From positions 1 through 36,948 of IMG/VR virus record IMGVR_UViG_3300021478_000078: a stretch of DNA of 36,948 nt, one strand, 5' to 3'. A program made the translations under genes and the position numbers. Positions 1 through 36,948 of this stretch are shown piece by piece. Origin of the DNA: a virus. The notes under the pieces are model-generated. The model was not told where the DNA came from. It searched no databases and was given only the letters and a program-made list of their open reading frames with translations. How positions within the stretch are numbered: position 1 is the stretch's first letter; each line of letters starts with the position of its first letter.

Positions 1-1
1 G

Positions 2-94
2 TGCCGCTCGTCCAGCCAACGGCCAGAACTGAGCCTTCTATGCGCCATGCCGTTCAGATGGCGAAGGTCCGGAGAGCGCGATGAAAGGTCTTAA
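2..94 (+). CDS. possible 3' end of the primase-helicase gene, if the molecule is circular
   Basis: The reading frame of the gene that leaves the right edge at 36948 would continue here if the two window ends are joined. It stays open for 30 codons and stops with TAA at 92-94, overlapping the next gene's start at 81. The peptide is Arg- and Ser-rich and not recognisable, and an opening of this length is common by chance in GC-rich DNA. The main support is the gene layout: both edges carry plus-strand replication genes. If the window is only a cut from a longer molecule, this is nothing. Confidence 0.3.
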   Translation, partial: CRSSSQRPELSLLCAMPFRWRRSGERDERS

Positions 95-287
95 GCTGCA
101 ACGCTACCTTGGCGACGGCGTCTATGCGGGTTTCGACGGCTATCAGATTTGGGTCTGGGCCGAGCGCGAGGGCCGCGAGCATGTAGTCGCCTTCGAAGCT
201 GACACGCTGGCTTCACTCGCCAAGTACACCGCTGACCTCAAACACATGACTCATGACGCCGAAAGCCTTCGCCAGGAGCAAATATGA
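81..287 (+). CDS. hypothetical small protein (68 aa)
   Basis: The family is not recognised. The ATG at 81 follows a GGAGAG ribosome site at 71-76. The N-terminal half looks like a compact beta-rich fold (GVYAGFDGYQIWVWAE) and the C-terminal third is helical (TLASLAKYTADL). It ends in an ATGA overlap with the next gene, so the two are translationally coupled. It heads the short run of small protein, winged-helix protein and SNF2 helicase, so a role in early DNA metabolism is possible but only inferred from position. Confidence 0.7.
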   Translation: MKGLKLQRYLGDGVYAGFDGYQIWVWAEREGREHVVAFEADTLASLAKYTADLKHMTHDAESLRQEQI

Positions 288-676
288 GCCAGGTCAAGTT
301 CAAGATCGGGTTCACTGTCCCGTCCGACACGTTGTTTGCGATGATCGCCAAGATGTTGCCAATCGAGGATTTTTCGGTCGAGGAAATCGTGCCGTCGCAT
401 CCGAGAATCGTGCCGCCTATTCGGATTGCTCATAAGCCCAGACGCCAGGCATACAAGCGCGAGTCGCCAGGCCCGAATCTCAAGAAGGGCATCAACATGA
501 TCGTCGTCAACGAGCTTGAGAAAGAGCCCAAGCGGGCGCTCGAACTGCAGCCCAAGCTCGTGGCCGCGGGCTTCTCGCCCAACTCTGTCAATTCGCGCCT
601 CGAATCCTTGCGCCTGGCCGGCGTGCTCGAGCGCATTGGCGACGGTCGCTGGAAGCTGAAAGGCGCCGCGGATTGA
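284..676 (+). CDS. winged-helix DNA-binding protein (130 aa)
   Basis: Residues about 70-126 read as a winged helix-turn-helix: a helix (VVNELEKEPKRALELQPKL), a recognition helix (SPNSVNSRLESLRLAGV) and a wing ending in RIGDGRWKL. This pattern is typical of small phage and archaeal wHTH proteins. The first 65 residues are not recognised and include a basic patch (HKPRRQAYKR). The ATG at 284 overlaps the upstream stop, and its own TGA overlaps the TTG start of the helicase gene (TTGA at 673-676), so it is co-translated with that enzyme. A regulatory or helicase-accessory role is inference. Confidence 0.7.
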   Translation: MSQVKFKIGFTVPSDTLFAMIAKMLPIEDFSVEEIVPSHPRIVPPIRIAHKPRRQAYKRESPGPNLKKGINMIVVNELEKEPKRALELQPKLVAAGFSPNSVNSRLESLRLAGVLERIGDGRWKLKGAAD

Positions 677-2076
677 AGCTTGATCCGGTCCAAGACGCCG
701 CGCTCGCGTTCGCGCAAGGCAAGCGCGGCGTTGGCTATTTCATGGAGATGGGGCTCGGCAAGACGCTGACCGTTCTCGAAGAGTTCCGGCGCGAGTCTAC
801 GGCCCGCAATGTGACCCGCCTGGTTGTCGTCGCGCCGAACAGCTTCAAGCCTGGCTGGATCGAGGAGATCGACAAGCACGGGTTCGAATTTGTCTCGCAC
901 GTCTATGTTTCGGGCTCGAAGCGCAACGACGCCTGGCTCTCGATCGTCAAATACAACGCGCCGCCGATCCTGGTCATCAATTACGAAGCGGTCCGTATGC
1001 CCGACGTCCTTCTCAAGGTCATGGCGTGGATGCGGATCAAGCCGACGTACTTGGCGCTCGACGAGTCAATTCAGATCAAAACTCACGATGCTCAGCAAAC
1101 CAAGGCGGCGCTCAAGCTGGCGGACGAAGCGCGGATTATCCGTTGCCTGTCCGGACTGCCCCAGACTCAGGGGCCACATGACCTCTATCCCCAACTCCGT
1201 TCGCTTGGGCTTTTCCAGGGCGTCAAATTCTGGTCCTTCCGGAACACATTTTGTCAGATGGGCGGCTGGGAAAACAAACAGGTCATCGGTGTTAAAGACG
1301 CCGAGGCGCTCGCACGGATCATGGCCCCAGTAATCTTCCAGGCGCGCAAAGCGGAGTGGCTTCCCGCGCTGCCGCGGAAGGACTTCACGATCAGAAGCTA
1401 TGAAATGTCGGGCGAACAAGCGGCCCAGTACAAGCAAATGGAGGAGGAGTTTCTCCTCGAGCTCCAGGATGACGAAGTCGTCGCGGTCAACATCGCGGTT
1501 TCGAAATACGAAAAGCTTTCCCAGATCCAGTGCGGCTTTATCCTCGACGAGGAAGGGAATCCCCGCGTATTGGTGGAACCGGAGAATAACCCGCGCCTGG
1601 CGGTTCTGATCGACTTGCTCTCGCAGATCGAGGGCAAGGTCATCGTCATCTACCGGCACCGCTATTCGTTCGAGATTTTGTCGTCGGCGTTGAAGGGTCA
1701 TTTCCCGGCGCACATTAAAGGACAAATGAAGCCTGAGGAAACGACCGAGCAAAAGCGCCGCTTCAACGAGGATCCGGACTGCCGGCTGATGCTCGGCCAG
1801 GCCGACGCGATCAAATACGGCCACACGCTCCTGGGCGGCGAGGCGGCGGCGGATCATTGCTCGACGATGATCTTCTTCGAGAGCTCCTACAGCCTCGACA
1901 CGCGGACCCAGGACGAGGACCGGATTCACCGCCGCGGGCAGAGGGGCGAAAACGTCCTCTACATCGATCTATCGGGCTCGGACATCGACCGGCGCGTAGT
2001 CAGGGCGCTCGCCAAGAAGGAGAACCTGTACACCGCGGTGTTTTCGAAATTAAAGCTGGCCGAGCCGGTCGCTTAG
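673..2076 (+). CDS. SNF2-family DNA helicase/translocase (467 aa)
   Basis: This is a superfamily 2 ATPase of the short phage SNF2 type, expected to translocate on or remodel DNA during phage replication or recombination. Motif I is GLGKT (residues 27-31). Motif II is DES at 130-132 (ALDESIQIK). Motif III is LSGLPQTQGP near 159-168. Motif VI is QDEDRIHRRGQ near 413-423, the hallmark QxxDRxHRxGQ of SNF2/SMARCAL1-like enzymes. No accessory domain is visible and the length is close to the minimal two-RecA-lobe core. The start is TTG at 673, coupled by TTGA to the upstream gene; no ATG lies before motif I apart from internal residues. Motifs II and III depart from the usual DExH and LTGTP forms. 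Confidence 0.9.
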   Translation: MKLDPVQDAALAFAQGKRGVGYFMEMGLGKTLTVLEEFRRESTARNVTRLVVVAPNSFKPGWIEEIDKHGFEFVSHVYVSGSKRNDAWLSIVKYNAPPILVINYEAVRMPDVLLKVMAWMRIKPTYLALDESIQIKTHDAQQTKAALKLADEARIIRCLSGLPQTQGPHDLYPQLRSLGLFQGVKFWSFRNTFCQMGGWENKQVIGVKDAEALARIMAPVIFQARKAEWLPALPRKDFTIRSYEMSGEQAAQYKQMEEEFLLELQDDEVVAVNIAVSKYEKLSQIQCGFILDEEGNPRVLVEPENNPRLAVLIDLLSQIEGKVIVIYRHRYSFEILSSALKGHFPAHIKGQMKPEETTEQKRRFNEDPDCRLMLGQADAIKYGHTLLGGEAAADHCSTMIFFESSYSLDTRTQDEDRIHRRGQRGENVLYIDLSGSDIDRRVVRALAKKENLYTAVFSKLKLAEPVA

Positions 2077-2079
2077 CCC

Positions 2080-2118
2080 TTGCAAGTGTCATCGATAGAT
2101 ACTAGATAGGGTCATCGA
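2080..2118 (+). promoter_or_regulatory. early promoter with two TCATCGA boxes (site A)
   Basis: TTGCAA (2080-2085), a 17-bp spacer and TAGATA (2103-2108) form a sigma70-like promoter reading toward the gene at 2132. TCATCGATA lies in the spacer at 2089-2097 and TCATCGA lies just after the -10 at 2112-2118, exactly 23 bp apart. The same architecture recurs at 27696, 30097, 31655 and 33108. Promoter and operator roles are inferred from the repetition and position. Confidence 0.6.
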
Positions 2119-2131
2119 AAGGAACAACGCC

Positions 2132-2350
2132 ATGCTTTACATCGTCGAACATATCGCCTTTTACGCCCTTCTCGCATCGCCGGTCTGGGTGCCGCTGTAC
2201 CTTTTCGTCGTCTTCATCAAGGGCGTCGAGGCGTTCAAGCCCAAGCCGCCTCCCAAAGTCGCTACGCCGGTTGAGATGGTTGCGCGCCGACTCGAGGCGA
2301 AGGCGACTGTCGCTAGATTCGCCGCTATGCGAGCCAAGACTCAGGGCTGA
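2132..2350 (+). CDS. small membrane protein (72 aa)
   Basis: One strongly hydrophobic segment spans residues about 4-30 (IAFYALLASPVWVPLYLFVVFI). It is followed by a proline/lysine linker (KPKPPPK) and a charged helical tail. This is the layout of a single-pass inner-membrane protein, and its function is unknown. The ribosome site GGAACAACGCC is shared with several early genes. It has its own promoter just upstream (2080-2118). Its last 10 bases overlap the end of the convergent late operon. Confidence 0.75.
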   Translation: MLYIVEHIAFYALLASPVWVPLYLFVVFIKGVEAFKPKPPPKVATPVEMVARRLEAKATVARFAAMRAKTQG

Positions 2351-3489
2351 GCTTGTTGACCGATCCAGCCTTGGCGGATCGCGTCGGCCCAGCCCGACGT
2401 GTCAACCGTCGATTGCTGGCCCGTCAACGCCGGATAGAGCCTGTCGAAACTCTGTCCCACGTTGATATTTTTGTCGATTCTATTAATTCCTGTCGCGATC
2501 GGATTACCCACAAGAGCCGAAACGCCGCCAGCCCCAAACCCGCTTGCTTCCGCCAAGCCTGAAATCTGATCCAAGTATGGGGCGAGCCCGAACTTGGCGG
2601 CGGCGGTGGTTCCGACTCCTGTCGCTATATGCGCGCCAATGCCAGGCTCAGTCGATTGCGACAAAGCCTTCGACGTGTCGGTGAGCGCCTTGTCGGCCTG
2701 GGTTCCCGGCGCAACGCTCGTCGGCGGCGCGGCCGCCCGATACTCGTCGATCTTGGCTTGCGGATCTGCGGCCGTTCGCCAATCCCATTGCTCGGCTCCG
2801 CGGCCAGGCAAGCCCTGCACGTAGTTGCCGACGCGGCGGATCACTGGCGCAGTCAAGTCACCTACGCCCTGGCCGGCGACGCCGGCGACGCCACCGGCGG
2901 CGATATGCTTGCCGGCGTCCCAGAGATTGAGTTGCTGATCGCTGCCCAGGTGATTGCCGAAGACGTCGACGGCGTTCGCGCCCGCGCCTTCAACCGCGGC
3001 TGCGCCGTAGCGCCCAACTAAAGGCGCGGTTTCGCCCGCCAAGGGGCCGAGCAGCTTGCCGACGCCCATCCCATAGCCGGCGGTGTCGGCAAGCGCAGTC
3101 GCCACTGGGCCGACGTCGGTGCGATCCTGTTTGGTTTCGGCGCGCAATTGCGCGACGTTCGGCGTCGAATTCGAGATCCCGAACGAGCGCGCCAGATCGC
3201 CCGCTTTGGCGGTCAGGTAATCAGCCGTGCTTCCGGTGAAAGCGTTGTCGAAGATCCGGCCGGTTTTGTAGAGGAAGTTCGCGCCAGGAAGCCAATCGGG
3301 CGGCTTGTAGGCGTTCGGGTCAGGCTGAGCCTCTGGAGGATTTGACGCATCCGGCCGCCGATAAGTCGCGGGCGCATTCGGATCGGCCGAGGTCGTGACC
3401 GGCGCATTCGGAGCCGTAACGGTCGGAGTCGTAGCTGTATCGCCGCTCGGACGCTTATAGCCTTTAGGGGCGTTAGGATCGTCTGCCAT
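2341..3489 (-). CDS. putative ejection (internal virion) protein, last late gene (382 aa)
   Basis: The family is not recognised. The ATG at 3489 (MADDPNAPKGYKRPSG) overlaps the previous stop as TGATG and is preferred over an in-frame TTG two codons upstream. The first 80 residues are low-complexity with repeated DPNAP and YKRP/YRRP units. The middle is Gly/Ala-rich with helical and membrane-active-looking stretches (GVGKLLGPLAGETAPLVG, HIAAGGVAGVAGQGVG). Its place at the end of the late operon, after the lytic enzyme and other large virion proteins, matches the ejection-protein block of podoviruses. That role is inferred from context only. Confidence 0.65.
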   Translation of the reverse strand: MADDPNAPKGYKRPSGDTATTPTVTAPNAPVTTSADPNAPATYRRPDASNPPEAQPDPNAYKPPDWLPGANFLYKTGRIFDNAFTGSTADYLTAKAGDLARSFGISNSTPNVAQLRAETKQDRTDVGPVATALADTAGYGMGVGKLLGPLAGETAPLVGRYGAAAVEGAGANAVDVFGNHLGSDQQLNLWDAGKHIAAGGVAGVAGQGVGDLTAPVIRRVGNYVQGLPGRGAEQWDWRTAADPQAKIDEYRAAAPPTSVAPGTQADKALTDTSKALSQSTEPGIGAHIATGVGTTAAAKFGLAPYLDQISGLAEASGFGAGGVSALVGNPIATGINRIDKNINVGQSFDRLYPALTGQQSTVDTSGWADAIRQGWIGQQAQP

Positions 3490-5057
3490 CACCAATCCTT
3501 GGGATCGGTTTTGCGGAGCTTGCTCACGTCAAAGCCCTCTTGCTGCAGAGCATCGAGCGCATCTTCTTTCCCGGCTGGATAATTGGAGACTTCGTTCTTC
3601 GCCCAAGAAAGCTTTCCAGCCGGGAGCGGCTGCAGATCGGGGATCTTGTCGGCGCCGCCGCCTTCCTTGAAGAGTTCCCCTCCAGGTCTGTAGATTGGAT
3701 GCAGCCACGGCTCGTATTCCGGATCCATGTGGTTGAGGTTGCCCGACGCGCCGTAGGCGTTGGCGACGGTCTTCTTGATCTTGGTGATGAACGGGTTGAT
3801 CGCGTTATGGACGTAGGTGTCATAGTCCTGGTTGAGATTCTGCGTCGTCGAGATCGCGTCTTTCAGCGGGCCCACCTCTTGCTGGGTCACGCGCGTGCCG
3901 GTGCCGGCCATGCTGTGCATCGCGGTTTCGGTCGACTGACCGCCGATCTTCCGCAATGTCGCGACCGCCGCCGCTTCCTGGTTCGACAGGACGTTCTGAG
4001 CAACCAAGCCTGGGATATCGATCGACGGGTCCGATAGGGCTTTCTGGGCCGCCGCGCGCTTAACCGGATCGGCCAGGATGCTTTTCAGCCCGGGCGAATC
4101 TCGAAGCTGTTCGAGGCTTCCGCGAAGCTCTTCGGCGGTGTTCTGGTTGTCCGCGAGCACTTTCGCCGCGCCGGCGCGATCGTCCTCCTTTGATTTCTCG
4201 TTAGCGACGAATTGCCGATAACCTTGGATGTTGCCGGCCCACGGCGGATCCTGGCCGCCGTGCGTGTTCCGGTAATTGATCTGGTCCGCGATCATGGCCG
4301 AGGCTTCCGGACCGCCGACGCCGGCCAGGATCTGGGTCTTGATCGTGTCAAGATCCTTCTGATTGAAGCCGGGAGTGTTTTTGATCTGGTTCTGAGCCGC
4401 CGCCAAGGTTTGGATTTGCTCGAGATTCTTCATCTGATCGGTGGGCGCGCGGAAGTTCTGGATCATCTGGCCGACGCCGGCCGGATCGGCCAGGTATCGG
4501 GCCTTGAGATCCGCGAGCGGGATATTGAGACTGTTAGCGATCGCCTGGGCTTGCGCCATCTGCGCCGGATCGTTGCTGGTGAGCATCTGTCCGAGCGCGT
4601 TGGTTCGATCCTGGCCTTGCTGATTCGAGGCGAGCGCCTGTTGAGTCGCGGCGATCTTGGTTGGATCAGCCGGCGTCACGTTGAAGATCCCGCGCACCCA
4701 ATCGCGATCGCGCGGCTGCGACGCGGCGGCGAAGCCGGCGCCGAGCGCCTGGTTAAAGCCTTGCTCGCGCTCATTGTATTGCTGGAGGTTCATCATCAGA
4801 TGCCCCAGGCTCACAGGTGTTTTAGTGGCGTTAGGCTCCTGGTTGGGCGGTAGAGTCGAGCTTGCTGCAGCCTGGGCTGCAGCCTGGGCGCCTGGCGAAG
4901 GTGACGCGGCGGCGGCCGGCAGCGGGTTGCCGTTGGCGTCAAGCCCGATCGCGGCGCGGTTCTGCTTCTGCAGAGTATCGGCATAGTTGCCGATGTCCTC
5001 TTCGGGATTGTCCGTGTCGCCGGTGAGGGCTCGCGCCCAATCAAACAGTCCAGCCAT
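3489..5057 (-). CDS. putative internal virion/ejection protein (522 aa)
   Basis: A large, mostly alpha-helical, Ala/Gln-rich protein with no recognised catalytic motif. Residues 45-75 are a low-complexity Ala/Pro/Gln linker. The centre has repeated helical segments (LEQIQTLAAAQNQIKNTPG, AEELRGSLEQLRDSPGLKSIL). The C-terminal part is Pro/Tyr-rich and more compact (HMDPEYEPWLHPIYRPGGELF). Large helical proteins directly downstream of a virion lysozyme-type gene are usually ejected with the DNA, as P22 gp7/gp16/gp20 and T7 gp14-16 are. The assignment is positional. The ATG at 5057 overlaps the upstream gene by 17 bases. Confidence 0.65.
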   Translation of the reverse strand: MAGLFDWARALTGDTDNPEEDIGNYADTLQKQNRAAIGLDANGNPLPAAAASPSPGAQAAAQAAASSTLPPNQEPNATKTPVSLGHLMMNLQQYNEREQGFNQALGAGFAAASQPRDRDWVRGIFNVTPADPTKIAATQQALASNQQGQDRTNALGQMLTSNDPAQMAQAQAIANSLNIPLADLKARYLADPAGVGQMIQNFRAPTDQMKNLEQIQTLAAAQNQIKNTPGFNQKDLDTIKTQILAGVGGPEASAMIADQINYRNTHGGQDPPWAGNIQGYRQFVANEKSKEDDRAGAAKVLADNQNTAEELRGSLEQLRDSPGLKSILADPVKRAAAQKALSDPSIDIPGLVAQNVLSNQEAAAVATLRKIGGQSTETAMHSMAGTGTRVTQQEVGPLKDAISTTQNLNQDYDTYVHNAINPFITKIKKTVANAYGASGNLNHMDPEYEPWLHPIYRPGGELFKEGGGADKIPDLQPLPAGKLSWAKNEVSNYPAGKEDALDALQQEGFDVSKLRKTDPKDW

Positions 5058-5391
5058 ATGCCGACGCCTTCAGTTTAATGTGCGGCTTGATTTTCTTCTT
5101 TGGAGCCAACGCGAAGTGCGGCTTGCCATGCGGGCCTCGCTTCGAGATCAGCTTGAGGTGCGGCTTACTCACGCCCTTCTTGGGCGCGAGCGCGGCCAGG
5201 GGCCCGGGCACGTTGGGCGAGGGCGCCATCGACTGGGGCGAGCCCATGCTTGGCGCTTGCTGACCTCCCGGGCCAGGCGCTTGCGGCCCGCCGGCGAGGT
5301 TCTCGCCCTGCCCCTGATCGAGATCCTCGCGAAGCTGATCGTCGGGATCGTCTTCGAGCTTTTGGGACAGAATATCGGCTGGATTAGGCAC
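5041..5391 (-). CDS. hypothetical Pro/Gly-rich basic-tailed protein (116 aa)
   Basis: The chosen start is GTG at 5391, behind a GGAGGG ribosome site and overlapping the previous gene's stop by 8 bases. The longer upstream opening is out of frame with a real gene and looks spurious. The N-terminus is acidic and helical (PNPADILSQKLEDDPDDQLRED). A Pro/Gly/Gln linker follows. The last 45 residues are strongly basic, with two similar segments (KKGVSKPHLKLISKRGPHGKP and KKKIKPHIKLKA). A nucleic-acid or scaffold-binding tail is plausible but unproven. Confidence 0.6.
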   Translation of the reverse strand: MPNPADILSQKLEDDPDDQLREDLDQGQGENLAGGPQAPGPGGQQAPSMGSPQSMAPSPNVPGPLAALAPKKGVSKPHLKLISKRGPHGKPHFALAPKKKIKPHIKLKASAYGWTV

Positions 5392-6052
5392 TGGGTTGCC
5401 CTCCCTGGAGCCCCGAGAAGAACCCCTGGTTGTTGTAGTTTCCGGCTCCTGTGGTTGGCGAGCCTTTGCCCTGCCAATTCTGGAGGAATTGCTGCAGGAC
5501 TCCCGAGGACTGCGAGGGCAGCGGCGCTTGCGGCACAGTCGCGCCTGGCGTGGTGACCTTGCCTGGGTTGGAGAGCGCGGCGAGGTAAGCCTGGCCCATG
5601 TCGGGCGCTTGCACCGGCGGCGCCTGGGGCGCGGCTTGAGCCTGGTTCGGCATTGGCGCGCTGCCCCGAGCCTGGCCTGGCGAAGCAAATTGCTGATTGG
5701 CGTAGAGTTGCTGAGCTTGCGGCGACATCATCCCGCCCCAAGTCGCCATGCCAAACGCCTGGTTGCCGCTGGGATTAAGCGCCGAGGGGCCGGCGAGGTC
5801 GCTCGGCTGCAGCCCATAAGTCGGGCTCGAGTTCAGCGTCGTCCCAGGCGTCGGAGGCGGCGGCGAGGCGGCTTGCTGCGCCAGGAACGCCTGGTAGCTG
5901 CCGATCGGGTTGCCGTGGGCGTCAGTCGGCGTGCCCGAGTAGTTCGCCAGGCTGGGCAGCTTTTGGCCCGCATAGGGACTGTATTTATTCGACCACTGGC
6001 TGGGATCGAACTGCAGCGGGTAGGGGTAAATGTTGGCGCTGTTGTCAGCCAT
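5384..6052 (-). CDS. hypothetical Pro/Gln/Ala-rich virion-block protein (222 aa)
   Basis: The ATG at 6052 (MADNSANIYPYPLQF) is preferred to an in-frame TTG 12 codons upstream, and gives an 8-base overlap with the previous gene. The protein is low-complexity, rich in Pro, Gln, Ala and Gly, with repeated NQAQAAPQAPPVQAP-type stretches and few charged residues. No domain is recognised. Its place between the peptidoglycan enzyme and the large helical proteins suggests a virion or ejection component. Confidence 0.6.
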   Translation of the reverse strand: MADNSANIYPYPLQFDPSQWSNKYSPYAGQKLPSLANYSGTPTDAHGNPIGSYQAFLAQQAASPPPPTPGTTLNSSPTYGLQPSDLAGPSALNPSGNQAFGMATWGGMMSPQAQQLYANQQFASPGQARGSAPMPNQAQAAPQAPPVQAPDMGQAYLAALSNPGKVTTPGATVPQAPLPSQSSGVLQQFLQNWQGKGSPTTGAGNYNNQGFFSGLQGGQPSA

Positions 6053-7583
6053 AGCCGTATCCAATGTTGGGGTCGACGCCGTAGCCAAGCCCCTGGGGCA
6101 GGGGCTGGACTGAGTTGATCGACACGCCTGGCGTCTGAGCCATCAGCGGGCCTCGCTGGCCGGCAGCGGGCTGTTTTGGGGCCCCTGGAGGGGCGTCGGT
6201 CCAGGTCAGCGGCTGCATGGCGGCGTTGAGCGTCGTGCCATAGGTCTGTTGGATGTTCTGAAGGCCAGGCGAGACGTTCCTCGCGCCAGGTGAAAAGCGT
6301 GCTTGAGAATACTGCGCCGCCGCGGCCGAGGAATCTTGCGGCGCTTCCTCGCGGGGAGTCTGGCCTTCGTTGCCGAGCTTCGTAACCGCGGCTTGCGTGA
6401 GATCTTGCAGCGGCGAATTTTTCCCGGTCGGATTGCCTTGCGCGTCGACCGGCGAGCCGGTCAGCTTCGACCACCAGGACTGATCCGCCGGCGCGGCCGC
6501 TGGCGTCGTCGATGCAACCGCCGTCGCCGGCGCAGCGTCCGGACCAAAGCCGGTCGTGTTCCCGGCGCCGTGGTTCGCCGTCTGCAGATCGTAGACTTGC
6601 TGCAGCGTGCGCGGCCCATCCTTGCTGTTGAACACGGTCGGATTCGCCGCCGCCTCTTTCGGGAACAGATCCGCCGCGCTCGCGCCAGGATTCTTGGTCA
6701 TCTGAGCGTAGAAATTCGACGCCCCGCCCGGGCCCAGGAAATGCGCCAGGGCGACGTTCTTGTCGTTGATCGGCACGCCGGCCTTCGTCAGCGCATCGAC
6801 GTTCCCCTGCGTCAACGCCTTCATCGCCGCCGTTTGCTGGTCAAGATTCGCATCCTGAATGTTCGCCGGCAGATTAAGATCGGGATGCGCCGAGCGAACC
6901 CCGGCGTAAGTCGCCGGCGTGAACTGATAATAGCCGCCAGCCGCGCCCCAGCCGCCGACGCTGTTCGGGATGTTCTGCCCGCCCGACTCGTGCATCATCA
7001 CTGTGTGGTAATAGTCGTTGACCGGCGTGCCAGGCGTCGGCGTGCCAGGATGCGCAAGCGCGCCGGCGATCGGCGTGTTCGAAGCGTTGACCGTAGTGCC
7101 GGAAGGCGCGGGCGAGGCGCTCGTGTTCGCCGCGGCGTTGGCGTTGGCGGCCGGCGTCGACGAGCCCGCTTGCGAATAGGTCGGCGTATTGGTGAACGCC
7201 GCCACGCCGCCGGGAGCGACATGCAGATAGAGCGGACCGCTCTTGGCCTCGCTCAGGATCTCCTGTCGGACCGCCGGCCACTCTGACGGCGCAACCTTGA
7301 AACAGCCCTCCGTGTACAGCGTGTCGAGATCCGGCGCGGATCCCGAGTGAATCATAATGCCGATTCGATTCCTTCCCAATTGCGGATCGGGAATGACGTT
7401 GTTCGCGATCGGAATCGCGCCCACTCGATGCGCCCAAGCTCCCGTTGGCGCGTCGGGAGTTACCGGATAATCGCCGTACGGAATCGACCAGTATTGCCCA
7501 GGCGAACCCGAGCCCCAATGGAACGTCTGGCCGCCAATCGTGCCAAGCCCATGCTGGTATTGTGGGCGATCGTCACCAGCCAC
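6045..7583 (-). CDS. virion peptidoglycan enzyme: L,D-transpeptidase-like + lytic transglycosylase-like (512 aa)
   Basis: Two cell-wall domains are visible. Residues about 15-135 resemble an L,D-transpeptidase (YkuD/DUF2778-like) domain, with IGIMIHSG (His near 79) followed by TEGCF (candidate nucleophile Cys near 94). After a Ser/Ala/Thr/Pro linker, residues about 190-340 resemble a lytic transglycosylase (SLT) domain: MHESGG (candidate Glu near 199), then GGYYQFTPATY, then AHFLGPGG. The C-terminal third is low-complexity. It probably degrades or remodels murein locally during DNA entry; the ejection role is inferred from position. GTG at 7583 is chosen because GAGGTGG lies just upstream; GTG at 7592 is the alternative. 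The His-Cys spacing is shorter than in classical YkuD. Confidence 0.75.
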   Translation of the reverse strand: MAGDDRPQYQHGLGTIGGQTFHWGSGSPGQYWSIPYGDYPVTPDAPTGAWAHRVGAIPIANNVIPDPQLGRNRIGIMIHSGSAPDLDTLYTEGCFKVAPSEWPAVRQEILSEAKSGPLYLHVAPGGVAAFTNTPTYSQAGSSTPAANANAAANTSASPAPSGTTVNASNTPIAGALAHPGTPTPGTPVNDYYHTVMMHESGGQNIPNSVGGWGAAGGYYQFTPATYAGVRSAHPDLNLPANIQDANLDQQTAAMKALTQGNVDALTKAGVPINDKNVALAHFLGPGGASNFYAQMTKNPGASAADLFPKEAAANPTVFNSKDGPRTLQQVYDLQTANHGAGNTTGFGPDAAPATAVASTTPAAAPADQSWWSKLTGSPVDAQGNPTGKNSPLQDLTQAAVTKLGNEGQTPREEAPQDSSAAAAQYSQARFSPGARNVSPGLQNIQQTYGTTLNAAMQPLTWTDAPPGAPKQPAAGQRGPLMAQTPGVSINSVQPLPQGLGYGVDPNIGYGYG

Positions 7584-8853
7584 TGAGTCCACCTCTCAGT
7601 TGCGGCGGCCGAACACGCCGGCGATGCTGCGTGTGCGACAGCGGCACAAGCGGCCGCAACGCCCCATGCGAGCCCTTCGGCGTCGGATGCGAGAGCGCGC
7701 CGAGCACCGCTGGATGAACGTGCTTGATCCCCATCCGATCGGCGGCGACGGCGTTCGGCAGAACCTTCTCGATGTCTTGCGCCATCGGCCCGCGACTCTT
7801 CGGAGCCCCTGGCTTCTGGCCTTTCCAGTTGAAGTCGTAGACCGGCACGCCGGTGGGCTTATGCACGCCAACTTTCTTCAGGTTCTTCTTCAGCCTGATG
7901 TCTGACGGCGTCGGCAACGGCGCCTTGAAAATATTCCCGAGCGCGCCGATGCCAGCGCCGGCGAGCGCCGCCCAATCAGTTGGCGTGTAAGTCTGCGTGT
8001 CGGAAGCGCCGGTCGTCGACTGACCGTAGGGCGTCATGCCAAGCGCCGACTGCAGAACGCCAAGCTCCTGAGTCGGATACTGCCAGGCTTGCTGGAACTT
8101 CTGCATCTCCGCGTTGATCTGATCCTGAGCCGTCGACATCTGTTGCGTGCCGGCGGTGTTCTGCATGGTGAAGGCGTTCTGGGCTTGCTGGCCCGCGGTC
8201 GAAGCCGTCGCGTTGAGTCCCTGGCTGGCGGCGATGTCGGAGTTGATCTTCGCTTGCTGCGCCGCCTGGTTGGCGGTCTGCGCCGCCTGGTTGTTGGTGA
8301 TGTCGAACTGCGCGCCTTGCTGAGCTTGCGCGAAGTTCGCCTGGTTGAGCTGTTCGGCCATTTGCGTTTCGCCCAGCGCGCCCTGAGCCTGGGCAACGCC
8401 TTGCTGAACGCCGAATCGAGAACCGCCGAACGCCCCTTGGTTGACCGCATTGCCAGCGTTCTGAGAGAGCGTCTGACCAAGCTGTTGCTGCATGATCGGC
8501 AACGTCGCGTTGATCACGCTCTGCGTATACGGATTCTCGTATTGCTGCAGATTCGTGCCGGCGAGCGTCTCCGGAGTCACCGTCGACGGCGTCTGGCCGA
8601 GGGCGCCGACGAAGCCTGACGTCGCGGCGTTGATCTGGGGCAAGCCGGCGTTGCCGGCAGTCGCCGCGGTGTTCCAGCTTTGCTGCAGTTGCTGGCTGAC
8701 GTCGGGCGTCATCTGCCCTTGATATTGCTGCAGCGGAGTCGTGGCGATTTGCTGGGCTGTAGCGTAATTTTGCTGGGCTGCGTCGTTAATCCACGGCGGC
8801 AGTTGTGTGGTTTGTTGCGTCTGTTGTTGCTGCGAGCCGGTTTGTCCGCCCAT
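7573..8853 (-). CDS. Gln-rich virion protein with C-terminal S74 intramolecular chaperone domain (426 aa)
   Basis: The first 310 residues are rich in Gln, Ala and Asn with long helical repeats (NQAAQTANQAAQQAKINSDI) and no enzyme motif. The last 110 residues begin SDIRLKKNLKKVG and continue VPVYDFNWKG and GPMAQDIEKVLPNAV. This is the signature of the peptidase S74/endosialidase chaperone (ICA) domain, which drives trimer folding and then cuts itself off. The catalytic dyad spacing is kept: Ser 317 and Lys 322. Self-cleavage before Ser 317 would leave a 316-residue mature protein. The final 35 residues are His/Arg-rich and unlike the family. The ATG at 8853 is clear. Confidence 0.8.
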   Translation of the reverse strand: MGGQTGSQQQQTQQTTQLPPWINDAAQQNYATAQQIATTPLQQYQGQMTPDVSQQLQQSWNTAATAGNAGLPQINAATSGFVGALGQTPSTVTPETLAGTNLQQYENPYTQSVINATLPIMQQQLGQTLSQNAGNAVNQGAFGGSRFGVQQGVAQAQGALGETQMAEQLNQANFAQAQQGAQFDITNNQAAQTANQAAQQAKINSDIAASQGLNATASTAGQQAQNAFTMQNTAGTQQMSTAQDQINAEMQKFQQAWQYPTQELGVLQSALGMTPYGQSTTGASDTQTYTPTDWAALAGAGIGALGNIFKAPLPTPSDIRLKKNLKKVGVHKPTGVPVYDFNWKGQKPGAPKSRGPMAQDIEKVLPNAVAADRMGIKHVHPAVLGALSHPTPKGSHGALRPLVPLSHTQHRRRVRPPQLRGGLSGW

Positions 8854-8855
8854 CG

Positions 8856-9215
8856 CTACAAATCCTTGTGGTACAAGTAGCTTTCGGTCTTGATTTTCCA
8901 GCCGTTGCGATCGGCGTCGCGGGCCCAGCCGCGCCTTCCATAAGCAGCGACCAGGTCTACGTTCATTTCATTGGCGAAGGCTAGAATCTTGCCGTGCAAA
9001 ATCCGGCAATCGTAAAGATCGCCCACCGCGGCGACGATCTCGAGCATCCGGCGGCGCGGATAGATCGAGATCTGCGTCACCGCCCAAGAATTGTTGTGCA
9101 CCCAGGACTGCATCCGCCCGTCCGCAATCCGCTCGAGGATGTCGGAGAGCGCGAAGAGTCCTCCCTGGTAATCGAGGGCTCGCTGCAGCTTCCTGTGGTA
9201 GATCGGCGCGTTCAT
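8856..9215 (-). CDS. small conserved-type phage protein, possibly degenerate GNAT fold (119 aa)
   Basis: The ending AAYGRRGWARDADRNGWKIKTESYLYHKDL has the G-R-x-G-W...G-[WY]-K pattern seen in small GNAT-like proteins near phage tail genes, and the body alternates strands and helices as that fold would. No confident acetyl-CoA loop is visible, so enzymatic activity is doubtful. The ATG at 9215 overlaps the previous stop as ATGA. It sits between the gp10-like hub and the S74 protein. The function is unknown. Confidence 0.65.
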   Translation of the reverse strand: MNAPIYHRKLQRALDYQGGLFALSDILERIADGRMQSWVHNNSWAVTQISIYPRRRMLEIVAAVGDLYDCRILHGKILAFANEMNVDLVAAYGRRGWARDADRNGWKIKTESYLYHKDL

Positions 9216-9499
9216 GGCCCAGGATTTCCACCTCCGAGCGGAACCGCGACCGCGCTCACCGCGCCAGCCGTATTGACCCTGATCATGAAGACCTTCGGAA
9301 CCGTGCCTTGCGGCGCGTCATAGGCGCGCACCAGGACGCCAGGCAGAGCTTCATGGCTACGCAACGAGTCTTGGAACCCGTTGCGGCACCAGAGCGCGAA
9401 ATTGCGCAAATACGCCGATACCTGAGTCGATAGAGTCGGATCGTTCGGGACGTCGGGCGGCGGCCGCGCCGAACTCGCCGTCTGTTGCGGACCAGCCAT
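9212..9499 (-). CDS. hypothetical small tail-region protein (95 aa)
   Basis: The family is not recognised. The N-terminal 25 residues are Pro/Ser-rich. The middle is a helix (LSTQVSAYLRNFALWCRNGFQDSL) and the end is a beta-rich, Val/Gly-rich stretch (VFMIRVNTAGAVSAVAVPLGGG). It is coupled on both sides: its ATG at 9499 shares a base with the upstream stop, and its end overlaps the next start. A minor virion component is likely from context. Confidence 0.6.
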   Translation of the reverse strand: MAGPQQTASSARPPPDVPNDPTLSTQVSAYLRNFALWCRNGFQDSLRSHEALPGVLVRAYDAPQGTVPKVFMIRVNTAGAVSAVAVPLGGGNPGP

Positions 9500-11400
9500 C
9501 AGCGACTCCCTCGCGCTACAGCGTCAATCAAATGATTGCCCACCGTCACCGGAAGCACGGCGCCGCTCGAAGCCACGCCGTTGACGATCTGACCAGCCGG
9601 AATCGCCAGGTCGATTCGCAGCCGGATGTCGCGGCCCGTGACGCGCATGTCGACGTAGCCGTCCGAGCGCACCGGGACCGGCGTCGATTGGAGCTCGGCT
9701 AAGCCGAGGCTGCGACTCGAGCGGTAGAACAGCGAATAAAGAACGTTGCTGACCGCGCCGGCGATGTTCGGCATCATCTGCTTGACCGTGGTCAAGACGC
9801 TCCCGGCGGTGAAGCCAACCATGTAAGGGCTGGTGTTCGCGCCATAGCCGAACACGTTGAGGTCGTACGTCTCGACCCAAGGCAGATCGCAATCGTTGTA
9901 CTGGTTGCCGTACTCGTGCTCGTAGGAGACGGTCCCGTTCGCCATGATCGTGTGGCTGGTGTAGCTCGCGGTGATCCCAGCCGATCGCGCGCACCTCGCC
10001 TGGGACCACCAGCCCTCTTTGTAGTTGTAGATCACCGCACGGGTATTGAATCCGCCTGGGTTGTTTTGCGGGCCTTGCGGGAAAAACCACCAAAACTCGT
10101 TGAAGTTAGCGACATGCACCGCGCACGCCTGTTCGCGAACGTTAAGGAGATCGATATCCTGATCGACCCAGGCGCGGGCCATGCACTGGATCGGTAGAAT
10201 CGACGTGCCGTCGTACGAATAGGGGCCCTGTTGGCTGAACCAAAGCACCATCGACGAGGTCGTCGCCATGCTCTGTGGACTCCACGGCGTGCAATTGTCT
10301 CCGAGCTCAGTGAAATTGTAGACGTACGGCAGACCCAAATATCTCGAAGCGTACGCTTTCTTGCCAGTGAAGAAGAGCGTGCCAGTGCGCGAAGCGATCG
10401 CGCAAATGATCGGACTAGCGGGCTCGATATCGATGAAGCCCGACTGCGTCGTCGTGTCGGAGTAATTCCAATCCGTGTAGTCTTCTTGCGAGCACCAGGC
10501 GAAACGCCGGAACGAGCCGCCGATCGATCCGCCGGCGGTGCCGTCGTTGTACGAGCCATAAACTTGCACAAATCTTTCGGGCGTGACGACGAAGCATCGG
10601 CCGTTCGGCACCACGCATACCGGCGTTGTCACCTTCGGCGTCACGACCGTCGCCAGCGTGCCTGGCGCGCTCGCCGGATCCCAATGCAAAAGCCGCCCGT
10701 CCGCCGAGGTCATCGCTAGGAGGATCGCGCCGAAATTGTTGAGGCTGTAGGCGTCGGGCACGCGATCGATCGCCGCATCCGCGTTGATCGTGCGCGGGTA
10801 GCCATACCAATCGAAGTCTAGAACGTCGCCCGCGTACCCCGCCTCAGTCGTCGCCGCGGTCAAGGTCAGGAGCGTGCCGACATAGGTCTGCACGACGCCA
10901 ACTATTGGGGTAGGATGCACCGGCGGATTGGCGATGGGATACTCAGACGTATTGTAGATCGCCATGCCAGGCTGAACCGTGCCGGGATTGGGCGCCGCCA
11001 TCGTGATCGTGGTCGCGCCCGCATTCCAAGCCGCGCCCGCGGCGAGCACGATGTTCTGGCTATAGGGCCCATCGCCGTAGCCGCCCACGCTCGGCGGCGT
11101 CGGCGGCCGGATGCCGCCGGCCGGCGTGATGTCGATGATCGAGCCGCCGGTGTCGATGTAAAGATTCGACTCGCACAAATATGCGACGTGGTAATTCTGC
11201 AGAAGGTCATACCAGCCGTGCACCGCCTTGCAGCGTGAAGCGAAGCTGTAGTTGTACAGCGACTGTCCGCCGATCGGAGAAAGCTGACCCTCCACCCAGC
11301 GAACCATGTTCACTTCGGAGTAATTGGTCGAGCTCATCTGCTTCGTCGCTTGCGCGACGACGCCAGGCGGAATCGAAAGCGGCTTGAACTGCGTAGTCAT
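9499..11400 (-). CDS. P22 gp10-like tail hub / DNA-stabilisation protein (633 aa)
   Basis: A long beta-rich protein of repeated blades with Trp/Tyr/Gly motifs (WCSQEDYTDW, WFSQQGPYSYDG, FWWFFPQGPQNN), consistent with the beta-propeller tail hub that plugs the portal of P22-like podoviruses. The C-terminal segment (VDMRVTGRDIRLRIDL) is also typical of this group. It begins MTTQFKPLSIPPGV, as in related tail hubs that open with a list of parameters. Its length is larger than P22 gp10 (about 470 aa), so an extra domain is likely. It shares 4 bases (ATGA) with the collar gene upstream. Confidence 0.75.
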   Translation of the reverse strand: MTTQFKPLSIPPGVVAQATKQMSSTNYSEVNMVRWVEGQLSPIGGQSLYNYSFASRCKAVHGWYDLLQNYHVAYLCESNLYIDTGGSIIDITPAGGIRPPTPPSVGGYGDGPYSQNIVLAAGAAWNAGATTITMAAPNPGTVQPGMAIYNTSEYPIANPPVHPTPIVGVVQTYVGTLLTLTAATTEAGYAGDVLDFDWYGYPRTINADAAIDRVPDAYSLNNFGAILLAMTSADGRLLHWDPASAPGTLATVVTPKVTTPVCVVPNGRCFVVTPERFVQVYGSYNDGTAGGSIGGSFRRFAWCSQEDYTDWNYSDTTTQSGFIDIEPASPIICAIASRTGTLFFTGKKAYASRYLGLPYVYNFTELGDNCTPWSPQSMATTSSMVLWFSQQGPYSYDGTSILPIQCMARAWVDQDIDLLNVREQACAVHVANFNEFWWFFPQGPQNNPGGFNTRAVIYNYKEGWWSQARCARSAGITASYTSHTIMANGTVSYEHEYGNQYNDCDLPWVETYDLNVFGYGANTSPYMVGFTAGSVLTTVKQMMPNIAGAVSNVLYSLFYRSSRSLGLAELQSTPVPVRSDGYVDMRVTGRDIRLRIDLAIPAGQIVNGVASSGAVLPVTVGNHLIDAVARGSR

Positions 11401-12179
11401 TGATAACGAACGATGAAGTTGATCGTGAGGTAAGGCGGAACGACAGGCAGCGGCGTACCCGAGCCGGTGCTCTGCGTGGTCGAAAGGCCCGTGCCGGAAG
11501 CATTGACCCCAACCGCCGGCTGTTGCGTGTCAGTATTGCCGCCGAGATTGCCCACCGTGCTCGTGCTCCCGCCGAGATCCCCCACCCCGGCGGTGTTCCC
11601 AACATTGCCGACGAAGCCGATGCCCGCGGGAGCGCCGCCCGTCACGCCAGAAGAAACCAAGACGCCGCCGTGACTGTGAGCTCCGGTCGAAACGCTGTGA
11701 GCGTGGCTTCCAGTCGCGACGTTGTGCGCGTGCGCGTTTTGCTGCGCAGTGTGAGAGTGCGCGACATCAGTGATCGGATGAGCGTGCGGCGGGAGATTGG
11801 CGACTCCAATCGGCGCGGTGAACGCGCCGCCGGCCGCGCCGGGAGCAGCGGGCGAAGTCACGCCGAGCGGAAATTTGCCCTGTAGATTCGGCAGATTGAA
11901 GTTCGCGCCTGAGCCGCCATAGGTGTAGCCGAAAACCGCAAACAGACCCGCGTAGGTCGTCGTCGACAGCGACGCGCCATTGCAGAGAAGCCAGTTCGCC
12001 GGCGGCGTGTTAGTGAACCAGAGTGCGCCCTGACCAACCGGCGCAATGCCTTGCTGGTTGGCGAAGACGAGCGCGTCGATATTGTCGAGGTCGGTATTGA
12101 GAAAGCCGCCCCAGGTCGACGGCGATTTCTGGAGCTCAGGCTTTACCCAGCCGTAGTTCTTGGTGACGCTTTCAACCAT
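11397..12179 (-). CDS. tail collar-domain fibre protein with HxH repeats (260 aa)
   Basis: Residues about 48-110 match the phage tail collar domain: GALWFTNTPPANWLLCNGAS, then TYAGLFAVFGYTYGGSG and FNLPNLQGKFPLG. Residues about 130-170 carry five HxH motifs (HAH, HSH, HAH, HAH, HSH). In T4 gp37 such motifs coordinate iron along a needle-like fibre. The end (PYLTINFIVRYQ) is the usual closing strand of collar proteins. It probably forms a trimeric fibre or collar at the tail tip used in adsorption. ATG at 12179. Confidence 0.85.
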   Translation of the reverse strand: MVESVTKNYGWVKPELQKSPSTWGGFLNTDLDNIDALVFANQQGIAPVGQGALWFTNTPPANWLLCNGASLSTTTYAGLFAVFGYTYGGSGANFNLPNLQGKFPLGVTSPAAPGAAGGAFTAPIGVANLPPHAHPITDVAHSHTAQQNAHAHNVATGSHAHSVSTGAHSHGGVLVSSGVTGGAPAGIGFVGNVGNTAGVGDLGGSTSTVGNLGGNTDTQQPAVGVNASGTGLSTTQSTGSGTPLPVVPPYLTINFIVRYQ

Positions 12180-12360
12180 CGGAAGTCACCTCTGGGGAAG
12201 TGTAGGGCGTTGGCTGGTTGCCGTCGTAGAGCCACCAGAGGTACGCGACATAGTCGACGTTATCTTCGTCAAACGGAATAAACGCGCCGTCCTCGTCGCG
12301 CTGGATTGTAGTAGTAGATGGAGCGTTGGTCATGTAATCCCAGACTTGCGTATAGGTCAT
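12172..12360 (-). CDS. small tail-fibre-associated protein (62 aa)
   Basis: The sequence IQRDEDGAFIPFDEDNVDYVAYLWWLYDGNQP has the pattern of short segments found beside tail fibres (I-x-R-D-x-D-G..I-P-x-D..N-x-D-Y-x-x-Y..W...GN-P). These occur as separate mini-proteins or at the end of fibre genes. The ATG at 12360 is preferred to TTG at 12366, because GGAG lies about 10 bases before it. The location between a fibre and the collar gene supports a fibre chaperone or attachment role, which is inferred. Confidence 0.65.
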   Translation of the reverse strand: MTYTQVWDYMTNAPSTTTIQRDEDGAFIPFDEDNVDYVAYLWWLYDGNQPTPYTSPEVTSDG

Positions 12361-12362
12361 GG

Positions 12363-13739
12363 TCAAAGCTCCGCGTCCGCAGTAAAACTGCCAGCGACGT
12401 TAACAGCGCCAGCTGCCGTCGCAGTCGCCATAAGTCTATAATACATGTTGCTCATTGCGGCGACTGAGCCGGTGCAATTACTCTGCGTCGTAAGATTAGG
12501 CGTAATCGTCGGCGATGCGCGCATTGTGGTTGAATACGGCACTGTCACGCCAAAATTCCCAGAGGCGGCGACGACGTACCCAAGGGCTTGGATGTTGGGA
12601 TGAGTCTGATAATACCGCTGGCAATCGGCCAGGCTCTTCGCCACCGTCTGGCGATTGAAGGGCGTCGCAACGCTGCCGATCTCAAGCTTAACGCCAGTCA
12701 CGTAGAAGATCGCACCATTGGTCGAGACGACGTTGACCGAGCCGGTCGCATGAGTACCGTTGCTCGTAGCTCCCCATACATTGCCAGTAGCAGTGTAGGT
12801 CGAGCCCGCGCCAAGACTGAAACCAACCAGAACGCCTGAAGCATTGCCGCTCAATACCCACGTCCCACCCGTGTCGCCGGGAATGGTGACGACGATCTTC
12901 GTCCAAATGTTCGCGGTAGGGAGCGAATAGGTGAATGGATAAGAGCGTCCGCCCCCGCCACGAATTGAGCCGCTGAATATTCCCGTCAGAGTGGACTGCG
13001 CCAAGAACGACAGCGTCACCGGCTGCGCGTTTGACGTGCCCCACGCGAAGTCGCTGATAAAGTCAGCTTCGATAAACTGATAGAATTCGAAGATATCGCC
13101 AGCGGCGGGCGTGTAAGCGGACGATGACGAGAAGGCGAGAGCGTAAGGGAACCCAGCCAAGCCGCCAGAAGAGACACGCTGCCATGTTCCCTTGGCTGTT
13201 TGGGTCGCGTTGTAATACCACCGATCAATAGTGTAGCCGCCCCCTGTTCCGCTCGCCCCGTTCCATCTTTGGTCTATCCGGCAGTCCCCGTTGATGATGC
13301 GGTTGTCGCCAATGACCCCAGGCGCGCTCAGATTAGGGATGGTGACTTGGCCGGAAGCGCGATTGATCGACAACGCCACAGGCAAAGCCGATCCGTTATC
13401 GGCATAAGGATACAGAGCGAAATTGGACCCAGCGTTAGCGCCGCTTTCCGGCGTAGTGTCCGCAAGAACCCAACCCCAGCGATTGGCTCCGCTCGTCCGC
13501 GCCAAAATGCTGCGCGTGCCGCTGCTAACCGCACCGTCCAACGCAAGATTACCATTGGCCGTAATGCCTACTCCCGGCGTTACGGCGCTAATCAGCGGCC
13601 CCGTGAGCGTCCCGCCCGTCAGCGGCAGATAGGCGACGTTCAGCCCGTTCGCCGTCCACTTGTGCCCATCCCAAGTCCAAGTAACGCCCGCGGCAGTGAA
13701 TTGCTGGCCGACAGTGGGGGAAGCGGGGAAGTCAAGCAT
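12363..13739 (-). CDS. tail fibre protein (458 aa)
   Basis: The N-terminus (FPASPTVGQQFTAAGVTWTW) is the usual virion-anchor region of podovirus fibres. It is followed by a shaft unit YLPLTGGTLTGPL at about 37-49. A module near 75-135 (ILARTSGANRWGWVLADTTPE...SNFALYPY) also occurs in the neighbouring fibre. From about 145 the sequence INGDCRIDQRWNG...YTIDRWYYN matches the carbohydrate-binding-like receptor domain common at fibre ends. It probably binds a surface polysaccharide of the host. Its ATG at 13739 overlaps the upstream stop (TGATG). Confidence 0.8.
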   Translation of the reverse strand: MLDFPASPTVGQQFTAAGVTWTWDGHKWTANGLNVAYLPLTGGTLTGPLISAVTPGVGITANGNLALDGAVSSGTRSILARTSGANRWGWVLADTTPESGANAGSNFALYPYADNGSALPVALSINRASGQVTIPNLSAPGVIGDNRIINGDCRIDQRWNGASGTGGGYTIDRWYYNATQTAKGTWQRVSSGGLAGFPYALAFSSSSAYTPAAGDIFEFYQFIEADFISDFAWGTSNAQPVTLSFLAQSTLTGIFSGSIRGGGGRSYPFTYSLPTANIWTKIVVTIPGDTGGTWVLSGNASGVLVGFSLGAGSTYTATGNVWGATSNGTHATGSVNVVSTNGAIFYVTGVKLEIGSVATPFNRQTVAKSLADCQRYYQTHPNIQALGYVVAASGNFGVTVPYSTTMRASPTITPNLTTQSNCTGSVAAMSNMYYRLMATATAAGAVNVAGSFTADAEL

Positions 13740-15799
13740 CAGCGCGCCCGCCTCGCCCAGATCTTGCCGGTGACAGTGACGGTTCCCGAGCCAAAATTAA
13801 CGAGCGCGCTCAGATAATACGGAGCCGATACCGACAAACTTGCACGGCAAGGCGCGAGTGCAATGCGTTGCGATAAACCAGTAAATGGCGCTTGAATAAT
13901 TACGCCAGAAGCATTCATCGCAACAGCGCCGGGAGCGGAAGCCGCTACTGGAGAGATCGTGCCCATAACAGCAGTCATGGTAGCGGCGGTCGCAGCAAAG
14001 TTTATCTCACCTTGCACGTCCCAATCGCCAGGAGACAAAGTGATCCCAGCGACAGTCTGGGCACTAGCATTAGGGAAGCTTAGACCGGCTGGAACACTCG
14101 AAATTACTTCACCGATAGATCCGGCGTTGGCGTTATCGCCCGCCGTCGTTCCGGTAATACCCAGCGTTGTCGAGGGAGTTATACCACCAACAAGGGACGC
14201 CACGCCCGAAACATTAAGAGCCGAATTAATTGTCGCGCTATTTGGGAAAATTTGACCATTAACGATGAGATTACCAGTGATCGTCCCGCCAGTGAGCGGC
14301 AGATAGCCCGAAAGCGCCGCCCCCATATTACTCGCAGCAACCCACTGGCTGGAGTTGGCGTCCGTAAACCAGACGTACAATTGCCCACCGACGCTGTCCC
14401 ACCACAAAGCCCCTGCAGTGGCCCCAGACGGCGCCGTGTCGGAAATGGTCACCGGAGGACCGCCAGGGCCGCCCGCTGACGAGATCACGCCGCCCGCTAT
14501 GGTGATCGTTGAGCCGTCGACCCGAACGCCGCCCAGGACCGTTGTGGAAGCCGTGGGAAGCACGTAGGGCGCCGGCACCGAGCTCGCCCAATCAGTGATG
14601 TCGTTATGGGTGAGATGCGACCAGCCCAAGCTCTTGCGCGCGTAAGCGGTGCCATCGTTGGGCGCGTCAGAGATCCCGCCGCCGCCACCTGAAGGCGTCG
14701 TCCACGACAAGATCCCCGAACCATTGGTCGTGAGCACCTGGCCGGCCGAACCGCCGTAGATCGCCAGATGGGTCAGATCGGCGAGCGCGAGGAGCCCGTT
14801 GACCGAAAGGCCGCCCTGAATCGTGACGCCAGATCCGTTGAAAGTCGTCGAGCCGTCCGCCCGCGCAATGCTCAGCCAAGTGCCGAGAGACACGCCGGTC
14901 GTGGAGTAAGCCTGGAGACTGAAATTCGCCCCGACGTTGTTCAATCCCTCATTGGTCTGATCGCCTAAATTCATCACCCAACGCGTGATCCCTGCAGCTT
15001 GCGCAAGAATAGCGCGCGGATTGTTCAGCGGCGCGTTAAGCACCAGGCTGTTCGGCCCCTGAACGGTCAAAACCTGGTTGACCGTCAGACTCCCGGTGAT
15101 CGTGCCGCCCGCAATCGGTAAATAGGGCCCGCCAGTGACCGGCGTGATCCACGACAGATTCCCGTTGCCATCGGTCGCGGGAACCTGACCGAGCGAGCCG
15201 CCGCCAAGCTGAAGCTGAGCGACCGTGGGGATGGAGCAAACAGCGTTCCCGGCGAACAGAAGAGCGCCGCCGGTGACCGCGCCGCCCGCGCTTAGATTGG
15301 TCTGCCCAGTGAAGGTGCCGCCCGCGGCCGGGACGACCAGATTCCAAGCCCCTGCCATGCGTCCGTAAGTCTGGTTGTCGGGCGCATCGGGGATGCCACT
15401 TGGATACGACTCGAGATATTCGAGAGTGACCGGCTCCATCGGCTCGACCGGATCACGCGAGAGCATCACCGGACTGTTAAATGTGACCACGCCCGTGGCG
15501 CGCGACGCCCAGAACGGCGTGCCGGCGAAGACGCCGGTATCGTCAAAGCGATCGAGCCGCATGTCATTTTCGGGCGTGCCGTCGCTGAGCACGAGCGACC
15601 ACAACGCATTGTCGTCCTGAACCGAGGTGATCGTGCCAGGCGAACCGATGATCCTAATGTTGTCGACGCTCGCCGTGCCGCCTGGCGGATCGCAGCCGCA
15701 CGAGCACGTCCAGTTGCCGTTCGGGACGAGCGGCAGCGTCGGCGTCCAATCAGCCGGGAGCGCGTTGCCGCTCGAGTCGGTCCATTGATTGTTAGCCAA
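13739..15799 (-). CDS. large tail fibre protein (686 aa)
   Basis: A repetitive fibre with several shaft units (PYLPIAGGTITGSL, GYLPLTGGTITGNL, GGTFTGQTNL). It has at least two copies of a roughly 55-residue module, ending YSTTGVSLGTWLSIARADGS in one and FDDTGVFAGTPFWASRATGV in the other. The C-terminal 150 residues are a Gly/Ala/Val-rich beta domain (SSVPAGLSFPNASAQTVAG). The start is TTG at 15799, behind GGAG and overlapping the adaptor gene; there is no ATG alternative near the N-terminus. The modules shared with the next fibre point to duplication. Confidence 0.8.
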   Translation of the reverse strand: MANNQWTDSSGNALPADWTPTLPLVPNGNWTCSCGCDPPGGTASVDNIRIIGSPGTITSVQDDNALWSLVLSDGTPENDMRLDRFDDTGVFAGTPFWASRATGVVTFNSPVMLSRDPVEPMEPVTLEYLESYPSGIPDAPDNQTYGRMAGAWNLVVPAAGGTFTGQTNLSAGGAVTGGALLFAGNAVCSIPTVAQLQLGGGSLGQVPATDGNGNLSWITPVTGGPYLPIAGGTITGSLTVNQVLTVQGPNSLVLNAPLNNPRAILAQAAGITRWVMNLGDQTNEGLNNVGANFSLQAYSTTGVSLGTWLSIARADGSTTFNGSGVTIQGGLSVNGLLALADLTHLAIYGGSAGQVLTTNGSGILSWTTPSGGGGGISDAPNDGTAYARKSLGWSHLTHNDITDWASSVPAPYVLPTASTTVLGGVRVDGSTITIAGGVISSAGGPGGPPVTISDTAPSGATAGALWWDSVGGQLYVWFTDANSSQWVAASNMGAALSGYLPLTGGTITGNLIVNGQIFPNSATINSALNVSGVASLVGGITPSTTLGITGTTAGDNANAGSIGEVISSVPAGLSFPNASAQTVAGITLSPGDWDVQGEINFAATAATMTAVMGTISPVAASAPGAVAMNASGVIIQAPFTGLSQRIALAPCRASLSVSAPYYLSALVNFGSGTVTVTGKIWARRAR

Positions 15800-16418
15800 A
15801 ACTCCGAACCCTGGTGCGCGTGATTCTCGAGCCGCTCGCCTTCGAGAGGCTGTGTTCGACGTTGAGTTTCTGGATCATGTCTTCAGCGAATTGCTTCGAA
15901 TTCGCCGCCTGGGCTTCTTCGCCCACCGCATGGAGATACGCGTGCATCATCGCGGCGCTCAGGTAGAGCGACGGATATTTTGTGTAGATCCAGCTATCTT
16001 GCGTGTCGGAGAACACCGGCACTTCAGCGAAATAGTAGATCTGAAACTGAGTGCCCTCGATCTCGTCGGGACAACCGCCAAAGAAGATCGTGCGGCCTTC
16101 GATCGTGTAAAAGTTAGTCGCCCACCTGTCCTGAAGCTGGAAAAATTCGTCTCGACTCTTGTAACGAATCGGCAACCAGCCGCCTGGCGCATTGGTCGAA
16201 GCGATCAAGACCAGATCGAACTCGAGCCAGTTGTCGGGAATCGTGGCGCAGCGATCGGTGACAGTATTGATCGCGCTGCAGATCATCCGGTTGTGTCGGA
16301 GCTCCTGGTTGAACTTTTGTTCGGCCATGCGAACGAAAGACGTGACCAGAATCGGGCTCCAGTCCTCGCGGTTCGCCCATTCGGCGATCTGGGCTGTGAA
16401 ATCGCTGAAGTCAGTCAC
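15792..16418 (-). CDS. head-tail adaptor, P22 gp4-like (208 aa)
   Basis: A helical adaptor with the order expected of P22 gp4/T7 gp11-type connectors. Helices come first (FTAQIAEWANREDW...FVRMAEQKFNQELRHNRM), then a beta section (ATIPDNWLEFDLVLIAS, IEGRTIFFGG), then helices (YLSAAMMHAYLHAVGEEAQAANSKQFAEDMI). It would form the ring below the portal that receives the tail hub. The start is GTG at 16418, overlapping the small membrane protein's stop by four bases. Confidence 0.75.
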   Translation of the reverse strand: MTDFSDFTAQIAEWANREDWSPILVTSFVRMAEQKFNQELRHNRMICSAINTVTDRCATIPDNWLEFDLVLIASTNAPGGWLPIRYKSRDEFFQLQDRWATNFYTIEGRTIFFGGCPDEIEGTQFQIYYFAEVPVFSDTQDSWIYTKYPSLYLSAAMMHAYLHAVGEEAQAANSKQFAEDMIQKLNVEHSLSKASGSRITRTRVRSFG

Positions 16419-16594
16419 CTCAGATACCCCAGAACCCAGAGGAGAAGAATCGCGATCAGGATCACCCCAACGCCGCCGATCCCATAGTGCCCGGCGCCAT
16501 AACCGTAGGGCACCCCGAACCGCGCGCCGCCGCCTAGGCCGCCCAGCAAAACAAGGATCAGGATGACGACGAGAACCAGACCGAGAGTGCTCAT
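16415..16594 (-). CDS. small hydrophobic DUF3309-like protein (59 aa), lysis cassette
   Basis: Reading back from the ATG at 16594 gives an uninterrupted 59-aa protein. It starts MSTLGLVLVVILILVLLGG and has a Gly/Tyr centre (RFGVPYGYGAGHYG) and a second hydrophobic stretch (VILIAILLLWVLGYL). Two hydrophobic segments around a Gly-rich loop are the hallmark of DUF3309, a tiny family frequent in Rhizobiales genomes. It overlaps the holin stop as ATGA and the adaptor start as GTGA, so it fills the 170 bases between them exactly. A second holin, antiholin or other lysis helper is plausible from the position, but no function is established. Confidence 0.8.
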   Translation of the reverse strand: MSTLGLVLVVILILVLLGGLGGGARFGVPYGYGAGHYGIGGVGVILIAILLLWVLGYLR

Positions 16595-16896
16595 TGATCC
16601 TTCTTCCTACCCAGCCAATGCGCGATCACCGCGCCAAACGCCGCCGTTAATCCCCCAACCGCGCCTGAAGTGATCTCATCGTTGGGCACCGTGAAAAACA
16701 AGCAGAACGTGATCACTCCGATCATCGCGATCACCACCAGAAGCGAAATCGTCAGAACGCCTGCAGTCGGATCGAACTTGCCCGCTACGAACAAAAGGCA
16801 CGTCGTAAACAAGATGCCGAACGCCAGCCCGGTCGCGCCGGGATAGTCGAACAGCTTCACCGTAGGCGGCGGAACGACGAGTTCGCTCGGGCTCAT
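16591..16896 (-). CDS. putative holin (101 aa)
   Basis: Two clear membrane segments (residues about 21-39, LAFGILFTTCLLFVAG; and 47-69, VLTISLLVVIAMIGVITFCL) and a weaker third (76-95) are followed by a short basic tail (GRKKDQ). This is class I/II holin architecture. It lies directly after the GH19 endolysin gene with an ATGA overlap. It would form the inner-membrane lesions that free the endolysin. No holin family is certain from sequence alone, so the call rests on topology and position. Confidence 0.7.
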   Translation of the reverse strand: MSPSELVVPPPTVKLFDYPGATGLAFGILFTTCLLFVAGKFDPTAGVLTISLLVVIAMIGVITFCLFFTVPNDEITSGAVGGLTAAFGAVIAHWLGRKKDQ

Positions 16897-17576
16897 GCGG
16901 CATCGGGCGGTTTGGGCATGTGCGGCCCCTTCGGCAGATCGGGCAAAGACGGTAGCCCACCCGTCGCCTCGACGGTTTCGGCTGGAACCTGTTTCAGCGC
17001 CGCCTTGAAGGACCAGTAATATCCTGCGATCTGTTGGGCGCAGTCGGTGCCATTGACGATCCGGCGAGCGTTGACCGGATCCTCAATCCCCTTCGATTTC
17101 GAGAGATATTTCGGCAAGCCGACGCCGGTGAACCAGCCGTAGACCATGCCGTCGTACAGGATCAGCGCCGACGTCTGAGGGTCGAGCATGTTCGACGCCT
17201 CTGGATAGATGTTGGCGTCGACATCGTAGCGATTCTTGAGGTTCGTCTGGCCGGTTTGGTAGTTTGTGTCCCAGGTCAACTGGACGTGGCCGCGGCCGTA
17301 GTAGCACTGGTTGTACGGTCCAGTCGGCTGGCCGTAGCTCTTGCCCTGACCGCGGCCGTATTCCTCGATTGGCTGCATGGTCTGCGCCGTCTCGTGGTAG
17401 GTCGTGGCGAGGCAATAGGCGAGCCACATGGTGCCGTCGTTGGGATTGTTGGCCTCGAAGCCCCACTCCCAGACCGCCAACAAATAATTCATCCCGTCGA
17501 CCTGGGATTGCGTCAGCGTGCCGCGAAACAGGCTGGCGCGCACGTTGTCGTAGAAGAATTTTCGGTCGTAAGGCAT
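16893..17576 (-). CDS. endolysin, glycoside hydrolase family 19-like (227 aa)
   Basis: A peptidoglycan-cleaving endolysin of the chitinase-like GH19 fold. The core ATTYHETAQTMQPIEEYG carries the HE pair (candidate catalytic Glu62), and CYYGRGHVQLTWDTNY at 91-106 is the conserved substrate-cleft segment. A Pro-rich tail (LPSLPDLPKGPHMPKPPD) ends the protein. There is no signal peptide, so holin-dependent export is expected. The ATG at 17576 overlaps the preceding TGA by one base; the 18 codons upstream in the same frame lie within the previous gene and are not needed. Confidence 0.9.
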   Translation of the reverse strand: MPYDRKFFYDNVRASLFRGTLTQSQVDGMNYLLAVWEWGFEANNPNDGTMWLAYCLATTYHETAQTMQPIEEYGRGQGKSYGQPTGPYNQCYYGRGHVQLTWDTNYQTGQTNLKNRYDVDANIYPEASNMLDPQTSALILYDGMVYGWFTGVGLPKYLSKSKGIEDPVNARRIVNGTDCAQQIAGYYWSFKAALKQVPAETVEATGGLPSLPDLPKGPHMPKPPDAA

Positions 17577-17872
17577 CAGATTGACCCCTTCCAGATCCGC
17601 CACGGGTTCGCCTCGATCGTATTCCACCAACGATCGAAAGCATCCGGATCGTCATAGATTCCGCGGCGGATCAGATCCTCGACGACGATCATCGGCAAGC
17701 GGCCGAGGAGCTTATTGTCGCCGCTGTTCGGCATGATCTCGCGATCGCGAGCAATCGAGTCGAGAACAGGCTCGACGTCCATTTGAGTGTGGATGACGAA
17801 CCCGTCGCCATCCGCAATCGTCGAGCGCGCAACGCCGTCGCGCGCCAGATATCGACGTCGAGCCTCTCCCAT
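17576..17872 (-). CDS. hypothetical protein between capsid and endolysin genes (98 aa)
   Basis: The family is not recognised. It starts MGEARRRYLARDGVARS, a basic N-terminus. A helical middle follows, and the Trp-rich end is DAFDRWWNTIEANPWRIW. No signal or membrane segment is seen. It is coupled to the endolysin by TGATG and lies 15 bases after the capsid gene. A minor head or assembly role is possible from location. Confidence 0.65.
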   Translation of the reverse strand: MGEARRRYLARDGVARSTIADGDGFVIHTQMDVEPVLDSIARDREIMPNSGDNKLLGRLPMIVVEDLIRRGIYDDPDAFDRWWNTIEANPWRIWKGSI

Positions 17873-17887
17873 CGGAACCGCCCTTAA

Positions 17888-18904
17888 TTACGCAGTGATT
17901 CCGTTAAAAAGAATATGGGCGAGACTGTTTCTCATCTCGACGCCCCATTCGACGACGATCATCCGGCTTTCGGCGTCACCGATGCGCGCCATCAGGTACT
18001 GGCGGAACGACCTGAAAAATGCGACCGCCGCATAATCCGGATCGATAAGTAGTCCGACGTCTGGCGGGATCCAGCGCGAAGGAATGCACTTCACGCGCCC
18101 GAAATCCGTAGCGATAACATCCACTGTCGATACGACTTCCGTCTTGCCAACCAAGACTTGCGTAGTAGAACGGCCGACGAATGTTGAGACAGTACGCTTA
18201 GGCCCTGGCGGAACTACCCAGAGTGTCGGGCTCGCCCCATTTGTATACGCTTTCTGCATGGCGTCACCCAACATTTGTTCTGTCAGTTGGATGGCGGTAG
18301 GCGCGGGGAAGACCGTGTAAGCGGTCGTCGGCAAGCCGGTCGTCGAGGTGCCAGGCGCGATCGAGCCGGCCGGCGCGTTGGTCTTGTCCGTGGCGCGGCC
18401 TAGCCAATGCGAGAAGCCCTCAGTCACGCGGGCGACAGGCGTAGCGGCGTCGTTGCCGTCGATCCGCGGCTGGCGAGAGCACAAAGCAACTTCGATGTCC
18501 GACTTCAATACTTTCGAAGTCATAGCCATCTGGTGCGCCATTTCGCTGCCCTTGCCGGCGGCGTCACTTTCCTCTTGCGAGCCAGACACAGTAGCGTCCC
18601 GCTCGCTAATCTGTGTGACATTGTTTTGACGAATCGTCGGTTGTGCCGGCTTATTGACGAGTTGAAACCCTTCCACCTGTGCATTTGCCGCCGGATCCAT
18701 CGCGCCAGTGCCTGGCACAACAGACGGAGCAACGAGAGGTAGAAATTCGGTCTGCCAGTCAAAAAGCCGGTTCTTTACGTTACGTCTGCGTATAGCGGAC
18801 ATAACTGGAGTATCGAACGGGTCGATATTGTATATAGCGTTGCTGAGGTCTTCTCTATTACCTACCGCTTGGTAAGTAGTAAAGGCGTTCGTTACTTTCG
18901 CCAT
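17888..18904 (-). CDS. major capsid protein, SU10/DUF5309-like (338 aa)
   Basis: The N-terminus MAKVTNAFTTYQAVGNREDL...YNIDPFDTPVMSAIRR is the signature of DUF5309/SU10-type HK97-fold capsid proteins, including the N-I-x-P-x-D-T-P motif at about 26-33. Later segments (DWQTEFLP, ISERDATVSGSQEESDAAGKGSE, PTLWVVPPGPKRTVSTFVGR, DVGLLIDPDYAAVAFFRSF) follow the order of that family, and the length fits. There is no pro-domain, so a separate scaffold is used; it is encoded next. Ordinary strong late gene with ATG at 18904. Confidence 0.9.
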   Translation of the reverse strand: MAKVTNAFTTYQAVGNREDLSNAIYNIDPFDTPVMSAIRRRNVKNRLFDWQTEFLPLVAPSVVPGTGAMDPAANAQVEGFQLVNKPAQPTIRQNNVTQISERDATVSGSQEESDAAGKGSEMAHQMAMTSKVLKSDIEVALCSRQPRIDGNDAATPVARVTEGFSHWLGRATDKTNAPAGSIAPGTSTTGLPTTAYTVFPAPTAIQLTEQMLGDAMQKAYTNGASPTLWVVPPGPKRTVSTFVGRSTTQVLVGKTEVVSTVDVIATDFGRVKCIPSRWIPPDVGLLIDPDYAAVAFFRSFRQYLMARIGDAESRMIVVEWGVEMRNSLAHILFNGITA

Positions 18905-18922
18905 TGGGTTTTATTCTCCGGA

Positions 18923-20146
18923 TCATCTGAGAAACCTTTGGAAAAAGTTGGTCGCGTCTTCCATACGGCCGGTTCGCGCCAACTGCTTCTGGGCTTCATC
19001 GATGTTCCGACGTCCAGCATTCCCAATGGGCGTAGCGGACCCGGGTACCAATGACTTGCCTCGACCTGGGAGAGCCGCTTGGGGTCTTACCGCCATCCCA
19101 CGATCGTAGAGCCATGCTTTGAAGAGGACGTTCAACATCCTCTTGTCATAGACTCCAGCCACCTCTACTTCGTTAAAGCCTTCCGCGAGCGCGGTTTGCC
19201 GCATCCCACCGATGACTCTCTGTAGAGATGGCTCATCCTTGATGAGCTTTTTGTGCTCCTCAACGAATTGTGTGAATTGTTCTACTGCGTATTTCGCAGA
19301 CGCGCGATCGTGCTCTTCGCGCGCGTTGTTGATCGCCCAGGCGCGATGCTGCCTGATCTGATGCAGCTTGGTGTAAAGGGCTTGAAATTCCTTCTGCTTG
19401 CGCCTGGCCGACAGAGGATCCTTGGCGTATTCGACGTCCCAATCCGGCTCGGCCGGCGAGAGCGCCTGGATGTCCTGATCGAGATAGGTGAGCCCATTGA
19501 TGTAGAGATCGCGCAATTGGCCGACGCGCTGATTCTCCAGGTCGACCGCTTGCTTGTGCTCGTTGACCTTGTTGAGCCGGCTATGGAACGTCGCGGTGCG
19601 AATGTAGCCGTCGCGAAGCTCGCCTAACGAGACGGTCTGAGGCGTCCCATCGACGGTGATTTCGAACTGGGAATTTTCGAGGTCGAGGTCGTCACCCTCT
19701 TCATCGCCGGCGGCGTCGGCTTCGAGGTCTTGCAGCTCATCATCGGCTCTTGCGTGTCCATCGTCGGCGGCGGCATCATCGCCGATCTCGGCGTCGGCGC
19801 GACGTCGTTCGCCACTCTGCCTTTCAGCTTCGGTGGGCGCTTGTCGGGCGCGTGATTCATTTTCGCGGTTCGCCCTCTCGTCAAACCTACCATCTGCAAT
19901 CTCCCTTTCCCGCGCGCGGAGACGAGGATCGTCTCCCGCATCGCTGGTGTCGCCCGTCTCCGGATCGCCTTCGACCATCCGGATCTCGAGGAACGGTTCG
20001 GGCTTCTCCGCGACCTGAGCGAAGCGGCCGCCGTCGTCGCGCGCCCTCGTCGCCGGCTGACGCTGAGCCGGCTGTTCGTTGGCGCTCGGCGCGGGATCGA
20101 TCGCGCGCTCGAACGCCGCCGCGGCGCTGTCAATTCCTTCCGGCAT
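18923..20146 (-). CDS. scaffolding protein (407 aa)
   Basis: Typical scaffold composition. A disordered acidic first half (DDELQDLEADAAGDEEGDDLDLE near 135-155) is followed by a small beta motif (FEITVDGTPQTVSLGELRDGYIR) and long coiled-coil helices (about 195-310). A basic C-terminus (IDEAQKQLARTGRMEDATNFF) probably binds the capsid shell from inside. It sits between portal and capsid genes, as scaffolds usually do. ATG at 20146, overlapping the preceding 100-aa gene by 17 bases. Confidence 0.85.
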   Translation of the reverse strand: MPEGIDSAAAAFERAIDPAPSANEQPAQRQPATRARDDGGRFAQVAEKPEPFLEIRMVEGDPETGDTSDAGDDPRLRAREREIADGRFDERANRENESRARQAPTEAERQSGERRRADAEIGDDAAADDGHARADDELQDLEADAAGDEEGDDLDLENSQFEITVDGTPQTVSLGELRDGYIRTATFHSRLNKVNEHKQAVDLENQRVGQLRDLYINGLTYLDQDIQALSPAEPDWDVEYAKDPLSARRKQKEFQALYTKLHQIRQHRAWAINNAREEHDRASAKYAVEQFTQFVEEHKKLIKDEPSLQRVIGGMRQTALAEGFNEVEVAGVYDKRMLNVLFKAWLYDRGMAVRPQAALPGRGKSLVPGSATPIGNAGRRNIDEAQKQLARTGRMEDATNFFQRFLR

Positions 20147-20432
20147 TTCCCTGCCTATTCCGCGCCATGCTGTAGTCGCTGACGAACCGCTTAACCTCGA
20201 GCGGCACGGCGTCGAGCACCTTCAGCTTGGCTAACAAATCGTTCTTCTTGTCGCGCTCAGTCGCGTCGAGGAGCTCGCCGTACCATCGAATGCGAAGGGC
20301 GCGAACCGCGAGCATGAAAATCCCCTTCTCGCTGAGAAGCTCGTTCGCCTCGTCGGCCAGGATCTTCTTCGCCGCGGTGTCGTTCGCCCGGGCGTCGACC
20401 TGAGTCGGGTCGATGTTCGGCAAGCCGGTCAC
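20130..20432 (-). CDS. hypothetical protein between portal and scaffold genes (100 aa)
   Basis: The family is not recognised. It is mostly helical (AAKKILADEANELLSEKGIFMLAVRALRIRWYGELLDATERDKKNDLLAKLKVLDAV) with a basic end. It is encoded from a GTG at 20432 that overlaps the portal stop as GTGA. Small proteins in this slot are often head-assembly helpers, but nothing in the sequence proves that here. Confidence 0.65.
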   Translation of the reverse strand: MTGLPNIDPTQVDARANDTAAKKILADEANELLSEKGIFMLAVRALRIRWYGELLDATERDKKNDLLAKLKVLDAVPLEVKRFVSDYSMARNRQGNAGRN

Positions 20433-22918
20433 CCGTCACCTCCACCAGGCTGTTGAGCCGCCGCGGACGCCTGAGTTTCCGCAACCGCCTGGTCGCTGGC
20501 GTTCTGCATACCCTGCGTGTGCACGTCGATGGCGCCGTCGTGCGCCGTCTTGAAGATGTCCGCCGCCATCTTGCCGAGCGCCTGGACATGCTGAGCGTGG
20601 ATCTGATCGGCCTGGAGGTTGAGCTTCGCCTGGTCGTTCAGCGTCTTCTCGCGCAATTGCTGCAGCGCGAGCTCGTGATCCTGGTCTTGCGCGGCTTTCC
20701 GGAGGTTCTGATCGCCAAGCGCCGCCGCGGCGTCGGCTTTAACTTTTTGATATTGTGCTTGGGCGGCCAAGGCCATCGGATCGGGCTCTTTCGGCGCCGC
20801 GAGCATCGCTTGCATCTGTTGCGGCGTCGGCATTTTGAAATATCTGCCGACGTTTTTGATATTGGCGATCGCCAGCATGTCAGTTTCGACATTCATCATT
20901 TCGGGGAGCCCGCACACGGGATTGTTGAGGCCCATTTGCGCGACGATCGTCTGTTGATCTTGCTTGATTTGCTGCAGTGTCATCAGGCGGACAGTGTCAC
21001 TGCCTTTGCCGAGGGTTGGGTTGACTTCTACGGACATCGAAGCGTCGAACGTCGAGGTGTCGTAATCCACCCACTTGCCGTTGATCTTGAGAGTCCGTTG
21101 CTGACTAGGATTCTCCACCACCTCGTTGAACAGGCCGCTGAACAGATCCTTGAAACCCGTCTCAGCGAGCACTCTCGCGACAAGCTCCGTGCGCTCTTGC
21201 TGCCCGTTTATGATCGCCTCGACTCCGACCATCGTAGAGCTTTGAAGTGCTTTAGGATCGAGGCCCTTTGCCGCATCACTCAAGCCAGTACGCCGCTGGA
21301 GCACATCGTTCAGAAATTCGATGACTGGCAACGCCGCCTGACCAAGAAACGGGATGTTGTTGAAAGCAACCGCGTTGTTGACGTCGCCTCGCGTCCGGAT
21401 GACCGCGCCTAGATCGTCGTTCAATGCGTCGTCGACAGTGGTAGTGAGCTCGTTAATGACGGTCTTAGGATTAAGGCTTTCCGCGGCGCTATCGAGGATG
21501 GCGCGGCTCAGGTTCGTCTTGATCCGCTGAATGTCCATCACCAGATCGGCAATCGAATCTCCGACGATCGTGTGGCTGATCGGATCGACCGAAAACAGGG
21601 CGAATTTGATTCGGTTGGCCGGGTCGTCCGAGATCAGCGTGGCGTTCTCGCCCATCGTGATGACGTGGCGAAGTTCGGGGAAACCGTCGCCGTCCTGATC
21701 GGCCTTGATGTACCATTCGCCGTATTTCACGCCGTCGCCCACCCGCGTCGACATGATCCGGCCGGGATTGCGCAATTGCGGCTCGGTCGTGAACTCCGCG
21801 ATCGACTGCGACTGCACGTAGTCGAGGAGCATCTCGCGGTCGTAGCCCATCGCGGTGAGCTCATCGATCGGCACCACGCGCTCGTGGCCGACGATCCGGC
21901 TTTCACGGAAAGTTCTCGCATAACGGTCGAGCCGCATTTCTTCCGGCGGCACGCCGCACACGCGGATCAGCGGTTTCGCAACCTCGTACTGGAAAACAAC
22001 GTGATCATAGATCGCCACCGGCGGCATTGGCGGCGATTGAGGGGGCGGCGGCGGCCCGGGAGCCGCGCCAGGGCCCATAGGAGCCCCGCTGGCGGCCATT
22101 CCGGGCGGCGGGCCAGGTGGAGGGCCGCCAGGAGTGGGAGGGGCTCCTGGGGGCCCTCCTGGGCCGCCTGGAGCCATTCCTTGCGGAGGAGCGCCAGGAG
22201 GACCGCCCATGCCGGGAATCGCCCCTGGCGGCCCTGGAGGGGGCTGCATCTGGGGCGGCGGCGGCAAAGGATCGCCAACCTCGAGCACTTTCGCGCTCGG
22301 ATCTTCCGTAAGGATCTGTTGAATTTGCTGCGCGGTGATATGCGTGAACTCCTTGCGTCGGAGCTCCTTGCGCGTGTCGGTCCACCATTTGACGTAGCCC
22401 GTTTTCACGGTCATTGCGTCTTTGAACGCGCCGTAAAGTATTAAAAAGCCGCTATTGTCATTCCAGAAAGTATAGTTAACAAAATTCGTCGCCTGTTCCG
22501 CCATATCGCTGTCTTCGGCGGTGCGCGGCACAAGCTCGATCGGGCTCTCCGACGCGCCAAATAGCCTGATCAGGCTCGGCAGCATCAGCATAATCGCGTC
22601 CCGAACGTCGGTTGAGACGAAACTCGACCGATTTGCGACGTCCTGGGGTTGATTTGAGTACTGGTTGTACGTGGCGTCCCTATCTTGGATCAACGTCGTG
22701 TCTGACCACGGATTGTCGTCCGGATAGAGCGTCGGCAGTAAACCGTAATAATATTTCTGCGCGTAATCCCGATTCGCCGCGAGAACGGAGCCCTCATAAT
22801 CGCGGGCGTCCTTGATCATCGCATTGAGGAATTGCTCGTAACTGTCGGGATCGCCAGGATCATAGCTCGAAGTGTTTAAATTCGAACTATCCTTGAAGGA
22901 TGCAAAGATCCGTTCCAA
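20429..22918 (-). CDS. portal protein, P22-like, with Pro/Gly-rich insertion (829 aa)
   Basis: This is the dodecameric DNA gate of the capsid. Recognisable portal features include the N-terminal helices, DAIMLMLPSLIRLFGA (wing/clip region), DPISHTIVGDSIADLVMDIQ, NPKTVINELTTTVDDAL, RRTGLSDAAKGLDPKALQSS and a long helical barrel from about 710 to 829 (Gln/Ala-rich coiled coil). At 829 residues it is longer than P22 gp1 (725 aa). Residues about 217-300 are an almost pure Pro/Gly/Ala/Met insertion before VAIYDHVVFQY. The start is TTG at 22918; GGGGGATGGGG lies upstream at a long distance, so the first residues are uncertain. Confidence 0.85.
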   Translation of the reverse strand: MERIFASFKDSSNLNTSSYDPGDPDSYEQFLNAMIKDARDYEGSVLAANRDYAQKYYYGLLPTLYPDDNPWSDTTLIQDRDATYNQYSNQPQDVANRSSFVSTDVRDAIMLMLPSLIRLFGASESPIELVPRTAEDSDMAEQATNFVNYTFWNDNSGFLILYGAFKDAMTVKTGYVKWWTDTRKELRRKEFTHITAQQIQQILTEDPSAKVLEVGDPLPPPPQMQPPPGPPGAIPGMGGPPGAPPQGMAPGGPGGPPGAPPTPGGPPPGPPPGMAASGAPMGPGAAPGPPPPPQSPPMPPVAIYDHVVFQYEVAKPLIRVCGVPPEEMRLDRYARTFRESRIVGHERVVPIDELTAMGYDREMLLDYVQSQSIAEFTTEPQLRNPGRIMSTRVGDGVKYGEWYIKADQDGDGFPELRHVITMGENATLISDDPANRIKFALFSVDPISHTIVGDSIADLVMDIQRIKTNLSRAILDSAAESLNPKTVINELTTTVDDALNDDLGAVIRTRGDVNNAVAFNNIPFLGQAALPVIEFLNDVLQRRTGLSDAAKGLDPKALQSSTMVGVEAIINGQQERTELVARVLAETGFKDLFSGLFNEVVENPSQQRTLKINGKWVDYDTSTFDASMSVEVNPTLGKGSDTVRLMTLQQIKQDQQTIVAQMGLNNPVCGLPEMMNVETDMLAIANIKNVGRYFKMPTPQQMQAMLAAPKEPDPMALAAQAQYQKVKADAAAALGDQNLRKAAQDQDHELALQQLREKTLNDQAKLNLQADQIHAQHVQALGKMAADIFKTAHDGAIDVHTQGMQNASDQAVAETQASAAAQQPGGGDG
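22019..22270 (-). repeat. Pro/Gly-coding low-complexity tract inside the portal gene
   Basis: GC-rich degenerate repeats encode about 84 residues rich in GGPPGAPP and PPPGPPPG units within the portal frame. The frame stays open throughout, so this is an insertion in the protein and not a break. The tract separates two conserved portal segments and probably forms a flexible or polyproline-like loop on the portal surface. Confidence 0.75.
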
Positions 22919-22945
22919 CGCGCCGGCCCCATCCCCCGCGCGGAT

Positions 22946-23140
22946 TTATCCCTGATCTCCCTGCAAGGTCAAACCAACAGATTTGCACAAGGCGCGTTGC
23001 TTCTCGCGATCGCGCAGCCAGAGCTCCATCGGCGGCCCAACCGGCCCGACGAAGTCAGGATCCGGCCGCCAAAGCGCCTCGAGCTCAGCCTCAGTACGCT
23101 TCGGGCGCGGTTTCCGTGAAGTGCTTGCAGATCGTGGCAT
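22946..23140 (-). CDS. hypothetical basic N-terminus mini-protein (64 aa)
   Basis: The family is not recognised. It starts MPRSASTSRKPRPKRTEAELEALW, a basic Ser/Lys/Arg tail, and continues RPDPDFVGPVGPPMELWLRDREKQRALC. The ATG at 23140 lies inside the next gene upstream, overlapping its end by 50 bases in another frame. Both frames look protein-like, so both are kept. It is 27 bases before the portal start. Confidence 0.5.
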   Translation of the reverse strand: MPRSASTSRKPRPKRTEAELEALWRPDPDFVGPVGPPMELWLRDREKQRALCKSVGLTLQGDQG

Positions 23141-23345
23141 AGCGGGGGATGCGCTGCGTCTCCCGGCCGTGGCTCATCGCCCTGGCCTTGCCGCACACGG
23201 CGCGCGGATCGCCCTGACGCTTGGGCGACCAGAACCAGCATTCGCGGCAAACCTTCTTCGCGCCTGGAATGGCGAAGTCAGCCTGGCCGGGATGGGTCAG
23301 AAGTTGGGCGCTCGTCTCACCCGTGAAATTTTTCGAGCCTAACAT
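23091..23345 (-). CDS. hypothetical Cys-containing small protein (84 aa)
   Basis: Four cysteines and conserved-looking spacing (VCRECWFWSP...VCGKARAM...YATICKHFTE) suggest a zinc-binding mini-fold like those found near terminase and portal genes of many phages. No named family is recognised. It starts ATG at 23345, directly after a perfect hairpin (23359-23402), and overlaps the next ORF by 50 bases. Confidence 0.6.
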   Translation of the reverse strand: MLGSKNFTGETSAQLLTHPGQADFAIPGAKKVCRECWFWSPKRQGDPRAVCGKARAMSHGRETQRIPRYATICKHFTETAPEAY

Positions 23346-23358
23346 CGAAGCCCCGGCA

Positions 23359-23402
23359 GGGATCGGACGTCGCGGCTATTGCGGTAGTCGACGTCCGATC
23401 CC
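23359..23402. terminator. perfect 14-bp hairpin after the PEP-CTERM gene
   Basis: GGGATCGGACGTCG (23359-23372) and its exact complement CGACGTCCGATCCC (23389-23402) enclose a 16-base loop. It lies 22 bases past the end of the PEP-CTERM gene in the direction of late transcription. On the minus strand there is no T-run after it; on the plus strand ATTTTCC follows. It could be a partial terminator, an RNA-stability element or a protein site. Confidence 0.55.
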
Positions 23403-23424
23403 ATTTTCCAGCGGACTTAGGGGG

Positions 23425-24144
23425 TTAAAGCCGCCAGAACGCGCTCTCACGCCGGCGAAAGCCGGCGTAGCCCAGCCCCAAGAACCCCAAGATCATCATC
23501 ACCCAAGTCGATGGCTCAGGGACCGCTTCCATGCCCACCGAATTGCCGATCAACTGCGCTCCCGGCGCGAGCGTGAACACCATCGCTTCGGTCATCGAAA
23601 AGGGCGTGCTATGCATGAACGGGTTGTCGCCCTCGAACGAAAACGCCAGCGGGCCAGCCCCGGCGCTGTCGCTGTCGCTGGTGATCAGGTGTCCCGGCGT
23701 ATTGGTCGAAGTCAGCGCGCCGTCGACGTTCGCCCCGTCAACGAAGAACGCGAACTTCGCCGTCGATGCGCCAACCCCGTTCCACGTCCCAGAAACCGCC
23801 GTCATGATGCAGTTCTCGGTGCCGGGATAGCCGTTGTCGCTGAACGCCATGAACAGCGTCTTGGCGGCGCTCGAATTGTTGGTGATCAGCAAGTTGGAGA
23901 CGTTCAGCGCGTCGCCGTCAGGACTAGGCAGCTTGCTGGATTGGGTGAACGTGCCGAAGACGCTCACCCCATCGAGAATTTGCCGCGCGACGACAAGACC
24001 GTTCGGCAACGGATCAAGATCGCTTGGCCCACCGTCCGCGGCGACGAACGAGTTTCCGTCCACCGACATCGCGAGCCGTAGCTGCGCAAGAGCCGGGTAG
24101 GCGGTCGCGGCCAAAATGGCCGCGCTCAACAGGTATTTATTCAT
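23425..24144 (-). CDS. secreted PEP-CTERM sorting-domain protein (239 aa)
   Basis: The N-terminus MNKYLLSAAILAATAYPALA is a Sec signal peptide with a likely cut after residue 20. The last 32 residues carry VPEPSTW (about 208-214), a Gly/Leu-rich membrane segment (MMILGFLGLGYAG) and an RRR anchor: the complete tripartite PEP-CTERM signal recognised and cleaved by exosortase. The 185-residue ectodomain is Ser/Gly/Asn-rich and beta-like, with a single Cys. Such proteins belong to bacterial surface/EPS systems. Here it sits in the phage late operon, 18 bases after the Pro-rich gene, with a strong GGGGGA ribosome site, and is followed by a hairpin. It is presumably processed by the host exosortase. 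Its function is unknown; a lysogenic-conversion-type or surface-modifying role is inference. Confidence 0.88.
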   Translation of the reverse strand: MNKYLLSAAILAATAYPALAQLRLAMSVDGNSFVAADGGPSDLDPLPNGLVVARQILDGVSVFGTFTQSSKLPSPDGDALNVSNLLITNNSSAAKTLFMAFSDNGYPGTENCIMTAVSGTWNGVGASTAKFAFFVDGANVDGALTSTNTPGHLITSDSDSAGAGPLAFSFEGDNPFMHSTPFSMTEAMVFTLAPGAQLIGNSVGMEAVPEPSTWVMMILGFLGLGYAGFRRRESAFWRL

Positions 24145-24162
24145 CGTTCCCCCTTGCTGGAA

Positions 24163-24834
24163 TTATCGCTGCCCGGGACGCTTAGGCTGCGCAGTCGGCG
24201 GTTGCGGCAAGCCCTGACCAGGCGCCGGCGGACGTCCAGCGACCGGCGGCCGCGGCAACCCTTGGCCTGGCGACGGCGGCGGCATACCAGGACGCTGGGG
24301 CGGCAAGCCCTGGCCTGGAGCCGGCGGACGTCCGCCTGGCGGCAAGCCCTGATCCGGATGCTCGCCTTCGCCGGGAGCGCCCTCGTCGACGCCGTAGTCG
24401 GGATCGGTCGCGCCCATCTGGATCACCACGTAGCGGTACCCGACGCCTTCGATCGCCACCAGGACGACCGCCTTCTGGCCCTCAAGATCGGTGCCAGGAG
24501 GCAGCGGCGGCCAAATCGTGCCAGGCGGCGGATCGACCGGCGGCAGCGGATGACCGGGAGAGGGAGGGGCGATCGGATGGTCTGGATCGACCGGCCAGAC
24601 CGGCAAGTGGCCGGCTTCCGGCGGATGCTCGCCGTCGCCTTCGTCGATCCCGTAGTCGGGATCAGTCGGGCGGCCAGGGCGCGAAGGAAGGTTGCCAGGG
24701 CGCGGTGGGCGAGAGCCAGGCGGCCGATGCCCGGGATGCAGACCGCCGCCGGGAAGACCCTGATCGGGATGACCGCCGCCAGCGCCCGGGCGCTCGTCAA
24801 CGAATTGAATGTACGCCCATGAACCCTGTGCCAT
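24163..24834 (-). CDS. Pro/Gly-rich repeat protein with HPDQGLP units (223 aa)
   Basis: The ATG at 24834 (MAQGSWAYIQFVDERPG) lies behind GGAGG; the longer opening to 24846 uses TTG. Residues 20-55 and 150-223 are Pro/Gly-rich with repeated HPDQGLP, PGQGLP and RPPAPGQ units, and a similar segment TDPDYG[IV]DEG occurs twice. The centre (about 115-145) is a small ordered patch (EGQKAVVLVAIEGVGYRYVVIQMG). Proteins of this style accompany terminases in phages of alphaproteobacteria. The function is unknown. No signal peptide or membrane segment is seen. Confidence 0.7.
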   Translation of the reverse strand: MAQGSWAYIQFVDERPGAGGGHPDQGLPGGGLHPGHRPPGSRPPRPGNLPSRPGRPTDPDYGIDEGDGEHPPEAGHLPVWPVDPDHPIAPPSPGHPLPPVDPPPGTIWPPLPPGTDLEGQKAVVLVAIEGVGYRYVVIQMGATDPDYGVDEGAPGEGEHPDQGLPPGGRPPAPGQGLPPQRPGMPPPSPGQGLPRPPVAGRPPAPGQGLPQPPTAQPKRPGQR

Positions 24835-24849
24835 GCGATCCTCCAAAGT

Positions 24850-25065
24850 TTATTGTTCCGGTTGGCTAACCTCGTCGCGCTGAGCCCGCAAATCGACACG
24901 CGCATGTGACGGCGTGATGTACGCGCCGCGCGTCTCGTCGATCAAGCGGCGCATGATGTCGCTCACAGAAATTCCGCGCCGTCCCGCCAAATCGTTCAGC
25001 CATTCGAGTTGCTCCTCGCTGACGTTGAACGTGACGCGATTGATTCGGATCCCATGTGTGCTCAT
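24850..25065 (-). CDS. ribbon-helix-helix (CopG/Arc-type) DNA-binding protein (71 aa)
   Basis: Residues 8-48 have the ribbon-helix-helix order: a strand (NRVTFNVS), helix 1 (EEQLEWLNDLAGRRG) and helix 2 (SVSDIMRRLIDETRG). Such proteins bind DNA as dimers with the paired strands in the major groove. It is the only obvious regulator in the late operon and may control it or host genes. The operator is unknown; the CCAAG/CTTGG palindrome at 27403-27418 is a candidate by speculation only. Confidence 0.8.
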   Translation of the reverse strand: MSTHGIRINRVTFNVSEEQLEWLNDLAGRRGISVSDIMRRLIDETRGAYITPSHARVDLRAQRDEVSQPEQ

Positions 25066-25096
25066 TCGCGGCGCAGCCTAGCAGATCGCCGGTGAG

Positions 25097-25360
25097 TTAA
25101 ACAAGCTCCTCGATGCGCCGGACGATCTCGTCCGCGCCAAGCTCGAGCCACGCCGTGTCGTGGAACGCGTGCGCCGCGAACGCCGCCTTGGCGTGGTCGA
25201 TGTCGGACGCCTGGGTCTTGCACGCCGGCCACAGGAGCTCGAGATCGATCGCGCGGCGCCGAGCACGCCACCAGGCGCGGCCGCGGGCGAACCACAGATA
25301 TTCGAGGAACGCCGCGCCGACCAGGCCGCCCAGGAACAGGGGAGGGTCAAACCACGCCAC
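25097..25360 (-). CDS. small membrane-anchored protein (87 aa)
   Basis: A hydrophobic N-terminus (PPLFLGGLVGAAFLEYLWF) is followed by a basic stretch (ARGRAWWRARRR) and a cytoplasmic helical domain (CKTQASDIDHAKAAFAAHAFHDTAWLELGADEIVRRIEEL). The start is GTG at 25360 with GGAAGG upstream, overlapping the preceding gene by 14 bases. The family is not named with confidence. A membrane-associated packaging or exclusion role cannot be told from sequence. Confidence 0.65.
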   Translation of the reverse strand: MAWFDPPLFLGGLVGAAFLEYLWFARGRAWWRARRRAIDLELLWPACKTQASDIDHAKAAFAAHAFHDTAWLELGADEIVRRIEELV

Positions 25361-25550
25361 TGGCCTTCCTCAAGCAAGCGCACCGCTCCAAATCCGCCGG
25401 CGGCTCCTTCTCGCACGCCATCATCGTCACCACCATCTCGCCGCGCGCCGCTTGCTCGCGCGCCTTCGGGCAATCCGCCCGATGCAAAACCGGCCGATCG
25501 CCAGCGGCGTTCGGCGCCAGCGCATAATCGGGCCGCTCAGACGAGGCCAC
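25347..25550 (-). CDS. hypothetical Cys-rich small protein (67 aa)
   Basis: Begins at a GTG (25550) 14 bases inside the end of the large terminase gene. The pattern HRADCPKA...MACEKEPPADLERCACL (one His, four Cys) suggests metal binding. No family is recognised. It is tightly packed between terminase and the membrane-anchored protein, so it is expressed with the packaging genes. Confidence 0.55.
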   Translation of the reverse strand: MASSERPDYALAPNAAGDRPVLHRADCPKAREQAARGEMVVTMMACEKEPPADLERCACLRKASGVV

Positions 25551-26868
25551 GGATCCGCCTCCGCAACCGGCCGCCGAGCGACAGGCTCGACGACAGCGCA
25601 GTGACCAACGGCAGACCCACCGCGACCGTCTTCATCGCGTCGGCGCCGTGGCTCGAGTCGTCGTGCACCGGCGTGCCGAACTTCGAGCGTTTGTAGCCGC
25701 GCAGTCGCGCCAGGCCGCGCCGGCAGCGTTGCTCGTCGAACCAGGCGACGCCAAGCACGCCGCGCACCGCGCCGACGCCGTCAGCATCCGAAACCCGGTC
25801 CGCCGTCAGGATCGGCGTCGAGGTCGAGTTCATCAGCGTGATCCGCCGGCTCTCGGCCGAGCCCCATTCCCGAACCTCGACGTCGTGCGGCAGAATGTGC
25901 GCCTTGAACGGCACGCCCCAGCCCTTGGCCTTGCGCTCGATCAGCTCCAAATAATGCGGCCCTTTGTGCCCCCGATCCTCCACATAGTCGACGAAATGAA
26001 GCTCCCGGCCGGCGATCTGAAACAACCAAACGCAAGTGAAATCGTGGATCCCGATGTCCCAGCCGCTGATCAGGCTGGCGGATAGATCCACCGGGACCGT
26101 AGTCACCCGATGCTGTTGCTGCAGGGCGTTCATCGCCTCAGTATAATACGCGCCCTCGACCGGCGCGTCGAAAGCATTCAACATCTCGCGAGCGTATTCG
26201 TCGGCCGGCATGTCGCGCGTTAGCTCCTTTTGCTCGTCGAAGCTGAGAGCGTCCTCTTTGGTGTCAGTAATCTTAATGTCGAATACATCCCAGTTGTCGT
26301 CATCCTCCGCTTTCAACTTGACCGCATGAAAATGATCGTCGCCGTTGGACGTGCCGCTGACCACCGCAAAGCCGCGGTAATCCGCCAAACACGGTCGAAC
26401 GACACTGGTCCAGGCGCGCGGATTGAGAAGCGGATACTCGTCCAAAACCGCGCCGTCGAGATAAATCCCCCTAATCCGCTCATACGCCTGGCCGCCGCCA
26501 TACAGCCGAATCGTCGCCCCGGAAGGAAAAATCACCGTGAGCTCGCCCTCCAAAAACCTGATCCCAGGATAGTCGCCGGCGTAAAACTTCAAATAATTCC
26601 AGCATAAATCCTTCACCTGGTCGAAACTCGGACCGACGTAAGCGTACCTGGGAGGAGGATGCCGGCGAGGATTGCTCAGCGCGGCCCGGATCAACTGATT
26701 GCACAGCGCCACGGTTTTCCCCGCGCGACGATGCGCAACCACGAACATAAACCGCTTTTCGGAAGCGTGCAGCGGCCGAAAATGCGGCCGAGGACGATAC
26801 GGAATGATCGTCGCCGGAGCCTGATCAGGCGCGTCAGGCAAAAGATCGTCGAAAACGTCCGAAGTCAT
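25537..26868 (-). CDS. terL: large terminase subunit (443 aa)
   Basis: The DNA-packaging motor. ATPase: Walker A AHRRAGKT at 45-52, Walker B LDGAVLDEY around 137-145 (Asp143, Glu144), and the coupling segment VVSGTSNG near 169-176. Nuclease (RNase H-like): GWDIGIHD at 269-276 (Asp271 and Asp276), HFVDYVED, and DDSSHGADAM at 403-412 (candidate third acid). The length is normal. It couples by ATGA with the small subunit. The relatedness to a headful or cohesive-end packaging type was not determined; no cos site was identified. Confidence 0.95.
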   Translation of the reverse strand: MTSDVFDDLLPDAPDQAPATIIPYRPRPHFRPLHASEKRFMFVVAHRRAGKTVALCNQLIRAALSNPRRHPPPRYAYVGPSFDQVKDLCWNYLKFYAGDYPGIRFLEGELTVIFPSGATIRLYGGGQAYERIRGIYLDGAVLDEYPLLNPRAWTSVVRPCLADYRGFAVVSGTSNGDDHFHAVKLKAEDDDNWDVFDIKITDTKEDALSFDEQKELTRDMPADEYAREMLNAFDAPVEGAYYTEAMNALQQQHRVTTVPVDLSASLISGWDIGIHDFTCVWLFQIAGRELHFVDYVEDRGHKGPHYLELIERKAKGWGVPFKAHILPHDVEVREWGSAESRRITLMNSTSTPILTADRVSDADGVGAVRGVLGVAWFDEQRCRRGLARLRGYKRSKFGTPVHDDSSHGADAMKTVAVGLPLVTALSSSLSLGGRLRRRIRGLV

Positions 26869-27359
26869 TTCGCCGGTTCGGGGGGAGCGATCTCAATCAC
26901 CTGCTTGGCGATCTCCTTGGGACCAATCTTCGTCCCATCAGCCCACTCCACCGGCGAAAACTGAATATTCACCAACGGACCATTGTGCGCCGCTCGCGCC
27001 GCATCCGAGGCGTCATCGCTCGAGCTCCAGCCCAAATGACGCGCGTTCTTCGAGTTCAGAACATACCGGATCGCCCAGTCAACCCGCCGACTGTCCTCAT
27101 CGTCCAAAGCTTCCGCAAGCTTCGACTTGGCCTTGTCCGCCAACCGCATGTCCATCTCAACAATCACCGCCTTGGCGCGGCTCGATCGCTCGATGAACTT
27201 GCGAAGCACAAGGGACCCAACCTTCAGCCGCAGAGAAGCTCGGGTCACGTCGCCATGAGCCTCAACCAGCGCCGCGCAAACCTCCTCCGCACTCAGAGGA
27301 AAATCATCCGGACGGGCGTCCCACGGATAGGCCGGCAACATTGTCAACGGACAATACAT
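26865..27359 (-). CDS. terS: small terminase subunit (164 aa)
   Basis: The first gene of the late operon. Residues about 22-60 form a helix-turn-helix-like DNA-binding region (SAEEVCAALVEAHGDVTRASLRLKVGSLVLRKFIERS). A central helical oligomerisation region (DMRLADKAKSKLAEALDDEDSRRVDWAIRYVL) and a Pro-rich tail that probably contacts the large subunit follow. It is identified by this architecture plus direct ATGA coupling to terL. The ATG at 27359 is used; Met7 is an alternative. A candidate promoter lies about 50 bases upstream. Confidence 0.8.
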   Translation of the reverse strand: MYCPLTMLPAYPWDARPDDFPLSAEEVCAALVEAHGDVTRASLRLKVGSLVLRKFIERSSRAKAVIVEMDMRLADKAKSKLAEALDDEDSRRVDWAIRYVLNSKNARHLGWSSSDDASDAARAAHNGPLVNIQFSPVEWADGTKIGPKEIAKQVIEIAPPEPAK

Positions 27360-27395
27360 GGCCCCGACAAAGATGGAAATCGTCCCCTTATTTAA

Positions 27396-27440
27396 GCTTG
27401 TCCAAGATTATACTTGGTATGGCTGGTATTAGCGCTTGGA
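27396..27440 (-). promoter_or_regulatory. late-operon promoter with CCAAG/CTTGG operator-like palindrome
   Basis: On the minus strand a perfect TATAAT (27412 to 27407) sits in the middle of CCAAG-ATTATA-CTTGG (27402-27417), a 16-bp palindrome. TTGGACA occurs on both sides in opposite orientation (27399-27406 and 27435-27441). No good -35 box was found 17 bp upstream, so an activator may be needed. Transcription would start near 27400, leaving about 40 bases before terS. Confidence 0.5.
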
Positions 27441-27695
27441 CATGGCGATCGACGAAGGGACCGCGCCCGGGGCCCCAAAAGCAGAATGCTTAAGGGGGGC
27501 CTTCTGAAAACCAGCAGCCATGCGCGCGGCCGAGGTAAGGATTTGGGTGATATCCTATCGGCCATTGATATCGTTGAGCAATTAGGCGTTGCAGCCCTTT
27601 GCGTGGCTGACACGTGGCTGAGAAAGCTCGATACAACTTGGGATAGTATGCGCCATATGCATATCGACAAGTCATGTGCTCTCATCTGCTTATTA
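27413..27695. other. divergent intergenic region with a hairpin and no convincing gene
   Basis: No ORF here has believable protein composition; the openings on both strands look like chance. It holds an imperfect hairpin at 27471-27501: outer stem GGCCCC/GGGGCC, inner stem AAGCA/TGCTT, loop GAA. It also holds two GATATC sites around a short spacer near 27549-27572. The hairpin could be a leader RNA structure or a bound site. Confidence 0.5.
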
Positions 27696-27738
27696 TCATC
27701 GATCGCGCTATTGATAATTCATCGACACGGCTTATATC
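27696..27738 (+). promoter_or_regulatory. early promoter with TCATCGA boxes (site E)
   Basis: TTGATA (27711-27716), a 16-bp spacer and TATATC (27733-27738). TCATCGATC at 27696-27704 lies before the -35 and TCATCGACA at 27719-27727 lies in the spacer, 23 bp apart. Transcription would begin near 27745, only a few bases before the ATG at 27751, so the first gene may be leaderless. Confidence 0.6.
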
Positions 27739-27750
27739 CTACTGGTAACA

Positions 27751-28509
27751 ATGAGGTATACGACAGTGTCAGATGCATTCTTCTCTATCGATAGCCCGAA
27801 GGCTATTAAAGCCAACGAATACGGCTATGTCAACGCTATCAACTATATGGCGCCGGCGTCAACGGCCGGCGTAGGCAACCTATGCCCTTACGCTTCGACA
27901 GGCTGTCTTGCGCTTTGCCTTGGATGGTATAGCGGCCAAGCCGGCATGTTGAGCAATGCTAACCTCGAGGACGGCGTCAACGCCACGCGCTCAAGCCGCG
28001 CTCGCAAGGCGAGAATGTTCATGCGCGATAGGCACGCGTTCTTCGAAGTTATGTCCAAAGGTATCGAAGCTTGTCAGCGCAAGGCTAATCGCCTTGGCCT
28101 CAAGTTATGCGTGCGGCTGAACGGCGCGACGGATATCTCATGGGAAGCGGTCAAGGATTGTGGCTTTACTATCATCGATAGGTATAGCGATGTACAATTC
28201 GTCGACTATACTAAGAACTACAAACGAATGCTTAGGTTTTGCAATCATATGCTGCCTAAGAACTATCATTTGACGTTCTCCCGTTCAGAAACCAACGAAG
28301 CGGAATGCGTCGACGTCCTCAAGAAAGGAGGCAATGTCGCAGTAGTATCAAGCGTGGCAATGCCGGATAAATACTTAGGCCACAAAGTAATCAATGGCGA
28401 TAAGCACGACTTGCGCCATCTGGACGAGAAGAACGTCGTGATTTGGCTTAGCCCTAAGGGCCGAAAGGCCAAAGCCGACAAATCCGGCATGGTGTTGAGG
28501 GCATTATGA
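27751..28509 (+). CDS. GP88-family phage protein, Cys-motif (252 aa)
   Basis: NLCPYASTGCLALCLGWYSGQ at about 43-63 (Cys45, Cys52, Cys56) is the signature of the phage gene-product-88 family. The rest (VRLNGATDISWEAV, FVDYTKNYKRML, YHLTFSRSETNEAECVDVLKKGGNVAVV, IWLSPKGRKAK) follows the family order, which has a TIM-barrel-like look. Three Cys could ligate a metal or iron-sulfur centre, but the function is unknown. It is the first early gene, directly behind promoter site E. Its weak ribosome site and short leader suggest leaderless translation, or a later start. Confidence 0.8.
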   Translation: MRYTTVSDAFFSIDSPKAIKANEYGYVNAINYMAPASTAGVGNLCPYASTGCLALCLGWYSGQAGMLSNANLEDGVNATRSSRARKARMFMRDRHAFFEVMSKGIEACQRKANRLGLKLCVRLNGATDISWEAVKDCGFTIIDRYSDVQFVDYTKNYKRMLRFCNHMLPKNYHLTFSRSETNEAECVDVLKKGGNVAVVSSVAMPDKYLGHKVINGDKHDLRHLDEKNVVIWLSPKGRKAKADKSGMVLRAL

Positions 28510-28577
28510 CGCCCTCAATACTTACGGCCCTGTCATTGATCTTTGCACTGTTCATGGTTGCTAGCGGAAGGATATAA
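28506..28577 (+). CDS. single-span hydrophobic micropeptide (23 aa)
   Basis: An ATGA overlap with the GP88 stop opens a 24-codon frame ending TAA at 28575-28577. The peptide begins MTPSILTALSLIFALFMV and ends ASGRI, a plausible single membrane helix. The next gene's ribosome site (GGAAGGA) lies at its 3' end. It fills exactly the gap between two genes, as coupled micropeptides do, but the assignment rests on overlap and composition only. Confidence 0.5.
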   Translation: MTPSILTALSLIFALFMVASGRI

Positions 28578-28581
28578 CACA

Positions 28582-28788
28582 ATGGAACCGACGAACGGAA
28601 ACGACAAAAAGACGCAACGCGACGCGCCCGACTATCTGGCGGCTTGTGTTGAGGCGCGGGATTTAGCCCGAAGGACGAACGTCGCCTATGTGTACAAGCT
28701 TCGCAGTGGGCGGTACTACGTTAGCTCCAGCCCGCCGAGCACGATTAACGCTGAATACGTCGCCTCGTTCGAGCGGGGATTGACATGA
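28582..28788 (+). CDS. hypothetical early protein (68 aa)
   Basis: The ATG at 28582 follows GGAAGGA and is preferred to a non-ATG start 13 codons upstream, which would overlap the micropeptide. The body (YLAACVEARDLARRTNVAYVYKLRSGRYYVSSSPP) is one helix followed by strands. The family is not recognised. It ends by ATGA overlap with the next gene. Confidence 0.65.
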   Translation: MEPTNGNDKKTQRDAPDYLAACVEARDLARRTNVAYVYKLRSGRYYVSSSPPSTINAEYVASFERGLT

Positions 28789-28976
28789 GCGCGACGGATC
28801 AATTCGAGTTTCGGGTTTCTTCGCTAGGGCGGCACAGTGTCAGGGTTGGTGGGCATTGGCTGGACAAGTGGAGCGACAAGCGGCGTTGTTACGAGGTTGT
28901 GGAGTTTCGGTCTAGGGCGGCGGCCGAGAAGGCTGCTTTGGAGCGGTTAGCGCATCAGCGCGCGATGTTTGGCTGA
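28785..28976 (+). CDS. hypothetical early protein (63 aa)
   Basis: A small beta-strand/helix protein (FEFRVSSLGRHSVRVGGHWLDKWSDKRRCYEVVEF, then RAAAEKAALERLAHQRA). The AAA/Arg-rich end is a helix. No family is recognised. ATGA-coupled to the upstream gene. A hairpin that may end this transcript lies about 40 bases later. Confidence 0.65.
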   Translation: MSATDQFEFRVSSLGRHSVRVGGHWLDKWSDKRRCYEVVEFRSRAAAEKAALERLAHQRAMFG

Positions 28977-29015
28977 GGTCGGGCTTGACAAGGTTTGGCG
29001 CCTGGCGTGCAATTT

Positions 29016-29048
29016 GCGCCGGGCGTTTTGACATGGTCCGCCCGGCGT
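29016..29048 (+). terminator. GC-rich hairpin after the 28785 gene
   Basis: CGCCGGGCG (29017-29025) and CGCCCGGCG (29039-29047) are perfect 9-bp arms around a 13-base loop that starts TTTTGACA. No T-run follows. It could be a weak terminator, or part of the control region for the next gene, since TTGACA sits in the loop. Confidence 0.4.
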
Positions 29049-29052
29049 GCTT

Positions 29053-29240
29053 AGCTATATAGCTTGCAAGGCTATTCACTAAATTTGCTATAAAAAGGAG
29101 TCGCCTTCCACATGAGGCGCACCTGTTTTTGTACTGACATGGTTTTCCATGTCAGTACAAAAAATTTCATGCAAGCATCGCGGGGAAGGCGTATCGTTTA
29201 TATAGCAATATAATTAAATTGCTTTGCAAGCTGTATAGCT
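29053..29240. repeat. 188-bp imperfect palindrome: two 57-bp inverted arms
   Basis: Left arm 29053-29109 and the reverse complement of right arm 29184-29240 align without gaps at 45 of 57 positions (79%). The outer ends hold AGCTATATAGCT (left, itself a perfect palindrome) and AGCTGTATAGCT (right). The inner ends hold CGCCTTCC and GGAAGGCG. The region is AT-rich against a GC-rich genome and contains no gene. It ends 12 bases before an HTH gene. It could be a multi-site operator, a replication origin or the remains of a mobile inverted-repeat element. Confidence 0.75.
29126..29163. terminator. perfect 17-bp hairpin at the centre of the large palindrome
   Basis: TTTTTGTACTGACATGG (29126-29142) and its exact complement (29147-29163) flank a TTTT loop. 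The arms begin and end in T or A runs, so it would work as a bidirectional intrinsic terminator or as a cruciform. Nothing upstream makes it an ordinary gene terminator, since the last gene ends 150 bases earlier. Confidence 0.65.
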
Positions 29241-29252
29241 GGAGGCTGAAAA

Positions 29253-29867
29253 ATGGAAAATCCTCTCGAAAAGCTTTTCTTGAATTCTGAGCATCCAAAA
29301 AAGGGCAAGATGACCTTTTCGGATGCTTGCGCATTTTACGCCGCGCTTCAGCCCTATCGGGTCAGTTCTACAGGAGAATTACGTAAGCTACCGCCCGCCG
29401 CAGTCGCTCAGGCCGCCGGCGTCAGCCAACCTGCGATCTCCAACCTCGCCGCCGCCGGCAACATCGTCGGCGGCCAAACCCGCTACCCCAAAGTGGCCCT
29501 CGAATACGCCACACTGGGTCACGACGCCTTTGTCCACAAATACCTCACTCCGATCATTCAGGAAAAATTGACGGTCGCGCTCGACGCCTACAACCGCAAA
29601 AAACGCGACCCGCTCAAAGGCAAACTCAACATTCGCGCAGCATCCTACGAGGGCCGGCGCGAACTCAAGCCGCGCTCAACCTACAATCCGATGACCTGGA
29701 CAATTCTCATCGCCTGGCGGTCCGAGCCGGCCATCGGATGGCACTATCAAATCCAAGCCCCGCACAGAGAAAACACCTGGCGCGGCGCCGCGGACGGCCG
29801 AGGCTTCGCCACTAGCCAGGCCGCGTTTCACGCCGCGCGCGAATACCTCACGCCAAAGGAGATCTGA
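29253..29867 (+). CDS. helix-turn-helix DNA-binding protein (204 aa)
   Basis: Residues about 47-70 (PAAVAQAAGVSQPAISNLAAAGN) form a clear HTH of the replication-initiator or repressor type. A helical part (EYATLGHDAFVHKYLTPIIQEKLTVALDAYNRKKRD) and a mixed C-terminal domain (YNPMTWTILIAWRSEPAIGWHYQI) follow. The start at 29253 is set by GGAGG at 29241-29245. It lies directly after the 188-bp palindrome, so it may bind and autoregulate there or act as an origin-binding protein. That link is inference. There is no recombinase or integrase motif. Confidence 0.75.
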   Translation: MENPLEKLFLNSEHPKKGKMTFSDACAFYAALQPYRVSSTGELRKLPPAAVAQAAGVSQPAISNLAAAGNIVGGQTRYPKVALEYATLGHDAFVHKYLTPIIQEKLTVALDAYNRKKRDPLKGKLNIRAASYEGRRELKPRSTYNPMTWTILIAWRSEPAIGWHYQIQAPHRENTWRGAADGRGFATSQAAFHAAREYLTPKEI

Positions 29868-29870
29868 CCG

Positions 29871-30092
29871 ATGGCCCGAACCGGCCTGACCTGTCGCCAT
29901 GACGTGACGCCGCGCAGCGCCTGTCGACTGTGCATGGCGGAAGACAACCGCATGAGGCGCGCCTCGCAACGCGCAGCAAAATCGCCGCCCAAACCCAAGC
30001 TTTCCGCCAAGGAACGCTATCGGCTTTTGGTCGAAGCCAATCGCCGCATCCTGGCCGAACAAGACGCGAAACAGGATAAAAATAATCGCTAA
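29871..30092 (+). CDS. small Cys/His zinc-type basic protein (73 aa)
   Basis: The N-terminus has TCRHDVTPRSACRLCMAE (Cys8, His10, Cys18, Cys21), a possible zinc site. A basic helical stretch (NRMRRASQRAAKSPPKPK) and a charged helix follow. This is typical of small phage nucleic-acid-binding proteins. ATG at 29871 is preceded by AAAGGAG, three bases after the HTH gene, so the two are one operon. Confidence 0.65.
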   Translation: MARTGLTCRHDVTPRSACRLCMAEDNRMRRASQRAAKSPPKPKLSAKERYRLLVEANRRILAEQDAKQDKNNR

Positions 30093-30096
30093 AAAA

Positions 30097-30150
30097 TCAT
30101 CGATACCCCTATTGCAAAAACATCGTTAGGCATTATATCATCTGTATCGA
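30097..30150 (+). promoter_or_regulatory. early promoter with three ATCG boxes (site D)
   Basis: TTGCAA (30112-30117), a 16-bp spacer and TATATC (30134-30139). TCATCGATA at 30097-30105 precedes the -35, ACATCGTTA at 30120-30128 is in the spacer, and GTATCGA at 30144-30150 is near the start of transcription. The ATCG cores are 23 and 24 bp apart. About 100 bases of leader lie before the gene at 30248. Confidence 0.6.
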
Positions 30151-30208
30151 AGCGACCTGGTTCGGACAAAGTCAAATAAATTCACGTCCGCGCAACGCCA
30201 GGCGTCAA

Positions 30209-30231
30209 CCCTCTCAGGACGGGCGAGAGGG
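30209..30231 (+). promoter_or_regulatory. leader hairpin just before a ribosome site
   Basis: CCCTCTC (30209-30215) and GAGAGGG (30225-30231) pair perfectly around a 9-base loop, four bases before the GGAGC ribosome site of the next gene. It may modulate translation or stabilise the message. Confidence 0.45.
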
Positions 30232-30247
30232 CAAAGGAGCAACGCAA

Positions 30248-30442
30248 ATGAAACAATTGTTTCGCTTGGAACTGGACGAAAACGGCGAGGCCGATGCGCG
30301 GGACTACTGCGAATATGCGCCCGCTATGGAAGCCTTCGTTAAGGCGAAAAAGCGCAAGTCGGTCTTCTCCGCGCGCCTCGATCTTTACGACGAAGAGACG
30401 CACGAGAAGCAATCCACACTCGTGCGTTTCGAGCGCGTTTAA
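30248..30442 (+). CDS. hypothetical early protein (64 aa)
   Basis: The family is not recognised. Alternating strands and helices: KQLFRLELDENGEADARDYC, then AMEAFVKAKKRKSVFSARLDLYDEETHEKQSTLVRFERV. It is likely a compact alpha/beta mini-protein. It uses the GGAGCAACGCAA ribosome site. First gene behind promoter site D. Confidence 0.65.
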   Translation: MKQLFRLELDENGEADARDYCEYAPAMEAFVKAKKRKSVFSARLDLYDEETHEKQSTLVRFERV

Positions 30443-30460
30443 CCAACGGAGCAACGCAAA

Positions 30461-30688
30461 GTGACAACTTTTTCCGGACCCGAGGGCGTCGCCGCCTACC
30501 AGGCGATCGTCATCAAGCACGCAATCAAATTCTACGCCAAGACCGGCATGAAAGTGAACCGCGCCTACACGCCAACCAACATGCTCAGGGTCGCGAGCAA
30601 AATCACGGGTCATCCGTACAAGCGCGGGCAGTTCGACCAGGCGGTCGCTGACCTCGAATTGTGGATAGCAAACAACAAGGGACTCTAA
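30461..30688 (+). CDS. hypothetical early protein (75 aa)
   Basis: The start is GTG at 30461 behind the same GGAGCAACGCAA site as the previous gene. It begins MTTFSGPEGVAAYQAIVIKHAIKFYAKTGMKVNRAY and ends with LRVASKITGHPYKRGQFDQAVADLELWIANN, largely helical. No domain is recognised. Confidence 0.65.
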   Translation: MTTFSGPEGVAAYQAIVIKHAIKFYAKTGMKVNRAYTPTNMLRVASKITGHPYKRGQFDQAVADLELWIANNKGL

Positions 30689-30708
30689 CGAAAGGAGGTT
30701 CGAAGCCC

Positions 30709-30765
30709 ATGCCCGCGCTCACGCTCGCGGGCATGACCGGCGAACCGCCGAAACGAAAGGAATGA
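30709..30765 (+). CDS. possible 18-aa leader peptide with start-sequestering hairpin
   Basis: A near-perfect Shine-Dalgarno (AAGGAGG, 30692-30698) points to the ATG at 30709. The peptide is MPALTLAGMTGEPPKRKE and its TGA overlaps the ATG of the next gene (ATGA at 30762-30765). The start codon lies in a perfect 10-bp stem: CATGCCCGCG (30708-30717) with CGCGGGCATG (30726-30735), 8-base loop. This is the layout of a translational-coupling or attenuation leader. Whether the peptide is made is unknown. Confidence 0.45.
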   Translation: MPALTLAGMTGEPPKRKE

Positions 30766-31001
30766 ACGCCGTGACGCTCGATCAATGCAAGCTTTACGCG
30801 CAACGCCAGGCGAACTCGCAGGGCGTCGCGCTCGCAATCTGGAACCTCAATCGGTTTAACCCGCTCTACGTCGTGCGCGATTATCGCGCCGGCGACGAGG
30901 ACAAGCATGGCTTCGTTCAGCGCGTCAATCCTGATCCGGGCGACGTTCTGCCCCTCACGATCAAAGCCGATCATGACGCAACCGATTGGAGGCGGCGATG
31001 A
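30762..31001 (+). CDS. hypothetical early protein (79 aa)
   Basis: The family is not recognised. The core CKLYAQRQANSQGVALAIWNLNRFNPLYVVRDYRAGDEDKHGF is a helix followed by strands, as in small regulatory or anti-host proteins. It is coupled to the leader peptide by ATGA and overlaps the next gene by 29 bases. Confidence 0.6.
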   Translation: MNAVTLDQCKLYAQRQANSQGVALAIWNLNRFNPLYVVRDYRAGDEDKHGFVQRVNPDPGDVLPLTIKADHDATDWRRR

Positions 31002-31203
31002 CCGCGCCCCTTCGCTCGCTCGCCTCCGTGCGGTCCTACTATTTCGCGAGCTTTGTATGCAGCACGGTCGCTGGCTCGACGATTACACGCTGGCGGATTT
31101 TCGCCGGCTGATGCGCCGCGCCAACGTCAAAGCAATCGCCTGGCGGCACCGCGCGACCAATCGCTGGAACCCTGAAACCCAAACCTGGGAGCAACGCCAA
31201 TGA
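30973..31203 (+). CDS. hypothetical helical early protein (76 aa)
   Basis: The ATG at 30973 lies within the end of the previous gene. The clearly protein-like part is LARLRAVLLFRELCMQHGRWLDDYTLADFRRLMRRANVKAIAWRHRATNRWNP, helical and basic. No family is recognised. A downstream ATG (31057) is a shorter alternative start. It ends by ATGA with the next gene. Confidence 0.55.
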   Translation: MTQPIGGGDDRAPSLARLRAVLLFRELCMQHGRWLDDYTLADFRRLMRRANVKAIAWRHRATNRWNPETQTWEQRQ

Positions 31204-31409
31204 CCGTTGGCGAGATGATCGAAGCCCTCAAGCGGTTTGATTCGAGCGACCTGTTCGTCGTCGAAAACGCAGAAGGCGACTACGTGCCGATGACCGACAA
31301 TCTGACGCGAGTCCGCATCGGCGCCGATGGCTACCACTACCACTGTGTCGCCGCCGGCTACGAAGACGCCTGGCTGATCGATTACGCAATCCCAGAGGAG
31401 GACGCATGA
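31200..31409 (+). CDS. hypothetical acidic early protein (69 aa)
   Basis: The pattern TVGEMIEALKRFDSSDLFVVENAEGDYVPMTDNLTRVRIGADGYHY is one helix followed by three or four strands, a common small phage fold with no known activity. Net acidic. It uses the GGAGCAACGCC ribosome site and overlaps the next gene by ATGA. Confidence 0.65.
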   Translation: MTVGEMIEALKRFDSSDLFVVENAEGDYVPMTDNLTRVRIGADGYHYHCVAAGYEDAWLIDYAIPEEDA

Positions 31410-31672
31410 TTAACCGCTCGTTTATCGACAAGCTGCGCGAAGAGCGCGGCCTCGAGCCCGAGGCGACGCGCAAGGCGTACCTGGCGCTCATCCAAGAGGC
31501 TGAGCGGCTGACGCGCAACGCCTCAGACGTCCTCTATCCGGACGCCGATGAGAAAGAGCGGCTCGAATACCGCATCAATCAAATGATGGATAACGCCCAC
31601 GCCATCATCGATTATGCGCACGATTTAAAACACGCAGTGCTCGAAGAGAAAGCCTTGCTTTCTAATCGATAA
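31406..31672 (+). CDS. hypothetical helical early protein (88 aa)
   Basis: All-helical with heptad-like stretches (AYLALIQEAERLTRNASDVLYPDADEKERLEYRINQMMDNAHAIIDYAHDLKHAVLEEK), so dimeric coiled coil is likely. GAGGAGG lies just before the ATG. The promoter site B at 31655 overlaps its last codons. Confidence 0.65.
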   Translation: MINRSFIDKLREERGLEPEATRKAYLALIQEAERLTRNASDVLYPDADEKERLEYRINQMMDNAHAIIDYAHDLKHAVLEEKALLSNR

Positions 31673-31692
31673 GGCACTAGATAATTCATCGA
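31655..31692 (+). promoter_or_regulatory. early promoter with two ATCGA boxes (site B)
   Basis: TTGCTT (31655-31660), a 17-bp spacer and TAGATA (31678-31683). TAATCGATA at 31663-31671 is in the spacer and TCATCGA at 31686-31692 follows the -10, 23 bp apart. It lies inside and just after the preceding gene. The downstream gene starts at 31737. Confidence 0.55.
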
Positions 31693-31736
31693 GCGCATGA
31701 CCGTCATGCATTCGACGATCTCGAAAGGAAAACGAA

Positions 31737-31991
31737 GTGTCCAACGCAGAAACCATCATCGATTTGAACAAGGCGCAAGACGCCTTCCTCCGCGCCAACC
31801 TGACCATGATGCTCGATCACATGGGCGGCGACGAACTCATCGCCATGCTGGCCGAGGTGATGAGCGATTACGCGCACACTATCGCCAGGCGCGAGGGCGC
31901 CTACGGCCGCGCCGCGGCGCTCGGCGTCATGGTCAAGCATCTCGAAGGGCTCGACTCCTTCGTCGACAACTACGATCCAACGGTGGAGTGA
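31737..31991 (+). CDS. hypothetical helical early protein (84 aa)
   Basis: GTG start behind GGAAAACGAA. Helical, with Met-rich faces (LRANLTMMLDHMGGDELIAMLAEVMSDYAHTIARREGAYGRAAALGVMVKHLEGL). The pattern resembles the previous gene's length and style, so a small helical-bundle family is possible, but similarity was not measured. It is first in its transcript behind site B. Confidence 0.6.
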   Translation: MSNAETIIDLNKAQDAFLRANLTMMLDHMGGDELIAMLAEVMSDYAHTIARREGAYGRAAALGVMVKHLEGLDSFVDNYDPTVE

Positions 31992-31995
31992 GGCG

Positions 31996-32346
31996 ATGCG
32001 CGGCTACGATTCGTGGAAAACCCGCTCGCCCGATGATCAGTACGCAATCGATCATCCCGAGAAATTTCGCCGCGGAGTCTATCGCGTCGTGGTGACGCGC
32101 ACGGTCACCGCGGAAACCACGGTCGAGGTCGAAGCTGCGAGCGAAGAGGACGCGCGTTTCGACGCCGTCGTCGTCGCCAAGGATCTGCCTTTGAACACCG
32201 ATTGGCGGATCGAACAGGACGATTACGACACGACTGACGTCGACGGTCCGCCCGAACGGGATCCGGACGAGGAGCGCGACGAGCGCATGGACAGGGACCA
32301 GGAGCCCTATGGGCGCGATTCCGACATTTGGGGGTTCGACGAATGA
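31996..32346 (+). CDS. hypothetical acidic early protein (116 aa)
   Basis: The first 75 residues look ordered, with a strand-rich segment (VYRVVVTRTVTAETTVEVEAASEEDARFDAVVV). The last 45 are highly acidic (DDYDTTDVDGPPERDPDEERDERMDRDQEPYGRDSD), a DNA-mimic-like tail. No family is recognised. It overlaps the next start by ATGA. Confidence 0.6.
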   Translation: MRGYDSWKTRSPDDQYAIDHPEKFRRGVYRVVVTRTVTAETTVEVEAASEEDARFDAVVVAKDLPLNTDWRIEQDDYDTTDVDGPPERDPDEERDERMDRDQEPYGRDSDIWGFDE

Positions 32347-32678
32347 AAACAGAATTCATCGTGATGACCGCGGCCGCCTGGATGCCGGCGTCGTGCCGCG
32401 GCCGCTACGGCAAAGTCGCGGTCTGCGAAGTCGTCAAAGGCGTTAAGCCGAAAATGATTTCGGAGCGCGCCAAGGGCATGGTCCGCATCGTCTCGCTTGC
32501 GGATAGGCTCCACGCCGGCCAGGGCGGCCCCAGGACCGCCTACAGCATCGCCAAGGCCGATGCGGAGCGTCTGTGCGCCGGGCTCAACCTCGAGGCCGCT
32601 ATGAAGCGCAAGGCGGCGATAACAGTGGGAGGCGAGCATGACGATGACGATCGAAGAGCTACTCCAATCGGGCATTGA
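32343..32678 (+). CDS. hypothetical early protein (111 aa)
   Basis: The ATG at 32343 overlaps the previous stop and is preferred to an earlier in-frame opening. The core (EFIVMTAAAWMPASCRGRYGKVAVCEVVKGVKPKMISERAKGMVRIVSLADRLHAGQGGPRTAYSIAKADAERLCAGL) is alpha/beta. The C-terminal 14 residues overlap the next gene by 41 bases in another frame. No domain is recognised. Confidence 0.55.
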   Translation: MKTEFIVMTAAAWMPASCRGRYGKVAVCEVVKGVKPKMISERAKGMVRIVSLADRLHAGQGGPRTAYSIAKADAERLCAGLNLEAAMKRKAAITVGGEHDDDDRRATPIGH

Positions 32679-33111
32679 TCAGGCGCGGCGCGTGCTCATC
32701 GGCGTCAAAGACGCCGAACTCATGCCAACCTTCGTCGTTCAGTTCAAAGACCGGCCGGCGGCGATCATTGGAGCGCCGTGGGCGAACGATCGCGACAAAT
32801 ACGCAACAACCGAGGCGGTCCGCCTGGCGATGAAGACCCATCGCGACTCAGTCATCAGCTACCTGTTTTGGTCGGAAGCCTGGCGAGCGCACGAGAGCAT
32901 CGACCATCCGATCGGGCTGGCGCCGCGCGATCGCGAGGACCGCGAAGAGGTCGTGATGATCAATGCCTTCGACAAGCAAGGCGGCAAGATGGTTTCGCTC
33001 CTGATCGAGCGCGGCCCTGACGGCGTGGTCACGGACCTGGTCAAAGATAAGAACGAGGACAGCTACGCCAACTTCGAAGGCCGGCTTTACAATCTTCTGC
33101 GAGACGATTGA
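32638..33111 (+). CDS. hypothetical early protein (157 aa)
   Basis: An alpha/beta protein starting MTMTIEELLQSGIDQARRVLIG with GGGAGGCG before the ATG. Segments VVQFKDRPAAIIGAP, YATTEAVRLAMKTHRDSVISYLFWSEAWRAHES, EVVMINAFDKQGGKMVSLLIERGPDGVVTDLV suggest two short sheets around a helix. No catalytic motif is recognised. The stop codon overlaps the -35 of promoter site C. Confidence 0.65.
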   Translation: MTMTIEELLQSGIDQARRVLIGVKDAELMPTFVVQFKDRPAAIIGAPWANDRDKYATTEAVRLAMKTHRDSVISYLFWSEAWRAHESIDHPIGLAPRDREDREEVVMINAFDKQGGKMVSLLIERGPDGVVTDLVKDKNEDSYANFEGRLYNLLRDD

Positions 33112-33145
33112 AACGTCATCGATAACGCCTATATCAAGTCATCGA
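33108..33145 (+). promoter_or_regulatory. early promoter with two TCATCGA boxes (site C)
   Basis: TTGAAA (33108-33113), a 16-bp spacer and TATATC (33130-33135). TCATCGATA at 33116-33124 is in the spacer and TCATCGA at 33139-33145 follows the -10, 23 bp apart. The gene at 33161 follows with the GGGAACCAACGCC ribosome site. Confidence 0.65.
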
Positions 33146-33160
33146 AAGGGAACCAACGCC

Positions 33161-33409
33161 ATGATTGACCAGGACGAGGACTATTTTTGCGAGATCAACT
33201 CTTGGAAGCCCGAGACGTGCGTCGACGGCGTGTGGACGTCGAACGGCGTATGTTTCGCGACATGCGAAGAGTCCGAGATTTATCTGATCGATCTCGGTAT
33301 GCGCTGGAAGGCGGTTGAGCGCGCCAGGTCCATGGCCTCGCTCGCTCATCCCACCTATCGATGGGAGAACGGCCGCGCCGTGCCCATCAAACCTGGAGAC
33401 GTCAGTTGA
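33161..33409 (+). CDS. hypothetical early protein (82 aa)
   Basis: Three Cys in the first 40 residues (FCEINSWKPETCVDGVWTSNGVCFATCEE) then a helical, Arg-rich end (MRWKAVERARSMASLAHPTY). Possibly metal-binding, but the pattern is not a named one. It is coupled by TTGA to the HTH gene after it. Confidence 0.65.
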   Translation: MIDQDEDYFCEINSWKPETCVDGVWTSNGVCFATCEESEIYLIDLGMRWKAVERARSMASLAHPTYRWENGRAVPIKPGDVS

Positions 33410-33843
33410 CCTACTTGAACGAGGATGCGCTCGCCGGCCTCAAGATTGGCTCGCGCGAGCGCAAGCTATCGACCGCGGAGCGGATCGCCATCTACGCCTT
33501 TGCACAGAAGGGCGTGCCGGTGAAGGTGATCGCGCGCACCTTTGGTGTAAAGACGACCGCGATCTACTACATCACCAATTGGGAGCACACAGCGGCGCAC
33601 GAGAACGCAAAGAACGCGTTCGAGCAAATGGGCGCCGATCGCGTCTGGAATGAAATCGTCACGCCGGCGCAAATCGAATCGATCAACCAGGGCATGGAAG
33701 CCCTCATGCAAGGAAAGAAACTCAATGACCGCGGATATCGCCGGATCAATCGCAGTAGCCCTGGCGCTCGACGAGCCCGAGGCGCTCATGGGCTACCTGA
33801 AGCAGCAAACAATGATGCGGATGGAAGTGACCGCGCCAATTGA
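33406..33843 (+). CDS. HTH DNA-binding protein (145 aa, C-terminus uncertain)
   Basis: A TTG start (33406) overlapping the previous stop is preferred to the 15-codon longer opening inside that gene. Residues about 20-57 hold a clear HTH (KLSTAERIAIYAFAQKGVPVKVIARTFGVKTTAIYYI), like phage regulators and transposase-type DNA-binding modules. The last 40 residues are in a different style, basic and Arg/Gly-rich, and overlap the next gene by 119 bases in another frame. The true end may therefore differ. A regulator of early genes is likely; the target is unknown. Confidence 0.65.
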   Translation: MTYLNEDALAGLKIGSRERKLSTAERIAIYAFAQKGVPVKVIARTFGVKTTAIYYITNWEHTAAHENAKNAFEQMGADRVWNEIVTPAQIESINQGMEALMQGKKLNDRGYRRINRSSPGARRARGAHGLPEAANNDADGSDRAN

Positions 33844-33943
33844 CGCGTATCTCGCCAAAAAATGGGCCGCGGTCGCGGAAGGCTTAGCGGAGATCGAAAC
33901 GGCGTTGCAAAATGTCAAACGACCGCCCGCAGCCGCTGCCTGA
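33725..33943 (+). CDS. hypothetical helical early protein (72 aa)
   Basis: The ATG at 33725 follows AAGGAAAG and lies inside the HTH gene's tail. The protein is helical and Ala-rich (ADIAGSIAVALALDEPEALMGYLKQQTMMRMEVTAPIDAYLAKKWAAVAEGLAEIETAL). No family is recognised. It overlaps the next gene by 32 bases. Confidence 0.55.
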   Translation: MTADIAGSIAVALALDEPEALMGYLKQQTMMRMEVTAPIDAYLAKKWAAVAEGLAEIETALQNVKRPPAAAA

Positions 33944-34103
33944 CGAGCAAGAACTCGCTGATCGCTGGAAGCTGCATCGCAGAGATTGCCTGGAACTGGC
34001 GATAAAGCTCGGCGCGACGTCGGCTGACCAAGCGATCGAGTGCGCCGAGAAGCTTAGCGCCTACATTCGGATGGGATTCGATGGCGCACGCCCCAAAGCG
34101 TAA
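33912..34103 (+). CDS. hypothetical early protein (63 aa)
   Basis: A charged helical mini-protein (DEQELADRWKLHRRDCLELAIKLGATSADQAIECAEKLSAYIRMG). No ribosome site is strong, so it may be translated by re-initiation after the overlapping gene. No family is recognised. Confidence 0.5.
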   Translation: MSNDRPQPLPDEQELADRWKLHRRDCLELAIKLGATSADQAIECAEKLSAYIRMGFDGARPKA

Positions 34104-34314
34104 GCGCAGCGACTATCACAAGTACTATTGGGACCAATGTCGCAAGTGCGCGCCGCGCACCATCGATTGGGACCACCATGCTTACGAATCAGTGCTTGGC
34201 CTTTTGATGTTCGACTACCCCGAGAAGACCGAGGTCGAGTGCATCATCGCATTAGCCAACATGCAACTGTACGCGCCTTTGGTGGGCCCGCGCGAGTCAA
34301 GCCACAAGCGATAG
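34081..34314 (+). CDS. hypothetical early protein (77 aa)
   Basis: Begins with a basic stretch (PKRKRSDYHKYYWDQCRKCAP). A mixed part follows (YESVLGLLMFDYPEKTEVECIIALANMQLYAPL). Two Cys in CRKC suggest metal binding or none. ATG at 34081 overlaps the previous gene by 23 bases. Confidence 0.55.
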   Translation: MAHAPKRKRSDYHKYYWDQCRKCAPRTIDWDHHAYESVLGLLMFDYPEKTEVECIIALANMQLYAPLVGPRESSHKR

Positions 34315-34347
34315 CGGGTCAGTGGATAACGATTCGTTCGCTTGATC

Positions 34348-34485
34348 GTGTCGAAGCGGAAGGCGCATCCTGACGCCAACCAGGATGCGCCCGCGACCGC
34401 CATTCCCGAACTCGCCCAAGACGACAATGGACCGAGAGCGAGCGCCAACCCAAGCGAAAGGACAGGGCTTGCCTCGTCAATCTAA
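34348..34485 (+). CDS. doubtful small ORF (45 aa) between 34314 and the helicase
   Basis: A GTG-started frame of 45 codons, Ala/Asn/Pro-rich (SKRKAHPDANQDAPATAIPE), with no ribosome site. It overlaps the start of the helicase gene. The composition is not strongly protein-like. It is listed because it is the only candidate in this 150-base gap. Confidence 0.25.
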   Translation: MSKRKAHPDANQDAPATAIPELAQDDNGPRASANPSERTGLASSI

Positions 34486-36948
34486 AGGCCCGCCTTCGCA
34501 TCTGCAACCCGTAGAAGACACTGTGTGGCGGCTCGACATCCCTGACGATCAAAAGGGAATCGTCATGGCGCAGCGCGAGCTCACGACCACCGCCTGGCGG
34601 CAATTAGGCTCATCGATCCATTATTGCTTGCCGCGCGGCGACAAGCCAATTGATGACGACGAAGGCGAACAGCTACACGTCACCGATCCCGATCTTCGAG
34701 TCTGGATCGATGACGTTAACAAGCAAAAGCTCAACGCCGCGATCTTCCTTCAGCAAGGCGTCATCGAGGTCCGGTTCTTTGGGCCCGATCAGACGCTCAA
34801 CGCCTGTTTCTTTCAGGCGTGCGTCAAGGCCGGGATTATCCCGCGCTACGCCATCGGCCGCGCCAGCAAGGATTACGCCGTCTCGATCCTGTTCAAGCTT
34901 CGCGACGACGAAGCTCGCCGGCTCGACGACGAATATTCGGGCTTCAAGCCGAAAGCCTACACGGTCGACGAGGGGCGCCGCGGCGTGATCGTGACCCACG
35001 CGCCGCCGGTTAAGAAAGGATCCAAGGCGCATGTGGTCACTACGCTCGTTCCAGGCTCGCTGCTATGGCACGAGAACGGCGTCGACTATGATTTGCTGGT
35101 CTGGCGCGGCGAGGCCGGCCAGGGGCCCGCTGTGCGCTGGCGAACGGCGCCGGCGCAGATCGAGTTCTTCGCGATCGTGCGCGCCGCGGCCTACGCCTCG
35201 ATCCTCAACATTGTCACCGCCAAAATATGGGAGGACTATGCGGCGCGGCGATCGTTCGCCGAGTGGCTGGCGCGCATCGTCCGTGACGGCACGGCGATCA
35301 ACGCCAACGTCATCTTCTCCAAAGCCTCGCGCGCCATCGTCGCTGAGCCGGCTCACGCCGAGGATCTGATCGCGCTGATCTGCGAGCAACGCGCGCAAAA
35401 CGCGCATCGCGACGAATGCCTGGAGATGTTCCGTTTCGCCCGCAAGCGCCTCGAAGCGGATCCTGGGAGAGTCGACGTCGCCGGCTGGTCCGCGATCGCC
35501 CGCATTTTTGGCGAGGAGACACAGAAGGCGTTTCGCGTCGTTCTCAACGTCGGCGCCGACTCGACGCTCCTCGAAACCTTCGCGGAGCGTTATTTGTATC
35601 ACACGAGCGAAAACGAGTTCATCGACCGCCAGGCGTTCAAGGAAGGCCAGGCCGGTTTCATCTTCGCCAAGGATTCGCTCGTCCTTCGTCACGCGCCCGA
35701 TCAGATTATGACGCGCAAAAAGCCGGTCGAGGCGTTCCCGATCTTCGTCAAGTCGAAGCTGCGCCAGGAGGTGACCGACGTCGAAACCTACCCCGATCAC
35801 ACGCCAGGCTCGATCATCCGCGTCACGCGCGAGGGCGCGACGGTTCCCGACGACGACTATGCGCCCGAGAATTCACGACTGATCTTCAACGATTGGCGCG
35901 GCCTCTATGTACGGCCGGCCAAGACCGTCGAGGCCGCCCTTCAGGCCGAATGCGTCGACAAGCTCGATCACATGCTCAGTCTCGTGACGAACCGCCACAA
36001 ACAGCGGACTGCCTGGGTCAAAGCCCATTTCGGTTGGACGCTGAAGCATCCCGGCCGCAAGCAGCAAGTGGCTTTGGTTTGCACCGGTGATCAGGGCACC
36101 GGCAAGTCGTTCCTGTGCACAACCTTCGCTCAAGCGGTGTTCGGCCGCTATGCTGATACCGCGAGCGTCAGGGCGCTCAATGGGCAATTCTACATCGCCG
36201 GCTACATTGGCAAGCTTTGGGTCAGCCACGACGAGTTCGTCTCCAACTTCGACAACGCCGAGATCCTCAAGACTCTCATTCGCGGCGTGCGATGCTCAGG
36301 CGAGATCAAAGGGCGCGACACGGCGACTTATACGATCTTCGCGCGCCTGGCGTTCACGTCAAATGAAGCCAACCCTGGCATCAGCCGCGGCCGCGACGAT
36401 CGCGGGCTGTTTCAGGTCACCGGGATCACCGCTGCCGGCGAGGGCTTGCTGCCAGGCGAATTCCAGGCGCGGCTGAAGCAAGAGGTCGCGCCGTTCTACG
36501 AAGCTTATGATGCGTTTCTGCAGCGCGACGACGTGCGCCAGGCGTACGTCAAGCTTCTGATCGACCATGCGCCTAGCAAGATCGCTCAGGTCGAGGATCT
36601 GACCTATTCGGCGATGCGGGACGCCGACGTCGCAAGAGCGCATCTTAGCGATAGGCAAATCGTTGCAAAGACGATATTGGAAAGCGGGACGGTGCATGGC
36701 GGCCACGCGATCCATATGCCGTTCCAGATGCCGGATCTGTATTATTGCGTCAATCGCCAGGTCAAAGAGATAGGCGTGCGGCGCGTGACCGCGGACGAGG
36801 TTTTGGCTGAGTTCATCGACGCCGGTCTGATCGAGCGCCCTGGCGACGGCAAGCCGTTTCTGTTCAAGTTCAAGATTGCGGGACTGCAGCGACTCTACGG
36901 CGACTATCTCGGTGTTCCGCTGCACTCGCAATGGATGATCGAGCCTAA
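34469..36948 (+). CDS. DUF5906-like primase-helicase, partial (826+ aa)
   Basis: A large replication protein cut by the right window edge, with no stop codon. The core is a helicase: Walker A GDQGTGKS at about residues 540-547 (nucleotides 36086-36109), Walker B-like LWVSHDEFV, and a sensor segment TSNEANPGISRGRDDRGLFQV, as in the DUF5906 part of phage and plasmid primases. The first 500 residues do not show a clear primase active site. The likely start is TTG at 34469, with AAAGGA upstream; ATG 34385 and 34427 are alternatives without ribosome sites. It would unwind DNA for phage replication. Confidence 0.75.
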   Translation, partial: MPRQSKGPPSHLQPVEDTVWRLDIPDDQKGIVMAQRELTTTAWRQLGSSIHYCLPRGDKPIDDDEGEQLHVTDPDLRVWIDDVNKQKLNAAIFLQQGVIEVRFFGPDQTLNACFFQACVKAGIIPRYAIGRASKDYAVSILFKLRDDEARRLDDEYSGFKPKAYTVDEGRRGVIVTHAPPVKKGSKAHVVTTLVPGSLLWHENGVDYDLLVWRGEAGQGPAVRWRTAPAQIEFFAIVRAAAYASILNIVTAKIWEDYAARRSFAEWLARIVRDGTAINANVIFSKASRAIVAEPAHAEDLIALICEQRAQNAHRDECLEMFRFARKRLEADPGRVDVAGWSAIARIFGEETQKAFRVVLNVGADSTLLETFAERYLYHTSENEFIDRQAFKEGQAGFIFAKDSLVLRHAPDQIMTRKKPVEAFPIFVKSKLRQEVTDVETYPDHTPGSIIRVTREGATVPDDDYAPENSRLIFNDWRGLYVRPAKTVEAALQAECVDKLDHMLSLVTNRHKQRTAWVKAHFGWTLKHPGRKQQVALVCTGDQGTGKSFLCTTFAQAVFGRYADTASVRALNGQFYIAGYIGKLWVSHDEFVSNFDNAEILKTLIRGVRCSGEIKGRDTATYTIFARLAFTSNEANPGISRGRDDRGLFQVTGITAAGEGLLPGEFQARLKQEVAPFYEAYDAFLQRDDVRQAYVKLLIDHAPSKIAQVEDLTYSAMRDADVARAHLSDRQIVAKTILESGTVHGGHAIHMPFQMPDLYYCVNRQVKEIGVRRVTADEVLAEFIDAGLIERPGDGKPFLFKFKIAGLQRLYGDYLGVPLHSQWMIEP

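Follow-up and report, generated by a model that had tools for sequence, protein, structure and literature searches.

A predicted exosortase substrate with an exchangeable ectodomain, encoded among the virion genes of a metagenomic phage

The window analysed here is the whole of an IMG/VR virus record (36,948 bases) that derives from a metagenome and represents a soil phage. Between its terminase and SU10-type portal genes, and on the same strand, lies a gene for a 239-aa protein that begins MNKYLLSAAILAATAYPALA-QLRLAM, the first part being the predicted signal peptide, and ends VPEPSTWVMMILGFLGLGYAGFRRRESAFWRL (Table 1). A sequence-only reading of this DNA had proposed that the protein carries a complete PEP-CTERM signal, that the gene is set among terminase and portal genes with a ribosome site of its own, and that a hairpin follows it. 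All of these features are present: a signal peptide, the VPEPSTW motif, a hydrophobic segment and an Arg cluster in the protein; AAGGGGG ahead of the ATG; and a hairpin with a folding z-score of -4.25. The neighbours of the gene, a Pro/Gly-rich ORF on one side and a small Cys-rich one on the other, also lie on that strand inside the terminase-portal interval. The signal peptide was called from sequence features and the predicted N-terminal helix, which are conserved among homologues, and not with a dedicated predictor.

Table 1. The PEP-CTERM gene, its parts and its surroundings in the window.
Feature	Position	Strand	Basis
SU10-type major capsid protein (context)	17888..18904	-	PF17236, E 1.7e-74
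SU10-type portal (context)	20429..22918	-	PF23899, E 1.9e-148
Small Cys-rich ORF, downstream of hairpin	23091..23345	-	Conserved in relatives; no family match
Hairpin 3ʹ of PEP-CTERM gene	23359..23402	-	14-nt perfect arms; compensatory changes
PEP-CTERM protein gene, 239 aa	23425..24144	-	ORF; PF07589 and TIGR02595 above cut-off; 60 phage homologues; dN/dS ~0.11 against L002 (ectodomain)
PEP-CTERM sorting tail, residues 207-232 (VPEPSTW, hydrophobic helix, Arg cluster)	23449..23526	-	Profiles; conservation in 60 homologues
Ectodomain, predicted beta-sandwich, residues 21-206	23527..24084	-	AF2 mean pLDDT 86.4; hhalign remote homology to chromosomal PEP-CTERM proteins (94.5)
Predicted Sec signal peptide, residues 1-20	24085..24144	-	Sequence; AF2 N-terminal helix; present in homologues
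Shine-Dalgarno AAGGGGG, before ATG	24149..24155	-	Sequence
Pro/Gly-rich protein, PDQGLPG-like repeats, just upstream of PEP-CTERM gene	24163..24846	-	ORF; frequent neighbour of PEP-CTERM genes in relatives
Terminase large subunit (context)	25537..26868	-	PF03237, phrog_2

Profile searches bear out the PEP-CTERM assignment. The window protein scores 29.5 bits against PF07589 (Pfam; cut-off 20.7) and 23.2 bits against TIGR02595 (cut-off 16). It falls narrowly short of the stricter PEPxxWA-CTERM subclass, NF035944 (32.1 bits, cut-off 35), which one homologue, L140, passes with 38.7 bits. Across 60 homologues, P209, E210 and G220 are invariant and T213, W214 and M216 are at least 90% conserved; 54 of these proteins match PF07589, and 54 match PEPxxWA-CTERM (E ≤ 0.001). 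The nearest relatives of the tail are proteins of Bradyrhizobium, Sphingomonas and Phenylobacterium. PHROGs offered no convincing family for the protein, and a PDB sequence search with it returned nothing meaningful. We have next to no doubt that the gene and its sorting signal are real. Three homologues (L134, L141 and L142) pair an ectodomain of the window-type family with a tail of another class, VPEPATL, VPEPASL or VPEPFSL; we conjecture that such tails may belong to another exosortase class.

The hairpin keeps its place in nine phages, with 11 pairs that are 100% paired and four two-sided changes, a result matched in 0 of 500 shuffles. It has no T-run and hence is not a canonical intrinsic terminator; possibly, it is an mRNA-end or processing element. 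A simple scan for terminators and promoters gave nothing convincing. At 29126-29163 the window also contains a perfect 17-nt inverted repeat with a 4-nt loop and A/T-rich outer ends, which is possibly a bidirectional terminator. Neither phage records nor family libraries contain a match to the Pro/Gly-rich protein, and a Pro/Gly-rich ORF also adjoins the PEP-CTERM genes of three relatives (L002, L097 and L120). The portal itself has a highly variable Pro/Gly-rich insertion at about residues 218-300, and many relatives align with it only from about residue 300.

The gene recurs widely among viral contigs. A search with the portal gave 65 loci, many of which, according to a simple motif scan, have an ORF with a PEP-CTERM tail upstream of the portal. 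With a tail profile, 16 of the 4,473 ORFs of portal-related loci matched; five shuffled sets and a reversed one gave no match, indicating that the matches are not due to chance. Contigs were also picked by portal and length: 16 were at least 30 kb long, of which 14 were tested whole, four of them already known from the motif scan. Twelve of the 14 carry a family or tail match, and no PEP-CTERM gene was found in the other two. Viral contigs also yielded 194 candidate stretches to a profile built from 11 proteins; we retained the top 80, and in the weakest the similarity is confined to the tail. Homologues in other phages, a check to which the sequence-only reading had pointed, are thus plentiful in such contigs, and four tblastn queries, the window protein included, returned no hit from a set of 50,697 deposited phage records. 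We are practically certain that this is a genuine phage gene family. At nine loci, two PEP-CTERM genes with different ectodomains are adjacent on one phage contig. The contig of L148, a virus record of 54,935 bases, encodes an integrase, and its two strands together carry five or more PEP-CTERM ORFs; it could represent a prophage or include some bacterial DNA.

In close relatives, on independent contigs, the order terminase, Pro/Gly-rich ORF, PEP-CTERM gene, Cys-rich ORF, portal is retained, and in some more distant relatives the gene is elsewhere. It lies between terminase and portal on the opposite strand in four contigs (L094, L106, L110 and L132), between divergent terminase and portal genes in two (L109 and L117), between an upstream ORF and the capsid gene in L141, and next to a virion-region gene in L134, which has a P22-type portal. 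Two contigs of other phage types (L003 and L004) carry a different ectodomain. Unlike the window, the nearest cultured phage by portal, Ochrobactrum phage vB_OspP_OH (37.9% identity), has a terminase gene that abuts the portal gene, with no insert and no PEP-CTERM gene there. The shifting position and strand, the unrelated phage types and the missing insert in vB_OspP_OH are what a mobile cargo gene would be expected to show. Together with the exchangeable ectodomains described below, they strengthen the earlier suggestion that the gene is a moron. The terminase-like ORF of L141 (positions 140-2539 of that contig) has an apparent intein-like insertion, with an LLGFYLGDG block and a VTHN end before S, recognised by eye only.

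L017 and L021 show how ectodomains are swapped while the tail stays. Their portal cores are 98% identical and their tails 82% identical, whereas their ectodomains, which belong to different families, are only 30% identical. DNA similarity stops where the upstream ORF ends and restarts at L017 position 1990, at about codon 209-210, which is the PEP motif; the alignment places a conserved tail and downstream hairpin beside dissimilar ectodomain DNA. The window and L008 differ in the same manner (portal 89%, ectodomain 25%, tail 61%). The window and L002 share an ectodomain that is 82% identical (76% over the whole protein), but their primases are only 32% identical and their flanking genes differ; on the 10.8-kb contig of L002, neither capsid nor terminase gave a match. 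For this pair, ectodomain dN/dS is 0.106, and for several other within-family pairs it is 0.16-0.27 (unsaturated pairs overall, ~0.1-0.27). Ectodomains are under purifying selection within families, which by itself is no sign of an arms race, and the sorting tail is selected separately from the ectodomain. L010 and L013 have identical ectodomains and different signal-peptide sequences, which suggests recombination at the 5ʹ end as well.

AF2 models the window protein as an N-terminal helix, a beta-sandwich and a C-terminal helix (pTM 0.80). Fold searches returned only generic beta-sandwich matches, some of them to carbohydrate-binding modules, with TM-scores of at most 0.5. The model of a second ectodomain family had a pLDDT of 47.9 and was not used. 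Two chromosomal PEP-CTERM proteins (L161 and L163) have an ectodomain homologous to the phage family (163 columns, 27% identity, hhalign probability 94.5, E 7.9e-8). Their genes are set among bacterial genes, and their tails read PEPTSLALL and PEPATLALL, in contrast to PEPSTW in the phage protein. Eight other bacterial PEP-CTERM ectodomains gave hhalign probabilities of at most 0.3 against the phage family, and at least 7 of 385 alphaproteobacterial genomes sampled have a match, mostly in the tail. Homology to these rare chromosomal proteins, remote as it is, makes a bacterial origin of the ectodomain likely.

Exosortase profiles matched nothing in 30 phage records, the window included. Hence, the need for a host exosortase, foreseen by the sequence-only reading, holds. 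That reading also depended on exosortase being present in plausible host lineages, and this is the case: exosortase was found in all nine tested bacterial genomes that hold the closest tails, in 13 of 99 Bradyrhizobium species and in 4 of 150 genomes sampled from the wider family. Given this scattered distribution, a working tag would require a host strain that has exosortase. Portal relatives occur in phages of Ochrobactrum, Sinorhizobium, Rhizobium and Bradyrhizobium, which points to alphaproteobacteria as hosts. We also sought the host through a near prophage, but a capsid search of 150 BTAi1-family genomes found relatives in only four, at 35-38%, which is too distant. Lysogenic conversion is not favoured, because neither the window nor the 14 portal-group records showed a PF00589 tyrosine integrase (serine integrases were outside the scan); three other contigs do have a tyrosine integrase.

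What could a phage gain from such a protein? Our analysis establishes that the gene and its tail are real, that the gene recurs, that selection on it is purifying, that ectodomains are exchanged under a kept tail, and that no exosortase is encoded by the phages tested, nor a tyrosine integrase by the window or the portal-group phages tested. We propose that this cargo gene encodes an exosortase substrate. By inference, it is probably a late gene, expressed alongside the virion genes. Sec would export the protein, again by inference, and the C-terminal helix would hold it in the inner membrane. The host exosortase would then cut it and transfer it to the outer surface or the extracellular matrix, where the displayed ectodomain would alter the envelope of the infected cell. 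Both the processing and the final location are inferred; a changed cell surface and a block to superinfection, the two effects that the sequence-only reading had suggested, are plausible on this view. We are fairly confident of processing by the host exosortase, even with the host unidentified and with no processing experiment on any phage PEP-CTERM protein, and consider it likely that the protein acts at the cell surface. The likeliest benefit would be superinfection exclusion, or keeping progeny off cells that are already infected or lysed, since shielding the infected cell or the progeny from further adsorption is the most plausible use of a surface protein that a lytic phage expresses late. 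There is a precedent in Llp of T5, an envelope-anchored exclusion protein in a lytic phage (PMC9586334). The ectodomains resemble no known exclusion protein, and we put exclusion as the main role at slightly less than an even chance. To the explanation as a whole, a late-expressed exosortase-substrate cargo gene that remodels the surface of the infected cell, most likely for superinfection exclusion, we assign a probability of roughly 0.5.

The main rival to exclusion is a change in the matrix, since the PEP-CTERM protein PepA of host bacteria binds exopolysaccharide to cells: it moves exopolysaccharide from the soluble to the bound form and restores flocs (PMC9850573; PMC9012009). A phage exosortase substrate could likewise change exopolysaccharide retention or clumping, and so aid spread to neighbours or hide infected cells. 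Indeed, at E ≤ 0.001 the floc_PepA model finds 12 of the 60 phage members, one of them over nearly its full length, and carbohydrate-binding modules are among the weak fold matches. However, no individually scanned member reaches the NF033554 cut-off of 80 bits (best 47.3), and comparison of the ectodomain alone with three true PepA proteins gave an hhalign probability of 0.4. Hence, the floc_PepA matches probably arise from signal peptide, tail and composition, and the homology to PepA that they suggested was not detected. We consider a matrix role unlikely, although it deserves to be taken seriously.

Other explanations place less weight on the ectodomain, or none on the exosortase. The tail might act as a decoy: phage substrate in abundance would occupy all of the host exosortase, so that PEP-CTERM proteins of the host, for instance a phage receptor or a matrix protein, are no longer displayed, and the ectodomain would be incidental. 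Retention of the tail while ectodomains are swapped, and the two or more PEP-CTERM genes of many phages, would fit such a decoy; nonetheless, neither purifying selection on the ectodomain (dN/dS as above) nor its prediction as a confident folded domain is expected of ballast, and we regard the decoy as improbable. Alternatively, the C-terminal helix could be the plain transmembrane anchor of a virion, lysis or membrane protein, with the exosortase irrelevant. A helix with an Arg cluster is also a generic anchor, and the gene lies among virion genes, but a generic anchor has no need of the invariant P, E and G or the near-invariant T, W and M. The profile matches in 54 of 60 members and the single tail common to unrelated ectodomains argue against it further, leaving this explanation with a slim chance at best. 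Lastly, the record derives from a metagenome, and hence could be a chimeric or bacterial contig into which misassembly has put a host gene. This is contradicted by independent recurrence: the same gene order in independent contigs, a conserved hairpin, and homologues in unrelated phage types make misassembly barely credible.

If the preferred reading, remodelling of the infected-cell surface, is extended to the whole family, mostly lytic soil phages, a large group, may co-opt exosortase and PEP-CTERM as a display system, with a fixed signal peptide and tail, exchangeable ectodomains, control of other phages' access, and a tail type matched to the exosortase class of the host. We offer this generalisation only tentatively. 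Keeping the tag while the displayed domain changes would show that the pathway controls something that phages care about, probably access to the cell surface. If true, it would give phages of Gram-negative bacteria a surface-display route separate from lipoproteins. To our knowledge, the biological role of most exosortase substrates is unknown. In literature on PEP-CTERM or exosortase and phage, we found no report of a phage using the pathway, and hence no earlier description of surface display by the infected cell's own exosortase (subscription papers were outside our scope). The original description of PEP-CTERM does not mention phages (PMC1569441).

The known systems closest to the one proposed here differ from it in distinct ways. 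T5 Llp/Cor are phage-encoded envelope proteins, anchored by host machinery, in a host-lysing phage, and we propose them as a functional parallel; they are lipid-anchored through an N-terminal Cys, about 60 residues long and periplasmic (PMC9586334), and we claim no sequence relation to the window protein. The latter has no lipobox Cys after its signal peptide, its predicted mature N-terminus being QLRLA. Since Llp works from the periplasm, the analogy is functional only. Flocculation PepA (NF033554) has the same overall layout as the phage proteins, some of which match its model below the cut-off, but its ectodomains are not detectably homologous to theirs, and the window protein scores 14.9 bits against a cut-off of 80. 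With bacterial PEP-CTERM proteins of the PEPxxWA-CTERM/TIGR02595/PF07589 class, the window protein shares the signal peptide, C-terminal motif, hydrophobic helix and basic end. In contrast to that class, its gene is phage-encoded, lies in or near virion genes, and forms a cassette with an exchangeable ectodomain in a phage that has no exosortase of its own.
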